Part shown: positions 1 through 46,433 of the stretch, piece by piece
Layout: each line of letters starts with the position of its first letter
Position numbering within the stretch: position 1 is the stretch's first letter
Assembly (NCBI GenBank): GCA_004195025.1
Contig: SGBB01000018.1
Span: 1 to 46,433 of the forward strand
Origin: Candidatus Acidulidesulfobacter diazotrophicus
Lineage (GTDB): Bacteria; SZUA-79; Acidulodesulfobacterales; Acidulodesulfobacteraceae
Direction: 5' to 3'
Length of the DNA: 46,433 nucleotides
Notes under the pieces: generated by a model
The model's input: only the letters and a program-made list of their open reading frames with translations
Told to the model about the DNA's origin: nothing
The model's database searches: none
Position numbers and translations under genes: made by a program

Positions 1-2
1 CT

Positions 3-143
3 ATGAATTTTGCAGAGGTGAAACTTGAAGAAGAAAAATTCTATATTAAGACTAAAGTTAATGAATTATCCAATAAAATACTAAAAGTATTATCTATAAA
101 ACCGCTTAAAAATATAATTCCCGTTCATGAAGCCTTGCTATAA
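3..143 (+). CDS. C-terminal fragment or short ORF at the window edge
   Basis: An open frame runs from an ATG at base 3 to a TAA at 141-143 (46 codons). It begins at the window edge, so it is most likely the 3' end of a gene that starts outside, though the ATG could also be a real start. The peptide is charged and helical (contains KLEEEKFYIKTKVNEL). I do not recognise a family. Confidence 0.4.
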   Translation: MNFAEVKLEEEKFYIKTKVNELSNKILKVLSIKPLKNIIPVHEALL

Positions 144-357
144 ATAATCTTATCCTAATTAATCAATTTATTATAAGTTAAGAAAATGTAGTAGGAAGAT
201 TGCACTTTTTTAAAATATAAATATTGTATTTTAGCGGCTTTGAGCTGTATGAGGTGTCAAAGTCAGGAAAAAGAATTAAATGAATACTTATCGCCGTATG
301 ACGCGATTAGCTTTTCTTAAATTGATTTTTTAAAATTTGACCAGTATAATAATAACT

Positions 358-1365
358 ATGAATGAAATGAATAAAATTGAAGATTCTTGTGATAATCATA
401 ATAGTCATGCTTCAAATTGCCTGATTTGCGGAAACAAGCTTCAATATTTGCAATCTTCCAAAGAATTGACGTGTTTTTACTGCGGAAAAAAGGAAAAATC
501 AAATATAGTCTGCGCAAATAATGAATCGCATTATGTTTGCGATGACTGTCACAATATTTCTTCCATTAATTATATTAAAGAATATGTCATGGGCACTGCT
601 GCCGAAAATCCTTTTGAAATTGTATTTTCTATATTAGAAAATAAAGATATTCCTATGCTCGGATGTCATCATTGCTATATTTTGACAGGCGCTATTCTTG
701 CAAGTTTGAAAAATAAGAAACTCTTTAATATAAAAAATGAAGATATAGAAGAGGCTTTTTTCAGATTATCTAAACAGGCTGTCGGCGGATATTGCGGATT
801 AAGCGGAGTATGCGGAATTGTCCCTGCTTGCGGGGTAATTTATTCTATTTTAACAGGGGCGGTCTGCGGTAAAGACATAGAGCAAAAAATTACCATGGGT
901 TTAACCTCTGCCGTTTCAAATGCCGTTTATGAACTTACGGGACCTTCATGCTGCAAAGCGTATATGTTTAATGCCCTTGAAATTATTATTTCGGGTATTT
1001 ATCAAGATTTTGGAGAAGCGCTTGCCGTTAAAGATTTTGAAATCAAATGCGGTTTTGTCGAATTACATCCTCACGGATGCAGAAAAGGAAAATGTCCTTA
1101 TTACGCAGGCGTAATATTCAATGTTTACAACAATAACAATCAAGCTGTTTGCATACCTGCAGCCGCGACGGAAAACTGGAATACGTCGGTTTCCTCAGCT
1201 TCCTTAAATTTATCTGCTTCGTCTTCATCCGTTTCATCTGCCGCCATAACAAATGTCAGCGCATGTGATGCCGGCGTACAGTCTGCTGAATATAATAATA
1301 AAATGAATACAATAAAATATACTTTTGGCGAAAATAAGGTAAAAGCCGATAGCGCGCCGTGCTGA
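358..1365 (+). CDS. DUF5714 family cysteine-rich protein
   Basis: About 335 residues. The N-terminal third looks like a rubredoxin/zinc-ribbon pair (CLICGNK, CFYCGKK, CDDCHN). It is followed by the conserved Cys/Gly body: GCHHCYILTGAILASL, GGYCGLSGVCGIVPACGV and GPSCCKAYMFNAL. This pattern is that of DUF5714, a protein of anaerobes with no established reaction; the many cysteines suggest metal or Fe-S binding (inference). The tail after about residue 275 is Ser/Ala-rich and probably disordered. The frame is open from a TTG at 337, but the ATG at 358 (or 367) is a more natural start; no strong ribosome-binding site marks either. It stands alone, with no co-directional partner. Confidence 0.72.
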   Translation: MNEMNKIEDSCDNHNSHASNCLICGNKLQYLQSSKELTCFYCGKKEKSNIVCANNESHYVCDDCHNISSINYIKEYVMGTAAENPFEIVFSILENKDIPMLGCHHCYILTGAILASLKNKKLFNIKNEDIEEAFFRLSKQAVGGYCGLSGVCGIVPACGVIYSILTGAVCGKDIEQKITMGLTSAVSNAVYELTGPSCCKAYMFNALEIIISGIYQDFGEALAVKDFEIKCGFVELHPHGCRKGKCPYYAGVIFNVYNNNNQAVCIPAAATENWNTSVSSASLNLSASSSSVSSAAITNVSACDAGVQSAEYNNKMNTIKYTFGENKVKADSAPC

Positions 1366-1464
1366 AACTCTAAAGCCTGAGTTCAGGTAATTTAAAAAAT
1401 CAAAAAATAATAATTTAAGTTGAAAAATTGCTTAAAATTAAAATTGCGGAATTCAAAATTTGAT

Positions 1465-1500
1465 TAAATCTAAATCTAAATCTAAATCTAAATCTAAATA
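1465..1500. repeat. Hexanucleotide tandem repeat TAAATC x ~6
   Basis: Five perfect TAAATC units plus a TAAATA unit lie between the DUF5714 gene and the nucleotidyltransferase gene. A simple sequence repeat of this kind upstream of a gene can vary in copy number; no promoter role can be shown here. Confidence 0.85.
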
Positions 1501-1559
1501 TTTAATAATTCATTAAAATAATACCTATAAGTTTATAATATAAAATATTCACGCAGCTT

Positions 1560-1859
1560 ATGAGACTAAAACAGCAAGAATTAGATATAATTAAACAGAG
1601 CGCAATAAAATTTTTTGGAGATAGTTCTCATATATATATATTCGGGTCAAGAGTTGACGATGCAAAAAAAGGGGGAGATATAGATATTTTTATTGAAACA
1701 AATAAAAACGAAAATATTTTAGAATCTAAAATAAAATTTCTTGTTGAACTTGAAAAAAAATTAGGTGAGCAAAAAATAGATTTAATTGTTAAGAACATAA
1801 ATTCTGATAAAAATTTACCCGTATATGATATTGCTAAGCATCAAGGAGTGCGTTTATGA
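1560..1859 (+). CDS. MntA-like nucleotidyltransferase (antitoxin of a MNT/HEPN pair)
   Basis: 99 residues with the minimal nucleotidyltransferase signature: FGSRVDDAKKGGDIDIF at about residues 28-44, giving the GS and the two metal-binding Asp (DID), and a third acidic strand KIDLIVK at about 72-78. In MntA/HepT modules this protein AMPylates and neutralises the HEPN RNase. It overlaps the next gene by four bases (ATGA), so the two are translationally coupled. The partner HEPN gene is broken by a MITE, which leaves this as an antitoxin without an intact toxin. Confidence 0.85.
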   Translation: MRLKQQELDIIKQSAIKFFGDSSHIYIFGSRVDDAKKGGDIDIFIETNKNENILESKIKFLVELEKKLGEQKIDLIVKNINSDKNLPVYDIAKHQGVRL

Positions 1860-2530
1860 CCGAAAATAAATATAAAGACAATGATAAATATATTATTAAT
1901 AAATACAATATAGAGCAAATGAGATTACGCAGTGCAATTAGCGAATGCGAAAAACATATTCTAAAAATAAATCATGCTATATCCAGAATGGAAAGTTTTA
2001 TGCCTTTAACCCAAGATAAATTAAATTCATTATCGGAAGACGACAAAGAACATATAGATCAATTGATTTTTAGATATTCTAAATTACAGGAAGTAATGGG
2101 GGAAAAACTTTTTCCTTCCGTATTAATAAATCTTAACCCAACTTCACCATAATTACCGGCAACCTGTTGATATTGCTGTATTTATGGGGGCAACAAAAAT
2201 GTCTATGGGGACTACAAAATAAAAAATAAAATGTATTAATATTAATGGGTTATAATTTTAGAATAATAAAAATGGTGAAGTTGGGTTAAAGAAGATATAG
2301 AAAAAAAACCTTTCAGAGATATACTTAACAGGCTTGAAAAATTAGAAATCATTGAAAATGCAGATGTCTGGATTGAATTAAGAAAAGGCAGAAATATTTT
2401 ATCACATGAATACTCTTCAGAAAATAATGAATTATCAAATAATATAAATGAAATATTCTATAAAAATATCCCAAATATATTTTCTATTTATCATAAAATT
2501 TTTGAATATGTTAAAAAAAATATATTTTAA
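1856..2530 (+). pseudogene. HepT-like HEPN RNase gene split by a MITE insertion
   Basis: The first 93 or so codons (1856-2135) run into a mobile element that adds a stop at 2150. The gene resumes at 2289 as KEDIEKKPFRDILNRLEKL and ends at 2528-2530. Removing the 151-bp element plus one TA restores a continuous 173-residue frame (INL-KEDIE). The restored protein has an RNILSH motif, the RX4H catalytic signature of HEPN toxins. As it stands, only an N-terminal fragment of 98 residues without the RX4H motif can be made, so the toxin is presumably dead. Confidence 0.85.
2134..2288. mobile_element. MITE copy 1, 151 bp with TA target duplication
   Basis: The element spans 2136-2286 and starts ACCCAACTTCACCA and ends with its inverted copy TGGTGAAGTTGGGT. 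It is flanked by TA (2134-2135 and 2287-2288). It encodes no transposase. The TA duplication and terminal inverted repeats suggest mobilisation by an IS630/Tc1-mariner type transposase (inference). A second copy of exactly the same length lies at 36090-36240 with about three differences, so the insertion looks recent. Confidence 0.92.
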
Positions 2531-2592
2531 TATATTTTTTTATTTATAAATTTAATAATGTATTATATATACTATTTATATTAAAACAACTA

Positions 2593-2862
2593 ATGAGCGA
2601 AATAATAGAAATAGAAGTAAAAACCGGTTCAAAATTAAAAAAATTTGAAATATCGGAAAAAGCAGGCGGTAAAAAAATTAAACTTTATATTCCTGAAAGA
2701 CCTGTTGACAATAAAGCAAACGAAGCGGTAATAAAATATCTCTCCGAAATTTTAAACATTCCTAAAAAAAATATTGAAATTATTAAAGGACTAAAAGTTA
2801 AAAATAAACTTGTTCACATTTTAGGACGAGTTATAATGGCGGTCAGAATGAGGAATATGTAA
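2593..2862 (+). CDS. DUF167 (YggU-family) protein
   Basis: 89 residues matching the small DUF167 fold: KTGSKLKKFEI, then KIKLYIPERPVDNKANEAVIKYL, then LNIPKKNIEIIKGLKVKNKLVHILG. Function is unknown across the family. The last ten residues (VIMAVRMRNM) run past the usual family end, and this tail sequence is repeated about 875 bp downstream. Its stop lies one base from the stop of the convergent HEPN gene. Confidence 0.85.
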   Translation: MSEIIEIEVKTGSKLKKFEISEKAGGKKIKLYIPERPVDNKANEAVIKYLSEILNIPKKNIEIIKGLKVKNKLVHILGRVIMAVRMRNM

Positions 2863-2864
2863 AT
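2826..2864 (+). repeat. Imperfect direct repeat flanking the MNT/HEPN pair (left copy)
   Basis: ATGGCGGTCAGAATGAGGAA followed by TATGTAAAT recurs at 3703-3740 as ATGGCGGTAAGGATGAGGGG followed by GATGTAAAT. Both would encode MAVRMR(N/G)M and a stop. The two copies bracket the MNT/HEPN pair exactly. Confidence 0.6.
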
Positions 2865-3334
2865 TATCTTTTAAGACCTTTACTTTTATTTAGCCTGTTG
2901 TTTAAATCTTTAGTAAAGGCGTCTTCTGGTTTAAGAGTCTGATTTTGTTCAAGTAGATTGACCTTTTCTATTACAAATAATTTAACCTTTTCTGCGATTA
3001 ATATTGCTTCTTTTGCGTCCTCTAAAGTCGGTTCTATTATATCGTCATATCTTACGATGACGGCGTAATTTGTTAAATTACTTATATTTAATTCTTTAAG
3101 TTTATTAAAATCAACATCTATTTTATGGCAATCTGACAATACTGCTGTAATATCGTGAGTAAAATTAATTTCTTGATTATTGCAAACTAAGAATGCTTTT
3201 AAATATTTTTCAACTGATTGTTGACAATGAAAACAAATTCCTTCTAAAAAGTCATGGTTTTCAATAGACAAACTTTTTGCGATATTTAAATCTTTTTCGG
3301 CTTTTTGTATTAAAATCTGTGCATCTCTCTTCAT
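2864..3334 (-). CDS. HEPN domain protein of a second MNT/HEPN pair
   Basis: 156 residues, all helical. The HEPN core is visible: QKAEKDLNIAKSL, then FHCQQSVEKYLKAFLV at about residues 35-50, THDITAVLSDC, and VRYDDIIEPTLEDAKEAI. The RX4-6H RNase motif of HepT toxins is not present, so it may belong to the PF05168-type HEPN partners of nucleotidyltransferases rather than an active RNase. Its start overlaps the end of the nucleotidyltransferase gene upstream by four bases. The last 25 residues are basic and disordered. Confidence 0.8.
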   Translation of the reverse strand: MKRDAQILIQKAEKDLNIAKSLSIENHDFLEGICFHCQQSVEKYLKAFLVCNNQEINFTHDITAVLSDCHKIDVDFNKLKELNISNLTNYAVIVRYDDIIEPTLEDAKEAILIAEKVKLFVIEKVNLLEQNQTLKPEDAFTKDLNNRLNKSKGLKR

Positions 3335-3666
3335 AAACTTACTCCTTCTTTATTTACATAATAAGATAGAAAACCTGTTCCTATCTGCTGATGTTCATAA
3401 AGATTTTTAGATTTTATTATTATATCGGTTGATATGTCTATATTTTCTACTATTTTTTCACGGATAAATCGCAAAACGGTAATTAAATCATTTTTTATTA
3501 AATCTCTATTTGTAACCACAAAAAAATCCCAATCGCTATATTTTTTATAGTCTCCTCTTGCTCTGGAACCGAAAAGATAAATAGCTTCTACTTTATAGCC
3601 GGCCTTTTCTATTTCTTCAGTAATTATTTGTTTCGCAGTGTTTAGTATATATTCTTTATTTTCCAT
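3331..3666 (-). CDS. Minimal nucleotidyltransferase of a second MNT/HEPN pair
   Basis: 111 residues with YLFGSRARGDYKKYSDWDFFVV at about residues 30-51, the complete GSx10DxD nucleotidyltransferase motif, and a later DISTDIIIKS strand giving the third acidic residue. It is first gene of a two-gene minus-strand operon with the HEPN protein. Such pairs are toxin-antitoxin or phage-defence modules. The pair sits between two copies of an imperfect direct repeat (2826-2864 and 3703-3740). Confidence 0.85.
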   Translation of the reverse strand: MENKEYILNTAKQIITEEIEKAGYKVEAIYLFGSRARGDYKKYSDWDFFVVTNRDLIKNDLITVLRFIREKIVENIDISTDIIIKSKNLYEHQQIGTGFLSYYVNKEGVSL

Positions 3667-3702
3667 AACTATATTATAGCATATAATTTAATATAATAAA
3701 AT

Positions 3703-3740
3703 TACGGAATTATGGCGGTAAGGATGAGGGGGATGTAAAT
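3703..3740 (+). repeat. Imperfect direct repeat flanking the MNT/HEPN pair (right copy)
   Basis: Right-hand copy of the repeat described at 2826-2864. It lies in non-coding DNA just outside the nucleotidyltransferase start, consistent with a duplicated DUF167 3' end or a target duplication made when the module arrived (inference). Confidence 0.6.
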
Positions 3741-3800
3741 ATTTTAAAGAGGTTTTTCCTTATTTTATATTTAAAAATAAATACAAAATTGATAAGCGGC

Positions 3801-3950
3801 TTATCGGTTCCTGTCTCTTAATTTCTTCATCGCCATAAGAAAAATAACATCTAAAAAAATAAATACAACCGCTATTGGAAAATTACCGTAGGAAAATAAT
3901 ATTATTGCAAATATAAAAAACGGAATCGCTAAAATTATAGGAATAATCAT
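3801..3950 (-). CDS. 49-residue membrane peptide
   Basis: An ATG at 3950 opens a frame of 49 codons: two hydrophobic stretches (IIPIILAIPFFIFAIILF and FPIAVVFIFLDVIFLMAM) separated by SYGN, then a basic end KKLRDRNR. An AGGA lies about nine bases upstream of the start. It lies 40 bp downstream of the PD-(D/E)XK-like gene on the same strand, so it may be the last gene of that cluster. The hydrophobic-then-basic plan fits a two-helix inner-membrane peptide. No family recognised. Confidence 0.5.
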   Translation of the reverse strand: MIIPIILAIPFFIFAIILFSYGNFPIAVVFIFLDVIFLMAMKKLRDRNR

Positions 3951-3990
3951 TAAAATTTAGTCCTTTTTTTAAGAAAGTTTTCTTTTTAAT

Positions 3991-5010
3991 TTAAAGATTT
4001 TTAAGATATTTATCCGTTAAAGTTTTTATAGTATTTGATATTTCCGTATTATTTTCTATTAAAAATTTATCGTTGAATTCTTCCTCTATATTTGCTTTGT
4101 AAAAAATATTGTCGTTTAAATTAATATAATATAAATCGTCTGTTCCTTTGAAATTTTTTTTTATTAAATTTTTCTTGTGATCGTATATATTTTTCACCGA
4201 CACAATATACCATGCACTAAATTTTAAATCTCCGTTTGAAATAGCTAAAAAAACAGGTATAGATAACTTACTTTCAAGATTAATAAAACTTTCTATATCG
4301 TGTTTACTTATTCCAAATTCGTTATTTTTGTTCTTTCCGTAATTTTTTACATCAACAAAAACTCTAAATATGTTATCCAGCATTAAAATTAAGTCTGGCC
4401 GTTTGGCTCTATTATCCCGCAAAATATCACACATGCTGATTTTATTATTATCAATATAAAAAAACATCTTTTTTTTATTATTTAAAAAATCAATAAATTT
4501 ATATTCCGCGAATTTTCCTTTAACTAAATTTAAAACATTATAATTTTTTTTATAATTCTCCGATATAATATTGTTTATTGTTTCATAGTAAAGAAATTTA
4601 AGACTATCAATGGAATTATATATACTATCTAATATTTCATAATTATAATATTTATTATCGGTTAAATTTATTTTTACGTCATTTATAGACTGTTTAATTA
4701 AGCTAATGTCTTTTAAAATATTAGAATCCTTATTATTTACGTCTATTCCAAAGTCCGCAGATAATATTTTATTAATATCCTGATATAAATCTAATTTTTT
4801 AAAATCTATGTTTTTATCTTTAAACGCTAATTTAAGAATCTCAAACCAAAGTATAATGCTGCTGTTATTTTTACAAATTTCATCTTCAATATTTTTAATA
4901 TTATCTGTTGTTTTTTTATAATCTTCCTGCGCGGAAAAAGCATAATATTCAAGCTGTTCTATCCCATCAAAAAGGTTATAAAGTTCTCTAATTTTATCTA
5001 TATTAGTCAT
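3991..5010 (-). CDS. Putative PD-(D/E)XK nuclease-fold protein
   Basis: 339 residues, not recognised as a named family. The N-terminal half is helical and charged. The C-terminal half has the order of a PD-(D/E)XK active site: a helix with Glu (KGKFAEYKFIDFL, about residues 165-177), then RPDLILML (PD, about 205), then FRVFVDVKNYG (DVK, about 220), then a helix KHDIESFINLESKL. This layout is typical of restriction-like endonucleases, but it is read by eye only. The gene starts 21 bp downstream of an S24-type repressor gene on the same strand and precedes a small membrane peptide, a context compatible with a defence or prophage-derived cassette. Confidence 0.5.
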   Translation of the reverse strand: MTNIDKIRELYNLFDGIEQLEYYAFSAQEDYKKTTDNIKNIEDEICKNNSSIILWFEILKLAFKDKNIDFKKLDLYQDINKILSADFGIDVNNKDSNILKDISLIKQSINDVKINLTDNKYYNYEILDSIYNSIDSLKFLYYETINNIISENYKKNYNVLNLVKGKFAEYKFIDFLNNKKKMFFYIDNNKISMCDILRDNRAKRPDLILMLDNIFRVFVDVKNYGKNKNNEFGISKHDIESFINLESKLSIPVFLAISNGDLKFSAWYIVSVKNIYDHKKNLIKKNFKGTDDLYYINLNDNIFYKANIEEEFNDKFLIENNTEISNTIKTLTDKYLKNL

Positions 5011-5031
5011 TTTAACTTTTTTATTTAAGTT

Positions 5032-5726
5032 TTATATTTTTTGCCACACCCACACTACCCTGCCTATTACAAAATGATCGCTATCCGTTATTTCCTCTTT
5101 TTTAATAAAAATATTATCAAATTTCGGATTTTCGGATTTTAACGTTACGCCTTCCCTATTTTTTATGACATATTTTATCAATACGCCCTCGTAGTCAAGA
5201 TTAACGCAATAAATATAGCCTGATACTAATTCCTTATAATTTAGGTCTATGGCGACGTAAGCACCGTCTTTTATATATGGTTCCATACTAGGACCGATTA
5301 CCTTAACAATACTTAACTGCTCTCTGTAAAATTCCTTAGGTATTAAAAGGGTATTGATGGTTCTATCTCCGTTAAATCTATAAACTTTCCTGCACCTGCG
5401 AAGGAATAAACGGGGACTTTTTGATATTTAGATTCGTCTATAGATAAATCTTGTGATTGAGATTCGGAAAGGCAAGGGACGGAATTAATAGATTTACTTT
5501 TAGTTGCAGGAAAGAAATAATCTATGTCAACCTGAAGAATTTTTGCAATTTTTGCTAAATAATCAATTGCGATTTTGCTATAGCCGGATTCAAATCTTTG
5601 AATATAAATTGTTTCCATGTCTATTAATTCGGCTAATTTTGTCTGCGTATAACCCAATTCTTCACGTCTTTTCTTAATTAATAAACCTATTCCTTTAAAT
5701 ATTTTGTCGTTTTTAGTTTTAGGCAT
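5032..5726 (-). pseudogene. S24/LexA-like phage-type repressor with a one-base frameshift
   Basis: The first frame (5726 down to 5343) encodes an N-terminal XRE helix-turn-helix (residues about 10-65: LLIKKRREELGYTQTKLAEL, IDMETIYIQRFESG) and a linker ending in VPVYSFAGAGKF, where the Ala-Gly pair resembles the LexA/CI autocleavage site. The second frame supplies IVKVIGPSMEPYIKDGAYVA with the catalytic Ser, and later VLIKYV with the catalytic Lys. Joining the frames near 5355-5360 needs one extra base and gives about 231 residues, the usual length. There is no homopolymer at the break. Either the gene is inactivated or the read has a base missing. Confidence 0.82.
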
Positions 5727-5820
5727 AGCTTCTTCTAAATTGTTCTTTTATGTGAAATTAAGAAATTTTAACATATCATATTTAGCTTAGATTTTTCAAT
5801 AAATTTTTATTTTTATTTAC

Positions 5821-7332
5821 TTATTCAACCGTTATTTCTTCTGCATAAGACGGTATATAGGCATTGAAACCCAAAGGTTTAATTTTTTCTTTAAAAATTT
5901 CCATTTTATCGTCGTCGCCGTGAATAAGATATATTTTTGTTTTTGATTGGTTTTTTAATGCGCTGAGCCACTCTATAAGTTCTTTCTGGTCGGCATGCGA
6001 AGAAAAACCGTTTATAGTATAAACCGACGCATTTACGTCTATATGCTCCCCAAAAACTTTAATTGTCTTATCTCCTTCAACAATTCTTCGTCCCAATGTT
6101 CCTCTTGCCTGATATCCTATAAAAATAATAGAATTCTCTTTGCGCCATAAATTATGTTTTAAGTGATGAAGCATCCTTCCGCCGGTGAGCATACCGCTTC
6201 CGGCAATTATTATCGCGCCTTCTGAAAATTTATTTATTTCTTTAGATTCTTCTATATCTCTTGTTTCTGTGAGGTATGGTATTTCAAAAGGATTATTATT
6301 AGTAAATAACTGCAATTCGTCTTTTCTGAAATATTCAGGATTTCTAAGAAATATATCGGTTATATTTATTGCTAAAGGAGAATCAAGAAATATTTTGCAT
6401 TTCGGAAGTTCACCGCTTTTGTAAAACTCTTTTAATACATATAAGATATCTTGCGTTCTTTCCATAGCGTAGCTTGGTATCAAGACATTGCCACCGCCGT
6501 TAATTGTTTTTTGTATAATATTTAAAAGCTCAACTTTTGAATCGGCAAAACTTTTATGCATCCTGTCCCCGTAAGTAGTTTCAATATAAACGGCATCGGC
6601 TTCATCAGGGTAGGAAAAATTATTGACTATCGGTTTGTTTTTATTCCCTAGGTCTCCTGAAAATATAGCCGATTTATCGCCTATTGTAAGTTTTACGAAG
6701 CTTGAACCCAGAATATGCCCTGCATCTTGAATTTCTACGGCAATATTATGTTTTTCATCTATAACAAAAGGCGTGTTATAAGCTAATATAGGGTTAAAAT
6801 GGTCTAAACTTTCAAACACATCAATTTCATTATATAAAAGTTCCGCATTTGTATTGCTTTCATTTTTACCGCTTTCGTTTGTATTATGTGTATTATGATG
6901 GTTATTTTGGTGTGTTTCGTTTTTTATGTGAGCGGAATTAGATTTATTTGAATTTAAAATATTTTCTTCCGTTGTTTTTTTGGGATTATATCTGAGCCGT
7001 CTTTTTAAATTATGTTTGTAATCTTCAAGCATAATTTTAGCGGTATCAAGCATTATTAGCCTTGCAAGCTGAAAAGTAGGTTTTGTGCAGTAAATTTTTC
7101 CTTTAAAACCGCCTTTTATAAGCATTGGAATTCTGCCGCAATGGTCAAGATGCGCATGTGTCAGTATTAAATAATCAATCTCTTCCGGATTAAAACCTAA
7201 ATTAGAATTTTTGCTTTCTTCATCTTTGCCCTGAAAAAGTCCGCAATCTATCATTACAGAAACATCACTTTCTTTAACTATATGGCAGCTTCCCGTGACA
7301 GTTTTTGCCGCTCCAAAAGATTGTATTTTCAA
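5821..7332 (-). CDS. Beta-CASP metallo-beta-lactamase RNA hydrolase
   Basis: 503 residues. The metallo-beta-lactamase signature HAHLDH is at residues 59-64. Later motifs are DAGHILGSSFVKL, FSGDLGN, the beta-CASP core (YIETTYGDR, GGNVLIPSYAMERTQDILY, GSGMLTGGRMLHHLKHNL, GYQARGTLGRRI) and a C-terminal NGFSSHADQKELIEWL followed by YLIHGD. These define a CPSF-73/Ysh1-type nuclease, often annotated as exoribonuclease or RNA-specific MBL protein. Between about residues 115 and 165 is an inserted His/Asn/Ser-rich tract (HQNNHHNTHNTNESGKNE), absent from typical homologues. It is transcribed alone on the minus strand. Confidence 0.92.
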   Translation of the reverse strand: MKIQSFGAAKTVTGSCHIVKESDVSVMIDCGLFQGKDEESKNSNLGFNPEEIDYLILTHAHLDHCGRIPMLIKGGFKGKIYCTKPTFQLARLIMLDTAKIMLEDYKHNLKRRLRYNPKKTTEENILNSNKSNSAHIKNETHQNNHHNTHNTNESGKNESNTNAELLYNEIDVFESLDHFNPILAYNTPFVIDEKHNIAVEIQDAGHILGSSFVKLTIGDKSAIFSGDLGNKNKPIVNNFSYPDEADAVYIETTYGDRMHKSFADSKVELLNIIQKTINGGGNVLIPSYAMERTQDILYVLKEFYKSGELPKCKIFLDSPLAINITDIFLRNPEYFRKDELQLFTNNNPFEIPYLTETRDIEESKEINKFSEGAIIIAGSGMLTGGRMLHHLKHNLWRKENSIIFIGYQARGTLGRRIVEGDKTIKVFGEHIDVNASVYTINGFSSHADQKELIEWLSALKNQSKTKIYLIHGDDDKMEIFKEKIKPLGFNAYIPSYAEEITVE

Positions 7333-7807
7333 TTTTCCTCCAAATTATACTATATAGTTATATAATATGTAATACTAGTAAATAGGATAATATATAATAT
7401 TATATATCAATATAGTAATTTTAAAAAGATAATTTAATTTATACGCCGGGAGTTCTTTTTAGCAACGGATAGTATAGAAAAATACTTGAATCCTGCGATA
7501 GGATCTGTTTTAGATACTTCAATGCTAAATAACGCTGGATTCCCGCTTTCGCGGGAATGACACCCGAAGGGTGAAAGTTTAAATCGCCGCTAAGTCATTC
7601 CTGCGTACGCAGGAATCCAGAATATAAATTTCTATCGCAGGATTAAGGAAATATATCAAAATTGTATTTTAAAGGTTTTTATTATATAATACTTTACATA
7701 AAGTAAATAAATTTAAAAATGCTTAAAAATAATTATCATATTCATATAATTAAAAAATATAACTAAAATTAACCGAAAAAAATATTATTAGAGGATTTTA
7801 AATTACT
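7333..7807. other. Intergenic region with a 156-bp inverted-repeat element
   Basis: Divergent promoters of the beta-CASP and lipoprotein genes must lie here. Both ends are AT-rich without a clear -35/-10 pair. The middle is occupied by the element at 7489-7644. No additional gene is seen. Confidence 0.6.
7489..7644. repeat. Inverted-repeat element of the TGGATTCC/GGAATGAC family (copy A)
   Basis: Perfect 13-bp terminal repeats AATCCTGCGATAG (7489-7501) and CTATCGCAGGATT (7632-7644). Inside are a palindrome TTCCCGCTTTCGCGGGAA and its counterpart ATTCCTGCGTACGCAGGAAT in opposite context. Related elements occur at 31462-31685, 35084-35230, 36009-36089 and 37102-37329. It has no coding capacity. 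Confidence 0.85.
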
Positions 7808-8230
7808 ATGTACTATTCAAATAATTTAAAAAAAATAACATATTTTTTTGTTTTTTCTTTTATAATAATTACTTTTTCCGTTTTTTTATCAGGTTGTGCG
7901 GCTAAACCAAAGCCAAAACATGTATATTCTTTAAAATACTATAAATCTCATATAAAAAAGGCAAAAGCCGAAGTATTTAGCTGCAATCAAACCCTTGTTG
8001 CCGCTATCGCTCCTCATATTCCGAAAAAACCGATGCGCTGGAAAAAAAATATTGGAGATAATTTTAGGCATCTTGCCGATTTATACGGAACTCTCCTTGA
8101 ACCTGTTCAAACATATAGGAATATTATAACAGGCGGCGGATATAGTTTTAAAAATTGTATAAATGCTTTATCGGTGCTTTATCATAAAAGCAAAGGAATA
8201 TATAAAAAACAGCATCCTTCAATGTTTTAA
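7808..8230 (+). CDS. Small predicted lipoprotein of unknown function
   Basis: 140 residues. An N-terminal hydrophobic segment (about 11-30) ends in LSGC, a lipobox with Cys at about residue 30, so the mature protein would be a lipid-anchored periplasmic protein of about 110 residues. The mature part is basic, with FSCNQTL and SFKNCINAL holding two further cysteines that could pair. The family is not recognised. Its 3' end overlaps the convergent vapC gene by 12 bases. Confidence 0.7.
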   Translation: MYYSNNLKKITYFFVFSFIIITFSVFLSGCAAKPKPKHVYSLKYYKSHIKKAKAEVFSCNQTLVAAIAPHIPKKPMRWKKNIGDNFRHLADLYGTLLEPVQTYRNIITGGGYSFKNCINALSVLYHKSKGIYKKQHPSMF

Positions 8231-8608
8231 TTTTATTAAAATATCCTCTTTATGCAGCATTGGATAATGTTTTGTATTTAAAGTAAATAATTTAAAACTA
8301 TAAATTTTTGCAGCTGCTCCAATAATAGCGTCCGCTAATTCAATGTTATGCGATTTTCTATATTTATGCATATATTCTCCTGCTAATTCGCCTATTGGTT
8401 TATTTATATCTAAAAAATAAAAGCTTTCTATCAGTTCTTTAGTTTTTTTTGCTTCATTATTCATCATACCTGAATAAATCTCGGCAACTTGAATAGGCGT
8501 TATATATATTTTGCCGTGTGTTTCTACAGATATCAATTTAGCTTTAGATACTATATCGCTATCGCCTCTTAATATCCAGATAATAATATCGGTATCAAAG
8601 ATTATCAA
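8219..8608 (-). CDS. vapC: VapC-type PIN-domain toxin
   Basis: 129 residues with the PIN-domain acidic residues in order: FDTDIIIWIL at the N-terminus (Asp 5, Asp 7), VAEIYSG (Glu, about 43), and ELADAIIGAAA (Asp, about 98), then LFTLNTKHYPML, the usual end of the fold. VapC proteins are Mg-dependent RNases that cut tRNA or rRNA. The start overlaps the end of the antitoxin gene by 14 bases, a typical antitoxin-first TA operon. Confidence 0.92.
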   Translation of the reverse strand: MIIFDTDIIIWILRGDSDIVSKAKLISVETHGKIYITPIQVAEIYSGMMNNEAKKTKELIESFYFLDINKPIGELAGEYMHKYRKSHNIELADAIIGAAAKIYSFKLFTLNTKHYPMLHKEDILIKLKH

Positions 8609-8840
8609 TTCTGTTTCCTTTTCTTAATTTTCTTATAAAGCTGTTTACCTCAAAATTAGTTTTGTCTTTCCATGCGCCCTTAGAATTATCTATGGCATTA
8701 ATAATTTTTTGCTGCCGGTTCAAAATAGAATCTTTCAAATTTTCCCTTATTATTTGGGAAGCGCTCTTTCCAAGGAGTTTGCTTTCTTTTTTTACAATAT
8801 CATAAATTTCTTCATCTAAATATATTTGAGTTCTTCTCAT
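8595..8840 (-). CDS. Ribbon-helix-helix VapB-type antitoxin
   Basis: 81 residues starting MRRTQIYLDEEIYDIVKKES, a ribbon-helix-helix DNA-binding domain (about residues 1-45), followed by a toxin-binding tail (AIDNSKGAWKDKTNFEVNSF). The frame is open further upstream to 8897, but the ATG at 8840 is preceded by a GAGGTGA ribosome-binding site, so this start is preferred. It neutralises the adjacent VapC and probably represses the operon. Confidence 0.88.
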   Translation of the reverse strand: MRRTQIYLDEEIYDIVKKESKLLGKSASQIIRENLKDSILNRQQKIINAIDNSKGAWKDKTNFEVNSFIRKLRKGNRIDNL

Positions 8841-8984
8841 TAAAATCACCTCTTTTGCAATTAATAAAATATATCTTATATGATGTATATTATACATTAA
8901 TTATATGTATATATCAATTAGAAAAAAAATAGAAAAAAATAAATTAGGATATAAAATTGGGGGTGGATAGGGGTAAAAAATCGG

Positions 8985-9013
8985 TTGACAATATTTTAAA
9001 TTAGTATTATTAT
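8985..9013 (+). promoter_or_regulatory. Sigma-70-type promoter of the hydrogenase-like operon
   Basis: A consensus TTGACA (8985-8990) is followed after exactly 17 bases by TATTAT (9008-9013). It points to the fluoride aptamer 150 bp downstream and the first gene 420 bp downstream, which is the long leader expected for a riboswitch-controlled operon. Confidence 0.65.
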
Positions 9014-9159
9014 ATTTTTTATTATAAGTATAATAATATAATTATAAAAATACTTTTATAATTATTTAATTTGTTTAAACTATATAATAAATTTAATATT
9101 TTATAATTTATAATATTGTATAGTTTGATGAAAACAATACATTAATAATGAGCATAAGA

Positions 9160-9250
9160 TAAATAAGAGCAATGGGGTTCTGCTCTCACCGCCTTTATCA
9201 TTAGTTGTGCAGATTATTTCTGCTGCATACAGGCTGATGACTCCTACATT
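9160..9250 (+). ncRNA. Fluoride riboswitch aptamer (crcB motif)
   Basis: All core elements are present in order. GAGCA-ATGGGGTTC-TGCTC (9168-9185) forms P1 with the invariant loop (compare AUGGCAUUC in known fluoride aptamers). ACCGCC follows at 9188-9193. After a variable stem (GCAG/CTGC, 9209-9224) comes GGCTGATGACTCCTAC (9232-9247), the hallmark 3' segment. The loop GGGGTT can pair with GACTCC to form the pseudoknot, and GCCT with AGGC closes the second stem. Known fluoride riboswitches activate genes when fluoride binds. Here the controlled operon is a hydrogenase-4-like complex, not crcB or CLC-F. Recognition is from memory of the consensus, not from a covariance search. Confidence 0.88.
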
Positions 9251-9432
9251 ACAAGCATTTAAAGCTAAAAAACTATTTCAACAATTAATTTAATAATTTA
9301 ACATTTAGCAGAATTTTAATTTTGTTGCTGAAGTAAGTTGTGAAATAAGAAATCTCGTCCGTAACGGTTGGTGATTTACTTGTTTCTTAATTGAGTGTAG
9401 TGTAATGTAAGAGGAGAAATCTAAGTCTTATT

Positions 9433-10392
9433 ATGAATATCTATCTAAACTCTACTCTATTTCAAGTATTTCAGATTGCCACAGTTCTTGCATTTTCTCC
9501 TTTAATTTCCGGTTTTATTAACAAAGTTGAAGAAATTATTCAAGGTAAGAGAGGTCCTTCTATACTGCAGCCTTACTATGATCTTTATAAACTATTTCAT
9601 AAAGAAATTATAATTTCAAAAGATTCGTCTTTTGTTTTTCGCTTTGCTCCTTTTGTCTCATTTATTTCGATGATACTTATCACTATGCTTATACCTGTTT
9701 TAACCGCATATCCTTTGCCGCTTGGATTTATGGGTGATATGCTCGGCGGCGCTTTTTTGTTTTCGTTATCATCTTTTTTTATAAATATTGCTTCGCTTGA
9801 TAAAGGAACAAGTTATGGCGGGCTTGGGTCTTCAAGAGCGACGGTTCTTGCCATTCTTTCAGAACCTACATTAATTTTAGTGTTTGTAGGCGTTGCTTTA
9901 ATTGCAAAATCAACTCTGCCTTATGTAATGCTGAATACGATAATTTCTCATTTGCCTTTATATTTTAGCCCATCCCATTTTCTGATTATAGCAGCTTTTT
10001 TCCTTTTATTTCTTGCCGATACGGATAGAAGACCTATAAATGCTTCTACCCATGTTGAAATGAGCATGATTGAAGAAGCCCGCATATTGGATTATTCAGG
10101 ACCTTATTTAGCGCTGTTAAAATGGAGCGGTTATATGAAGCAATTTTTATTGCTTGTTATTTTCTTAAATGTTTTAGTTTTCCCATGGGGGCTTGCAATA
10201 AATCATAGTCCGATATCGTTAATAATTGCAATTGCAACTTTAATATTTAAGATGTTTATAATAGGCATAATTGCCGCTGTTATTGACACATCTATTTCAA
10301 GACTAAGATTTTTCAGATATCAGGAATATTTTGCGGCGGCTTTTGTATTAAGCGTATTAGCTATAATGACCTTTCAATATAAAGGATTTTAA
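9433..10392 (+). CDS. hyfC: HyfC/NuoH-like membrane subunit of the Ehr-type complex
   Basis: 319 residues, about eight membrane helices. The conserved first cytoplasmic loop KRGPSILQPYYDLYKLFHKE (about residues 35-54) and the DRRPINASTHVEMSMIEEAR and LDYSGPYLALLKWS loops are those of HyfC/HycD/NuoH, the subunit that joins the peripheral arm to the membrane arm and forms the quinone-site-like cavity of complex I. First gene of a six-gene plus-strand operon. Its start at 9433 is set by the AGAGGAGA site upstream, and it follows the fluoride aptamer. Confidence 0.92.
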   Translation: MNIYLNSTLFQVFQIATVLAFSPLISGFINKVEEIIQGKRGPSILQPYYDLYKLFHKEIIISKDSSFVFRFAPFVSFISMILITMLIPVLTAYPLPLGFMGDMLGGAFLFSLSSFFINIASLDKGTSYGGLGSSRATVLAILSEPTLILVFVGVALIAKSTLPYVMLNTIISHLPLYFSPSHFLIIAAFFLLFLADTDRRPINASTHVEMSMIEEARILDYSGPYLALLKWSGYMKQFLLLVIFLNVLVFPWGLAINHSPISLIIAIATLIFKMFIIGIIAAVIDTSISRLRFFRYQEYFAAAFVLSVLAIMTFQYKGF

Positions 10393-10413
10393 AAATTAGG
10401 GGTATATTAAATC

Positions 10414-11088
10414 ATGCTGGGACTTGTGCTGCCTGTTTATTTAGATGTGACGATAGATTTATTGACGGCTTTCATACTTCTTTTGTCTTTTGTAATGTTA
10501 AGTTCAAAATGGATATCGTTTTATATTCATGCTTACGGCATCCAGTCTTTTTTAATTTTTATATTGACGCTGATTTTAGGCATAGAGACACATAGCGTTG
10601 ATTTATATTTGGTTGCATTATTGACATTAATAGTAAGGTGTTTGATAGTTCCTTATATGCTTTTAAATATGATGAAGAAGTTTAACATCAAAGAAGAAAT
10701 AAATCTAAGCATAAAAATACCCGCCTCTATTATAACTGGGCTTGTATTGACTGTTTTCGGCTATTTTTTAATATTCAAGCTGATTCATAATTTTGTGCCT
10801 GATATAATCATTAATTCCGCGGCTATTGCTTTAAGTTTGGTCTTTATCGGTTTTTTTATGATTATTTCAAGATATACTACTATAACCCAAATTTTAGGTT
10901 TGCTTGTGATTGAGAACGGTATTTTCTTATTTTCCGTTATATTAACGCCGACTTTGCCTTTAATAGTCGAATTAGTTGTTCTTTTTGATATTCTTGTTAC
11001 GGTTACCGCAATGTTAATTCTTTCAATGGTAATGAAAATAAAAACAGGCTCATTTTCAACAAGCATGTTAAATAGATTAGTCGGATAA
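10414..11088 (+). CDS. hyfE: HyfE-like membrane subunit (NuoK-related)
   Basis: 224 residues with about seven hydrophobic helices. Length and pattern match HyfE: QILGLLVIENGIFLFSVIL, with the Glu corresponding to the NuoK membrane Glu, and ELVVLFDILVTVTAMLIL near the C-terminus. It would carry part of the central proton or sodium path of the membrane arm. It starts 21 bp after hyfC. Confidence 0.88.
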   Translation: MLGLVLPVYLDVTIDLLTAFILLLSFVMLSSKWISFYIHAYGIQSFLIFILTLILGIETHSVDLYLVALLTLIVRCLIVPYMLLNMMKKFNIKEEINLSIKIPASIITGLVLTVFGYFLIFKLIHNFVPDIIINSAAIALSLVFIGFFMIISRYTTITQILGLLVIENGIFLFSVILTPTLPLIVELVVLFDILVTVTAMLILSMVMKIKTGSFSTSMLNRLVG

Positions 11089-11199
11089 GTTTAATAAGCA
11101 AAGATTGTTCAAAAAAAATTTAATGAAAATATTTTAAATATCATCATATTGATAATTAAATTATAGGATAAATTAAAGTATATTTAGGATAGATAAATA

Positions 11200-12711
11200 A
11201 TGAAAATTATCGTATTAATTTTTTTATTGCTGCCTTTAATATCGGGTATAGCCGCTTTAATTTTTAGAAATAAAAGATTTGCTGAATATATAACTTTTAT
11301 TTCTTCAGCGGGTACCCTTGTAATTTCAATTTATTATTTATTATTTTTATTGCATTTTCATTCTATAACGCTTTTAAATAATGCAATAATTATTGATAAA
11401 TTCAGCGCTTATATTATTTTATTGGTAGCCATTGTTTATTTTCTATCTTCAATGTATTCAATTTCATATATGAGGTTTGCGATAAAAAACGAAGGACTCA
11501 CTGATAATGAGTTTTTTCGTTATTACTTATTAATAAATTTATTTGCGCTTACTATGCTTGTGGCGCCTATACTGAATAACTTGGCGCTTTATTTAATTGA
11601 TATAGAATTAACCACAGTAACGAGTTCTTTTTTAGTTATAACCGAAATTACGGAAAAATCTATTGAAGCTGCATGGAAATACATTGTTATAGTTTCAAGC
11701 GGCATATCTATAGCGATATTAGGAACTGTACTGTTTTATTTGGCGGGAAATATTCATGGTATTCATCATGGTATTTATGGCATAATATCTTCCTTGGACT
11801 GGACGGTTTTAAGCGCTCACGCTGTATATTTAAATAAGGATTTAGTTAAAATAGCGTTTATTTTAATAGTAATAGGTTTAGGCACTAAAGTCGGTCTTGC
11901 TCCAATGCATACATGGCTTCCGGATGCCCATTCCGAAGCGCCCGCTCCAATTTCAACCATGCTTTCGGCATCCCTTTTAAATACTGCAATGTATGGCATA
12001 ATGAGGTATTTTAATATCGCAGGTAAAAATCTGGGATTTAACTATCCGCAGGAGATAATGATTATAATAGGTCTCTTTACGATATTTATCGGAGTAATGG
12101 GAATTATTAATCAAAAGACGACAAAAAGACTTTTTGCATATTCAAGTATTGAACATATGGGCATTATCAGTTTAGGTTTTGGACTTGGCGGCGTCTTTGG
12201 AACATTCGGCGCCCTTTTTCAAATGTTGGCGCATAGCTTATCAAAACCTATAATGTTTTACGGTTCGGGAAATTTGCTGCACAAATATAAAACAAAAGAT
12301 ATTAAAGCTATAAAAGGGGTTATCTACACTATGCCTAAAACTGCTTTTCTGTATGTCGCGGGAGCTTTAACGCTCGTAGGCGCTCCGCCATCAGCCGTGT
12401 TTATAGGCGAGTTTTTGATACTTCTTGAGAGTTTTAAAAAAGGTGATTATTTTATATCAGTTATATTAATAATATTATTGATATCCGCTTTTATTGCAAT
12501 ATTGGCTAAAATTAATTCTATGATTTTTGGAGTATCAAATGATGAAAGCATATATGATATAAATAATTTAAAAATCACAAAAGGCGATTTTGGTTTAGCT
12601 TCATTAATGCCTATGGCAATCCCTTTAATATTGACTATATTTTTAGGATTGTATATTCCGTCGCCTTTGAAGTTATTTTTAAACGGAATAGTAAGGATAA
12701 TAATTAAATAA
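11200..12711 (+). CDS. hyfF: HyfF-like antiporter-type membrane subunit
   Basis: 503 residues, about 14 membrane helices, of the NuoL/M/N and MrpA/D family. Family motifs include a membrane Glu in LYLIDIELTT, the Lys of GLGTKVGLAPMHTWLPDAHSEAP (about residues 225-250), SSIEHMGIISLGFGLGG, and the Lys in the AHSLSKPIMFYGSGNLLH helix. The specific pattern (WLPDAHSEAPAPIS) places it with HyfF. These subunits translocate H+ or Na+. A 9-bp tandem repeat begins at its stop codon. Confidence 0.92.
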   Translation: MKIIVLIFLLLPLISGIAALIFRNKRFAEYITFISSAGTLVISIYYLLFLLHFHSITLLNNAIIIDKFSAYIILLVAIVYFLSSMYSISYMRFAIKNEGLTDNEFFRYYLLINLFALTMLVAPILNNLALYLIDIELTTVTSSFLVITEITEKSIEAAWKYIVIVSSGISIAILGTVLFYLAGNIHGIHHGIYGIISSLDWTVLSAHAVYLNKDLVKIAFILIVIGLGTKVGLAPMHTWLPDAHSEAPAPISTMLSASLLNTAMYGIMRYFNIAGKNLGFNYPQEIMIIIGLFTIFIGVMGIINQKTTKRLFAYSSIEHMGIISLGFGLGGVFGTFGALFQMLAHSLSKPIMFYGSGNLLHKYKTKDIKAIKGVIYTMPKTAFLYVAGALTLVGAPPSAVFIGEFLILLESFKKGDYFISVILIILLISAFIAILAKINSMIFGVSNDESIYDINNLKITKGDFGLASLMPMAIPLILTIFLGLYIPSPLKLFLNGIVRIIIK

Positions 12712-12743
12712 TTAAATAATTAAATAATTAAATAATTAAATAA
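12701..12743. repeat. 9-bp tandem repeat (AATTAAATA) across the hyfF stop
   Basis: About 4.5 units of TAATTAAATA-type sequence begin at the last codons and stop of hyfF. Each unit holds stop codons in more than one frame. A closely related array (AGTTAAATA) lies at the stop of the methyltransferase gene, 22611-22656. Confidence 0.85.
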
Positions 12744-12778
12744 AAAAATAAAATAACAAAATTATCAGGTGTAAAGCA

Positions 12779-14197
12779 GTGTTTAAAAAATTTCTCGGTG
12801 ATTATGAATTTATCTGGGGTCCTGTTAAAAAAGGCGTATGCGAATCTTCCTATTATCACTTTTTAACTTCAAGCGAGGAACTCCATGAGCTTGATATTAC
12901 GCTGGGATATAAAACAAGAAATGCGATAAAAATAGCAAAAGAGAAAAATAATTTATATGAACAGATTTTAGTTATTGAAAGGATTGCAGGAATGTACGCA
13001 TTTTCTGCTTCCTTAAGCTATTGTCTTGCAGTTGAAGACTATTTTGATTTGACCGATAAAATACCTGAATATATTAAGTTAATAAGAATGTTTTTTGCAG
13101 AATTAGAAAGACTTAGGAATCATGTGGAAAATTTATCTGAGATATCAGGTTCGACGTATTTAGAGGTGCCGTCTTCGTTATATGCCTATTATGCAGAAAA
13201 AATAAAACAAATTTCATCAGAGGTTAATTTTTCAAGATATCTTATGGGAATAAACACGGTAGGAGGCATAAGATTAAATAATTTAAATTATTGCATTGAT
13301 GAAGCTATTAATACACATACTGATGTTGATATCAATACCAATCATGACATAAATATTAATATTACTGCCGATATGGATACTAACGCTAACATTAATTCTA
13401 ATTTTAACACTGCTAATACTAATAAACATAATAAGGATATGTTACAAGGCTTTAAATATATAATTAAAGAAGTAAGCTTATATATTAATAATATTGAAAA
13501 AATTATCAAGCAAAATTCAGAAACTAAATCGCATATTGACAGATTAAAAACAACGGGGAAAATTAATTTAAAAATTGCCGAAAAATTTCATGCGGAAGGA
13601 ATAGTCGCTAAAAGTGTGGGCATTAATAAAGATTTAAGATTAAAATATCCTTATTTATCATATAAAGATATTAAATTAGAGCCTGCATCATATAATGACG
13701 GAGATGCTCTTTCAAGATATTTAGTCAGAATTGCGGAAATAAGACAATCTTTTAACATTATTAAAATTTGTTATGAAAAATTGGCAAAAAGTTTTCCCGA
13801 TAATATATTAAATTCAATAGAAAGTTCGCATTCAAGTTTAAGTTTAAATTCAAGTTCAAGTTCAGATTTAAATTTAAAAGAACAAAATAAAAATGAAATA
13901 GATGATAATAATAAACAATTTTTCAATGAAAATTTAAAAAATAAAAATAATTTTTATGAATTAAATGCCGCCGCGCATAATAATAAATACGGCTTTGGTT
14001 TTTCAGAATCTTCCGAAGGACCTATATTTTGCATAGTAGGAGAATTTAACGGCAAAGTTTTTAAAAAATTAAATATTAAATATCCTTTTGACAATAATTA
14101 TAAAATATTTAGTTATTTTACCAAAAATACAATGATGATGGATTTTAATATAAATGAAACAAGTTATAATTTTTCGGTAGCGGCATGCGATAAATAA
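12779..14197 (+). CDS. Cysteine-less HyfG/NuoD-like large subunit (Ehr type)
   Basis: 472 residues from a GTG with a GGTG site ahead. It aligns with the large subunit of group 4 NiFe hydrogenases and NuoD: IWGPVKKGV near the start (IGPVHxG), IERIAGMYAFSASLSYCLAVED at about 66-87, FFAELERLRNHVENLSEISG, and the C-terminal DFNINETSYNFSVAACDK. In hydrogenases the first motif is RxCGxC and the last is DPCxxC. Here Ala 70 and Tyr 73, and Ser 466 and Ala 469, replace all four Cys, so no NiFe site can form. Family knowledge: such proteins belong to energy-converting hydrogenase-related (Ehr) complexes of unknown substrate. Two Asn/Ser-rich insertions (about 172-220 and 340-405) interrupt the fold. 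No NuoC-like N-terminal domain. Confidence 0.88.
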   Translation: MFKKFLGDYEFIWGPVKKGVCESSYYHFLTSSEELHELDITLGYKTRNAIKIAKEKNNLYEQILVIERIAGMYAFSASLSYCLAVEDYFDLTDKIPEYIKLIRMFFAELERLRNHVENLSEISGSTYLEVPSSLYAYYAEKIKQISSEVNFSRYLMGINTVGGIRLNNLNYCIDEAINTHTDVDINTNHDININITADMDTNANINSNFNTANTNKHNKDMLQGFKYIIKEVSLYINNIEKIIKQNSETKSHIDRLKTTGKINLKIAEKFHAEGIVAKSVGINKDLRLKYPYLSYKDIKLEPASYNDGDALSRYLVRIAEIRQSFNIIKICYEKLAKSFPDNILNSIESSHSSLSLNSSSSSDLNLKEQNKNEIDDNNKQFFNENLKNKNNFYELNAAAHNNKYGFGFSESSEGPIFCIVGEFNGKVFKKLNIKYPFDNNYKIFSYFTKNTMMMDFNINETSYNFSVAACDK

Positions 14198-14396
14198 TAT
14201 TAAATAATATCAATAAATAATTATAAATATTTTTTATATTAGCAGTATAAATAATATAAATAGAATAATATTCATGAAATATAAAATTTATTAATAACAA
14301 TTATTAACAGCATTAATAATGACGGTAATAAAAATAAAATAGTTTGATAAATATTATAATATAAACATCACAATTAATAATAAGAGCGAAATAATT

Positions 14397-15446
14397 ATGG
14401 CGATATGGACATTTGATGGATTAAGATTCGGCGTAAAATCGGTTGAATTTCCTAAAAAAAACGATTTTTATGACGGTTTTTATTCTTATATAAAATTTGA
14501 TGCTGACAAGTGCTTAAATTTTATAAAAAATGACGAAAATGTTTTAAGCCGACATAATAATAACGTTTTAAATGAAAATAATTCTTTAAAATTAAAATGT
14601 TCAAAATGTCTGGAAATATGTCCAACGGCGGCTATAGATTTATCCTGCTATCATAAATATACAAATAAAGATAATAAAAATTATGATGACAATAATAGCA
14701 TAAATGACAATGGTAATATAAATATAAATGCTTCAGATGTAAATATTAATATCATTGATATAAAAAAATGTATATATTGCGGCTTATGCGTTTCTGAATG
14801 TTTAAATATATCCAAAGCAATTAGTTTTGATAATTATATAAGTAAAGATAATATTAATAACGATATTATAAACAATTTAAAGTTTAATGCTTTTATTGAG
14901 AATTTTAATAATAAAAATTTTAATAAAGACAATAAAGGCAATAATAATGACAATGAAGAAAATAAAAATAATAAAGATAAAAATTATTCAAAAAATAATT
15001 TTAGCAATGGCGATAAAAAAAAATTTAATTTTTTTAAAAAATCGTTATTTGTAAAGCATATTGATACCGGTTCCTGCGGAGCATGCGAATCGGAAATAAT
15101 AGCTTTAAACAATCCTTATTACAATATGCATAGATTAGGGATATTTATAACTCCGAGTCCGAGATTTGCCGATGTAATTTTATTAACGGGAGTTTTTACG
15201 GATAAAATGTCGGATATTTTTTACAATGTATTAGATAATACTCCAAAACCGAGATTTATTCTGCTTGCAGGCGCATGTCCTCTTTCAGGAGGAATTTACA
15301 GCGAATATAATCACGGTTTTTTAAAACATAAAAGCAATGAAGATATTTTGAAATCAGAAAATATAGTATTGGTGCCGGGATGTCCGCCAAATCCTTTTAT
15401 GATACTAAATGCTTTATTATCTATAAAATCGGGTGCTTTAATATAA
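14397..15446 (+). CDS. Ferredoxin-HyfI/NuoB fusion small subunit
   Basis: 349 residues. The N-terminal part is a two-cluster ferredoxin like HyfH. The second motif CIYCGLCVSEC is intact. In the first, the Cys order is C39-x28-C68-x2-C71-x3-C75P, so a 26-residue Asn-rich insert splits the usual CxxC. The C-terminal part (from about residue 215) is the HyfI/HycG/NuoB domain: DTGSCGACESEI, AGACPLSGGIY and VPGCPPNPFMIL give the four ligands of the proximal 4Fe-4S (N2-type) cluster. The join is an Asn/Lys tract at about 165-212. It likely takes electrons to or from ferredoxin and passes them to the large subunit. Confidence 0.88.
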   Translation: MAIWTFDGLRFGVKSVEFPKKNDFYDGFYSYIKFDADKCLNFIKNDENVLSRHNNNVLNENNSLKLKCSKCLEICPTAAIDLSCYHKYTNKDNKNYDDNNSINDNGNININASDVNINIIDIKKCIYCGLCVSECLNISKAISFDNYISKDNINNDIINNLKFNAFIENFNNKNFNKDNKGNNNDNEENKNNKDKNYSKNNFSNGDKKKFNFFKKSLFVKHIDTGSCGACESEIIALNNPYYNMHRLGIFITPSPRFADVILLTGVFTDKMSDIFYNVLDNTPKPRFILLAGACPLSGGIYSEYNHGFLKHKSNEDILKSENIVLVPGCPPNPFMILNALLSIKSGALI

Positions 15447-15508
15447 TTTAATAAAATGCAATTATATTTATAAATTTATAAATTGTTTTTAGAGCTTTAG
15501 GAGCGGTT

Positions 15509-17725
15509 ATGTATTTTTTATATTATTATTTGTTTTTGTTTTTTTCAATTACAGGGATTATTCTTTCATTTTTAGGGATGATTTCTAAAAAATTTAGCAG
15601 GGCTTACATTGCCGGGAATATTTCATATATGGTCGCGTCCTTATTTGCCGTCATTTCTGCGTTGTCTTTTTTTGTAAAACCTATTGCGCATTTTGCTAAT
15701 TATTATAATAATACAGGCGGTAATGATGATGTTTTATTCAGTATCGGCAAATATTTTCCTGCAGGTAATATATTAATGTGTTTGGATCCGCTAAGCGCGT
15801 TTTTTATTTTATTTTCTTTTGCCGTATTCTTTTATATTTCTTTATATCAGATAAAATATATTGAAAAATTTAAGGAAAAGATTAATCCTTCAAGTTTTAC
15901 TTTTTTATTCGGCGTTATGCTTTTAAGTGTTTACTTTACTTTACTTTCATTTAACGCTTTTATTTTTATGATAAGCTGGGAAGTAATGGCTGTGTCTTCT
16001 TATCTCCTTGTTCTTGGAAAACATTATATTAAAGGCACTGTTAAAGCTAGTTTTTTAATGTCGACGATTATGGAATTCGGCGGAATGTTTATAATGGCCG
16101 CCATTATGCTTTTATATGTTCATTCAGGTAATTTTAATTTATTTGATATGAAAGATATTATTATTTCTCCCACCCTCAAAGAAGTTATATTTTTATTATT
16201 TTTATTTGGTTTTGGAGCAAAAATAGGTATAGTTCCTCTGCATATATGGCTTCCTGAAGCTCATCCTGCTTCTTTATCCGGAGTTTCCGCAATCTTAAGC
16301 GGAGTTCTAACTTCTGCAGGCATTTATGGTTTAATGCGATTCGGTCTTTATATTTTACATCCCGCAAATACGGCTTTATTTTTAGGCACGGTAGTAATTA
16401 TCATAGCGGTGCTAACAATGTTTTTCGGGGTATTATATATGGCGCAGACTCACGATTTAAAAGTTCTGCTTTCTTACTCCACCGTTGAAAATATGGGACT
16501 TATTTTAACAGGTATAGGAGCGTCTTTATATTACAGATATTTTAATCTTGACGGTCTTGCCGCATTAGCGTTATTAGCTTCTTTATACGCCTTAATAAAT
16601 CATGCTTTTTTTAAAAGTCTTCTTTTTATGGGTGCAGGCAATATAGAATATCAAACAGACAGCCATGATATGGATAAATTTGGAGGATTATTGCATGCTA
16701 TGCCGCTGACGGGAGTTTTAGCTTTTATCGGAGTAATGTCTGCTGCGGCAATGCCGCCTTTAAACGGATTTGTTTCGGAATGGCTTAATATAGAAGTAGT
16801 TTTCTTAGGTTTTAATATACACAGCGTACTGCCGAGGATAGTGCTTTTCTCCGCAGGCGCTATTTTAGCTTTGAGCGCGGCTATGGCAATAGCTAATTAT
16901 GTTAAGCTTTACGGGATAACTTTTTTAAGTTCCGCAAGATCAAAAAAAGCAATGAAAGCAAAAGAAGTTCCTCTGTTAATGAACATCGCGATTTTAATTC
17001 CCGTACTTCTGAGTATTTCTTTATCCGCTTTTATGTTTTTTTATACGCCTTTTATGTCCGAGGTGTCAAATTTGATTTATCATATAAATATAAGCAATAA
17101 AATAATGCATAACTATATTTTTATTCCTTATTATAATACTTTTTCAGCGTCAAGTCCTGTCTATCTGTTTTTTGTTTCAATCATTCTTATAATTATTTTA
17201 TATTTGATTTATCGTTTTATCGTAAAACCAAAAAAAAGATATGTGAAATTAGCCTGGATTGGAGGAACGGAAAGTTTAAATCCTCATGCGCAAATTTCTG
17301 CTTTAGGTTTTTCAAATGCAATAAGAATAATGTTTAATATTGTTTATAAATCGCGAAAAAGAATTGAGGAAAGAAAAATAAGAATTTTAAGCAATGATGA
17401 AGAAATGCCTGTAGGCAATAAGAGTTATATCTTAAAAACGCATACGAAGACCCAAAATTTATCGGCAAATGAAGCAAATATTGATGATTTTACGAAATCA
17501 GACGGGAATACCCCCAATCCGTTTCCTTATTCTTCGTTTTATCATGATTCAAGCGGGTACGGTTCTTATATATTTCCATTATTAGAATATTATTTGTATT
17601 TGCCTGTAATTAAATTTTTTAACAGGTTAAGCAATATTTTTTCAAAACTGCAAAATGGTTCTTTAAACTTATATATATTTTATATATTTATTGTATTTTT
17701 AATAGCGCTGATTGTTGCAAGATGA
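15509..17725 (+). CDS. hyfB: HyfB/HycC-like antiporter-type membrane subunit
   Basis: 738 residues. The first 500 hold about 14 helices of the NuoL/M/HycC type: MISWEVMAVSSYLLVLGKHY with the membrane Glu, GFGAKIGIVPLHIWLPEAHPASLSGVSA with the Lys, LLSYSTVENMGLILTGIG, and HAFFKSLLFMGAGNI with a second Lys. The C-terminal 150 residues hold further helices and a GGTESLNPHAQISALGFSNAIR stretch typical of HyfB/HycC ends. A TAGGAG site precedes the ATG. Last gene of the operon, so the complex has two antiporter-like pumps. Confidence 0.92.
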   Translation: MYFLYYYLFLFFSITGIILSFLGMISKKFSRAYIAGNISYMVASLFAVISALSFFVKPIAHFANYYNNTGGNDDVLFSIGKYFPAGNILMCLDPLSAFFILFSFAVFFYISLYQIKYIEKFKEKINPSSFTFLFGVMLLSVYFTLLSFNAFIFMISWEVMAVSSYLLVLGKHYIKGTVKASFLMSTIMEFGGMFIMAAIMLLYVHSGNFNLFDMKDIIISPTLKEVIFLLFLFGFGAKIGIVPLHIWLPEAHPASLSGVSAILSGVLTSAGIYGLMRFGLYILHPANTALFLGTVVIIIAVLTMFFGVLYMAQTHDLKVLLSYSTVENMGLILTGIGASLYYRYFNLDGLAALALLASLYALINHAFFKSLLFMGAGNIEYQTDSHDMDKFGGLLHAMPLTGVLAFIGVMSAAAMPPLNGFVSEWLNIEVVFLGFNIHSVLPRIVLFSAGAILALSAAMAIANYVKLYGITFLSSARSKKAMKAKEVPLLMNIAILIPVLLSISLSAFMFFYTPFMSEVSNLIYHINISNKIMHNYIFIPYYNTFSASSPVYLFFVSIILIIILYLIYRFIVKPKKRYVKLAWIGGTESLNPHAQISALGFSNAIRIMFNIVYKSRKRIEERKIRILSNDEEMPVGNKSYILKTHTKTQNLSANEANIDDFTKSDGNTPNPFPYSSFYHDSSGYGSYIFPLLEYYLYLPVIKFFNRLSNIFSKLQNGSLNLYIFYIFIVFLIALIVAR

Positions 17726-17849
17726 AAAAATAAAAAATACGTTTTAATATTAATTAACGTTATTTAAAAAATAAGTATATATTCCCTAATCCTGCATTAT
17801 AAACTATCCAAAGAATATTTTTTGATTTTGATTTATTTAATTATCATAA
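17726..17849. terminator. Possible shared terminator between hyfB and nifV
   Basis: Between the convergent hyfB and nifV genes, ACGTT (near 17737) and AACGT (near 17757) form a short imperfect inverted repeat flanked by A-runs and T-runs on either side, the plan of a bidirectional terminator. The stem is short and AT-rich, so support is weak. Confidence 0.25.
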
Positions 17850-18995
17850 TTATAATACCAATTTATGATATATATCTTTAATTTCTTTATTCTTCAAATC
17901 CCTTTTAAGTTTTATAGATTCTTGCCTTATAATTTCTAACAAAGCTCTTGATTCTGCATCGCTTATAATTATTCCTAATTTTTTCAATTTATATTTAATA
18001 ACCGATGTACCGCTGTGTTTTCCAATTAATAATTTTCGTTTAAGTCCAACTTCTTCAGGAGGGTACGGTTCATAATTTATTGGATTTTTAATAATGCCGT
18101 CCGTATGAATACCTGCTTCATGATGAAAAATATTTCTTCCTAGAATCGGCTTATTAACAGGAATAGGTCTTTTAGTAATTTTTGCTATAATAGATGCAAG
18201 TTTTTTTACTTTTTTGAAATCAAAATCAATATTTTTTTTTTCAATAAACTTAAAGTAGGCTATAACTTCTTCTAATGCGCAATTCCCCGTTCTTTCTCCT
18301 ATTCCCGTAATGCTTCCTGAAACATAATCGGCTCCGGCTTTCAAAGCTGCTACGGAATTTCCCGTTGCCATACCTAAATCGTTATGAGCGTGTATTTCAA
18401 TTGCTATTTGTTTGAATTTAGATTTTATGAATTTTATATTTTTATAGATATCAAGCGGATTTAAAATTCCTACCGTATCCGAATATCGATATTTATAAGC
18501 TCCTTCGCCTTCAGCAATGTTTATAATTTCATATAAAATATTTTTATCTGCTCTTGAAGAATCTTCTCCTCCTATAGAAAATACAACCTGTTCTTTTCTT
18601 AAAACCCTGCAAACATCTATTAACGTATTTTTAATATAATCAAAATCCTTATTTAATTTATATCTTATATGTATATCGGATATAGGAATAGAAATATGTA
18701 TATATTGAACTCCTATATCAAGCGATGCTTTTATATCTTCAATATTAGCCCTGTTCCATGAAATAATTTTTGCGTTTAAACCTGAAGAACTAATAGTTTT
18801 TATAGCATTTTTTTCTTCTCCGCCCATTATAGGAATGCCAGCTTCAATTTCATTGACGCCTATTTCATCAAGCATTTTTGCAATGAGTATTTTTTCGTTA
18901 TAAGAAAAGATAACGCCTGCAGTTTGCTCCCCGTCTCTGAGTGTAGTATCGTTTATTAAAAAATTGCAATTTTTTTTATTATTTAACTTAATCAT
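17850..18995 (-). CDS. nifV: Homocitrate synthase NifV
   Basis: 381 residues. The N-terminal NDTTLRDGEQTAGVIFS (about 15-31) is the metal-binding and catalytic motif of the alpha-isopropylmalate/homocitrate synthase TIM barrel. IEIHAHNDLGMATGNSVAALKAGADYVSGSITGIGERTGN provides the HxHND metal ligands and the family signature. GRNIFHHEAGIHTDGI and GKHSGTSVIKYKL follow. It condenses acetyl-CoA and 2-oxoglutarate to homocitrate, the organic ligand of FeMo-co. Length and divergent position next to nifH favour NifV over LeuA. A sigma-54-type element at 19257-19274 points to it. Confidence 0.92.
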   Translation of the reverse strand: MIKLNNKKNCNFLINDTTLRDGEQTAGVIFSYNEKILIAKMLDEIGVNEIEAGIPIMGGEEKNAIKTISSSGLNAKIISWNRANIEDIKASLDIGVQYIHISIPISDIHIRYKLNKDFDYIKNTLIDVCRVLRKEQVVFSIGGEDSSRADKNILYEIINIAEGEGAYKYRYSDTVGILNPLDIYKNIKFIKSKFKQIAIEIHAHNDLGMATGNSVAALKAGADYVSGSITGIGERTGNCALEEVIAYFKFIEKKNIDFDFKKVKKLASIIAKITKRPIPVNKPILGRNIFHHEAGIHTDGIIKNPINYEPYPPEEVGLKRKLLIGKHSGTSVIKYKLKKLGIIISDAESRALLEIIRQESIKLKRDLKNKEIKDIYHKLVL

Positions 18996-19256
18996 ATTAT
19001 TTATTTAATTTTATTATTTATTATCAAGATTTAATTGAAAACATTATTATATTATCATATTACCTTAAAATAAATTTCTATGAAAAGATCAAGGAGTATA
19101 TCGTATATTCATTATATATTATTAAATATAATAGTAATAGAAAAGTTTGAGCCTAATTAATCATTATGAATAAATATTAATTAATTATATGTTGTCAGAC
19201 ATCAGTTAAAAAATTAGTTTAATTTACTCTTATTTAATAATTTATCAGTATTAATA

Positions 19257-19274
19257 AGCATAAAATATGCCAAA
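19257..19274 (-). promoter_or_regulatory. Sigma-54-type -24/-12 element for nifV
   Basis: On the minus strand TTGGCATATTTTATGCTT shows the required GG-N10-GC spacing and matches TGGCAC-N5-TTGC at most positions. It lies about 260 bp upstream of nifV and is nearly identical to the element facing nifH. Confidence 0.55.
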
Positions 19275-19286
19275 AATTATTTTATA

Positions 19287-19302
19287 TGTTTACACTTAAA
19301 CA
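19287..19302. promoter_or_regulatory. NifA-type upstream activator site
   Basis: TGT-TTACACTTAA-ACA is a perfect TGT-N10-ACA. It lies between the two divergent sigma-54-type elements, 277 bp before the nifH element. One match of this length is not rare in AT-rich DNA, so the support comes from position. Confidence 0.4.
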
Positions 19303-19576
19303 ATAGTTTAATTAATTTTTAAATAAAAACAAAAATCAGAAAAAATTATTTATATAATTTGATTATATAAATAATATAAGCCGTGTATCTCAATAAAACA
19401 TTGGTATAAAATTAATCAATAAATTTTTTTTTGTATAAATATTAGGCAATTTTTTTTATTAAACTTCAAAAAAGCCGTGATGTTCTTTGTTTTTTTATTA
19501 ATATTTAATTTTATTTAATTATAGAATATACCGTTATTATTAAATTTATATTATTAAATTTATATTAATTTTTTAT

Positions 19577-19594
19577 CTGGCATAATTTATGCAT
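19577..19594 (+). promoter_or_regulatory. Sigma-54-type -24/-12 element for nifH
   Basis: CTGGCATAATTTATGCAT has GG (19579-19580) and GC (19591-19592) ten bases apart and differs from TGGCAC-N5-TTGCA by two bases. It is about 110 bp upstream of nifH, whose own ribosome-binding site is GGAGGTAA (19692-19699). Confidence 0.65.
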
Positions 19595-19699
19595 TATAAA
19601 TAGCGAACAAGATTTAGATAAAGAATATATTTATATAATCAGCATAATTTTTAACGCATAATAAAATAAAAAATTAATTATTATTATTTTTGGAGGTAA

Positions 19700-20575
<876 letters not shown>

Positions 20576-20784
20576 ACCGTTTTAATTTTTAAGTAGCAAA
20601 GATTATACTTTATTAAATTTTAAAAATTTTTAAAAAGTTATTTTTTGACGGATGTTGTCTTTAGTTTTCGTTCGATGTTAGTTAACAGTTGGAGAATTAT
20701 TTAAAAAAATAAATCATTGTCTAATGTAATGCATAGTTAGTTATGTAATAAAATGGCAGAATTATTTAAAAAAGGCAAATTATC
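20576..20784. other. nifH-nifB spacer
   Basis: 209 bp. Contains TTTAGTTTTCGTTCG (20660-20674), which recurs exactly at 44074-44088 upstream of the TonB-receptor-type gene. No clear terminator or sigma-54-type element seen; nifH is commonly made in excess by partial termination, which may happen here (inference). Confidence 0.4.
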
Positions 20785-21744
20785 ATGAAAACAGACAATA
20801 AAGCAATCAACAGCATAAGAAATATAGAAAAAGATAGTAATAATAATGTCTCAGTTGATAATAACGAAGACATTAAAAGGCATCCATGCTTTAGCATAGA
20901 AGCATCAAAATCTTACGGCAGGATACATTTGCCTGTTGCGAAAAGCTGCAATATTTCATGTAACTATTGTCATAGAGATTATGATTGTCCAAATGAATCA
21001 AGACCCGGAGTTACAAGCAGACTTTTGGAACCCGAAGAAGCGGTTGAAAGAATATATGAGGTAAAATCTTTTTATGACGAAATAAGTGTTGCTGCAGTGG
21101 CAGGTCCAGGAGACAGTTTGTCGGATCCGGAGAATACGCTTAAGACATTTGAATTGGTCAGGAAAGAATTTCCCAAATTAATATTTTGCATGAGCACAAA
21201 CGGACTTAATTTAAAAGAGAATATCAATGACCTGAAAGATGCAGGCATAAAATTTATTACAGTAACGTTAAATGCCACAGATGCAGCTATTGCTTCTAAA
21301 ATTTATAAATATGTTAATTATAAAGGAGTCTGTTATAAAGGCAATGAATCGGCGGAACTTTTGCTTGAAAAACAGCTCGACGGTATAAGAACGGCAGTTT
21401 CGGAAGGATTTACCGTTAAAATAAATTCGGTATTAATACCCGGTATTAACGATACTCATATAAAAGAAATGTCCGAAAGCATTAAAAAAATGGGAGTTTA
21501 TCTTTTTAATGTTATGCCTATGATTCCTGCAGAGAAATCGTTTTTTCAAAAAATAGGTATTCAGGCTGCAACAAGGCAAGATATAACTGATATTACAAGC
21601 GGCTTAACGGGAATTAACATCATGAAGCATTGCAGACAATGCAGATCAGATGCCGCAGGATTACTTGGAAACGATATAAGCGGCAAGTTGAATAATAATA
21701 AGGAGGAAAATCATGATAACAGAAAATGCTGTTCAGGGATGTAA
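20785..21744 (+). CDS. nifB: NifB, radical SAM FeMo-co precursor synthase (short form)
   Basis: 319 residues. The radical SAM cluster ligands C55, C59 and C62 are in CNISCNYC, followed by HRDYDCPNESRPGVTSRLL, diagnostic for NifB. Downstream are VAGPGDSL, CMSTNGLNL and a C-terminal HCRQCRSDAAGLLG that supplies ligands to the auxiliary clusters. It fuses two 4Fe-4S clusters with a carbide to make NifB-co. The NifX-like C-terminal domain of proteobacterial NifB is absent; a separate NifX is encoded at 29172. The first 30 residues are a low-complexity extension. The end overlaps the methyltransferase gene by 32 bases. Confidence 0.95.
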   Translation: MKTDNKAINSIRNIEKDSNNNVSVDNNEDIKRHPCFSIEASKSYGRIHLPVAKSCNISCNYCHRDYDCPNESRPGVTSRLLEPEEAVERIYEVKSFYDEISVAAVAGPGDSLSDPENTLKTFELVRKEFPKLIFCMSTNGLNLKENINDLKDAGIKFITVTLNATDAAIASKIYKYVNYKGVCYKGNESAELLLEKQLDGIRTAVSEGFTVKINSVLIPGINDTHIKEMSESIKKMGVYLFNVMPMIPAEKSFFQKIGIQAATRQDITDITSGLTGINIMKHCRQCRSDAAGLLGNDISGKLNNNKEENHDNRKCCSGM

Positions 21745-22621
21745 GCTGCAGAAAAGTTTAAATTTTTCGCAGGATGAAGAATTGTATATCGCAACTTCAG
21801 ACACTAAAGGGAAAATGGAAAATGACTATAAACCGTTTGTGGATAAAATTTTAAGCAGCATTTCTTTTGTGCCTGATTCAATACTTGATCTTGGATGCGG
21901 TCCAGGCTATATAGCGCGGAGGTTTAGCGAGGTTCTTCCAGATGCTGACGTTGTAGGCGTTGATATTTCGGAAATAATGATTAACCATGCGATTAAAGCT
22001 TCTATTAAAGATTCTATTAAAGATTCTATTAAAGATTCTATTAAAGCTTCTATTAAAGAAACTGATAAAGATAAAGAAACTGATAAAGTAAATTTAGATT
22101 TTAGCAGAAGAAATATTCAAATTTTAGAATTTGCAAGTAATTACGATAATAAAGCAAAAAATAATCTATATCATATTGCGAATTCTGCGGATAAATTGGC
22201 AGACGTAATCGTAAACAACAATGTTTACGATTTAAACGGGGTTTATTTTTCCCAAAAGTTAAAATATCTTATTGCTAATAGTGAATGTCTGCCTTTTAAT
22301 GAAAACTATTTTGATATTATTATTTTAAAAGGAACATTCAAATGTTTAGAAAGAAAAGTTGAATCGCTGGAAGAAATGTACAGAGTATTAAGCGATGGCG
22401 GAGAAATATTAATATTCGAGTTTAGAAAAGATATTCCGGAAGATGAATTTTTGATTCTCACAAAAGATATGCAGCCTCAAAAAGTAAGGTCGTTAAGAAA
22501 TAAATTAAATTGTTCGCCAGATTTGGCAGAATATAAATATTGTTTATCTAAATCAAATTTGTCAAAATTTGCAGAAATAACAGGAGACGGACTTGATTTA
22601 AAAATACGGATAGTTAAATAG
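21713..22621 (+). CDS. Class I SAM methyltransferase inside the nif cluster
   Basis: 302 residues. Motif I ILDLGCGPG at residues 57-65, VVGVDISEIMI for motif II, and FDIIILKGTFKCL and EEMYRVLSDGGEILIFEF for the later strands, the pattern of UbiE/Methyltransf_11 enzymes. An AAGGAGG site precedes the ATG inside the nifB end, so it is translationally coupled to nifB. Residues 94-125 are a repeat of SIKD/SIKA units, made by a 12-bp tandem repeat, placed just after the SAM-binding motif, plus a further Asn-rich stretch. Substrate unknown; neighbourhood suggests a role with nif cofactor or regulation, but this is inference. Confidence 0.82.
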   Translation: MITENAVQGCKLQKSLNFSQDEELYIATSDTKGKMENDYKPFVDKILSSISFVPDSILDLGCGPGYIARRFSEVLPDADVVGVDISEIMINHAIKASIKDSIKDSIKDSIKASIKETDKDKETDKVNLDFSRRNIQILEFASNYDNKAKNNLYHIANSADKLADVIVNNNVYDLNGVYFSQKLKYLIANSECLPFNENYFDIIILKGTFKCLERKVESLEEMYRVLSDGGEILIFEFRKDIPEDEFLILTKDMQPQKVRSLRNKLNCSPDLAEYKYCLSKSNLSKFAEITGDGLDLKIRIVK

Positions 22622-22656
22622 TTAAATAGTTAAATAGTTAAATAGTTAAATAGTTA
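22611..22656. repeat. 9-bp tandem repeat (AGTTAAATA) across the methyltransferase stop
   Basis: Five units of TAGTTAAA(TA) start in the last codons of the methyltransferase gene and run past its stop. Same unit type and same position relative to a stop codon as the array at the hyfF end (12701-12743). Confidence 0.9.
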
Positions 22657-22959
22657 ATGAATAATTAAACCTAAATTCAGATAAATTAAAGGTATATAAG
22701 GAATGAAAATAGAAGAAAATTTAAATTATTTAAATAATTTAAACAATTAAATAGTTAATAAATAATTAAATCTAAACTCGGGCAGTTTCAATTATATTAC
22801 TGTCATATTTGAATTTAAGATATTTAAAATAAAATAAATATTGCGAAAATTTAAACGTATTAAACCTAAAATTTAAGATTTGTAAAACTGCCGGCTATAT
22901 TATTTTTTATAAATAAACTGTAAGAAATATATAAAAATTAAAAAACAGGAGAAAATTTT
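22622..22959. other. Spacer before the ferredoxin gene
   Basis: 338 bp. Beyond the 9-bp array it holds a 30-bp imperfect direct repeat beginning TAGTTAATRAATAATTAAAY (22651-22680 and 22752-22781). No gene longer than a 15-codon frame (ATGAAAATAGAAGAAAAT..., 22703) is seen, and no sigma-54-type element. Confidence 0.5.
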
Positions 22960-23259
22960 ATGAGTATTATGGACGGTTTTAGCGGAAATTTAGAAGATTA
23001 CATAGTAGCTCCGAGAAGATCCGGTTCAAAATGGGTGCCACATTTTTTAATAGCTTTTGATCAGGAAAGCTGCATTTCATGCGGCAGATGTATCAAAGTG
23101 TGTCCTGGAGGAGTTTATGTTTTTGAAGATGAAGGAGATAAAATGACTGTTAGAATTGAAAATATGGATGATTGTCTCGGAGATATGTCTTGCGAAAAAG
23201 TTTGCCCAAAGAACAAGACGATGCATTTGCATAAATTTGAGCCACTGCAGAAAAATTGA
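22960..23259 (+). CDS. fdxB: nif-specific ferredoxin (ferredoxin III type)
   Basis: 99 residues. The first cluster motif CISCGRCIKVC has C38, C41, C44 and C48. The second, DCLGDMSCEKVCPKNKTMHL, has C72, C78 and C82 and ends in the PKxxT(M)H typical of nif-associated ferredoxin III. Only seven ligand cysteines are seen, as C72 and C78 are five residues apart, so the second cluster may be unusual. Likely an electron carrier to NifH or a partner in cofactor assembly. It stands immediately before nifD with an AGGAG site. Confidence 0.85.
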   Translation: MSIMDGFSGNLEDYIVAPRRSGSKWVPHFLIAFDQESCISCGRCIKVCPGGVYVFEDEGDKMTVRIENMDDCLGDMSCEKVCPKNKTMHLHKFEPLQKN

Positions 23260-23293
23260 ATAAATTTTAAATAAAGCATATGGAGGAATAAAA

Positions 23294-24730
23294 ATGGCTA
23301 TCAATATCAAAGAAAATGAAGAAATAGTTGAAGAGATTTTAAACATTTATCCGGAAAAGCCGCGAAAAAATAGGCGGGAGCATATAGGCGTCAATAAAAA
23401 AGATGCTTGCGGGTCTTGCGTTGCTAAATCAAATCTAAAATCTTTGCCGGGTGTTATGACCCCGAGAGGATGCGCATATGCAGGTTCTAAAGGCGTTGTT
23501 TGGGGGGCTGTCAAAGATGTTATTAATATCAGCCATGGTCCTGTAGGATGCGGGCATTACAGCTGGGGAACAAGAAGAAATTTGGCTAACGGAGCTATCG
23601 GAATAGAAAGTTTTGTACCTTTTCAGTTTACTACCGATTTTAGGGAACGGGATATAGTTTTTGGCGGGGATAAAAAATTAGAACAGGCGATACATGAATT
23701 AAAAGGACTTTTTCCTACGACCAAAGGTTTTATTGTAGAATCTGAATGTCCGATAGGTCTTATAGGCGATGATATAGAAGCGGTAGCCAAAAAAACATCT
23801 ACCGATTTAAATACTACGGTTATTCCTGTAAGATGCGAAGGATTCAGGGGGGTTAGTCAATCTTTAGGACATCATATCGCAAATGATTCAATAAGAGACT
23901 ATGTTGTAGGCACAGGCAAATTAGACGAAAGCAAAAAGACTAAGTATGATGTTGCAATTTTAGGCGATTATAATATCGGCGGAGATGTTTGGGCTTCAAT
24001 GAAAGTAATATCGGAAATGGGATTAAATGTAGTTGCCCACTGGAGCGGCGACGGCTCAATAGAAGAAATGAGAATAACTCACGAAGTTAACTATATACTA
24101 TTGCATTGCTACCGTTCAATGAACTATATCTCCACTTATTATAACGAAAAATACGGTATTCCCTGGATTGAATATAATTTTTTCGGTCCTACAAAAATAA
24201 AAGAAAGTATCAGGAAAATAGCTGCTTTATTTGACGAAAATATACAAGAAAAGTCTGAAAAAGTTATTGAGAAATACGAACCTAAAATGCAGGCGGTCAT
24301 AGATAAATACAGACCGAGACTTGAAGGCAAAAAAGTTATGATACTTGTCGGAGGATTGAGACCTAGGCATATAGTAGGAGCTTATGAAGACTTAGGCATG
24401 CAGGTTGTTACCGCCGCTTATGAGTTTGCGCATAAAGACGATTATGAAAGAACAACAAATGAATTAGAAGATGGGACTATTGTGGCAGACGATCTGAACG
24501 AGCATGAATTTATTGAACTTGCAAAAAGATTGAAACCGGATTTGGTTGCATCGGGCATAAAAGAAAAATATGTTTTTCAAAAAATGGGGATACCTTTTAG
24601 ACAGATGCATTCATGGGATTATTCAGGTCCTTATCATGGGTATGACGGCTTTGAAGTATTTGCAAAAGATATGGATTTAGCGATTAACAGTCCATCATGG
24701 AAATTTGTAAAGCCGTCCTGGAAAAAATAA
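23294..24730 (+). CDS. nifD: Nitrogenase MoFe protein alpha chain NifD
   Basis: 478 residues. P-cluster ligands C60 ([14 protein letters not shown]), C86 ([10 protein letters not shown]) and C152 ([12 protein letters not shown]). FeMo-co ligands C272 ([12 protein letters not shown]) and H439 ([16 protein letters not shown]). The substrate-site residues Q189 and H193 are in [14 protein letters not shown]. All correspond to the known residues of the Azotobacter enzyme (C62, C88, C154, C275, H442, Q191, H195), so this is a Mo rather than V or Fe-only enzyme. GGAGG site upstream. Forms the alpha2beta2 protein with NifK. Confidence 0.97.
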
Positions 24731-24786
24731 AATAATTAATCGGCATTATTTTTAAATATAAATATTAACTTGCGGAGGTTATTTAA

Positions 24787-26214
24787 ATGGCTAAAATGAC
24801 TAAGGAAGAAGTTCAAAAGACAAAAGATTGGATGAAAACCGAAGAATATAAAGAATTAAATTTTAAAAGAAAATCTATCGTAATTAATCCTGAAAGAGCT
24901 TGTCAGCCCCTTGGAGCTGTGCTTTGCTCCGCAGGATTTGAAGGTACTATGCCTTTTGTTCATGGTTCACACGGCTGCGTTGCTTATTACAGAAATAATT
25001 TATCAAGACATTTTAGAGAACCTATTGCCGCAGTTTCTACCTCTCTTACTGAAGATGGAGCGGTTTTCGGAGGACAGGCAAACGGATTTGAAGGGTTTAA
25101 AAATGCAATAAATCTTTACAAGCCTAAAATGTTTGCGATATCCACGACTTGTATGACGGAAATTATAGGAGACGATCTCGGCGCAATTGTAACTAATGCA
25201 AGGGCAAAAGGATTTCTCCCTGAAGATGTGCCTGCGCCTTATGCAAACACCCCAAGTTTTGTCGGTTCGCATTTGGAAGGATATGATAATATGCTTGCAG
25301 CAATTATAGGCACTTTAGGCGTTAAAAGCGAATCTGTTTCGGACACTATTAATATAATACCGGGGTTTGATACAACGACGGGAAATATTAATGAAATAAA
25401 AAGACTTTTAAATATTATGAAAGTTCCTTATCTTGTTATTGCAGATTATTCTAATACTCTTGATTCTCCGCTAAACGGAGAATATAAGCTTTACAATGAA
25501 GGCGCCACAACTTTGGAAGATACAAAAAATTGCGTTAGCAACAAGGCGACTATAGCGCTTCAAAAATTTAGCACCAAAAAGACTTTAAGCTTACTTTCGG
25601 AAAAATTTAAACAGGAAGCAAAAGCAGTTAAAAGTCCTGTGGGAATAAAATTTACGGATGAATTTTTAATGACCGTTTCTGAAATTACTGGAAAAGAAAT
25701 TCCTAAAGAAATTGAAGACGAAAGGGGAAGAGCGGTTGATTCAATGACCGATGCGCAGCAGTATATTCACGGTAAAAAATTTGCAATATTCGGAGACCCT
25801 GATATATTAATGGGGCTTACAAGCTATTTATTAGAAATGGGCGGTATTCCAAAATACGTGCTTTGTTCTAACGGAACTGAAGAATTTAAAAGCGATATTG
25901 AAGAATTATTGAAAGAATACGGATGCGATGAAGGAGAAGTTTATATAGATAAAGATTTATGGCATCTGCATTCGCTTGTAATGACGGGACCAGTAGATAT
26001 GCTTATCGGTCCGAGCCATGGAAAGTTTGTAGCAAGAGATGCGGGTGTTCCGCATATTAGATTAGGATATCCTATTTTCGACAGAGTCAATATCCATCGT
26101 TATCCTTTTTACGGATATTCAGGAGTAATTAATTTAACTACTTGGATAGTGAATACATTTATAGAAATTGTGGACAATATAAGCGATGATGCACATTTTG
26201 AGCTTTTAAGATGA
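24787..26214 (+). CDS. nifK: Nitrogenase MoFe protein beta chain NifK
   Basis: 475 residues. P-cluster ligands C39 (RACQPLGAVLC), C64 (GSHGCVAYYR) and C122 (STTCMTEIIGDDL). Other beta-chain features: HFREPIAAVSTSLTEDGAVFGG, GSHLEGYDNML and the C-terminal IGPSHGKFVARDAGVPHIRLGYPIFDRVNIHR. It lacks the roughly 50-residue N-terminal extension of Azotobacter NifK, as is usual in anaerobes. A GGAGG site lies 56 bp after nifD. Confidence 0.97.
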   Translation: MAKMTKEEVQKTKDWMKTEEYKELNFKRKSIVINPERACQPLGAVLCSAGFEGTMPFVHGSHGCVAYYRNNLSRHFREPIAAVSTSLTEDGAVFGGQANGFEGFKNAINLYKPKMFAISTTCMTEIIGDDLGAIVTNARAKGFLPEDVPAPYANTPSFVGSHLEGYDNMLAAIIGTLGVKSESVSDTINIIPGFDTTTGNINEIKRLLNIMKVPYLVIADYSNTLDSPLNGEYKLYNEGATTLEDTKNCVSNKATIALQKFSTKKTLSLLSEKFKQEAKAVKSPVGIKFTDEFLMTVSEITGKEIPKEIEDERGRAVDSMTDAQQYIHGKKFAIFGDPDILMGLTSYLLEMGGIPKYVLCSNGTEEFKSDIEELLKEYGCDEGEVYIDKDLWHLHSLVMTGPVDMLIGPSHGKFVARDAGVPHIRLGYPIFDRVNIHRYPFYGYSGVINLTTWIVNTFIEIVDNISDDAHFELLR

Positions 26215-26348
26215 AAATAAAAAACATAAATGCGAAGATTTAATTTATTTATTATTATTTGTTTAATAAGGTAAATAAATAATTAATGAGTAAAAAAAAT
26301 TATATAAAATGAAATTTGCAAGAAATGACTCAAGAGGAGGCGATTAAA

Positions 26349-27701
26349 ATGCAGCTTAAGGTGAAAGAAGAGTTATTTGACGAACCGACATGCAGCCACA
26401 ATATACAAAAAAAAGAAAAAAAAGCATGTAAAACAGCCGTTCCCGGTTCTTCAACAGGCGGATGCTCTCTTGACGGCGCATATATTGTACTGAGTCCTAT
26501 ACGAGATGCTCTTCATGTTGTCCATGGACCGATAAATTGCCTCGGCAACAGTTATAATCAAAGAACATCCGAGTCAAAAGGCAATGAAATATTTTATATG
26601 TACGGAATGACTTCTTCAATAAATGAAAATGACCTCATTTTCGGTTCTGAAGATAAATTAAAAAAAGGAATAATTTATGCAGTAAATAAGTTTAAACCAA
26701 AAGGGGTTTTTATATACAATACCTGCGTACCTGCATTAACAGGCGAAGACATTGGAGGCGTTGCAAAAGAGCTGGCTGAAAAACTTAATATTCCCGTAGT
26801 TCCTGTGTCAAGTCAGGGATTTTCAGGAGGAAAAAATTTAGGAAATAAGATTGCAGGCGATGCGCTCTTTGAATATGTTATAGGGAAAAAAGAGCCTGAT
26901 ATTGATATTTTAACCGATTATAATATTAATTTGATAGGTGAATACAACATAAAAGGCGAATTGTTTTTAATAAAAAAAGCTCTTAACGACAGCGGTATTA
27001 ATCTGCTTTCAAATATAACAGGGAATGCAACTATGGAAGAGATAATGTATTCACACAAGGCAGGTTTAAATGTTGTTGTATGTTCTAAGGCTTTAGTGTA
27101 TTTAGCCAGAAAAATGGAAGAAAAATACGGAATACCTTTTATAGAAGAATCGTTTTTCGGGCTTTCTTCGACAAATAATGCGATAATGCATATAGCCGAG
27201 AGTTTTAAAGACGCTAAATTAATAGAAAAAGTTAAAAAAAATATTGAATTAAAGACGAAAAAAATACAAAAAGAAATTGAGCCCTATAAAAAATTTCTAA
27301 CAGGCAAAAGAGTTCTGTTGTATACTGGCGGCGTTAAAAGCTGGTCTTTAATTTCAGCGTTAAACGATCTCGGTATGAAAGTTATAGCGACGGGGGTAAA
27401 AAAAAGTACGGAAGAGGATAAAAATAAAATTAAGGAATTTGACGCAAACGGCAATATTATAATGCTAGACAACGGAAACCCCGTTAATTTGATAAAAATG
27501 ATAAAAGATGAGCAAGCGGATATTTTGCTTGCGGGAGGCAGAAATCAATATACGGCTATTAAATCTTTAATACCGTTTTTAGATGTTAATCAGGAAAGAG
27601 GAAACCCTTATACTTCATATGAAGGGGTAGTCCATCTCGGAAGACAGATTTATCTTGAACTTAATAGCCCTGTATATGACGTTATAAGAAAAGCAAGTTA
27701 A
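26349..27701 (+). CDS. nifE: FeMo-co scaffold protein NifE
   Basis: 450 residues from the ATG at 26349, chosen because AGAGGAGG (26333-26340) stands eight bases ahead; an in-frame TTG at 26316 would place that site inside the gene. Cluster-ligand regions PGSSTGGCSLDGAYIVL, HGPINCLGNSYNQRTS and NTCVPALTGEDIGGVA are present. Forms NifE2N2, on which NifB-co is matured to FeMo-co. Follows nifK after 134 bp. Confidence 0.93.
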   Translation: MQLKVKEELFDEPTCSHNIQKKEKKACKTAVPGSSTGGCSLDGAYIVLSPIRDALHVVHGPINCLGNSYNQRTSESKGNEIFYMYGMTSSINENDLIFGSEDKLKKGIIYAVNKFKPKGVFIYNTCVPALTGEDIGGVAKELAEKLNIPVVPVSSQGFSGGKNLGNKIAGDALFEYVIGKKEPDIDILTDYNINLIGEYNIKGELFLIKKALNDSGINLLSNITGNATMEEIMYSHKAGLNVVVCSKALVYLARKMEEKYGIPFIEESFFGLSSTNNAIMHIAESFKDAKLIEKVKKNIELKTKKIQKEIEPYKKFLTGKRVLLYTGGVKSWSLISALNDLGMKVIATGVKKSTEEDKNKIKEFDANGNIIMLDNGNPVNLIKMIKDEQADILLAGGRNQYTAIKSLIPFLDVNQERGNPYTSYEGVVHLGRQIYLELNSPVYDVIRKAS

Positions 27702-27739
27702 AGATTAATGAATCTTATTTTAATAAATATAAATATATT

Positions 27740-29158
27740 ATGGAAAATTTAAAAAACATTGAGATAAATCCGTTAAAAACCAGTTCTTCGCTTGGAGCAG
27801 TTATTGTATTTCTTGGTGTTAAAGATGCCGTTGTTCTTATGCATGGTTCGCAAGGATGCGCCAGTTTTGACAAAGTTACTTTAACCAAGCATTACAGAGA
27901 AAATATACCTATTTATACAACCGCTTTAAACGAACTGGGAGCAATTTTAGGAGGAAGCGACTATTTAAAAGCGGGAGTTAAGAACATTGCCGATAAAATT
28001 AACCCCGCTTTTATAGGTATTACATCGACAGGTTTAAGCGAAGTAAACGGTGAAGATATTAATGCAACTTTTAATGAGTTAAAAAAAGAATTAAAAGAAA
28101 GCGGTTCTTATGAAAATTTAAATATGGCTTATGTCAGTACTCCGGATTATAACGGAAATTTTGAAGAAGGATATAAAAATGCTATCCTTGCATTGTTAAA
28201 AGAATTTTGTAAAGATACTAAAAATACTGCAAATACAATAAATAATAATTTAGCCGGCTTAAATGTAAACGATGATAAAAATAATATAAGAAATATAACA
28301 GATTATAAAAATAGCGATTATAAAAATAATAATGGTAAAAACATTCAAAGTATACGCGCCAACGTATTTTGTCCGTTTTCTTTTACGGCAATAGATTTTT
28401 TAGAGCTTAGAGAATTATTGGAAGATTTCGGCATTACGCCCGTCATGATACCGGATTTAGGAACTTCAATGGACGGACATCTTGATGAAAACGGCTATTT
28501 GCAGACGACATCGGGCGGAGTAGATATTAAAGATTTAAAAACAATCGGGTTAAATAATTTAAATGTAATTATAGGCAGCAGTTTAAAAGGTTTAATCGCA
28601 CCGGTTAAAGAAATTACAGGATTAAATACTTATTATTTTTCAAATATAAGCGGATTAAAAAATACGGATTTATTTTTTAAATTTATTGAAGAAATATCTT
28701 CAATAAAGACTCCTGAAAAATATAAAAGACAAAAAAAACAATTAATGGACGCATACTTGGATTCACATTTTTATTTTTTAGGTAAAAATATTGCAATAGC
28801 AGAAGGAATTGATATATTAGATTCTTTTTCGGAAATATTTGCGGAAGTAGGCGCAAATATTAAAATAGGAGTAACAACCTCAAGTTCTTATGAAAATTTA
28901 AAAAACAGATTTGAAATTTTAACGGAAGGCGATATTGATTTATTCGGCGAACTTATAGAAACTGACGGCAATAATATAGATTTAGTGATTTCAAACTCCA
29001 ATGCAGAATATACTGCCGAAAAAATAGGCGTACCTATTTTAAAAGCGGGTTTTCCTCTTATAGACCAGATAGGGCACAATTTTAAACACCGTATACTTTA
29101 TAAAGGCAGCGCTAATTTGGTATATGAAGCTGCAAATTTGTTAATGAAAAATTCATGA
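27740..29158 (+). CDS. nifN: FeMo-co scaffold protein NifN
   Basis: 472 residues. The N-terminal LKTSSSLGAVIVFLGVKDAVVLMHGSQGCASF with C40 and the TALNELGAILGGSDYL and STGLSEVNGEDI stretches are NifN/NifK-like. SFTAIDFLELRELLEDFGITPVMIPDLGTSMDGHLDENGY is characteristic of NifN. Residues about 157-203 are an Asn/Lys/Asp-rich insert (NNIRNITDYKNSDYKNNNGK) between two conserved strands. Only one of the usual N-terminal ligand cysteines is obvious. No strong ribosome-binding site; 38 bp after nifE. Confidence 0.9.
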   Translation: MENLKNIEINPLKTSSSLGAVIVFLGVKDAVVLMHGSQGCASFDKVTLTKHYRENIPIYTTALNELGAILGGSDYLKAGVKNIADKINPAFIGITSTGLSEVNGEDINATFNELKKELKESGSYENLNMAYVSTPDYNGNFEEGYKNAILALLKEFCKDTKNTANTINNNLAGLNVNDDKNNIRNITDYKNSDYKNNNGKNIQSIRANVFCPFSFTAIDFLELRELLEDFGITPVMIPDLGTSMDGHLDENGYLQTTSGGVDIKDLKTIGLNNLNVIIGSSLKGLIAPVKEITGLNTYYFSNISGLKNTDLFFKFIEEISSIKTPEKYKRQKKQLMDAYLDSHFYFLGKNIAIAEGIDILDSFSEIFAEVGANIKIGVTTSSSYENLKNRFEILTEGDIDLFGELIETDGNNIDLVISNSNAEYTAEKIGVPILKAGFPLIDQIGHNFKHRILYKGSANLVYEAANLLMKNS

Positions 29159-29171
29159 AGGAGGCATCAAT

Positions 29172-29549
29172 ATGAAAGTAGGGTTTGCAACGACAGATAA
29201 CGTTTTTATCAACGACCATTTCGGATGGGCAAAAAAAATTGCAGTTTATGATGTTACCGAATCAGGGTTCGACTTTATTGGATTAAGGGAATTTGAGGAA
29301 GAAGAAGATGAAACTGAAAAAATAGATAAAAAAATTGCAAAATTAAGAGACTTAAAAATAATATTTGTTGAAAGTATAGGCGGAACGGCTGCCGCAAAAG
29401 TAGTCAGTTCCGGTATACACCCTGTTAAATCGAAGCCAGACGATAAAATAGTAAATGTTCTTGAAAATTTACGGGAGGTTTTATCAAAGAATCCGCCGCC
29501 ATGGCTAAAAAAAATTGTAATGAAGGAAAAAACGGCAAATATGGTATAA
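29172..29549 (+). CDS. nifX: NifX-family FeMo-co carrier protein
   Basis: 125 residues of the dinitrogenase iron-molybdenum cofactor family: MKVGFATTDNVFINDHFGWAKK at the start, a mid DLKIIFVESIGGTAAAKVVSSGIHPV, and a C-terminal FPPW-like NPPPWLKKI. NifX proteins carry NifB-co or FeMo-co precursors to and from NifEN. GGAGG site; 13 bp after nifN. It supplies as a separate protein the domain missing from the short NifB. Confidence 0.92.
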   Translation: MKVGFATTDNVFINDHFGWAKKIAVYDVTESGFDFIGLREFEEEEDETEKIDKKIAKLRDLKIIFVESIGGTAAAKVVSSGIHPVKSKPDDKIVNVLENLREVLSKNPPPWLKKIVMKEKTANMV

Positions 29550-29605
29550 TAATTGCAATAATTATAATAAAAATTTTCTTTTGCAACAGCATTTTGAGAA
29601 GAACT

Positions 29606-29626
29606 AAAAAGCATATTGAGCTTTTT
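29606..29626 (+). terminator. Hairpin after nifX, possible attenuator
   Basis: AAAAAGC-ATATTGA-GCTTTTT forms a 7-bp stem with the T-run in the stem's right arm. It lies 57 bp after nifX and 43 bp before a sigma-54-type element for nifI1. Weak by stem strength. Confidence 0.35.
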
Positions 29627-29666
29627 CACTTCGGATTTAAATATCTTTAAGGCGGACGATGACGCT

Positions 29667-29684
29667 GCGGCAGTTGTTATGCAG
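29667..29684 (+). promoter_or_regulatory. Sigma-54-type element before nifI1
   Basis: GCGGCAGTTGTTATGCAG carries GG (29669-29670) and GC (29681-29682) ten bases apart. Fits CGGCAG-N5-ATGCA, a weaker match than the nifH element. About 95 bp upstream of nifI1. Confidence 0.4.
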
Positions 29685-29775
29685 CAGTAAACTATAAAAT
29701 TATTAAATCAATATAAAATAAATTTGGATAAAAATTTTATAATTGTTTAATCAATAACTAATTAGGAGAAAAATT

Positions 29776-30102
29776 ATGGAATCTATGGAAATGATCAGAG
29801 CAATAATCAGACCGGAAAAAGAAAAAGATGTTTTAAAGGGGCTTGAGGAAGGCGGATTTATATCCGTTACAAAGATGCATGTTTTTGGAAGGGGTAAACA
29901 AAAAGGCATAAAGGTTGGACAGGTTGTTTATGACGAGCTGCCTAAACTTGAACTTATGATGGTTGTAAGCAAAAATGATGCTGAAAAGGTATGTGATATT
30001 ATACAGGAAAATGCATATACCGGTAATATTGGCGACGGCAAAATATTTGTAGTGCCAGTTAGCCATACTTATACTGTAAGAACAGGCGCGGAGGGGCTTT
30101 AA
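29776..30102 (+). CDS. nifI1: NifI1, PII-family nitrogenase regulator
   Basis: 108 residues of the GlnB fold: MEMIRAIIRPEKEKDVLKGLEEGGFIS, then the T-loop VFGRGKQKGIKVGQVVYDELPK (about 37-57) and the C-terminal TGNIGDGKIFVVPVSHTYTVRTG. The T-loop GRGKQKGI and the lack of a uridylylation Tyr at the GlnB position are typical of NifI1. In archaea and anaerobic bacteria NifI1 and NifI2 form a complex that binds NifDK and switches it off when nitrogen is available, with 2-oxoglutarate relieving it. AGGAG site. Confidence 0.93.
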   Translation: MESMEMIRAIIRPEKEKDVLKGLEEGGFISVTKMHVFGRGKQKGIKVGQVVYDELPKLELMMVVSKNDAEKVCDIIQENAYTGNIGDGKIFVVPVSHTYTVRTGAEGL

Positions 30103-30103
30103 T

Positions 30104-30523
30104 ATGGAATCAAAATTTGAAGAAAAAGCGGTTGAGGTGTTGGCAATAATCAGAAGACATAAATTTCAAGAAACTAAAAAAATGCTCTCAGATGCAGGTT
30201 ATGATCAAATGACATTTTATTCTATACACGGCAGAGGTAAACAGAAAGGACGCGGCGGTTTAGCCAACGAGCTGGATCCTGGATTAGATTTAATAAACAA
30301 AAATAAAGATAATAATATGGAAATGGCGGATAATGATTATCATTTTTTGCCAAAAAGAATGTTGTCTTTAGTTATACCTGAAAGCGCTATGTCAAAAGTG
30401 TTGGAAATTATAATAAATATTAATAAGACAGGGTTTTACGGGGACGGAAAAATATTTGTCATACCCGTTGGATTTGTTGAAAGGATAAGAACTTCGGAAG
30501 AAGGGTTATATGCTTTAGCGTAA
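30104..30523 (+). CDS. nifI2: NifI2, PII-family nitrogenase regulator
   Basis: 139 residues. GlnB fold with FYSIHGRGKQKGRGGLANELDPG in an elongated T-loop containing an Asn/Asp-rich segment (INKNKDNNMEMADND), then LSLVIPESAMSKVLEIIININKTGFYGDGKIFVIPVGFVERIRTSEEG. The longer T-loop and the ERIRT end identify NifI2. The ATG lies one base after the nifI1 stop, within a GGAGGGG site. Last gene of the nif cluster; usually this pair sits between nifH and nifD. Confidence 0.92.
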   Translation: MESKFEEKAVEVLAIIRRHKFQETKKMLSDAGYDQMTFYSIHGRGKQKGRGGLANELDPGLDLINKNKDNNMEMADNDYHFLPKRMLSLVIPESAMSKVLEIIININKTGFYGDGKIFVIPVGFVERIRTSEEGLYALA

Positions 30524-30536
30524 TTTTAAAATTTAA

Positions 30537-30713
30537 AAAGTTCCTTAATTCTGCATATAACTTAATGATAATTATTTAATATTTAATTTTGCTTGTTTTA
30601 TACATTTTATAATAATAATTTAATTTATTTATTACGTTTAATAAATTAAATTTATGTTATTTTAAATATTAAATAATTATTTTTTTAATTCTATGTCAGT
30701 ATTAAGGAACTTT
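30537..30713. repeat. 177-bp inverted-repeat element after nifI2
   Basis: Perfect 13-bp ends AAAGTTCCTTAAT (30537-30549) and ATTAAGGAACTTT (30701-30713), extending imperfectly to about 20 bp (CTGCATA against CTGACATA). Inside is a second perfect 12-bp inverted repeat ATTTAATTTATT/AATAAATTAAAT (30618-30629, 30640-30651). MITE-like or a large hairpin that could end nif transcripts. It makes up the nifI2 downstream gap. Confidence 0.7.
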
Positions 30714-30716
30714 CAC

Positions 30717-30773
30717 TTATTTCTTTTTTGTTGACGGTTTTTTAGTTTCTTTTTTTATCGGTTTATTTGCCAT
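30717..30773 (-). CDS. Possible 18-residue basic peptide
   Basis: ATG at 30773 preceded by a strong AGGGGGTG site opens a frame of 18 codons: MANKPIKKETKKPSTKKK. Lys-rich, no hydrophobic part. The site and start spacing are better than chance, but the peptide is too short to classify. It lies about 100 bp downstream of the fmdB-type gene on the same strand. Confidence 0.35.
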   Translation of the reverse strand: MANKPIKKETKKPSTKKK

Positions 30774-30869
30774 GTTTAATTCACCCCCTTACTTCCTTTA
30801 TAGTTATAATATTTTTAGACTATTATATTATATTATTATATGAAACATTAATGTATATAAAATATTTAT

Positions 30870-31217
30870 TTATTTATCTGTGGTGCCTGTCCCGCAAGCT
30901 TTATCTGTTCCGGAAGAACAGCATGGAGCGGCAGCGGCGGTTGGCACAGACGCGGTTGAAGTATTGGCAGCGGTTGATGTAGATGTTGCCTTGTCATTTT
31001 CTTTCGTTGTCGCAGCTGTATGCGATGGCGATTTGCTGCTGCTTGCGTAGTCAGTTTTATACCACCCCGATCCTTTTAGAACAAAACTTGAATTTGAAAT
31101 TAGTTTTTCAAGTTTACCGTCGCATTTAGGGCATTTCTCTAAAGGTTTTTCATTTATTTTTTGAATTACTTCCGTTATCTCTCCGCAGTCGCTACATTTG
31201 TACTCTCTTATAGGCAT
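30870..31217 (-). CDS. FmdB-family zinc ribbon protein
   Basis: 115 residues. The N-terminal [17 protein letters not shown] and [17 protein letters not shown] give a CxxC...CxxC zinc ribbon, followed by [15 protein letters not shown], the standard FmdB-family end. The C-terminal half is Ser/Thr/Ala-rich with a late [11 protein letters not shown]. The start at 31217 (MPIREYKC) is preferred over upstream ATG 31244 because a GGAGGGT site lies just ahead and homologues begin there. The family was named for a putative regulator; its function remains unclear. Confidence 0.88.
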
Positions 31218-31703
31218 ATTGACCCTCCGATATATATTTTCCAATTTTTGGTTTTTTTAAAATTTATTTTAATCAGCTTATTATATCAAGATATTATATC
31301 ATAAATTTATCTTTTTTCATACTCGCCTGCAACTATAATATTTATATATATACCTTATGTAATATAACATACAATATACCTTTAATTTTATTTTTATTAT
31401 ATCATTAAATATATTAAAAATAAAATTTTCTATAGGCAATCTTAGGAGGGGAAGTGGTATTAATTATGCGATAGAAATTTTCATTACGGATGACCGCTTC
31501 GCTCTCGGCTTATAGCATAACGAACAGAAACGGCACGCGTTTCTGTCTTTGGAATTTTCCTGCTTACGCAGGAATGACTTAGCGGGGATTTTAATCTTCA
31601 CACTTAGGGTGTTATTCCCGCGAAAGTGGGAATCCAGTGTTATTAATGCATTGCGGTATGTTTAATAATTTATATCGGCAATTTTATGGAGGGGGGTATT
31701 TAC
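31218..31703. other. Intergenic region with a 224-bp inverted-repeat element
   Basis: 486 bp. The first half is AT-rich spacer. The second half holds the repeat element 31462-31685. No gene seen before the small ORF at 31704. Confidence 0.6.
31462..31685. repeat. Inverted-repeat element (copy B), paired with 37102-37329
   Basis: Shares with the 37102-37329 copy the order GGATGACCGCTTCGCTCTCG, GAACAGAAACGGCA(C/T)GCGTT, a GCAGGAATGAC block, a CGAAAG(T/C)... GGAATCCAG block, TTATTAATGCATTGCGGTAT and the right end ATATCGGCAATTTT. The left end AATTATGCGATAG is a decayed partner of the right end. Confidence 0.85.
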
Positions 31704-31859
31704 TTGACAAACAACGCTTATTGTGCTTTTATTGATAATATTTATAACGGATATATGCATATAATAATATTGACTATTAAAGTCTGCTGCTTAACATTAA
31801 TAATAATATTAAATATCTATTTATTTTATTACTTATTACCTAAAAATAATTTTACATAA
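31704..31859 (+). CDS. 51-residue single-helix membrane peptide before the chemoreceptor
   Basis: A TTG at 31704 with a GGAGGGGGG site seven bases ahead opens 51 codons: [17 protein letters not shown], then a long hydrophobic helix ([21 protein letters not shown]) and [13 protein letters not shown]. It ends 14 bp before the chemoreceptor start and could be translated with it. Alternative: TTGACA at 31704-31709 could instead be a -35 box of the chemoreceptor promoter, though no good -10 follows. Confidence 0.45.
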
Positions 31860-31873
31860 TACGGAGGAACGCA

Positions 31874-33565
31874 ATGTTAGTAACGTTTAAATCAAGGCTT
31901 TACTTTGCAGCTGTTTTAATGTTTTTTATAATTTTAGCAGGAGATTTTATTGTAATTAAGTATATAAATACATTTAGGAATTCATCATATACTCAATCGG
32001 TAGTTAATTCTACGATTAGCTCTTTATTAAAGATTCAACGAAATGCAATGGGTATAGTTTATCTTTCAAAACTTAGAAAGGCTGATATTAAAATAGCAAA
32101 ATCGGAAAAAAAGACTTTTAATTCTTCGGCTATTGACAAAAAAATAGCAGGACTCGTAAAAGAAATTAAAATGGATAGAGTAAGCGTTTTACCTTCTATT
32201 AACGGTTTTTACGGCGGTTTCAGTCATGAAAATTTTCATACGCTTTTCGGCGTAAAAAAAGATCATATAAAAAGACCAAAAAGCTATAAAATCACTGCAG
32301 CAATGCTTAAATTAAGAGAACACATGGCGCATGTGAGACCTATTATGAATAAGCTTTTAAAAAATCCTTTAAAAGTTGGTCCGACTATGAAAATAATCTA
32401 CTGGAAGAAAAATATGGATATAATTATTAAACACCTCCAATTTGTTGATAATACACTAATCGTACATACTACTAAAAAAATAGATATACTTTTAGATTTT
32501 TTTATGGTACTTCCATTTTTAGTTCTCGTAGCGCTTCTTCTAATAAGCTATTATTTTAAAAAAACACTATTAGATGAGCTAGATCTTACGATAAAAAAAA
32601 TAGGCGAAGTGGCAAAAGGCGATTTAAGGTCAAAAATAATAATGAATATAAATCCAAAAAACGAAATAGGAAAACTTGTAAATCATGTAAATACACTTAT
32701 TGATTCATTATCTAACAATGTCAGCATGATTTCAAGTGCGGTAAATTCTATCTCAAGCAGCGGTACCGAGCTGACTTCTTCTTCAAAAGAGTTGGAAGAA
32801 AATATAATGAAAATGAAACAGAACGGCTCGTCCATTTTAGAATCAATAAAGCAGATAACTCTTGCTATAATGGAGGTTGCAAAAAATTCATCATCGGGAG
32901 CGCAGGAAGCGGAACTTACTAATAAAGCTACCGATGAAGGTTATAATGCCGTTCAAAATGTTATAAACGAGATTAACTCCATAGAAAAAGCCGTAAATAA
33001 AGCTTCCGCCGTCATAGAACAGCTCGGCGCATCCTCGCAAAGAATAGGCGAAATAATAGCGGTAATAGATGAAATAGCAGACCAGACCAATCTCCTTGCT
33101 TTAAATGCCGCTATTGAAGCGGCAAGAGCGGGAGAACAGGGAAAGGGTTTTGCCGTTGTTGCCGATGAAGTCAGAAAACTCGCTGAAAGAACCACAAAGG
33201 CAACAAAAGAGATAACAGGAATGGTTGTTTCTATACAGGAAGATACGGGTAAGGCTGTTGAGTCAATGAATTACGGAAAAGAAGAAGTTAAAAACGGCGT
33301 AATCGTAGCTAAAAAAGCAGGTGAACAGATTGAGGCTATCAAAGAATTGACAAATAAACTGAAAGATATGATTACTTTAATAGCAACCGCCGCAGAAGAA
33401 CAATCAACAGCTACCGAGGAAATATCAAACTCTTCCGATTCAATACTGCATTCTCAAGAACTGGCTTTTTCAAGCAGCACGCAGGTAAACGAAGCCGCGG
33501 CTTCGTTATCTAAGCTGGCGGTAGAACTATCTAACACGGTTAATGTTTTTAAATTTAATTTATAG
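31874..33565 (+). CDS. Methyl-accepting chemotaxis protein
   Basis: 563 residues. Membrane helix about 10-28, a helical periplasmic sensor of about 175 residues, second helix about 207-227 ([17 protein letters not shown]), HAMP about 228-285, and the signalling domain about 300-560 with the hairpin tip [48 protein letters not shown]. No che genes are adjacent, so it must work with a remote CheA/CheW. The periplasmic domain shows no recognised ligand motif. GGAGG site. Confidence 0.93.
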
Positions 33566-33626
33566 TCAATTTAATAAATATAATAAATATTCTATATATA
33601 TATATTACAATAGGAGTTTGCAATAT

Positions 33627-35024
33627 ATGACAGGATTTACGGGCAATAATGAAAAAACCGGCGGCGGCTGGCTTAACAGTAATGTTTTTTTTATAGCCTT
33701 CTCCGCTTTTTTTGCCGATTTAGGTTACCAGGCTGTTCTGGTAATGTTCCCTATATTTCTCGTATTATACCTCCACAGTTCCATTATTTATTTTGGTATA
33801 GCATCGGCTATAAGTTATGGTGTAGGCGCTTTTTTCGGGTATTTTGGAGGAATTGCCGGTGACAAATTCGGTCATAAAAAGATTGCTATTATAGGAAATA
33901 TATTTATACCGCTTCTTTCTTTTACAGGATTTAGCGTTTATCCTGCGGAAGCCGTCGCTTTATTTTCTGCAGGCTGGTGGGCAAGAAATTTCAGGTCTCC
34001 GTCAAGAAGAGTACTGCTTTCAAGATCCGTCTTTAGAGAATTTTATGGAAGAGCATTTGGTTTTTTGCATGCTCTTGACGAGGCGGGCGGCTTTTTCGCC
34101 GGTATTTATGCATTAATTCTTTTTGCTTATCATGTGCCTATAAAATATATTTTGATAATTACAATGATACCGCTTTTTATGTCCACTTTTTGTCTAATAT
34201 TAATATCCGAAAAAAAATTAATAAATAATCCTGGTGCAAATCAAAATATAGAAAATAAAAATATAAATGATAAAAATGAAATTAATGATATAAATATAAA
34301 AAATGATAATAAAAATAAAAATAATACCGATAATAATTTAATAAGCAATAAGAATAAAAATCAAATAAGTAAAATTCAGAACAGCGAGATAGCGGAACAT
34401 AGAGAATCAAATAAAATTAACAATTTGGATATTAAAAATGATGAAAATAAATATTTAAACGATAAAGAGCATAATTTAAACAATAATTTATTCAAAAGGA
34501 TTTTGATTGCTACATCTTTATATGGTTTTAGTTCTTTTAGTTTTGGATTCCCTATTTTAACTATTGCTCAATCTTCTAAAAATGATGAATTAGGAATACT
34601 TTCTTATATTGTATTTTTTGCTTTTACCTCTCTTACAGGTTTAGTTGCAGGCAGGACTATATTAAAAACCGTAAAAAAGCTTGGATTGGGATATCTTCTT
34701 ACATTTATAGGTTCGGCAGGAATGGCTTTAGTATTTGCTTTTTCTTTAAACCCTTTATTATATTATATAGCAGTAGCTTTTTTGGGAATATCTTTAGGGT
34801 TTATAGAGACTGCGGAACCGACAGCTATAAGTATAATTTCTAAAAATGATAAAAGAGGGAAAAGCATGGGGTCTCTCACAGCGGCAAGGAGTATCGGAAT
34901 ATTCGGAGGTAATATTATTATGGGACTTCTATATTCGGTTGGAGCCGATTATTCATATTTATACGCAGGCATTTTGAGTCTTGCCGCTTCTTTAATAATA
35001 TTTACATCAAAATCTAATATTTAA
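33627..35024 (+). CDS. Major facilitator superfamily transporter
   Basis: 465 residues from the ATG at 33627, chosen for the TAGGAG site at 33611-33616; the frame is open further back to 33543 but overlaps the chemoreceptor end. About 12 membrane helices, with the loop GDKFGHKKIAIIGNI (MFS motif A) between helices 2 and 3 and WARNFRSPSRRVLLSRSV. The central loop between the two six-helix halves is an 80-residue Asn/Lys/Asp-rich tract. Substrate cannot be told from the sequence. Confidence 0.85.
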   Translation: MTGFTGNNEKTGGGWLNSNVFFIAFSAFFADLGYQAVLVMFPIFLVLYLHSSIIYFGIASAISYGVGAFFGYFGGIAGDKFGHKKIAIIGNIFIPLLSFTGFSVYPAEAVALFSAGWWARNFRSPSRRVLLSRSVFREFYGRAFGFLHALDEAGGFFAGIYALILFAYHVPIKYILIITMIPLFMSTFCLILISEKKLINNPGANQNIENKNINDKNEINDINIKNDNKNKNNTDNNLISNKNKNQISKIQNSEIAEHRESNKINNLDIKNDENKYLNDKEHNLNNNLFKRILIATSLYGFSSFSFGFPILTIAQSSKNDELGILSYIVFFAFTSLTGLVAGRTILKTVKKLGLGYLLTFIGSAGMALVFAFSLNPLLYYIAVAFLGISLGFIETAEPTAISIISKNDKRGKSMGSLTAARSIGIFGGNIIMGLLYSVGADYSYLYAGILSLAASLIIFTSKSNI

Positions 35025-35338
35025 ACTAATTAATATATTATTATATAATTAAAATTAATATAATTAATATAATTAATAAATTCTTAATCCTGCGTTAGAA
35101 AATATTTAGATATTTCAAAGTCAACGGACACTGGATTCCCGCTTGCGCGGGAATGACAATACTGTATTTAACTTTTCACCCAAAGGGCGTCATTCCTGCT
35201 TTCGCAGAAATGACTTTTATAGGTTTTAATTTTTAACCCAATACTATATACTATGTATGATACTATGCTGTTAATCACCCGCAGCTCATAGAAGCGGTGG
35301 CGGACTTATAAAAGCAGGTTGTAAGGGAGATTAAGTGT
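35025..35338. other. Intergenic region with a partial repeat element
   Basis: 314 bp. It holds copy C of the TGGATTCC family at 35084-35230 and an AT-rich stretch; CAGGTTGTAAGGGAGAT just before the next gene is its ribosome-binding site. Confidence 0.6.
35084..35230. repeat. Repeat element copy C of the TGGATTCC family
   Basis: Begins TTAATCCTGCGTTAGAAAAT and ATTTCAAAGTCAA, as does copy D at 36009, then a TGGATTCCCGC-TTGC-GCGGGAATGAC palindrome and a GTCATTCCTGCTTTCGCAGAAATGAC block. No clear right terminal repeat. Confidence 0.75.
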
Positions 35339-35986
35339 ATGAATAATAATCTGGATTATATAAAAAACATAGAATATTTTAAAACTTTAAATGAAGATAA
35401 GATAGCCGTAATCGGTAATTTTCTAAAAGAAGAAAATTATGAAACGGAAGAAAATTTATTTATTGAAGGCGAAAAATCAAACGGCATATATTTCGTTAAA
35501 ACCGGCACGATAAAAATTTATAAATCGTCAAAAGACGGAAAAGAACAAATTTTAAAGTTATGCTATGCAGGCGAATCATTTAATGATGTTACCGTATTTA
35601 GCGGAAATATAAATCCTGCTTCCGCAGATGCCGTAATTAAGTCTACCGTCTTTTTGCTTTCAAAAGAAAATCTGGAAAATTTAATATTTAAATATCCTGA
35701 AATATCATTAAATATTATAAAGAGTTTAACCGATAAACTACGATTTTTAACGGGCAGAATTGAAGATCTTTCATTAAAACACACCCAAGAAAGAATAGGA
35801 AATATTTTATTGCTTTTTGAGGGGCAAAAGTTAAGCCAAAAAATGATAGCGGATATTGCAGGAACGGCAAGGGAAGTTGTTTCGCGCGCATTAAGAGAAT
35901 TTTCTAATCAAAATATTATCAGATTAAATAAAAGAGATATTGAAATAATTGACAGAGAAAAATTAAAAACAATGATTGAGAAATAG
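35339..35986 (+). CDS. Crp/Fnr-family transcription regulator
   Basis: 215 residues. Cyclic-nucleotide-type beta-roll at about 15-120 (FIEGEKSNGIYFVKTGTIKIYKSS, ILKLCYAGESFNDVTVFSG), dimer helix, and an HTH about 165-200 (KLSQKMIADIAGTAREVVSRALREFSNQNII). The FNR-type cysteines are absent, so it does not bind the Fe-S cluster of Fnr; effector unknown. It is a single gene. Confidence 0.92.
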   Translation: MNNNLDYIKNIEYFKTLNEDKIAVIGNFLKEENYETEENLFIEGEKSNGIYFVKTGTIKIYKSSKDGKEQILKLCYAGESFNDVTVFSGNINPASADAVIKSTVFLLSKENLENLIFKYPEISLNIIKSLTDKLRFLTGRIEDLSLKHTQERIGNILLLFEGQKLSQKMIADIAGTAREVVSRALREFSNQNIIRLNKRDIEIIDREKLKTMIEK

Positions 35987-36008
35987 TTATCAATTACACT
36001 ATATATCC

Positions 36009-36089
36009 TTAAATCCTATGATAGAAAATATTGAGGTATTTCAAAGTCAATAAATGCTGGATTCCTGCTTTCGCAGGAATGACAGTTTA
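36009..36089. repeat. Repeat copy D, interrupted by MITE copy 2
   Basis: TTAAATCCTATGATAGAAAA, ATTTCAAAGTCAATAAATGC, TGGATTCCTGCTTTCGCAGG, AATGACAGTTT, then directly the MITE end. The left part matches copy C, so the MITE landed within an older repeat. Confidence 0.75.
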
Positions 36090-36242
36090 ACCCAACTTCA
36101 CCATAATTACAGGCAACCTGTCGATATTGCTGTATTTATGGGGGCAACAAAAATGTCTATGGGGACTACAAAATAAAAAATAAAATGTATTAATATTAAT
36201 GGGTTATAATTTTAGAATAATAAAAGTGGTGAAGTTGGGTTA
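36088..36242. mobile_element. MITE copy 2, 151 bp with TA target duplication
   Basis: Element 36090-36240 with ACCCAACTTCACCA and TGGTGAAGTTGGGT ends and TA on both sides. Same length as copy 1 and differing by about three bases, including the inner GGGGGCAACAAAAATGTCTA and TGGGGACTACAAAATAAAAA tracts. Confidence 0.92.
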
Positions 36243-36244
36243 AG

Positions 36245-36355
36245 GGTTAACATGGTAAATCATCGTAAAGTCATTCCCGCGCGTATATTCTAAAGTTGCA
36301 AGAAGCCTGAATATTTTGTTAACATGGTAAATCATCGTAAAGTCATTCCCGCGCA
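36245..36355. repeat. 37-bp direct repeat pair
   Basis: GTTAACATGGTAAATCATCG followed by TAAAGTCATTCCCGCGC is present at 36245-36281 and again at 36319-36355, 74 bp apart, identical by eye. Probably a slippage or recombination scar within the repeat cluster. Confidence 0.85.
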
Positions 36356-36453
36356 GGCGGGAATCCAATGTTCTTAATGTATTTCGGTATGTTTAACACC
36401 TATCGGCAATTTTGGGTATAATATTAATATGTAATAAATATAGGAGGTAAACA

Positions 36454-37071
36454 TTGAGGATAATTAGCGGATTGTATAAAGGAAGAAAAATTCCAAATGT
36501 TTTCAATGTAAAAGAAGTTAACCCGTCATCCGACATTGTTAAAGGAGCTTTATTTAATATCCTTGCAGGCGAAATACAGGGAAAAATTTTTTTTGATGTT
36601 TATGCAGGGACAGGCAATATTGGTTTTGAGGCATTATCAAGAGGCGCAGGATTTTGTGTTTTTATTGAAAAATTAAATAAAATGACCTCTTATATATCTA
36701 AAATTGCAAATGAATTTAATATAAGAGATAAAACCAAAATAATTTGCGGTGATGCTAATAAATTTATAAATAAAGATCTTTTTAATTCATATAAACCGAA
36801 TTTTATTTTTATTGACCCTCCATATGATTATAATTTAGCTGAAAAATCTTTAGAAAATATTATTAATAGTTATTATTTAAGTAATTCAGGCAACGGTTTA
36901 GATAACGATAAAGACATAGATAAAGATACAGCAGACTTGGATAATAATCTTACGATAATCGTTCAGCATAATAAAAAAGAAATATTACAAGATAACTATG
37001 AGGAATTTTATTTAACCAAAAAAAGTACTTATGGAAAATCTGCGCTTTCTTTTTACGAAAAATTGCCGTAA
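36454..37071 (+). CDS. rsmD: RsmD-type 16S rRNA guanine-N2 methyltransferase
   Basis: 205 residues from a TTG at 36454, set by the TAGGAGGTAA site directly ahead. MRIISGLYKGRKI at the start, FDVYAGTGNIGFEALSRGA as SAM motif I, and FIDPPYDYN as the catalytic DPPY motif are those of RsmD, which methylates G966 of 16S rRNA. Between the catalytic motif and the end is a short Asp/Lys-rich insert (DNDKDIDKDTADLDNN). It precedes coaD, a common bacterial neighbourhood. Confidence 0.93.
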   Translation: MRIISGLYKGRKIPNVFNVKEVNPSSDIVKGALFNILAGEIQGKIFFDVYAGTGNIGFEALSRGAGFCVFIEKLNKMTSYISKIANEFNIRDKTKIICGDANKFINKDLFNSYKPNFIFIDPPYDYNLAEKSLENIINSYYLSNSGNGLDNDKDIDKDTADLDNNLTIIVQHNKKEILQDNYEEFYLTKKSTYGKSALSFYEKLP

Positions 37072-37101
37072 AGCCCGCAAGCTTATAGCTATGATGAGCT
37101 C

Positions 37102-37329
37102 AAAATTGCCGATAGAAAAGTTTATTCTGGATGACCGCTTCGCTCTCGTGCCTAACGACACTCGTGAACAGAAACGGCATGCGTTTCTATCTTCGGAACT
37201 TTCCCGCCTACGCGGGAATGACGTTGAGGAATTTTAAAAGTTCACCCATTGGGTGTCATTCCTGCGAAAGCAGGAATCCAGCGTTATTAATGCATTGCGG
37301 TATATTTAACAATCTCTATCGGCAATTTT
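37102..37329. repeat. Inverted-repeat element (copy E) with intact 15-bp ends
   Basis: Perfect terminal repeats AAAATTGCCGATAGA (37102-37116) and TCTATCGGCAATTTT (37315-37329), 228 bp overall, holding two GGAATGAC/TGGATTCC type palindromes and the GAACAGAAACGGCATGCGTT segment. Best-preserved member and so the reference for the family in this window. Confidence 0.9.
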
Positions 37330-37365
37330 TAGAGGAGTTTGTTGATTGATTACTCTATATTTTTA

Positions 37366-37442
37366 TGTTATATATGTTATATATGTTATATATGTTATAT
37401 ATGTTATATATGTTATTTATGCTATATATAACATAAATAACA
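37366..37442. repeat. 9-bp tandem array (TGTTATATA) followed by a perfect hairpin
   Basis: Five or more units of TGTTATATA (37366-37410) run into TGTTATTTATG (37411-37421), which pairs perfectly with CATAAATAACA (37432-37442) over a 10-base loop. Located between rsmD and coaD; may act as a terminator or cruciform. Confidence 0.85.
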
Positions 37443-37525
37443 TAAAATCAGAAAATATATTTTAAATATATATATTTTATATTATATAATAGATAATGTT
37501 ATTTATTTATTATAAATTCTCAATT

Positions 37526-38062
37526 ATGACAAATTATAAATTTAAAAATGTGGCAGTATATCCGGGTTCATTTGACCCCGTTACTTTTGGTCATATTGAT
37601 ATTTTAAAAAGAAGTCTTAATATTTTTGATAAAGTTATTATTGCGGTAGCATGCAATAGAAAAAAAGGTTATCTTTTCAAACAAGAAGAAAGAGTAAAAC
37701 TTATTAGAGACACAATAGCGGATATTAATGAAATAGACGGCGGCAAAGTTGAAGTTGTTGCGCTTAAAGGTCTTCTTATAAAATTTGTCGAAAGTATTAA
37801 TGCAAGAGTTATAATTAGAGGACTAAGAGCGGTGTCTGATTTTGAATATGAACTGCAGCTTGCAACGACTAACAGGACATTAAATCCAGATATTGAAACT
37901 ATATTTATGATGACAGCGGAAAAATATTCATTTTTAAGCTCTACTATCGTAAGAGAAATATCTTTACTTGGAGGAGATGTTTCATCTATGGTGCCGCTTT
38001 TAATATCTAAAGAACTTCAAAAATTATATTCCAAAGGAGACCATGATGAAACTCTCATGTAG
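37526..38062 (+). CDS. coaD: Phosphopantetheine adenylyltransferase CoaD
   Basis: 178 residues from ATG 37526. AVYPGSFDPVTFGHIDILKRS carries the T/HxGH nucleotidyltransferase motif, VVALKGLLIKFV and IIRGLRAVSDFEYELQLA are CoaD signatures, and EKYSFLSSTIVREISLLGGDVS closes the active site. It makes dephospho-CoA from phosphopantetheine and ATP. The frame is open ten codons further upstream, but homologues begin near MTNYKFKNVAVYPGS. The end overlaps the next gene by about 20 bases. Confidence 0.95.
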   Translation: MTNYKFKNVAVYPGSFDPVTFGHIDILKRSLNIFDKVIIAVACNRKKGYLFKQEERVKLIRDTIADINEIDGGKVEVVALKGLLIKFVESINARVIIRGLRAVSDFEYELQLATTNRTLNPDIETIFMMTAEKYSFLSSTIVREISLLGGDVSSMVPLLISKELQKLYSKGDHDETLM

Positions 38063-39254
38063 GACATCTTTAATTAAACCTTCCGCTACTCTTGCAATAA
38101 CTGCAAAAGCTAAAAAACTTAAATCGGAAGGTAAAGATATCGTAAGTTTCGGCGCGGGAGAGCCTGATTTTGACACCCCTTCTTATATAAAAGATGCGGT
38201 AAAAGACGCGCTTGATAAAGGTTTTACAAAATATACCCCTGTTTCAGGTATTGATGAGCTTAAAAATGCTATTCACGATAAATTTTTAACTGATTACGGC
38301 GTTAATTATGAAAATAATGAAATTTTAGTTTCTTGCGGCGGTAAACACAGTTTATATAATTTATTTATGGTTTTGTTAAATGACGGTGATGAAGTTATAA
38401 TACCTTCTCCTTACTGGGTGTCTTATACTGAAATAGTAAAACTTGCAGGCGGAATTCCTGTTCTTGCAGATACATCCTTCAATAATTTTAAATTTAATCT
38501 TGATATGCTTAAGGAAAATTTCAGTTCAAAGACTAAAGCAGTAATTATAAACAGCCCTTCAAATCCCACGGGAGTGCTGTTAGATGAAAAAGATATTATA
38601 GAAATTGCAATGTTTGCGATTGAAAAAGATATTTTGATAATTACGGACGATATATATGAAAAGATAATATTTGACGATAAAAATTTTTTTAATGTTTTAA
38701 TGGTTGATAAATCATTAAAAGAAAATACGGTAGCGATTAATGCGGTATCCAAGACTTATTCTATGACCGGTTTTAGAATAGGTTATGCGGCAGGACATAA
38801 GGAAATAATTTCGGCTATGAATAATCTTCAATCGCAAAGCACTTCAAATCCTACATCTTTTGCACAATACGGAGCGCTTGCAGCTTTAAGAGGCAATCTT
38901 GATTTTACTATGAAGATGAAAGAAGAATTTGAAAAAAGACGAAATTATATGTTAGATTTTTTTGAAAATGAAATAAAAACCGTTAAACCTGTTAGACCGG
39001 ACGGAGCTTTTTATATTTTCGCCGATATTTCTGAAGTATTTAAAAATAGCGGCGGTTCAATTGATTCGTCGACCAAGTTTTGTTCATATCTTTTAGATTC
39101 CTATTTAGTTGCGGCTGTTCCCGGAATAGAATTTGGAAACGATAATTATGTCAGGCTTTCTTTTGCAACGGATTTTAATGTAATAAAAGAAGGTTTAAAT
39201 CGAATAAAAGAAGCGGTTAACATAGATAATTTAAAAAATTTAAAAAGGGGATAA
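38043..39254 (+). CDS. Class I PLP-dependent aminotransferase (aspartate aminotransferase type)
   Basis: 403 residues (second Met at 38046 is equally placed; AAGGAGA ahead). N-terminal SLIKPSATLAITAKAKKLKSEGKDIVSFGAGEPDFDTPSYIKDA, substrate-binding NSPSNPTGVL, DDIYEKIIFD, and the PLP Lys in NAVSKTYSMTGFRIGYAAG mark the AspC/AAT-I family (1b subgroup). It transaminates aspartate or related amino acids with 2-oxoglutarate. Translationally coupled to coaD. Confidence 0.92.
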   Translation: MMKLSCRTSLIKPSATLAITAKAKKLKSEGKDIVSFGAGEPDFDTPSYIKDAVKDALDKGFTKYTPVSGIDELKNAIHDKFLTDYGVNYENNEILVSCGGKHSLYNLFMVLLNDGDEVIIPSPYWVSYTEIVKLAGGIPVLADTSFNNFKFNLDMLKENFSSKTKAVIINSPSNPTGVLLDEKDIIEIAMFAIEKDILIITDDIYEKIIFDDKNFFNVLMVDKSLKENTVAINAVSKTYSMTGFRIGYAAGHKEIISAMNNLQSQSTSNPTSFAQYGALAALRGNLDFTMKMKEEFEKRRNYMLDFFENEIKTVKPVRPDGAFYIFADISEVFKNSGGSIDSSTKFCSYLLDSYLVAAVPGIEFGNDNYVRLSFATDFNVIKEGLNRIKEAVNIDNLKNLKRG

Positions 39255-39261
39255 TAATTAA

Positions 39262-41108
39262 GTGTTAAAATTATATAAAATAGTATTAAGATTTCTTGAA
39301 AATAATACTGGAAACGGGAATAAAGCCGAAGGCGATAGCAGCAGCCATAACGACGACTATAACAATAAACATAATGGCGGAAACGGCGGTAACGGTAGTA
39401 ATGTCAATTATTATAATAATAATAATAACAGGAAAATGTTTTTAAATTTTTTAAAAAATTTTATAAAATTGCCTTTATTTGCGGTTTCTTTTGCCGTTAT
39501 TGTTTTTTCAAAACTTAAAAGAATTTTGTATTATAATAATATCATTTTTAAGACAAAAAATTCTAATATATTTACCGTCAGCGTTGGAAATATTAATATG
39601 GGAGGCTCAGGTAAAACCCCGCTTTCTTATTCTGTTGCGTCTTATTTATATAATTATGGTTTAAAGCCATGTATAGTTAGCCGCGGTTATGGGGCTAAGT
39701 TAAAAAAAAAATCTATATCGCAGGCTGGGAATTTGACAATCAACAATTGCTCTCCGATGAAACACTGCTTTTAATAGAAAAATTTAAATCTCTTAATCAA
39801 GAAATACCCGTTATTATATCAAAAAACAGATATAAAGCATCAAAGGTTTGTTTGCAGGAAGATATTTATGCAAATTTACAGGATATTTACGATAATTACA
39901 ATAAAATAAAAAATGGCGAAAATATAAATAGCGAAAAAGAAGACAATAAAGAAGACAATAATGAAGACAATAATGAAGACAATAATGATAAAAACAATAT
40001 AGATAATATAATTATAAATGAAAATATTAATATAAATGAAATAAGCGAAGCAAACGAAATAAATGGTAAAATTTTTTCAAATTTTAATGATCATAATAAT
40101 AATGAGGCGAAAAATACAGATAATACTATAAATACTAAAAATACAGAGAGCAACAATGAAAAGGAAATTGATTTTTTGTCTCATTGTAAATACGGAGAAA
40201 CCCACGATAAATATGAAAAATATAAAAGAGTGTGCATTCTTGACGATGGGTTTACCGCATTAAATATCAAAAAAGATTTAAACATTGTTCTTATTGACGG
40301 AACTAAAAATTTATTTAAACAATTTATTATCCCTGCCGGCATTTTAAGGGAATCTATGTCTTCAATCAAATATGCGAATTGCATTATAATTTCTAAAACT
40401 GTAGAATTAAATCCGTCAATAGAAGCAGAAATAAGAAAATATAACAATTCTTGCCCTATTTTTTATTCTTATTATGCTCCGACAAATATTAAAGGAGGAA
40501 TGGGAGGCGAAGAAACAATTTTATGTCAAAATATATCGGAAAAAAAAGCAAAAAAAGCTATTATTGTAAGCGGAATAGGAAATCCTGAATATTTTTACTC
40601 CAATATAAAAAGCTGCGGATTTGAAATTATATATGATTTTGAATATAACGACCATTACAAATATAAAGATAAAGATTTAGTGAATATAAAAATAAAATTA
40701 GATAATTATTCAAATGATGCATACAATAATAAAAATAAAAATAATAAATATGCTACAAATATTAAATCGGATAAACACGCTAAAAATGATAAATATAATG
40801 ATAAATATGATAAAAATAACGATAAAAATATTAAACAGGCAGCAAAACACTTGCAAAATGATAAATATTCGGAAGATGTCATTATAATAACTACTTTAAA
40901 AGATTATGTAAAATTAAAAGAATTTAAATTAAAATATCCTGAAATTATAGATAAATTGTATTATTTAGATTTTGAAGTAAAAATAGACAATAAATTTTAT
41001 GATTTTATAATTGATAACTATTTAAATTATATTGGAAATATAAGACCAGAATTAGTTTCTAATATTAAAAACTCTATTATTAAAAAAAATGAAAAAAAAC
41101 TTAATTGA
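39262..41108 (+). CDS. lpxK: Tetraacyldisaccharide 4'-kinase LpxK, with a one-base frameshift
   Basis: Frame one, from GTG at 39262, encodes a membrane helix and the P-loop [20 protein letters not shown], then [14 protein letters not shown] run of ten A (39702-39711) follows. The frame must change by -1 here to continue as [21 protein letters not shown], then [21 protein letters not shown] and the rest of LpxK to 41108. LpxK phosphorylates lipid A disaccharide. The gene is usually essential in lipid A producers, so slippage on the A run or a missing base in the read is likelier than loss. Two Asn/Asp-rich inserts lie at about 39930-40160 and 40710-40840. About 615 residues, far above the usual ~330, due to these and an N-terminal Asn/Gly-rich stretch. 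Confidence 0.85.
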
Positions 41109-42057
41109 AGGCAAAGCCGAGTATTTTTTGGTTAAGATTTTTTATATTTTAATTAACGCTTTGCCTTTAAATTGCTCATTAGCTTTAGGCCGATTTCTCG
41201 GTATTGCTTTTTATAAATTAGATAAAAAACATGCAAAAAGCGTTTTTAAAAATTTAAAAATTGCCTTTAAGGAGGATAAAAACGATGAAGAATTAAATAA
41301 AATTGCGGTAAATTTTTATAAAAATCTTGGAATGGTTTTTATTGAGATTTTCAGGCTTAATAAATATACAAAAGAAAATATAGATGAATTTGTTGAAACT
41401 GATTTTAGCAATTTAAAAGATATATACGGCAAAGAACCTATTCTGCTTTTAACGGCACATTTTGGGAACTGGGAACTGCTGGCAAAAACGTTTAGCCTTA
41501 AAGGATATAAGGGTAATGTTCTTGCAAGACCTTTAGATAATAAATATATAGAGCAAATATTATATAAGTTAAGAACGGTTTCAGGCAATAAAGTGATTTA
41601 TAATAGAGAAAATGCAGTTAAAGAAATATTGACTGCGATAAATAAAAAGGAAATTATAGGATTTCTTCCCGATGAAAATGCATCTAAAAGAATAGGTATT
41701 TTTGTAGATTTTTTTGGAAATCCTGCATGCACTATGCCCGGTATCGCCAATATTGCCGCTAAAACTAAAGCCAGAGTGGTCCCTGCTTTTATCGTGAGAC
41801 GAACAGAAACAGATATCAATGTTAAAGAAATAGAAAGCCATAAATTTAGAAAAATTACAAGCAAAAACAAAGACCTTTTTTCTATGCATAAATTAATTAT
41901 CGGCGAGCCTTTAGAAATAAATTATACGGGCAATAGAAAAGAAGATGTTATAAATATTTTAAATATTTTTCATGTGGCAATTGAAAACATAATTAAAGAA
42001 TATCCTGAGCAATGGTTTTGGATCCACAACAGGTGGAAAACAAGACCTGATGAGTGA
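41089..42057 (+). CDS. LpxL/HtrB-family lipid A acyltransferase
   Basis: 322 residues. N-terminal membrane-associated helix, then LLLTAHFGNWELLAKTF with the HxxxxE catalytic pair at about residue 123-128, ARPLDNKYIEQIL, FLPDENASKRIGIFVDFFG and the C-terminal EYPEQWFWIHNRWKTRP, all signatures of the lysophospholipid acyltransferase family LpxL/LpxM. Transfers an acyl chain to lipid A. Starts 20 bases inside the end of lpxK, so coupled to it. Confidence 0.93.
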   Translation: MKKNLIEGKAEYFLVKIFYILINALPLNCSLALGRFLGIAFYKLDKKHAKSVFKNLKIAFKEDKNDEELNKIAVNFYKNLGMVFIEIFRLNKYTKENIDEFVETDFSNLKDIYGKEPILLLTAHFGNWELLAKTFSLKGYKGNVLARPLDNKYIEQILYKLRTVSGNKVIYNRENAVKEILTAINKKEIIGFLPDENASKRIGIFVDFFGNPACTMPGIANIAAKTKARVVPAFIVRRTETDINVKEIESHKFRKITSKNKDLFSMHKLIIGEPLEINYTGNRKEDVINILNIFHVAIENIIKEYPEQWFWIHNRWKTRPDE

Positions 42058-42182
42058 TTTAATTTTCAAATAATAGGAGATAATTGTGCAGTATTTTAAA
42101 ATAATTAAAAATAAGTTTGTAATTTTTTATTAGTTAAATTTTTAATTGAATTATAAAGTAAGAATTTGATACAATATTTATT

Positions 42183-42482
42183 ATGAGTTATATATTGTCT
42201 GTCAGCATATTTCCTGTGGATAAAGGAGGGGAATCCTTAAGCAGGTATGTTTCTAAAGTTTCTAAGATAATCCACAGCTCCGGCCTTGAATACGTGATAA
42301 CTCCAATGGCTACCATGATAGAAAGCGAAAACATAGATGACCTTCTCAATATTGTAAAGATGGGTATAGAAGCCCTTAAAGAGGATTCAAACCGAGTGTA
42401 TGCAAACATGGCTATAGATTATAGAAAATCTGGGCTTGGAAGGCTAAAACAAAAAGTAGAATCCTTAAAATCAAAGATTTAA
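42183..42482 (+). CDS. MTH1187/YqgV-family (thiamine-binding) protein
   Basis: 99 residues. VSIFPVDKGGESLSRYVSKVSKIIHSSGLEYVITPMATMIESENIDDLLNIVKMGIEAL and RVYANMAIDYRKSG are the family hallmarks of DUF77, a small ferredoxin-like dimer reported to bind thiamine. Role in the cell is uncertain. No riboswitch seen upstream. Confidence 0.88.
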   Translation: MSYILSVSIFPVDKGGESLSRYVSKVSKIIHSSGLEYVITPMATMIESENIDDLLNIVKMGIEALKEDSNRVYANMAIDYRKSGLGRLKQKVESLKSKI

Positions 42483-42567
42483 AAGTAACTCGTGAAGTTA
42501 ATTTTAATATTGCTTTTGGCTAAAATGTCTAAAAAAATAATATATTTATAAAAAGGAAAATTTCATA

Positions 42568-43854
42568 ATGACAAATCTTTGCAAGGTAAACGCAAAGGGG
42601 AGTATTGCATTAATTTTTTTAAATATCTTTTTATTTGTATTATTTGCATTTATTGTATTTCCTAACTCAGCCAATGCAAGCGGTACTATAACAGGAATCA
42701 CTCCTTCAAATACACCTGCAGAATCTGGAGCTTCCGGAGCTGACTTAAACAATGGACTAAGCGCAGGAACGTTGCCGTCAAACAATAATCAGAATAGCCC
42801 TGGTATTTTCAAATCGCAAAATTATGGCGTTAACGGCAGTATTGGTGCAGATAGTCCATTCAGATGGTGGGGCGTTAATTTAGATTTATCTCCTTTTGTA
42901 AGCCAGAACTATTCCAATCCTATAAGCCAGATTGACAATATCTCTGATACTATAACGGGAATTAACGGTCAATCAGTAGTAATTCCTTATAATTATAGTT
43001 TAAATAATTCAAATTTTAATGGTAATGGACTTGCATTAAGATATCATTCGTTTAATCATATTATTTCGGTAGGCGATTTTTTGCCACCGCCAATTTCCTG
43101 GATTTTATTTTTTATTCCAAGCATTAAAGACAAATATTATTATTCAAGCGCAAATTTTAATTTAAGCTATGTAAATAGTTCAAATCTTACTATGAATACA
43201 ACAGATGCGACTATAACGGGTAAAATGCAGGAAGTATTTTTAAGATATTACTGGAATCCAATCGGCGTTGATTATCCTATCAGTATTGATAATAATAAAA
43301 TAACTATAGTTCCTTACGCTGATTTAGGACTTGGAGGTTTTGCGGATTTCTTCTATGCACATAATTTTACTTCAAACAATCCGAACGATCTTTTATATGT
43401 CGCCTTAACTAATTCTCAGGCAGCTAATAATAAATATGCTCAGGGTCTTTATGGATTAGGATTAAGATACGGCGCAGGGGTTCAGGTATTTGCAAAACAT
43501 ATTGTCGGTCAAGTTTCTTTTCATATATTGCCGTATAATTTTAAAAGAGGTTTTGCGGCACCGGGTTTTTTAGCGGTAAATCAAGGTGCTTCTTTGCCTT
43601 CTCCGAGTATGACGGAACATATTTTTGATATCGGCGTCCACTATAATTTTATTTCCAACTGGTATGTAGGTTTAAATTATGAAAACGATTCTTTTCATAT
43701 AGGTTCTATAGGTCAAACGCCCGTTGATTTATCTAATGTTAATATAACAAACGGCGGCAGCACTGCAAGTTCAACAGTATCTGCCGATAATTTTTATAAA
43801 GGCGGAACTATGACAAATAATTATTTATATTTAACCGTGGGATATAATTTTTAA
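42568..43854 (+). CDS. Predicted outer-membrane beta-barrel protein
   Basis: 428 residues. Signal peptide about 1-37 ending in NSANASG. The rest alternates polar and hydrophobic residues in antiparallel strands, with VEIFDIGVHYNFISNWYVGLNYE-like strands and a final YLYLTVGYNF ending in Phe, the signal for insertion by BamA. Long Asn/Ser-rich loops. The family is not recognised. AAGGAAA is a weak ribosome-binding site. Followed by a second outer-membrane gene. Confidence 0.7.
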   Translation: MTNLCKVNAKGSIALIFLNIFLFVLFAFIVFPNSANASGTITGITPSNTPAESGASGADLNNGLSAGTLPSNNNQNSPGIFKSQNYGVNGSIGADSPFRWWGVNLDLSPFVSQNYSNPISQIDNISDTITGINGQSVVIPYNYSLNNSNFNGNGLALRYHSFNHIISVGDFLPPPISWILFFIPSIKDKYYYSSANFNLSYVNSSNLTMNTTDATITGKMQEVFLRYYWNPIGVDYPISIDNNKITIVPYADLGLGGFADFFYAHNFTSNNPNDLLYVALTNSQAANNKYAQGLYGLGLRYGAGVQVFAKHIVGQVSFHILPYNFKRGFAAPGFLAVNQGASLPSPSMTEHIFDIGVHYNFISNWYVGLNYENDSFHIGSIGQTPVDLSNVNITNGGSTASSTVSADNFYKGGTMTNNYLYLTVGYNF

Positions 43855-44135
43855 TCGTCTATAAGTTCAATCAGTAGTAAAAGATAAAATAAGTCGGATG
43901 CTCTTTTTTTAATAATATGAAATTTTAGTCCGAACATTGGGGAGTAGTTCATTAATTGAATAATAATCTTCTTTTGTTATCACTTAGATACCCTCCGTTA
44001 AAATTGAATTAATTTTAGTTAAGATACCTAAGATTTTACTTTAAAAAAAAGTTAGTTTTAAATCGGCATTTTGTTTAGTTTTCGTTCGGTGTTTTATTCA
44101 TTATACATTAGATGAAGATAATAAAAGAATAAATT
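43855..44135. other. Spacer before the TonB-receptor-type gene
   Basis: 281 bp. Contains TTTAGTTTTCGTTCG at 44074-44088 (identical to 20660-20674 downstream of nifH) and a GGGGAGTAG at 43939-43947. No gene. Confidence 0.4.
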
Positions 44136-46106
44136 ATGAAAAAAACATTATTAGCTTTATTTATATCAAGCTTGTTCTTGTTCTTGTTCTTATTTTCATT
44201 TAATGCCGTTTATGTTTATGGAAAAACAAGTCTAAAAAAAATAAAATTTAAGGCTAAAATAAAAAAGGGCGTTAAAATTTCAGTTACGCCTAAGGATAAA
44301 TTTTATGCAGATATATTTGGAGGATACGGAGCTTTCGACGCAAAAAAATATGGATTAGATATAAACACCGGCAGGTTGCAGAACAACATTATGCTATATA
44401 TAAAAGCAATAGGAAATAATTCTAACGGATGGATTCAAAATACGGCTGAAAATAATCTAAACTATTATGCCGCCTTAATGAAATATTATAACGGCAATAA
44501 ATCCAACATTACTTTTATATACGGAAGAAACGATGGCACGGGTTATATGCCCCAAATATTTTCAAAATCTCTTGAAAATATATACGGATATCAATTTAAT
44601 TTTCCGATGGATACGGCTTATATTTATAATACCGAGCACAAATGGCATGTCGCCTTTAGATGGATAAACTATATAAATAAAAATATTACATTCGAAAACA
44701 AAGTATCATATAGTTACAGCAGGTATTATAGGGTCAGCTATGCTAATCCTGATTTTCAGTCGAATCCGCTTTCCTTGCTTAATGGAGGCTATTTGCCTAA
44801 TTCTCCTGTGAATTGGGCGGCACCCACCATGCAAAATTCATATAATCCTACGGCAGAGTTCGGCAGTTCATTATTAGGGACTGCCTACCATAATTTTATA
44901 AATAATGTCGATAAGATAGGTGATGCCCCGATGTTTATTCTGAAATTGCCTTTTAATAAACTTAAATTAGGCGGAGATTTTTTGTCATATTCAACAAGAT
45001 CAGCTGAGTTTTGGTACGGAAGTTATAATATGCCTGAAGGAGATAAGTATAATGATGTATGGGACGAATATGACACAATATCTAATTATTATGTATATGC
45101 TCAGGATAAAATTAAAATAATTCCTAAAAAATTGTTTATAGAGCCAGCTATGAAATATCAAACAATTAAAACAGTGGCAAACTATAATTCTGGTTATTAT
45201 AACGAAATAGGCGGGACCAGCTCTAAATTTTATAACTACTGGCAACCGTCAATTTTAGCTGTATACTCCCCTATTAAAAATATAGATATTTATGCGGTAT
45301 GGGGCAAAACAGTCGGGGTTCCCCAAATAGGTTCTAAGTACATTTTGATTAACTCCGAAACAGATGAAGTTGCGGAAGGCTATGACCCGTTAATGGACGA
45401 AAAACCGCAATATATGACAGACTATAAACTTGGTGTAAAATATTTGCATAAAGGTTTTTTGTTAAGCGCCGATATTTACAGGGAAGATTATATCAATAAA
45501 TCTAGTTCTGTTTACAACCCTATTGTAGGCGCTTCCGTGTATTTTAGTTCCGGAACTGCGAGGCAGGAAGGTTTTAAGCTATCGGCTAAATATAATTTTA
45601 ATAAGATTTGGGGCATATTTGCAAGATATTCGTATAAGAACGCCCAATTCACGTCAAATTTTTCTGGGACGTATGGAACGGTTTCCGCAGGACAGCATGT
45701 GCCTTATATTCCTAAAAATTTAGCCGGACTTGGAGGATTTGCCGAAATTTTTGGCACTTATCTTAAGGTATTTGGAGCATACACCGGAACGCAGTATGTT
45801 CCTGTAAGCGCTCTGAAGAACGGGGCATATGGGGTATATTACAATATAAATCAAAATTATGAAACTGGCGGCTATTTCATTTTAAACGGATATGTTGCTC
45901 GTAGTTTTAATTTAAGTAAAATATCATTATTTAATAAGATGAACCTAAAAATCGTTAAATTGTCGTTTTCGATAACTAATATTCTAAATAGGCAGTATAA
46001 TTCTTGGTCTGACTACATTTACGGTGTTTCAAGCACTAATCCCGTTCAAGAGGTTATGCCCGGTATGCCGAGATTTGTTTATGCTCAGGCATCTTTCGGA
46101 TTTTAA
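44136..46106 (+). CDS. TonB-dependent-receptor-type barrel without a plug domain
   Basis: 656 residues. Signal peptide about 1-30. The mature protein begins with FYADIFGGYGAFDAKKYGLDINTG and continues in long antiparallel strands (NLNYYAALMKYYNGNKSNITFIYG), with the C-terminal ILNRQYNSWSDYIYG, PRFVYAQASFGF typical of TonB receptors. The roughly 130-residue N-terminal plug and TonB box, expected before these strands, are absent, and only about 30 residues separate the signal peptide from the first strand. Plugless barrels would act as porins or siderophore/cofactor pores if functional (inference). Confidence 0.75.
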   Translation: MKKTLLALFISSLFLFLFLFSFNAVYVYGKTSLKKIKFKAKIKKGVKISVTPKDKFYADIFGGYGAFDAKKYGLDINTGRLQNNIMLYIKAIGNNSNGWIQNTAENNLNYYAALMKYYNGNKSNITFIYGRNDGTGYMPQIFSKSLENIYGYQFNFPMDTAYIYNTEHKWHVAFRWINYINKNITFENKVSYSYSRYYRVSYANPDFQSNPLSLLNGGYLPNSPVNWAAPTMQNSYNPTAEFGSSLLGTAYHNFINNVDKIGDAPMFILKLPFNKLKLGGDFLSYSTRSAEFWYGSYNMPEGDKYNDVWDEYDTISNYYVYAQDKIKIIPKKLFIEPAMKYQTIKTVANYNSGYYNEIGGTSSKFYNYWQPSILAVYSPIKNIDIYAVWGKTVGVPQIGSKYILINSETDEVAEGYDPLMDEKPQYMTDYKLGVKYLHKGFLLSADIYREDYINKSSSVYNPIVGASVYFSSGTARQEGFKLSAKYNFNKIWGIFARYSYKNAQFTSNFSGTYGTVSAGQHVPYIPKNLAGLGGFAEIFGTYLKVFGAYTGTQYVPVSALKNGAYGVYYNINQNYETGGYFILNGYVARSFNLSKISLFNKMNLKIVKLSFSITNILNRQYNSWSDYIYGVSSTNPVQEVMPGMPRFVYAQASFGF

Positions 46107-46433
46107 GCATGTCTAAACAAAATAACCAAATAACCTATAACCTATCAACAAAATTATTTCTATTTAACCTATCCGATTTATCATATTTAACCTATCCGAT
46201 TTATTTATTCCATTACTCCCTACTGCATTTGCCATAAAAAGAGGTCAGATTAATTTTCCGCCCAATCAGAGAAAAAAAATTCTACACAAGTTGTTTTCAA
46301 TGGTGTTAACCCAACTTCACCACTAAAACCCAAAAACCCTTGATATTCCTATATCTTATTTTTTCTATGGGGACTACACGATATTTTGCAATAAATATAT
46401 AAAATTAATTAGATTAAATATTTATATTTATAT
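46107..46433. other. 3' end of the window with a third MITE-like end
   Basis: 327 bp. Starts with tandem AACCTATCCGATTTAT-like units (46158-46204). From 46307 a TA followed by ACCCAACTTCACCA matches the MITE end, then diverges and shares only TATGGGGACTACA with the inner MITE sequence. The right end is outside the window. No gene. Confidence 0.7.
46307..46433. mobile_element. Third, diverged MITE or left end of a related element (truncated by window)
   Basis: Begins TTAACCCAACTTCACCA as in copies 1 and 2. The interior differs, apart from a shared CTATGGGGACTACA at 46366-46379. Could be a diverged MITE or the end of the full transposon that mobilises the family. Confidence 0.6.

Follow-up and report, generated by a model that had tools for sequence, protein, structure and literature searches.

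A predicted PD-(D/E)XK nuclease behind a frameshifted S24 repressor and its possible origin in the cargo slot of conjugative-plasmid-like elements

The window analyzed here, a 46,433-nucleotide stretch from Candidatus Acidulidesulfobacter diazotrophicus, carries a tight run of minus-strand genes that an initial annotation had read as a three-gene cassette: an S24-type repressor, a PD-(D/E)XK-like protein and a small membrane peptide. All of the reading frames are present. In the direction of transcription, they encode a repressor in two fragments (5343-5726 and 5032-5286), a 339-aa protein (3991-5010) and a 49-aa peptide (3801-3950), with 21 bp between the second repressor fragment and the 339-aa ORF and 40 bp from there to the peptide ORF, which is the spacing that had been described. 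The observation is confirmed; the interpretation built upon it is, as a whole, partly supported. Further downstream on the same strand are a 111-aa MNT-type nucleotidyltransferase (3331-3666; Pfam Polbeta E 2.6e-11, NTP_transf_2 E 5e-11) and a 156-aa HEPN protein (2864-3334; Pfam HEPN E 2.2e-24). Both of the MNT/HEPN pairs that had been noted nearby exist, and this one is cargo within the same insert as the genes above; the other (1560-2152) belongs to the chromosome, and a 153-bp MITE-like element interrupts its HEPN gene.

The insert spans positions 2823-5785 (~2,963 bp, or 2.96 kb) and separates two chromosomal genes, the 5' part of a DUF167-type gene (2593-2822, plus strand; named by eye) and a metallo-beta-lactamase/beta-CASP gene (5821-7332, minus strand) that adjoins DUF167 in the related genome G006. 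The native 3' end of the DUF167 gene has been lost. Its ORF runs to position 2862, and matches in relatives mostly stop at query residue 76-77 of 89; the ORF ends in ILGRVIMAVRMRNM, which is not DUF167 and resembles the C-terminus of a second, convergent S24-like plasmid repressor (L005: ILGRVIMAVRMRRI). The left junction is an in-frame fusion of the 3' end of this second repressor gene (2823-2862, plus strand) to DUF167 (LGRVIMAVRMRNM). At the DNA level, 2812-2858 aligned to the 3' end of the G003:C41 repressor with a score of 62, where 200 shuffles gave at most 27, and the repressor ends of G002 (49) and G008 (42) also scored above their shuffles; with those of G006, G016 and G023 the match was not above shuffles.

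The unfilled site is seen in two relatives, G006 and G003, with which the DUF167 region of the window is collinear. In G006, the DUF167 and metallo-beta-lactamase genes are 34 bp apart and there is no insert. On contig C19 of G003, two bases past DUF167 come 23 bases identical to the chromosomal flank of the window (5786-5808, plus strand), after which the sequences diverge; it is this continuation that defines the insert as 2823-5785 and places its right junction at 5785/5786. The position of the left junction is ambiguous by a few shared bases. The right end of the insert is formed by a 24-bp promoter-like stretch in front of the repressor (5762-5785, minus strand), which is the same in two other repressor loci, G008:C64 and G024:C19, and may serve as the repressor's promoter. 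A repeat scan of 2700-5950 found no direct repeats at the junctions of the kind left by a transposon or by integrase action, and the insert ends have only short AT-rich matches in common with the target. We regard the window copy as a fragment of a mobile, conjugative-plasmid-like element left in the chromosome, as part of an overall explanation, set out below, that we hold on balance to be probable.

That the repressor is of S24 type and frameshifted, as initially described, was borne out. The upstream fragment has a HTH domain (HTH_3, E 6.3e-14) and the sequence SFAGAG, which we take to be the cleavage-site region with its Gly; the downstream fragment is the C-terminal protease domain (Peptidase_S24, E 8.8e-12), with SMEP, presumably bearing the catalytic Ser, and IKY, bearing the Lys. 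The frame changes between SFAGAG and SMEP, and no uninterrupted reading frame joins the two fragments; in the G003 homologue both domains are in one chain. Positions 5035-5364 and 5328-5726 are 81% and 71% identical, respectively, to the intact G008:C64 repressor. An assembly error could account for the frameshift.

Operators were sought in eight intergenic regions next to repressors and in the corresponding window stretch. An unbiased scan for 13-mers that recur (2 mismatches, 30 shuffles each) was significant in none of the eight, nor in the window; a second test with 14-mers (1 mismatch, 100 shuffles each), whose setting was chosen after the first, was significant in two of the eight, both of the window repressor's class and related to each other. 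In these two loci, G008:C64 and G024:C19, three copies of a 14-bp operator-like sequence lie between the repressor and a Cro-like gene, a number attained in 0 and 1 of 100 shuffles. The window has no copy at up to 3 mismatches in 5600-5900. Elsewhere in the window, the 14-mer is found, with up to 2 mismatches allowed, at 1731, 4645 (inside the nuclease gene) and 40987. The host's own genome encodes no further S24-domain protein of the window repressor's family at E ≤ 1e-10; one further match to the family, on contig C12, covers the HTH part only. Because the repressor is frameshifted, the operator-like sites are gone and no other S24 protein of the family is present, the damage-triggered release of nuclease and peptide that had been proposed is implausible locally in the window, and control of the nuclease by the window repressor likewise appears implausible from the sequence.

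For the window copy only, one may ask whether it is an inert relic, left over from a plasmid integration and now without function. The broken repressor, the lost operator-like sites and the reduction of the second repressor to its 3' end all fit such a reading, which is compatible with the explanation that we favor and which we consider tenable if short of probable. The 339-aa, MNT and HEPN ORFs are nevertheless intact and the catalytic residues of the nuclease are kept, which argues against an inert relic, although a recent insertion would look the same.

Homologues of the 339-aa protein were sought in a set of 30 related draft genomes, the host's own included (order, class and phylum settings yield the same 30). 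A sequence search found them in four of the 29 other genomes, at 55, 55, 53 and 35% identity. This recurrence, together with a dN/dS of ~0.1 between the two closest homologues, those of G023 and G002 (dN 0.062, dS 0.598; purifying selection), indicates that the ORF is more than chance. A profile search added a sixth, weak member (E 3.2e-4), a 277-aa protein on G016:C7 that begins with an HTH domain (HTH_3, E 2.5e-10) and shares the E, D, D and K residues. The E...PD...DVK order reported for the window protein is present as E169, P205-D206 and D220-V-K222; the motifs K-G-K-x-A-E169, K-R-P-D206 and D220-V-K-N-Y are kept in five of five sequences (alignment A1), and E169, D206, D220 and K222 are invariant in all six, the window included (alignment A2).

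A model of the full-length protein had a mean pLDDT of 61.9, with the first, helical half poor and the remainder better from about residue 160; modeled alone, the core reached a mean pLDDT of 78.4 and a pTM of 0.78. The folds closest to this core are those of the Hjc and RecU resolvases. Hjc resolvases were the best Foldseek matches (E 3.9e-5), and comparison with VIA gave Z-scores of 11.6, 11.5 and 11.3 for the Hjc structures 2wcw, 2wj0 and 1gef (rmsd 2.7, 2.9 and 2.6 over 120, 123 and 113 residues). Tied with these is structure 9qcc of the SPARDA effector nuclease (Z 11.2, rmsd 3.6, 139 residues); its structure 9vx6 gave Z 10.3 (rmsd 3.9, 138 residues), and DpnI gave Z 9.1 (rmsd 4.2, 146 residues). 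By predicted fold and catalytic residues, the 339-aa protein ends in a PD-(D/E)XK domain, as had been suspected and offered for checking by structure prediction, and it is probably a nuclease.

The resemblance to Hjc has its bounds, as the Hjc-type fold is common to other PD-(D/E)XK families and a fold match does not single out Hjc. Unlike Hjc, the 339-aa protein has an extra helical N-terminal half of ~155 residues and lies in a repressor-linked context, and its identity to Hjc is 11-18%. It lacks a match to the Pfam Hjc model: in the host's own genome PF01870 matched a single place, on contig C2 and below threshold, and nothing in the window, and Hjc is absent among the Pfam matches of five nuclease-family members at E ≤ 10. 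SPARDA differs in its setting, no Argonaute having been noticed among the neighboring ORFs read by eye.

Database searches with the 339-aa protein gave a match of 16.5 bits to Pfam PDDEXK_14 (PF24579), below the gathering cut-off of 25, and a match to phrog_28481, of unknown function (E 2.7e-4); the nuclease family's weak hits in Pfam, to ISAV nucleoprotein, cellulase and the like, were taken as chance. PADLOC families gave no match to it or to the 49-aa peptide at E ≤ 1, and no solved structure was matched by sequence. No relative was found in 72,556 plasmid or 50,697 phage records at E ≤ 0.01, or in the viral contigs searched; genome contigs yielded at least three loci, which, judged by length, lie on the same contigs as G006:C83, G023:C37 and G003:C41. 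Titles and the beginnings of abstracts, from a literature mostly without subscription journals, describe neither the nuclease family nor the slot discussed below.

The contigs bearing the four homologues (in G002, G003, G006 and G023) are mostly plasmid-like. A regulator stands directly before the nuclease in all five loci, being a full S24 protein in G003 and G006, a frameshifted one in the window and an HTH-only protein in G002 and G023 (a call made by domain search for G002 and by sequence for G023). What had been described as an S24 repressor paired with the nuclease therefore holds as a regulator-nuclease pair, though with an HTH-only regulator in two of five. In the four relatives, one flank of the nuclease carries small divergent HTH and excisionase-type genes and the other a convergent second S24-like repressor and a ParA-like gene; longer contigs also bear replication, ParB-, relaxase-, SSB- and TrbL-like genes. 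Among these names, the excisionase label is above the NCBIfam cut-off, the one relaxase and one TrbL tested match below curated cut-offs, and the ParA/ParB-like and remaining element genes were named by eye from their sequences. In G016:C7, HTH and PD-(D/E)XK domains are joined in the single 277-aa protein, which occupies the same slot beside a helicase matching Mokosh MkoC (PADLOC E 3.1e-78). No viral contig yielded a relative of the G008:C64 S24 repressor, and therefore no element could be shown to be phage.

The third gene varies much more. The window peptide has two hydrophobic segments (residues 2-18 and 24-40), in keeping with the two-helix membrane peptide that had been described, but homologues in the 30 genomes do not support it beyond chance (none at E < 0.01; best non-self match E 0.0125), and it occurs in only one of the five nuclease loci, the window itself. 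The gene after the nuclease encodes a membrane protein with a weak, below-cut-off PH-domain match in G006, an EexN lipoprotein (34.6 bits, cut-off 33) followed by a small membrane protein, SHOCT-like by eye, in G023, and another lipoprotein, not matching EexN, in G002; in G003, no gene lies between the nuclease and the convergent repressor. The three genes thus do not form one conserved cassette. The absence of other genomes keeping the trio together had been named as evidence against the proposal, and the trio was found nowhere else in the collections searched, although the regulator-nuclease pair recurs in all five loci. We also considered whether the third gene always encodes a membrane protein or lipoprotein. 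This is true in four of five loci, but the proteins differ and G003 has none, and since the same kinds of protein occur in nuclease-free slots (G017:C58 and G008:C56) we did not use it as evidence of a cassette.

The position after the repressor is better described as a cargo slot. A search with the repressor gave 48 matches, of which 25 (the window included) cover the S24 half and 23 the HTH only. In 24 of the 25 S24 loci we looked for the same-strand gene (45 codons or more) that comes next, and we read the remaining one, G008:C122, for ORFs over 90 aa, of which there are none within ~2 kb. The 24 loci are not independent, several being near-identical copies in different genomes. Relative to the repressor stop, the next gene begins at -22 to +35 bp in 17 of the 24 and at 82-228 bp in six; G013:C61 has no convincing same-strand gene. 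On inspection by eye, we discounted three short ORFs close to the repressor stop as unlikely genes: one of 71 aa in G013:C61, which has a longer gene opposite it, and those of 48 aa in G006:C35 and G016:C43. In the three S24-nuclease loci, the nuclease starts at -22, +21 and +28 bp, a spacing that is suggestive of co-transcription with the repressor.

The same repressor family precedes quite different genes in 21 of the 24 loci. The PD-(D/E)XK protein is the first cargo gene in three, the window included; elsewhere the slot begins with a 157-159-aa HRDC-type protein (four loci) or a 138-aa HRDC-like one (two), both labels given by eye, an uncharacterised 206-211-aa family grouped by eye (three), a DUF6037 protein (two, of which one copy was tested), or short uncharacterised proteins lying further away (two). 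Single loci have a type II methylase, a GmrSD_N protein (behind which come an NgoFVII-type restriction enzyme and Vsr), an AAA ATPase, a DUF3800 protein, a 1253-aa HRDC-helicase, and uncharacterised proteins of 140 and 206 aa. Eight of ten chosen cargo proteins matched PADLOC at E ≤ 1e-3, three of these coming from the single locus G004:C42, one being a second gene and one, the G016:C7 helicase, not belonging to the S24 set; no match was obtained for DUF6037 or for a 209-aa protein. Counted by first cargo gene, at least four of the 24 match (the methylase, GmrSD_N, AAA ATPase and DUF3800 proteins). As methylases and ATPases match many models, the reading of the slot as a defence site is suggestive only, and it may carry other traits.

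The variability of the slot bears on whether the nuclease is a housekeeping enzyme of the element, a Holliday-junction-resolvase-like protein serving replication or dimer resolution and not an exclusion factor. Its closest folds are Hjc and RecU, and its domain begins with K-G-x-x-x-E, which we take to be Hjc-like; a housekeeping role would nevertheless sit poorly with unrelated genes taking the nuclease's place in 21 of 24 loci, with the missing Pfam Hjc match and with the structural scores of SPARDA, tied with Hjc, and of DpnI. We consider such a role unlikely.

Exchange at these loci extends to the repressor itself. Among 16 full repressors (120 pairs; the broken window copy excluded), 26 pairs share at least 93% identity over the protease half, counted from the cleavage site. 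The DNA-binding halves are 18-34% identical in 20 of these pairs and 84-100% in the other six; the 26 pairs are made up by nine repressors in three HTH classes, and intergenic regions are similar within one class. G024:C19 and G004:C42, for example, are 99% identical in the protease half and 31% in the HTH half, and for G011:C2 and G004:C125 the values are 99% and 18%. A near-constant S24 half with a swapped HTH is the pattern expected, at the level of sequence, of changing immunity specificity. A bolder proposal, which we consider doubtful, is that DNA-binding half, operators, Cro-like partner and cargo are swapped together around the S24 half, so that an element would acquire a new immunity and a new exclusion weapon at once, and that the 339-aa family represents a new class of repressor-coupled PD-(D/E)XK exclusion nucleases, fused to the HTH in G016.

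The explanation that we think probable, on balance, is that the intact elements have a lambda-like immunity region with a cargo slot in the position of rex, and that the window holds a chromosomally stranded fragment of such a mobile, conjugative-plasmid-like element; its support from the nuclease comes from five full homologues, all within the 30 related draft genomes. In intact elements, a LexA/CI-type S24 repressor would stand opposite a small Cro-like HTH gene, with the operator region between them, and would be followed by the cargo slot, which in nuclease-bearing elements appears to end at the second, convergent repressor gene. The putative cargo in the window comprises the PD-(D/E)XK protein, the 49-aa membrane peptide and the MNT/HEPN pair. 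Most likely, the repressor would silence replication and transfer genes and its transcript would extend into the cargo, and the nuclease would be made while the element is quiescent. It would then exclude competing mobile DNA by cutting that DNA or its branched intermediates, much as lambda cI-rexAB is organized in position and logic, and the lipoproteins of some slots may block entry. The window nuclease, if expressed, would be free of repressor control.

The alternative of a defence operon that senses damage, with nuclease and membrane peptide set free once the S24 repressor is cleaved in response to RecA, is possible in principle. The cleavage-site and catalytic Ser residues, as we take them to be, are present in 14 of 16 full repressors (they are absent in G001:C5 and G013:C61), repressor and nuclease are co-directional and close, and damage control of defence operons by other regulators, CapK/CapS, is described in PMC13373217. 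We nevertheless judge it improbable given the state of the window repressor and its operators, the unrelated genes behind the same repressor family, the small divergent HTH gene that the repressor usually faces where the contig reaches, as an element's own switch would, and the lack of an S24 domain in the regulator of two of the five nuclease loci.

In phage lambda, cI and then rexAB lie on one strand, with Cro divergent. The preferred reading of an immunity region with a cargo slot draws on this layout: as in lambda and 434, a CI-type repressor is followed by a same-strand cytosolic protein and opposed by a divergent Cro-like gene, and in both the window and G006 the cytosolic protein is followed by a membrane protein, as in rexAB. 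No Rex family turned up when the 339-aa and 49-aa proteins were compared with Pfam at E ≤ 1, in a search that had no positive control; we assume that Pfam holds Rex models. In the literature, PMC3564112 places the 434 repressor and Hex on one PRM mRNA, PMC9936078 has an exclusion gene of phage Fc02 apparently on the repressor's transcript, and PMC12894663 reports RexAB-type defence in Pseudomonas putida. The elements described here differ from lambda and 434 in that the first cargo gene encodes a PD-(D/E)XK protein, the content of the slot varies and the carriers look conjugative.

If this reading is right, the S24 repressor gene offers a way to locate cargo in a poorly studied group of bacteria, undescribed defence genes among it, since any gene that follows the repressor becomes a candidate. 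The rule known from phages, by which the repressor's neighbors protect the carrier, would then apply to conjugative-type elements as well. The window would also illustrate how a chromosome can capture a cargo slot without its control switch.

The slots also recall the entry-exclusion lipoproteins of the EexN type (NF033894, Eex_IncN), which the gene after the nuclease in G023 resembles closely enough to pass the model's cut-off; the 49-aa peptide of the window is not of this kind, and the G002 lipoprotein is unmatched. Outside the insert, the window encodes a lipoprotein at 7808-8230 that scores 24.8 bits against the EexN model.

The slot directly after the S24 repressor of the related elements is occupied by different cargo genes at different loci. 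In the related draft genome G016 (contig C7), the same slot holds an HTH-PD-(D/E)XK fusion protein, itself a weak relative of the 339-residue PD-(D/E)XK protein, together with a 934-residue helicase (L018:4215-7897), and the latter matches Mokosh MkoC (E 3.1e-78). In G004 (contig C42) the slot contains a cargo block (L138:1435-5331) in which a GmrSD_N protein is accompanied by Vsr and by a restriction enzyme of the NgoFVII type, the latter matching PADLOC REase_II (E 1.3e-105); the block also has a convergent ORF whose sequence looks like that of a cytosine methylase. Two further genomes, G008 (C64; L133:2750-3325) and G002 (C65; L151:2647-3222), have a DUF6037 protein immediately after the S24 repressor (E 9.3e-31 for the G008 copy), which its position makes a candidate defence gene.

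The chromosomal spot after DUF167 may have taken a second insertion in the related genome G003, because the 23 bases past DUF167 at the end of contig C19 (L023 1-200) are identical to the right flank of the insert, after which a different sequence extends to the contig end.

Outside the insert, the chromosomal HEPN gene of the window is split by a 153-bp MITE-like element (2133-2285) with 18-bp inverted ends beginning TTAACCC; the gene is uninterrupted in G006 (170 residues) and G003 (173 residues). The element has at least 26 matches in its own genome, itself included (40 of 114 candidates scored), and the window contains a second one at 36087-36239. Also beyond the insert, close to a VapBC-like pair, is a 140-residue lipoprotein (7808-8230) that resembles the EexN entry-exclusion lipoprotein (24.8 bits versus a cut-off of 33) and may be another element-derived gene.
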